From Deltaproteobacteria bacterium (GTDB lineage: Bacteria > Desulfobacterota > Desulfobacteria > C00003060 > C00003106), in NCBI GenBank assembly GCA_019314005.1, contig JAFDAE010000170.1, positions 1 through 9,268 on the forward strand: 9,268 bases of DNA, read 5' to 3'. The notes under the pieces were generated by a model, which had not been told where the DNA came from, ran no database searches, and was given only the letters and a program-made list of their open reading frames with translations. Every line of letters begins with the position of its first letter. Position 1 is the stretch's first letter. Below, in pieces: positions 1 to 9,268 of the stretch. Both the position numbers and the translations under genes were made by a program.

Positions 1-848
1 GCCATGGTATTGAATGCCTTGGCCATCTCACCTATTTCATCAGAACTTGATACATCAATATGTGTGTCATAATGTCCGTCAGAAATTAGAAGCGCCGCTT
101 TGCTCGTATCTTTGATCGGTTTTACAATTTGTCGGGAAATATAATAGCCGAGGCATATGACAACAAAAAATGTAATGATCAATACAGCAATTGTCGTTAA
201 GACGGCCTCCTTGACACGAGATTGTACCCTGGCATGTTTCGCGGCCTTCTCTTTTTCAAAATCGTCGAGATACACGCCCGAGCCTACAACCCATCCCCAT
301 GGTTTAAATATTTTTACATAGGCCAATTTGGGATAAGATTCAGCGGTGACTCCGAATTCAGTTGGTTTAGGCCAGGAGTACGATATGAATCCCTGGCCAT
401 TCTTCAGACAAATTTCATTCATGGCTACGAAAGGGGTGGAATCGCGAAGCGACTTTCCAGCCATCTCAGGCTGGGTCGGATCCATAATAAGGATGGGCGC
501 ATGCGGATTCTCCGGAAAGCAGGTATGCGCCCAGTAGTATCCAGCGCCGCCACCATAGCGCATGGTACTCATTCTGGAAGCAGCGCGGCGTTTAGCCTCA
601 TCCAAAGAAAACTCACCATTTGCGGCCCGCTCATTGTACTGGGTAAGAAAACCGGACAAAGTATTAACAAGATCATGCAAGTGAGCTTTTTTACTTTGCA
701 TTGACTCACGCGCAAAGTTAGTAATCTCGATATCACCCTCAGACTTGATCTGCCGTATCGAAATCCACCCAACAATCAGCGTAAGAAAAATAGCCAGGGC
801 TATTATCAGACTAATAATTTTGGTTGTGATGCTAATTTTTTTACTCAT
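1..848 (-). CDS. Chemoreceptor-type transducer, sCache_2 + HAMP, N-terminal 282 codons (cut by window edge)
   Basis: This reading frame is open from an ATG at 848 to the left edge, giving 282 residues of an inner-membrane sensor. The first membrane helix is at about residues 10-31. A periplasmic single-Cache domain follows at about 35-200, with family-typical features: an S-DEAKRRA helix near 81-89, a glycine- and tyrosine-rich turn (GGGAGYYW, 99-106), MDPTQPEMAGK near 122-132, YSWPKP (157-162) and WGWVVGSGVYLDD (184-196). The second helix is at about 215-237, and a HAMP linker starts at 243 and contains DEIGEMAKAF near 270-279. sCache_2 domains usually bind small organic acids, and sCache-HAMP proteins are most often methyl-accepting chemotaxis proteins. 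The output domain is outside the window, so a histidine kinase or cyclase is not excluded. The gene starts 54 bp after bioA in the same frame as the bioA stop. No convincing Shine-Dalgarno sequence precedes it, and it is unrelated to biotin. Confidence 0.85.
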   Translation of the reverse strand, partial: MSKKISITTKIISLIIALAIFLTLIVGWISIRQIKSEGDIEITNFARESMQSKKAHLHDLVNTLSGFLTQYNERAANGEFSLDEAKRRAASRMSTMRYGGGAGYYWAHTCFPENPHAPILIMDPTQPEMAGKSLRDSTPFVAMNEICLKNGQGFISYSWPKPTEFGVTAESYPKLAYVKIFKPWGWVVGSGVYLDDFEKEKAAKHARVQSRVKEAVLTTIAVLIITFFVVICLGYYISRQIVKPIKDTSKAALLISDGHYDTHIDVSSSDEIGEMAKAFNTM

Positions 849-902
849 CAGTTTTAGCTTTATATACTTTAAACGGACAACTGACTGAAGCGAAGCTCTC
901 TG

Positions 903-2240
903 CTACAAACTATCAATCACACCATACGTCCGCTCTATTATATCCATTAATTCATCTTCCTTCACGCACAGTGGAAGAAACAAATAGATGATATTCCCCA
1001 GGGGTCGAAGGAGCAATCCCTTTTCCAGCCCTTTTTTGTAAACCTTGAATCCTATCCTTTCTTCAAATGGAAACGGCTCCTTGGTAAATTTATCCTTTAC
1101 AAGCTCGAATGCCGCTACCATCCCTATATATCTCACGTCACCTACAATATCAAGTTCTCTGAATTTTTGCATATTCTGATGCAAAATCGCGATTGTTCCC
1201 GACACCTTTTCCAATGTATTCTCTTTTTCAAACAGCTCTAATGAAGCCACTCCTGCCGCCGTGCTCAACGGGTTGGCTGTGTAAGTGTGGCCATGATAAA
1301 AGGTCTTATTCTCTGTATAGTCCGCGTAAAAGGCTTCATAAACTTCATCAGTTGTCAGTGTGGCGGAAAGAGGAAGACTCCCGTTGGTTATCCCTTTTGA
1401 AAGGCACATAAAATCCGGTTCCACATCCGCATGTTCCACCGCGAACATCTTCCCTGTTCTGCCAAAACCGGTAGCCACTTCATCGACAATCAGATGAATA
1501 TTGTACATCCTGGTGAGTTCCGCGACCTTTTTGAGATATTCAGCCGGGTAAATAATAAATCCACCCGAACCCTGCATCATAGGTTCAAGGATGATAGCGG
1601 CGATCTCCTTGTTCTTTTTCTCAAGCAGTTCTTCCAGTGGATCAATGCACTCTATGGCACAATTCTCTCGTTCCTTTCCACACGGGCATCGATAACAGTA
1701 CGGAGAGGGGATCTTAAATGCAGAAAAAAGGAGCGGGGCAAAGGTTTCCTGAAAGACAGAAACTCCCCCAACGCTCATTGCGCCTACGGTATCCCCGTGA
1801 TACCCGTTCTCAAGCCCGATAAACTTTTCCTTTTCTCCCTGCCCTGTATTCTTCCAGAACTGGAATGACATCTTCAATGCCACCTCACAGGCGGTAGAAC
1901 CATTGTCAGAATAGAATACCCTGGTAAGGTTCCGGGGTGAAACACGGATCAGATGTTCTCCGAGCAGTATCGCGTTCTTATGGGTAAATCCGGCAAAAAG
2001 AACATGATCAAGCTCCTCAAGCTGTTTCTTTATCGCCGACTTGACATGGGGATGGTTGTGCCCGTGTACATTGCTCCACCAGGAAGAGATGGTATCATAA
2101 TAGACGTTTCCCTTATGATCATAGAGGTGAATCCCTTCCGCCCTTTCGATCAGAACAGGATACTCTTCTTCATAGTCTTTCATCTGCGTATATGGATGCC
2201 AAAGATATTTTCTATCTTTTTCCAGTAGTTCGGAATTCAT
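903..2240 (-). CDS. bioA: Adenosylmethionine-8-amino-7-oxononanoate aminotransferase (DAPA synthase)
   Basis: This PLP enzyme converts KAPA (8-amino-7-oxononanoate) to DAPA, normally with S-adenosylmethionine as amino donor. The frame stays open upstream to about 2537, but the start chosen is the ATG at 2240. It has AGGAG nine bases upstream and begins MNSELLEKDRKYLWHPYTQM, the usual BioA opening; the upstream extension only translates a repeat element. The protein is 445 residues, a normal length. Visible family features are WHPYTQ (14-19), the SSWWSNVHGH substrate region (52-61), NGSTACEVALK (113-123), NGYHGDT (145-151), VDEVATGFGRTG (252-263) with Asp253 for the PLP ring nitrogen, SKGITNG (281-287) with Lys282 as the Schiff-base lysine, and GHTYTANPL (317-325). 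A five-cysteine segment (Cys182, 185, 187, 194, 198) is present. It is the last gene of the biotin operon, separated from bioD by 301 bp that hold a repeat element. Confidence 0.96.
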   Translation of the reverse strand: MNSELLEKDRKYLWHPYTQMKDYEEEYPVLIERAEGIHLYDHKGNVYYDTISSWWSNVHGHNHPHVKSAIKKQLEELDHVLFAGFTHKNAILLGEHLIRVSPRNLTRVFYSDNGSTACEVALKMSFQFWKNTGQGEKEKFIGLENGYHGDTVGAMSVGGVSVFQETFAPLLFSAFKIPSPYCYRCPCGKERENCAIECIDPLEELLEKKNKEIAAIILEPMMQGSGGFIIYPAEYLKKVAELTRMYNIHLIVDEVATGFGRTGKMFAVEHADVEPDFMCLSKGITNGSLPLSATLTTDEVYEAFYADYTENKTFYHGHTYTANPLSTAAGVASLELFEKENTLEKVSGTIAILHQNMQKFRELDIVGDVRYIGMVAAFELVKDKFTKEPFPFEERIGFKVYKKGLEKGLLLRPLGNIIYLFLPLCVKEDELMDIIERTYGVIDSL

Positions 2241-2249
2241 TGTGTTATG

Positions 2250-2254
2250 CTCCT
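2250..2254 (-). promoter_or_regulatory. Ribosome binding site deciding the bioA start
   Basis: AGGAG lies on the minus strand nine bases before the ATG at 2240. It lies outside the repeat element, so bioA kept its own initiation region although the element sits just upstream. Confidence 0.75.
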
Positions 2255-2266
2255 GTATATAAAATT

Positions 2267-2310
2267 CGCAACTGCTTAGGTTGTTAGGTTCAAGGTTCAG
2301 GGGTTCAAGG
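2267..2310 (-). repeat. Left inverted end of the bioD-bioA element
   Basis: On the minus strand it reads CCTTGAACC, more heptads of the TGAACCT type, then ACAACCTAAGCAGTTGCG. It pairs with 2492-2535 as an inverted repeat. Its outer 33 bases match 4009-4041 at 28 of 33 positions in the same orientation. Confidence 0.75.
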
Positions 2311-2487
2311 TTCAGGGTTGGTTGCCTTGATTTTTTCATATTTCGTGAGATAGTTGATAAATCCACGAACGGCAGCACGTGTTCGTCTGGCCTGTTCGTA
2401 GACATCTTTGAATTCGTCGGGCGATATGTACTCTTCATCCACGGCGAGGTAGAGTTCGCTCTGGACTTCTGTATATGACCGCGCTCT
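2305..2487 (-). pseudogene. Four-helix-bundle (S23/IVP-type) protein, C-terminal remnant
   Basis: In a frame different from bioA, the minus strand encodes about 60 residues after an in-frame TAG at 2490-2488 and ends at a TGA (2307-2305) inside the left heptad array. The peptide contains TEVQSELYLAVDEEYI, then SPDEFKDVYEQA, then VRGFINYLTKYEK. This is the pattern of the last two helices of the four-helix-bundle protein family named from 23S rRNA intervening sequences (TIGR02436/PF05635), where intact members have S.xExxSqLylAxdxxYI and gfixYL. The first two helices and the start are missing, and no start codon or ribosome site is visible, so this is a 5'-truncated remnant. The family assignment is by pattern recognition; the function of these proteins is not established. 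Confidence 0.7.
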
Positions 2488-2491
2488 CTAA

Positions 2492-2535
2492 CCTTGAACC
2501 GTGAACCCTGAACCTCACAAACCTGAGTAGTTACC
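2492..2535 (+). repeat. Right inverted end of the bioD-bioA element
   Basis: On the plus strand it reads CCTTGAACC, further TGAACC heptads, then ACCTGAGTAGTTACC. It is an inverted copy of 2267-2310. Its GAGTAGTTAC tail is identical to the tail of the third copy at 4009-4041, read on the opposite strand. Confidence 0.75.
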
Positions 2536-2541
2536 AACCAT

Positions 2542-3231
2542 TCAACTTATCGCTTGCAGTATACTTGCCCCTATCGGCTCAAATTTCTCAACCAATTTTT
2601 CGTTTGAATCGACTTTTGGAAGTGCTCCAAAAGATCGTATTCCTCCAAGATGCGAGATAATCTTTATATTATCATCTTCGATTATCTTGTCGCCCTCACC
2701 CGCAAAATTAAAAACCATCCCTAATATCTTTATATCTCTCTTCCTTAGAGCCTCTATCGTAAGAAGGGTATGATTGATAGTCCCCAAGCCGCTATGCGTG
2801 ACTATCAAAACCGGAAGGGAGAGTGCCGCCACCAGATCGATAAGAAGATAGTCTCTGGCAAGGGGGACCATAACTCCGCCCACTCCTTCCACCAGGAGTA
2901 AGTCATGCCTTTGCTGGAGGGTATGGTAGCTTTTCTTTATCTTATCTATACTGATTTTTTTTTCTTCCAGTTCTGCGGCAAGATGTGGAGAGGCTGGAAA
3001 ATCAAATGTATATGGAGATATGAGAGTGGGATCGATCGCCTCCCTTTTTCCACCAAGCATCTTCAGGCAATAGTCGATGTCCTCGGAAGTATTCTTGTTT
3101 CCCGTGCTCACCCATTTCTGAATCCCGACGTTGATACCCTGAAGCTTGAAAAACCGGGCCAGACAGCCGCATACAACGGTTTTTCCCACGCCCGTATTTG
3201 TGCCGGTAATGAATAGGCTTTTGTTCTTCAT
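2542..3231 (-). CDS. bioD: ATP-dependent dethiobiotin synthetase
   Basis: This cytosolic enzyme closes the ureido ring of dethiobiotin from DAPA, CO2 and ATP. The protein is 229 residues, normal for BioD. The P-loop GTNTGVGKT is at residues 10-18. Lys39 in GIQKWVSTG corresponds to the catalytic lysine of the family (QKxVxTG). SPYTFDFPASPH (about 72-83) matches the conserved substrate segment. LLVEGVGGVMVPL (about 111-123) is the Mg/carbamate-binding EGAGG-type motif. HSGLGTINHTLLT (about 145-157) and a following NF.G motif match the nucleotide-base pocket. The ATG at 3231 overlaps the bioC stop by ATGA, so translation is probably coupled to bioC; an AAGGGAAG stretch lies just upstream. The stop codon is followed almost at once by the repeat element. 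Confidence 0.96.
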   Translation of the reverse strand: MKNKSLFITGTNTGVGKTVVCGCLARFFKLQGINVGIQKWVSTGNKNTSEDIDYCLKMLGGKREAIDPTLISPYTFDFPASPHLAAELEEKKISIDKIKKSYHTLQQRHDLLLVEGVGGVMVPLARDYLLIDLVAALSLPVLIVTHSGLGTINHTLLTIEALRKRDIKILGMVFNFAGEGDKIIEDDNIKIISHLGGIRSFGALPKVDSNEKLVEKFEPIGASILQAIS

Positions 3232-4004
3232 CGCTTCCCTTCACATAAAAATACCTGATAACTTGTCCTGATAGATCCGAATCTTTTGATATAGGCCTTT
3301 TCAGCTTTTTTTATGAGCGCCGGAGTGAACAGAATATTGTTACCGTTTCTTCGAATGTTCACCCCCGTGTATTTCATCGTCTTTAATAAATCGAGAAGGT
3401 TGTTATATTCCCTTGTCAATACAGTTTCGCTTGTTTTCACTTTTTTAAAGATCTCATGCAGAAAAGATTCTATCTCGTCAAATTGTCTAAAATATCTTGC
3501 TGAGATCTTCACCTTTTCCGGCAACACCTCTTCCATCACCTCATGAAGCTCATAGAATGTTTCAGGGCCCATCATTGAAAAAAGGATTAGCCCTTCATCG
3601 GCAAGCAAAGTTTTGTAGTGTTTTATTACCTTTTTAAAATCCGTGAGCCACTGGAAAGTGGAATTGGAGGTGATCAAATCGTAACCTTGTTCAGTTTTAA
3701 AAGAAAAAGTCTCCGCATCCTCGACGCACAAGCAGACCCTTTCATTATTGTTTAATTTTTCAGCTGCGCGGGCGATCATTGCTCCGGAAAAGTCTATAGC
3801 GGTAATGTAGGCCTCAGAGAACCTTTGTGTGAGCATGTGAGTATAATTCCCTGTCCCGCATCCGACCTCAAGGATGTTCTGAAACAAACGGCCGTCAAGC
3901 CGATCGATCAGTATGCCGGCTACTGCCTTCTGGATAAAGGCATAGTGGTCATAGGTCGGTGCGGCCCTTGAAAACGATTGTCTTATCCTTTCTTTATATT
4001 CCAT
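3228..4004 (-). CDS. bioC: Malonyl-ACP O-methyltransferase
   Basis: BioC methylates the free carboxyl of malonyl-ACP with S-adenosylmethionine, disguising it so that fatty acid synthesis can elongate it to pimeloyl-ACP methyl ester. The protein is 258 residues, typical. It opens with the BioC signature (I.QSFSRAAPTYDHYAFIQ, about 7-25). SAM-binding motif I is LEVGCGTGNYT (45-55), followed by the acidic AIDFSGAMI (69-77), VEDAETFSF (94-102) and the TSNSTFQWL motif (112-120). The C-terminal half has the BioC form with MGPETFYELHEV near 145-156 and a late YTGVN at 212-216. The start is the ATG at 4004. The nearest GGAG is 12 bases upstream, inside the terminal module of a repeat element. It overlaps bioD by four bases. 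Confidence 0.95.
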   Translation of the reverse strand: MEYKERIRQSFSRAAPTYDHYAFIQKAVAGILIDRLDGRLFQNILEVGCGTGNYTHMLTQRFSEAYITAIDFSGAMIARAAEKLNNNERVCLCVEDAETFSFKTEQGYDLITSNSTFQWLTDFKKVIKHYKTLLADEGLILFSMMGPETFYELHEVMEEVLPEKVKISARYFRQFDEIESFLHEIFKKVKTSETVLTREYNNLLDLLKTMKYTGVNIRRNGNNILFTPALIKKAEKAYIKRFGSIRTSYQVFLCEGKR

Positions 4005-4008
4005 TAAA

Positions 4009-4041
4009 CGTAACTACTCCGGTTGTTGGGTTCAAGGTTCA
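4009..4041 (-). repeat. Third copy of the element end, directly upstream of bioC
   Basis: Read on the minus strand this is TGAACCTTGAACC, CAACAACC, GGAGTAGTTACG. It matches 2267-2299 at 28 of 33 positions in the same orientation, and its GAGTAGTTAC tail also occurs in the right end at 2492-2535. Its first TGA is the stop codon of the bioH frame, and its GGAG is the only plausible ribosome site for bioC. Confidence 0.75.
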
Positions 4042-4074
4042 CAGTTCAATATCTTCAAAACGTTCAATTCTCAT
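4039..4074 (-). pseudogene. Four-helix-bundle protein, first 11 codons only
   Basis: The minus strand from an ATG at 4074 encodes MRIERFEDIEL and then stops at the TGA that begins the heptad array. M+IERFEDIE is the characteristic opening of many TIGR02436 four-helix-bundle proteins, normally followed by a tryptophan-containing helix. Everything after the eleventh codon is lost. It lies in the same frame as the bioH tail, so these residues are the last 11 of the BioH-like product. Confidence 0.55.
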
Positions 4075-4836
4075 CGCTCTATAGGAGACTGTCCGAGAAT
4101 TATGTCCGCAACGAAAAAGAGAGAGAACGAGACAAAATTTTCGCAAATTTGAGGAGAATAGCAGGCCTATTTGACGAAAACTTGCGGGAAAAGATAGCCC
4201 TTCCATTAATTCCAATAACTCGGAATAAGGCGCAATCCCGTCTTTTTTGCCATGAACCAATCGAACAGCGTGTTTGTCCGGCAATGCAGGTTCAAGCTCC
4301 TGTTGTGCCAGGTAATCCAACCCTTTTAAAAGCGACTCCAGGTCAAATATTTCTACATAGGATGAGAACAGGCGTTCATTGAACCATTTAAAAGCACGCT
4401 TGTTACCTAAAAAACAATTTCTATAGAATTGGGTCAGATAAAGTTTACGGTCCTCTATCAACATGGCTTTCTGTGCATCAATCTGTTCCTTTGGGAATCT
4501 TTTCCGCATAGAGACCAGAAAGATTTCTCTTACAGCCTGCCCGTATTCCTTCAAAAAATTAAGGGCTAAAAATCCCCCCATTGACCATCCCAACATAGAT
4601 ACTTCTTTAATATTATACCGCGCAAGTACATGTATAAGATCCTCATTGAAACGCTCTATATCGATCCCCTGCGAAATCAGATAATTGAAATCGAGATCCA
4701 GAGGTTCAAATATCCGCGCGTCAAACCCCCACCCCGGCACTAACACCAAGGTTCTCTCATATCCCCTATTCTGGTATTTAAACTTAGAGACCTTTGCATA
4801 ACTGCCATTTTTCCGTGATGCGGTGTCAGGCTTCAA
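4039..4836 (-). CDS. bioH: BioH-like pimeloyl-ACP methyl ester esterase with a replaced C-terminus
   Basis: This is an alpha/beta hydrolase, placed between bioF and bioC as bioH is in Pseudomonas-type clusters, so it should hydrolyse pimeloyl-ACP methyl ester before BioF acts. The start is the TTG at 4836, chosen because GAGGA lies seven bases upstream. Visible features are the oxyanion-side strand LVLVPGWGFDARIF (30-43), the nucleophile elbow GWSMGG with Ser85 (83-88), and the acid HGKKDGIAP with Asp199 (195-203). The third triad residue should be a histidine in a GHxPF-like motif about 28 residues after the Asp, near 227. None is there. After residue 217 the protein becomes unlike any hydrolase, and its last 11 residues are the start of a four-helix-bundle protein. 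The only later histidine is His245 in RCGHNS, 46 residues after the Asp. The 265-residue length looks normal only because of the foreign tail. The protein may be inactive; the name rests on fold and position. Confidence 0.75.
   Translation of the reverse strand: MKPDTASRKNGSYAKVSKFKYQNRGYERTLVLVPGWGFDARIFEPLDLDFNYLISQGIDIERFNEDLIHVLARYNIKEVSMLGWSMGGFLALNFLKEYGQAVREIFLVSMRKRFPKEQIDAQKAMLIEDRKLYLTQFYRNCFLGNKRAFKWFNERLFSSYVEIFDLESLLKGLDYLAQQELEPALPDKHAVRLVHGKKDGIAPYSELLELMEGLSFPASFRQIGLLFSSNLRKFCLVLSLFRCGHNSRTVSYRAMRIERFEDIEL
4138..4180 (-). repeat. Hairpin in the foreign tail of bioH
   Basis: TTTTCG plus CAAAT (4138-4148) pairs with ATTTG plus CGAAAA (4169-4180), an 11-bp stem with a single bulged base and a loop of about 20 nt containing AGGCCT. 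No U-tract follows, so it is not an obvious terminator. A structured non-coding segment inside a coding frame fits the idea that this part of bioH came from a repeat element. Confidence 0.55.
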
Positions 4837-4843
4837 ATTTTAA

Positions 4844-4848
4844 TCCTC
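4844..4848 (-). promoter_or_regulatory. Ribosome binding site supporting the TTG start of bioH
   Basis: GAGGA on the minus strand is seven bases before the TTG at 4836. No ATG or GTG in this frame is better placed, so it decides the start. Confidence 0.6.
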
Positions 4849-4877
4849 AAAATACCTAATGTATTCCTCCGGTTAAC

Positions 4878-4905
4878 TTTTTCGCCTTCCTTGCCTGACG
4901 AAAAA
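4878..4905 (-). other. Hairpin in the bioF-bioH spacer
   Basis: In the 97-bp gap, 4878-4886 can pair with 4897-4905 around a 10-nt loop. The stem is nine base pairs in minus-strand RNA, with one G-U wobble that would be a mismatch in plus-strand RNA, so it suits the operon transcript. No U-run follows it on the minus strand. It may protect or partly terminate the message between bioF and bioH; its role is not shown by the sequence. Confidence 0.4.
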
Positions 4906-4933
4906 ATGTCGCGTTATTCAAAGGTCTCACTTG

Positions 4934-6082
4934 TTAAAACCCATCTTTCAGGATATCCGCAGCTCTCTGAAGGTCTTCTTCTGAATGATTATAGGTGACT
5001 GAGAATCGTATACGAGATTCTCCCGCCGGCACAGTGGGCGGGCGCACGGCAAGAGCGAAAATATAGCGGCTTCGAAGGAGATCAGAGATTTTCAATGTTA
5101 GGTCATTTTCACCCACAATCACAGGGACAATCTGTGAAGTCCCCTTGACATTAAACCCCTTTTCTTTTAACACGCCTCGAAAATATGCTGCCTTTTCCAG
5201 CAAGACCTTTCTGCGAAGGGGTTCTTCCGTGAGCATTCTTATACCCCCGATACTCGCGCCTATCACGGCAGGGGGCAGCGCCGTAGAATATATAAAACTC
5301 CTCGCCTTATTTATACAATAATCAATTAGTCGTCCGTCCCCGGCAACATACGCACCATAGCTTCCCAGCGCCTTTCCGAATGTTCCGACAAAAATATCTA
5401 CCTCGTTGACCAGGCCGTCTTCTTCGGCGACCCCTGCCCCCCTCTTGCCAAAGACTCCCACAGCGTGCGCTTCGTCCAGCATAAAAAGGGCGTCATATCT
5501 TTCTTTTAATTCCACCATCTCCTTGAGTGGCGCCCTGTCTCCGTCCATACTAAAAACAGACTCGGCAATAATAAGGGCCTTGTTAAATCTCTTTCTTTCC
5601 TTTTTTAGCAAGTCTTCAAGGTGGTTCAGGTCGTTGTGACGAAAACGGAAAAAGCGAGCGCCTGAAAGTAGTATCCCATCTACAATGCTTGCATGGTTAA
5701 GGCGATCTGAAAATATGACATCTTTTTTGTCACACAACGCGGGCACAATACCAATATTGGCTAAATATCCACTCCCGAACAACAAGGCCTTTTCCTTGCC
5801 GACAAAATCCGCCATCAGGGCTTCAAGCTGATGGTGGATAAGCAAATCCCCGCTCATAAGTCTTGAGGCCGAAGAACTGGTCCCGTATTCTTCGGCAGCC
5901 TTTATACCCTCTTCCAAAAGCCTGGGGTGCCCTGCAAGGCCGAGATAGTCATTGGAGGAAAAATTGACATATTCCGAATCGCCTATGCGTACCCTGCCCG
6001 GCCCGGCAGGATGCACTGGTGTAAGGGTTCGCAACAGGTGGTCTTTCCCCCTGGAATCAAGGTATTCTTCTATCCATTCCAT
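4934..6082 (-). CDS. bioF: 8-amino-7-oxononanoate synthase (KAPA synthase)
   Basis: BioF condenses pimeloyl-ACP (or pimeloyl-CoA) with L-alanine, releasing CO2, to make KAPA. It is a cytosolic PLP enzyme of the alpha-oxoamine synthase family. The protein is 382 residues, normal. Family features in order are NFSSNDYLGLAGHP (40-53), the EYGTSSSASRLMSG loop (65-78), DRLNHASIVDG with the ring-stacking His130 (126-136), AESVFSMDGD (173-182), the PLP-binding DEAHAVGVFGKRGAG (203-217), and GTFGKALGSYG (233-243) with the Schiff-base Lys237. The SFIYSTALPP segment (262-271) is also typical. The ATG at 6082 overlaps the bioB stop by 13 bases, and GAGAT lies nine bases before it within the end of bioB, so the two genes are probably translationally coupled. 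Confidence 0.96.
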   Translation of the reverse strand: MEWIEEYLDSRGKDHLLRTLTPVHPAGPGRVRIGDSEYVNFSSNDYLGLAGHPRLLEEGIKAAEEYGTSSSASRLMSGDLLIHHQLEALMADFVGKEKALLFGSGYLANIGIVPALCDKKDVIFSDRLNHASIVDGILLSGARFFRFRHNDLNHLEDLLKKERKRFNKALIIAESVFSMDGDRAPLKEMVELKERYDALFMLDEAHAVGVFGKRGAGVAEEDGLVNEVDIFVGTFGKALGSYGAYVAGDGRLIDYCINKARSFIYSTALPPAVIGASIGGIRMLTEEPLRRKVLLEKAAYFRGVLKEKGFNVKGTSQIVPVIVGENDLTLKISDLLRSRYIFALAVRPPTVPAGESRIRFSVTYNHSEEDLQRAADILKDGF

Positions 6083-7017
6083 AACTTTTTTATCTCTGAC
6101 ACCATGGCAAGGTCATCTTCAACAGACCGCCCCTTGACGGTCAGATAACCTCCGATCATCATGCCGTTCGCGCCCGCCATAAAGGCCAACCCCTGAAAAT
6201 CTTTTAAAACCGATTCTCTGCCGGCCACTATCCTTATTGTCTTATCACCTAAAATAAGGCGAAATATCGCTATAGTTCTAAGTATATCCGCTATTGAAAT
6301 AGTTTGTGCACCTTCAAGCGGCGTCCCTTTCAATGGAACAAGTATATTGATGGGAACTGAATCAACTTCGAGGTCTTTTAATGTGAGGGCCATGCGAATT
6401 CTATCCTCTTCGCTTTCACCCAGACCGATAATGCCGCCGCTGCATACCTCAAGACCGACCTCTTTGGCCGCCCGTATCGTCTTGAGCCTGTCCTCAAACG
6501 TGTGGGTGGTAACGATCTCAGGATAAAACTCACGAGATGTCTCTATGTTGTGATGATACCGGCTAAGCCCCGCGTCCTTAAGCAGGCCCAGAGACTTTGT
6601 ATCCAATACGCCCAGAGACGCGCAAGGAATTATCCCGATCTTTTCTTTTATCGCGCTCACAACCTCCGCGATCGTCTCTATCTCTTTCGGAGTAGCCCCC
6701 TTTCCGCTGGTAACAATCGAAAATCTTTGCGCCCCGATATCCTTTGCCTTACGTGCTTCCTCAAGCAATTCCTCTTTACTCTTTAATGGGAACACAGGGG
6801 CGTTAGTATCGTAATGCGCTGATTGCGCGCAAAATTTGCAGTCCTCGCTGCAACGCCCTGATTTGGCATTGGTGATACCGCACAGCTCAAACCTTGTCCC
6901 TGTTTGACGATCTCTTTCCTCATTGGCAAGTGAAATAAGTTGCCATGTCGAAAGGTCTTGAAATTGGAAATTCGCCGTTTTTCCGGCGGAATCGTATACC
7001 TTTCTATACTCCACCAC
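6070..7017 (-). CDS. bioB: Biotin synthase, radical SAM, likely type II (anaerobe form)
   Basis: BioB inserts sulfur into dethiobiotin to form biotin. The protein is 315 residues from a GTG at 7017 that has GGAG seven bases upstream. The radical-SAM cluster motif CSEDCKFC gives Cys56, Cys60 and Cys63. YHHNIETS (154-161), VCSGGIIGLGE (191-201) and IRIVAGRE (261-268) are BioB-typical. In the E. coli enzyme the auxiliary 2Fe-2S cluster uses Cys97, Cys128, Cys188 and Arg260. Here those positions appear as Ser100, Cys132, Cys192 and Arg262, and an extra cysteine, Cys46 in ELCGITNAKSGRC, lies ten residues before the SAM motif. That is the pattern expected for BioB of obligate anaerobes, described as type II with an auxiliary 4Fe-5S cluster. 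First gene of the operon. The first 25 or so residues look unlike the family, so the exact start is less certain than the gene. Confidence 0.95.
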   Translation of the reverse strand: MVEYRKVYDSAGKTANFQFQDLSTWQLISLANEERDRQTGTRFELCGITNAKSGRCSEDCKFCAQSAHYDTNAPVFPLKSKEELLEEARKAKDIGAQRFSIVTSGKGATPKEIETIAEVVSAIKEKIGIIPCASLGVLDTKSLGLLKDAGLSRYHHNIETSREFYPEIVTTHTFEDRLKTIRAAKEVGLEVCSGGIIGLGESEEDRIRMALTLKDLEVDSVPINILVPLKGTPLEGAQTISIADILRTIAIFRLILGDKTIRIVAGRESVLKDFQGLAFMAGANGMMIGGYLTVKGRSVEDDLAMVSEIKKLWNG

Positions 7018-7029
7018 TCCAATACTCCA
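7006..7029 (-). repeat. Three tandem 8-mers spanning the bioB start
   Basis: On the plus strand this is ATACTCCA, CCACTCCA, ATACTCCA. On the minus strand each unit supplies a GGAG. The unit at 7022-7029 gives the GGAG used seven bases before the GTG start, which is itself inside the middle unit. The ATG at 7030 in another frame gives only a short peptide ending at 7004-7006. Confidence 0.6.
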
Positions 7030-7048
7030 TCAATTAATGTAAATTTTC

Positions 7049-7076
7049 AATATACTATAATGGTTGTAAAAAGCAA
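7049..7076 (-). promoter_or_regulatory. Candidate sigma-70-type promoter of the biotin operon
   Basis: Read on the minus strand, TTGCTT (7076-7071) and TATATT (7054-7049) are separated by 16 bases. Transcription would begin near 7042, leaving a leader of about 25 nt before the bioB GTG. A palindrome (GGTTG, 7 nt, CAACC, 7062-7078) covers the -35 box and could be an operator. It does not match the long BirA operator (two TTGTAAAC-like halves about 15 bp apart), so biotin repression through BirA is not supported by what is visible. Confidence 0.45.
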
Positions 7077-7420
7077 CCCTCATAGCTATTTCACTTTCGG
7101 GAATGGATAGCCATATTGGCCTATGTGGTTGCGACAAAATACGGAACTTTTTCTGACAAAACTTTGTTTTTCAAGCCATATAAAATTATAAGAATACAAA
7201 TTTAAAATAACTTGCTCAGATCCACTCTTTTTTTGCCGGTAATAATGAGATTTCCATTCTCGGCATGATTTCATCATGATTCCACACAGTTTCCGCTTTG
7301 CACACAATATTGATTAATCCCCAAACTAAACAAAAAGCGTGAAAAACATCATCTAAAATTCAAGCAATAATTATGGTATGCATTTTGCGCTATTTTAGAT
7401 TGTTATGATTAAAAAGTCTC

Positions 7421-7449
7421 TTCCATTGCAGCAAGTAACAACGTATGAT
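7421..7449 (+). promoter_or_regulatory. Weak candidate promoter of the cytochrome gene
   Basis: TTCCAT (7421-7426) and TATGAT (7444-7449) are separated by 17 bases. The -10 box is good and the -35 box is poor, as expected for an activator-dependent promoter. Transcription would start near 7456, about 60 nt before the ATG at 7515. Confidence 0.3.
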
Positions 7450-7486
7450 GCTATTTAATAATTCATTATATGTTGTTTTGTTACTT
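7433..7486 (+). repeat. 9-bp perfect inverted repeat around the presumed cytochrome promoter start
   Basis: AAGTAACAA (7433-7441) and TTGTTACTT (7478-7486) are perfect inverted copies separated by 36 bp. One arm lies between the presumed promoter boxes and the other in the leader. This could be paired operator half-sites or a leader hairpin. Confidence 0.35.
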
Positions 7487-7514
7487 ATGCAAATTAGCCG
7501 AAAGGAGACAGGCT

Positions 7515-8591
7515 ATGCAGAAAACAATTTTACTACCTTTGTTTATTATAATTATTTTGTTGCCGGCATATAATGGATACAGCCATGCGGAACAGCAACA
7601 CAATTATCTCTTTTCAACAAGCCTTCACAAGACAGGTGAAGGTATGCGATACTGGTACGAAGCCAAGGATGGCTTTAAGACACTAACCGGCATTCCGTAT
7701 GACAAACTTGGTTGTAAACAATGCCACGTGAAAGGGTGCGACGACTGCCATCTTAAAGAAACAAAAAAAGGGCAAAACTTACTCGTTGGAAATGGCCAAA
7801 AAAATGAGATCTGCTTTAAATGCCACGTGCGGGCAAAGGCTGTAGCCAACCTGGGAAAAAGGCAGAACTCTTTGGATGTACACATGGAAGCAGGCATGAC
7901 TTGTATTGATTGTCATACGTCAAGAGAAATACACGGAGATGGGAATTTTTACAAAACCATGAGAGATCCCAATGCCAAGGACGCCGCTTGCGTCAACTGC
8001 CACACGAAAAACTCGGAGGATTGTCCTTCATTACCGGCAACTAAATCACACACCGTCCATAACGATAAGGTGGATTGCAATGCGTGTCATGTTCGCAATA
8101 CACTGACTTGCTATAATTGTCATTTTGGCGAATTTGCAAAGACGAAAAGCAAGCCTAAAAGTTTTGTTGGCAAAATAAACGATTTTTTACTCTTGGTTAA
8201 ATACAAAGGAAAAATCACTAGCGGCAATTTACAAACTTTGGTTTCATCTGAAAACAAACCTTTTATTGTCTATGTTCCATACTTAACTCATTCAATCATG
8301 AGTGATGGCAGAAAGTGCGAAGAATGCCACGGCACGGAAGCGGTCAGCGCAATTGCCTCCGGCAAAAGATTTACTATGGCGACCTATAAAAATGACAAAA
8401 TCAATTTTTACAAAGGAATAGTTCCTCTGGCTCCCGATCTTTTGGAATGGCCGTTTTTCAGGAAGGAGGGAGGCAAATGGTTACCTTTTGAACCCAAGCA
8501 AAAGCCTCTTATCCAGATGGGGCTATACGCTCAACCCTTCACGCGAGATGAGTTGAAAAAGCTTAATATAAAGCAGCGGTACGAAAAATAA
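7515..8591 (+). CDS. Secreted octaheme c-type cytochrome
   Basis: This 358-residue protein has a signal peptide (Lys3, hydrophobic core about 5-18, probable cleavage after SHA near 25) and eight CXXCH heme sites beginning at Cys67, 75, 100, 130, 159, 188, 199 and 268. It should be exported and loaded with eight hemes by the cytochrome c maturation system, acting as a periplasmic or outer-surface electron carrier or reductase. The ATG at 7515 is preferred over one 45 bases upstream because GGAG lies seven bases before it and it places the signal peptide at the N-terminus. Seven hemes are clustered in 67-203. The eighth stands alone after a 65-residue linker, and a heme-free C-terminal part of about 85 residues follows, rich in aromatics and lysine. 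I do not recognise a named family, and no catalytic motif of nitrite, tetrathionate or hydroxylamine enzymes is visible. It stands alone, divergent from the biotin operon. Confidence 0.9.
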   Translation: MQKTILLPLFIIIILLPAYNGYSHAEQQHNYLFSTSLHKTGEGMRYWYEAKDGFKTLTGIPYDKLGCKQCHVKGCDDCHLKETKKGQNLLVGNGQKNEICFKCHVRAKAVANLGKRQNSLDVHMEAGMTCIDCHTSREIHGDGNFYKTMRDPNAKDAACVNCHTKNSEDCPSLPATKSHTVHNDKVDCNACHVRNTLTCYNCHFGEFAKTKSKPKSFVGKINDFLLLVKYKGKITSGNLQTLVSSENKPFIVYVPYLTHSIMSDGRKCEECHGTEAVSAIASGKRFTMATYKNDKINFYKGIVPLAPDLLEWPFFRKEGGKWLPFEPKQKPLIQMGLYAQPFTRDELKKLNIKQRYEK

Positions 8592-9019
8592 CTTCGTCTC
8601 ATAATCGAGATACTTACTTATTTACGGATGTCCCGGTTGTCCTCCCCCCTATTCAGAGATGAAAAATTGCAAGATATTCTCATTACCGTATTTTCTTATC
8701 AATTTTTCTTGTAAGAACATTGAAGCATTTGGTATACTATAATAAATCGATTTTGTAGTCCGCCCTACTATACTTTCAAGTGAAAACTTATTTCGCCCTC
8801 AACTGACTTCCCTGAGGCACACTCACGCACTACGAGCTCGGCTGAAACCATTCCCTTTTGTAGCATAGCCTTTTCTGACAAAGATTTGGAAGCAAACGAA
8901 TTGAGGAAAATTCAAATTGAAAGGAGGTGTAACAGCTATTATTCAAGTAAAAATACGAGTGGAAAGACTCGAACAACAGCGCAACCGCAACCATCTGAAT
9001 AAACAGGAGGAACATTGCC
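8592..9019 (+). other. Intergenic region and long leader before the lipoprotein gene
   Basis: No established gene is present in these 428 bp. No convincing terminator follows the cytochrome stop; the only nearby stem is a 4-bp TCTC/GAGA pair at about 8597-8610. The region holds a likely promoter (8709-8738), a leader of about 270 nt, a short palindrome (CGAGCTCG near 8833) and a doubtful small reading frame just before the lipoprotein gene. Confidence 0.5.
8709..8738 (+). promoter_or_regulatory. Candidate promoter upstream of the lipoprotein gene
   Basis: TTGTAA (8709-8714) and TATACT (8733-8738) are 18 bases apart, with a TATAAT-like sequence immediately after (8738-8743). It is the best sigma-70-type match in the gap and implies an unusually long leader of about 270 nt. 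Confidence 0.4.
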
Positions 9020-9030
9020 ATGAAAACTAA
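8917..9030 (+). CDS. Possible 37-codon leader peptide overlapping the lipoprotein start
   Basis: A TTG at 8917 with GAGGA nine bases upstream opens a frame that ends at TAA 9028-9030, overlapping the lipoprotein ATG by 11 bases. The peptide is hydrophilic and rich in Arg, Gln and Asn (IRVERLEQQRNRN) and has no recognised relatives. Within its first codons is AAGGAGGTG (8921-8929), a perfect nine-base anti-16S match that is not followed by ATG, GTG or TTG at normal spacing; an ATT is eight bases on. It may be a coupling leader or chance. Confidence 0.25.
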   Translation: MKGGVTAIIQVKIRVERLEQQRNRNHLNKQEEHCHEN

Positions 9031-9268
9031 GCGAACTATAATAACATGTGGTGTGCCTATCATCATCTTGCTTCTGTTCTGCGCTTGTGGACCCAGAGCG
9101 GTCAGGACAGAGTTTGGTGAACCGAAAAGTGACGTATTTTCTGCGAGCAAAAAATTAATGGATTTGGCCGCCTCGAAACGAGCCGACGAGTTTGCTCCAC
9201 ACCCGTATGCAAAGGCAGTGGATGAGTATACACGTGCTGAGCAAGACTTTGCAAAAGGACAATCCCTC
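9020..9268 (+). CDS. DUF4398-like lipoprotein, N-terminal 83 codons (cut by window edge)
   Basis: The ATG at 9020 has AGGAGG nine bases upstream. The product starts with basic residues (MKTKRT), a hydrophobic core (about 7-20) and a lipobox-like FCAC with Cys23 as the probable lipidated residue, so it should be a membrane-anchored lipoprotein. After a short linker the chain becomes an alanine- and lysine-rich helix (SASKKLMDLAASKRADEFAP, 41-60), then HPYAKAVDEYTRAEQDFAKG (61-80). The A...APxxYxKAxxxxxxA pattern resembles DUF4398 helical domains, which in Deltaproteobacteria often precede an OmpA-type peptidoglycan-binding domain or more repeats. Function is not known from this part, and the remainder lies beyond the window. 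Confidence 0.7.
   Translation, partial: MKTKRTIITCGVPIIILLLFCACGPRAVRTEFGEPKSDVFSASKKLMDLAASKRADEFAPHPYAKAVDEYTRAEQDFAKGQSL

What the first reader, a model, noticed from the sequence alone, without database searches (positions are those of the whole stretch)
4009..4185. A second related element appears to have overwritten the 3' end of bioH
The hydrolase likeness stops after residue 217. What follows is a hairpin-rich leader, then the start of a four-helix-bundle protein (MRIERFEDIEL), then the shared end repeat whose TGA serves as the bioH stop. The catalytic histidine expected about 28 residues after Asp199 is absent, and no other frame of the tail supplies a GHxPF motif. Either BioH is dead and another esterase (BioG, BioJ, BioK, BioV type or an unlinked BioH) does the job, or the stray His245 was recruited.
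Basis: partly seen in the sequence, partly recalled or inferred. Interest (0 to 1): 0.75.

Follow-up and report, generated by a model that had tools for sequence, protein, structure and literature searches.

The report
bioH truncated by nested mobile repeats
A vitamin-making (biotin) gene in an uncultured sulfate-reducer-like bacterium has lost its last stretch, including a catalytic residue, and now ends inside two small nested mobile DNA repeats: probably a recently broken gene, an instructive but fairly ordinary case of gene decay.

Summary
The product of window 4836-4039(-) matches BioH-type hydrolases up to residue ~216 and is then repeat-derived. All 24 other hydrolase hits keep a GH.[PI]F motif; the window lacks it. 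The 'hairpin-rich leader' is the right two-thirds of a 161-bp MITE with 18-bp terminal inverted repeats, present in dozens of copies in relatives. Next come 11 codons and the right end of a gutted 23S-IVP/four-helix-bundle (PF05635) inverted-repeat element, which supplies the TGA stop. The closest locus with DNA, L001, shows the likely earlier stage: intact bioH, then the left part of that element, then the left part of the MITE. So the MITE sat inside the element at the bioH/bioC junction, and a deletion (165 bp relative to L001) fused bioH codon ~216 to MITE nt ~60. BioH is most likely inactive, yet its retained part is unchanged at 55 of 55 conserved sites, so the loss looks recent. AlphaFold gives no ordered place for His245. 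No whole genome is held for the window, so a second esterase could not be sought.

The parts
4191..4836 (-). Retained bioH coding part (TTG start at 4836, about 215 codons) with Ser85 (GWSMGG) and Asp199 (HGKKD)
   Evidence: 91.9% identical to P0002 over 198 residues
4185..4190 (-). Deletion junction; TTCCCG (minus strand) fits both a bioH-type sequence (TCTTTTCCCGGG in L003) and some MITE copies (AAATTCCCGCAA in L074 and L070), so the breakpoint is ambiguous within 6 bases
4084..4190 (-). MITE fragment: about nt 55/60 to 161 of a 161-bp element; right terminal inverted repeat AATTCTCGGACAGTCTCC; left third missing
4082..4083 (-). TA next to the MITE's right end (inferred target-site duplication; L001 has TA at the left end)
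4010..4081 (-). Right part of a gutted 23S-IVP/four-helix-bundle inverted-repeat element: start codon at 4074, 11 codons (MRIERFEDIEL), then the terminal repeat ending GGAGTAGTTAC
4039..4041 (-). TGA stop of the fused bioH reading frame, supplied by the four-helix-bundle element's terminal repeat
3228..4004 (-). bioC, full length; in relatives L002 and L128 its start overlaps the end of bioH
2267..2534 (-). A second gutted four-helix-bundle element between bioD and bioA (3' part of the ORF, PF05635 match below the gathering score, flanked by the same kind of end repeats)

Best explanation
The bioH/bioC junction of a biotin operon was first entered by a small inverted-repeat element, a gutted 23S-rRNA-IVP/four-helix-bundle element. 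A 161-bp TA-flanked MITE then inserted inside it. Later, in the window's lineage, a deletion (165 bp relative to L001) joined bioH codon ~216 to MITE nt ~60 across a short microhomology (TTCCCG) at the foot of the MITE's inner hairpin. About 25 native residues of BioH, with the catalytic histidine and the final strand and helix, were replaced by about 48 MITE- and element-encoded residues. The product is most likely an inactive esterase (a young pseudogene), so the cell needs another pimeloyl-ACP methyl esterase or biotin from outside. Shown: the two elements, the truncation, the missing His, and the intact relative. Inferred: the order of events, slippage at the hairpin, and loss of activity.
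For: The tail equals a dispersed MITE; TIR matches 29+40 in G001 and 30+26 in G014 against at most 1 per strand for the reversed-pattern control; strong fold of a full copy (z -7.1). L001 has intact bioH followed by the left ends of both elements, in the register that the window's right ends complete. In L002 and L128 bioH overlaps bioC. 24 of 24 homologues keep GH.[PI]F. AlphaFold: intact P0002 is ordered to about residue 230, with a last strand at 206-209 and helix at 222-228 (two of its five models had low mean pLDDT, 62.5 and 47.0); window residues 215-265 are below pLDDT 50. BioH chains of the PDB match the intact model at TMt 0.70-0.72 and the window model at 0.54-0.59. BioH, BioG and BioK share a Ser-Asp-His triad (PMC3494674, PMC5438404; passages).
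Against: The retained part shows no clear decay: 0 of 55 sites invariant in 14 intact homologues are changed (8 of those 14 also score 0 in the leave-one-out control; three distant homologues were left out), 5 unique substitutions against 8 and 16 in two intact relatives, no stop or frameshift. This fits a recent loss but also continued selection. The pre-deletion state of the window's own lineage is not held; L001 is only about 72% identical in the retained BioH. In L001 the left end of the four-helix-bundle element lacks its first 10 bases, so that element's target duplication is unsettled. No autonomous partner of the MITE was seen.
Confidence: 0.8

Rival explanations
1. A half-MITE or the four-helix-bundle element landed directly in bioH and overwrote the 3' end in one step.
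For: The window alone looks like this; RsmG in P0026 is also fused at nearly the same MITE point.
Against: L001 carries the left ends of both elements just downstream of an intact bioH in matching order, and a simple insertion would not remove host codons.
Confidence: 0.1
2. The fused protein is still an active esterase because His245 (RCGHNS, MITE-encoded) replaces the lost histidine.
For: Retained residues are fully conserved at the invariant sites; the frame stays open for 265 aa.
Against: Tail pLDDT about 30; Asp-His spacing 46 instead of 28; the last strand and helix are lost too; the GHNS peptide is one MITE reading frame and also appears in an unrelated RsmG.
Confidence: 0.06
3. The junction is an assembly chimera made at a high-copy repeat.
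For: The MITE is high-copy and contigs of a relative end inside it (L001 and others of G001). Support for the junction is one contig; the protein cluster lists 2 member sequences and 1 contig, and I could not see whether the second is independent.
Against: The join is in the middle of the MITE across about 6 shared bases, too short for an ordinary k-mer or overlap join (general knowledge); both sides are in operon order and L001 has a related nest there.
Confidence: 0.08

Closest known systems
Operon-encoded BioH (pimeloyl-ACP methyl ester esterase; PDB 1m33, 4etw; TIGR01738)
   Same: alpha/beta hydrolase with GWSMGG and HGKKD, directly upstream of bioC; an intact relative's model matches BioH structures
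   Different: the catalytic His with the last strand and helix is missing; even intact relatives score far below the TIGR01738 cut-off (44.0 and 47.3 against 206.95 bits), so the name rests on fold and context
Bacterial MITEs that fuse in frame with genes (Rickettsia palindromic elements, QMITE1 of Coxiella, intragenic ERIC; review PMC10969869, passages seen)
   Same: short, multi-copy, TIR-bounded, hairpin-forming, adds an in-frame peptide to a host protein
   Different: the fusion arises by a deletion that ends inside the element and removes an active-site residue, not by clean in-frame insertion
23S rRNA-intervening sequence / four-helix-bundle element (PF05635, TIGR02436; Coxiella IVS, PMC4990558, abstract start in a listing only)
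   Same: start of the ORF in the window tail; full copy in L067
   Different: here in a protein-coding operon, gutted to 11 codons, with GGTTC-rich terminal repeats and hosting a MITE

Membership tests
BioH-type pimeloyl-ACP methyl esterase | nucleophile elbow GxSxG | tested here: met
   GWSMGG, Ser85
BioH-type pimeloyl-ACP methyl esterase | catalytic Asp | tested here: met
   HGKKD, Asp199
BioH-type pimeloyl-ACP methyl esterase | catalytic His in a GHxPF-like motif | tested here: not met
   absent; 24 of 24 homologues have GH.[PI]F
BioH-type pimeloyl-ACP methyl esterase | gene next to bioC in a bio operon | tested here: met
   order bioB-F-H-C-D-A, named from Pfam domains and order
BioH-type pimeloyl-ACP methyl esterase | TIGR01738 equivalog cut-off | tested here: not met
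   31.1 bits against 206.95; intact relatives 44.0 and 47.3
BioH-type pimeloyl-ACP methyl esterase | complements an E. coli bioH mutant | not testable with these tools
   bench test
MITE | short, terminal inverted repeats, no transposase | tested here: met
   161 bp, TIR GGAGGCTGTCCGAGAATT
MITE | dispersed in many copies | tested here: met
   64, 63 and 72 matches (both strands and partial copies counted; 40 candidates scored in each) in G001, G013, G014; 0 in G012
MITE | target-site duplication | tested here: inconclusive
   TA on the left in 21, on the right in 14 and on both sides in 13 of 25 distinct full-length copies
MITE | autonomous partner with the same TIR | tested here: inconclusive
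   by eye, no inward-facing TIR pair at the spacing of an insertion sequence in the listing for G001, G003, G014
23S-IVP/four-helix-bundle element | PF05635 ORF | tested here: inconclusive
   a full copy in L067 passes the cut-off (101 against 33.8 bits); the window tail has only 11 codons

The most novel reading that the evidence does not exclude
The foot of the MITE's inner hairpin is a recurrent deletion end point that turns nearby insertions into in-frame gene/half-MITE fusions. BioH in the window and RsmG in P0026 are joined to the same MITE frame at nt ~60 and ~51, and L079 has an internal deletion ending at the same place. The element would then act as a repeated maker of new C-terminal tails.
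Probability: 0.15. Interest if true: 0.5.

Novelty: new member of a known kind. Interest (0 to 1): 0.3.

Why it matters
It is a clear snapshot of how small non-autonomous repeats can erode a metabolic operon in two steps (nesting at a gene junction, then deletion into the neighbour), and it warns that a 'bioH' annotated here is probably not a working esterase. If the cell still makes biotin, it must hold another pimeloyl-ACP methyl esterase. Freestanding enzymes of that kind are not readily identified by sequence (PMC5438404 and PMC3494674, passages seen), so this lineage would be a place to look for one.

Tried and rejected
Tested and rejected: a C-terminal remnant of bioH elsewhere in the window (best E 0.21); a known RNA family in the window (0 matches at Rfam gathering scores); orthologues sharing the tail (: 0 of 24 other hydrolases; a tail-only search returned only the window and P0026 among 5 candidates, and sees only proteins of 0.55-1.75 times the query's length). 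A 20-base right-end pattern had no exact match in viral contigs.

dN/dS of the window against L001: retained bioH 0.245, bioF 0.193, bioB 0.106 by NG86, and 0.464, 0.251, 0.109 by YN00; against L003 bioH is not raised (NG86 0.075, bioF 0.113, bioB 0.148). Higher values against L001 could mean relaxed selection on bioH in either lineage, but BioH is also the least conserved of the three in each comparison with L001-L003, so I do not lean on this.

Paper searches listed no paper whose title or shown abstract start describes this MITE or a MITE-truncated bioH; the lists were cut to 12-20 papers each, and I saw passages of three papers only (PMC5438404, PMC10969869, PMC3494674). Genomes G013 and G014 gave no match to bioH, bioC, bioF or bioA at the thresholds used, which may be pathway loss or incomplete bins; G001 also gave no bioC, its bioH contig ending inside the MITE, and its bioA is cut by a contig end.

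Full report
What is there. The window holds a biotin operon on the minus strand in the order bioB, bioF, bioH, bioC, bioD, bioA, named here from Pfam domains and gene order. The reading frame at 4836-4039 is called bioH from its fold and its place beside bioC. Pfam finds an alpha/beta hydrolase to residue 217. A protein search gave 26 hits: the window itself, 24 other hydrolases and one RsmG. In an alignment of the window with 17 of those 24 the likeness breaks at about residues 215-217. All 24 of 24 carry a GH.[PI]F motif; in P0002, the closest, the triad residues are Ser72, Asp186 and His214. The window keeps Ser85 and Asp199, and its only later histidine is His245, 46 residues after the Asp instead of 28. 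No [GAS]H.PF motif and no credible piece of the lost C-terminus lies elsewhere in the window.

What the tail is. On the minus strand, bases 4190-4084 are the right two-thirds of a MITE. In G001, the genome of locus L001 (MAG CSMAG_340), the stretch from 4185 on has seven matches at 95-97% over 102-107 bp, among 45 matches in all. Full copies are 161 bp, begin GGAGGCTGTCCGAGAATT and end in its reverse complement. TA lies on both sides in 13 of 25 distinct full-length copies, on the left in 21 and on the right in 14. As a single DNA strand a full copy folds far better than its shuffles (z -7.1). The window fragment folds less strikingly as RNA (z -2.1, 6 of 200 shuffles as good). In a sample of the order, 15 of 291 genomes had a match (at most 2 candidates scored in each); within the family, 3 of 4. 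The control for the terminal repeat, the pattern read backwards, gave at most 1 match per strand and genome against 26-40 in G001 and G014.

Bases 4083-4010 are the right part of another element (the first two, TA, being the MITE's inferred target duplication). In G001 its two best copies run from GTAACTACTCAGGTTCAC through GGTTCAAGGTTAGAGAGCGATGAGAATTGAACGTTTTGAAGATATTGAACCGTGAACC to a right-hand end like CTGAGTAGTTAC. A full-length version in G002 encodes a 133-residue protein matching PF05635 (23S_rRNA_IVP, 101 bits) and TIGR02436 (four helix bundle protein). The window version keeps 11 codons and the end repeat, whose TGA stops the bioH frame. A second gutted copy sits between bioD and bioA at about 2267-2534; its PF05635 match is below the gathering score (18.4 against 33.8 bits).

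How it arose. In L002 and L128 bioH overlaps bioC, as is often so for operon-borne bioH (PMC5438404, passages seen). In L001, bioH is intact through GHLPFLEPDFKERLF. It is followed by the left part of the four-helix-bundle element, then by the left part of the MITE, which enters at a TA that fits the window's right-hand part. The contig ends inside the MITE. The two loci thus show the left and right parts of what looks like one nested insertion. Measured against L001 the window lacks 165 bp: about 71 bp of bioH, 36 bp of the first element and 58 bp of the MITE (split by position). The junction letters TTCCCG occur in a bioH of this group (L003) and in MITE copies (L074, L070), just before the inner hairpin of the MITE. 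I infer a slippage-type deletion.

Is BioH dead. The lost part holds the catalytic histidine, the last strand and the last helix. AlphaFold gives the intact P0002 an ordered C-terminus to about residue 230 (two of the five models were poor). In the window model residues 215-265 are below pLDDT 50, with block means near 30 from 221 on. Against decay, the retained part is in good order: 0 of 55 sites invariant in 14 intact homologues are changed (8 of those 14 also score 0 when left out in turn; the three most distant of the aligned homologues were not used). In a three-way comparison the window has 5 unique substitutions against 8 in P0002 and 16 in P0003. dN/dS against L001 is higher for bioH than for bioF and bioB by two methods, but not against L003. 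So the break is recent, or something still selects the remaining protein. I favour a young pseudogene. BioG with its serine changed to alanine was inactive and did not complement (PMC3494674, passage seen), which shows how such enzymes depend on the triad, though not for this histidine.

A parallel case. P0026 is an RsmG that carries the same MITE peptide (QISASFRQIGLLFSSNLRKFCLVLTLFRYGHNSRTAS) in place of its own last part; relatives G014, G013 and G001 have RsmG with other, matching ends. Its break is at MITE nt ~51, the window's at ~60, and L079 has an internal deletion ending at the same place. P0026 was found through this very peptide, so the shared frame is forced by detection and the coincidence of break points is suggestive only.

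Limits. No whole genome is held for the window, so another esterase or a transporter could not be sought. The DNA of P0002 and P0003 was not reached. A chimeric assembly cannot be excluded without reads, though a join across six shared bases inside a repeat is not the usual way chimeras arise (general knowledge); the protein cluster lists 2 member sequences and 1 contig, and I cannot tell whether the second is independent. Genomes G013 and G014 show many MITE copies but no match to bioH, bioC, bioF or bioA; this may hint at loss of the pathway in the family or only at incomplete bins.

Verdict. It is a new instance of a known kind of event, gene truncation by non-autonomous repeats, with a readable two-step history.

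Noticed in passing
L003 8672-8935 (G003): The bioH/bioC junction of another Desulfobacterales genome also carries an inverted-repeat insert with a gutted frame starting MKRVYELDVYKLPEV, which by eye resembles four-helix-bundle proteins (no family scan was run on it). It looks like an independent entry at the same junction; bioH there ends EPDFNLN but keeps GHLPF.
   Followed up: partly
P0002 and P0004 C-termini; L001 8670-8752: Two intact relatives end in GSQFRGSRFK..., a translation of the GGTTC end repeat; in L001 the MITE itself supplies the bioH stop codon.
   Followed up: partly
P0026: RsmG of a Deltaproteobacteria MAG ends in the same MITE-encoded peptide and lacks its native C-terminus.
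   Followed up: partly
G013, G014: Two genomes of the same family with many MITE copies gave no match to bioH, bioC, bioF or bioA: possible biotin auxotrophs or incomplete bins.
   Followed up: no
L086 1501-1666: A shortened MITE variant of about 70 bp sits close behind a tRNA-Val gene (1591-1666, minus strand); several other copies in G001 and G014 are likewise about 70-bp mini-versions with both terminal repeats.
   Followed up: partly
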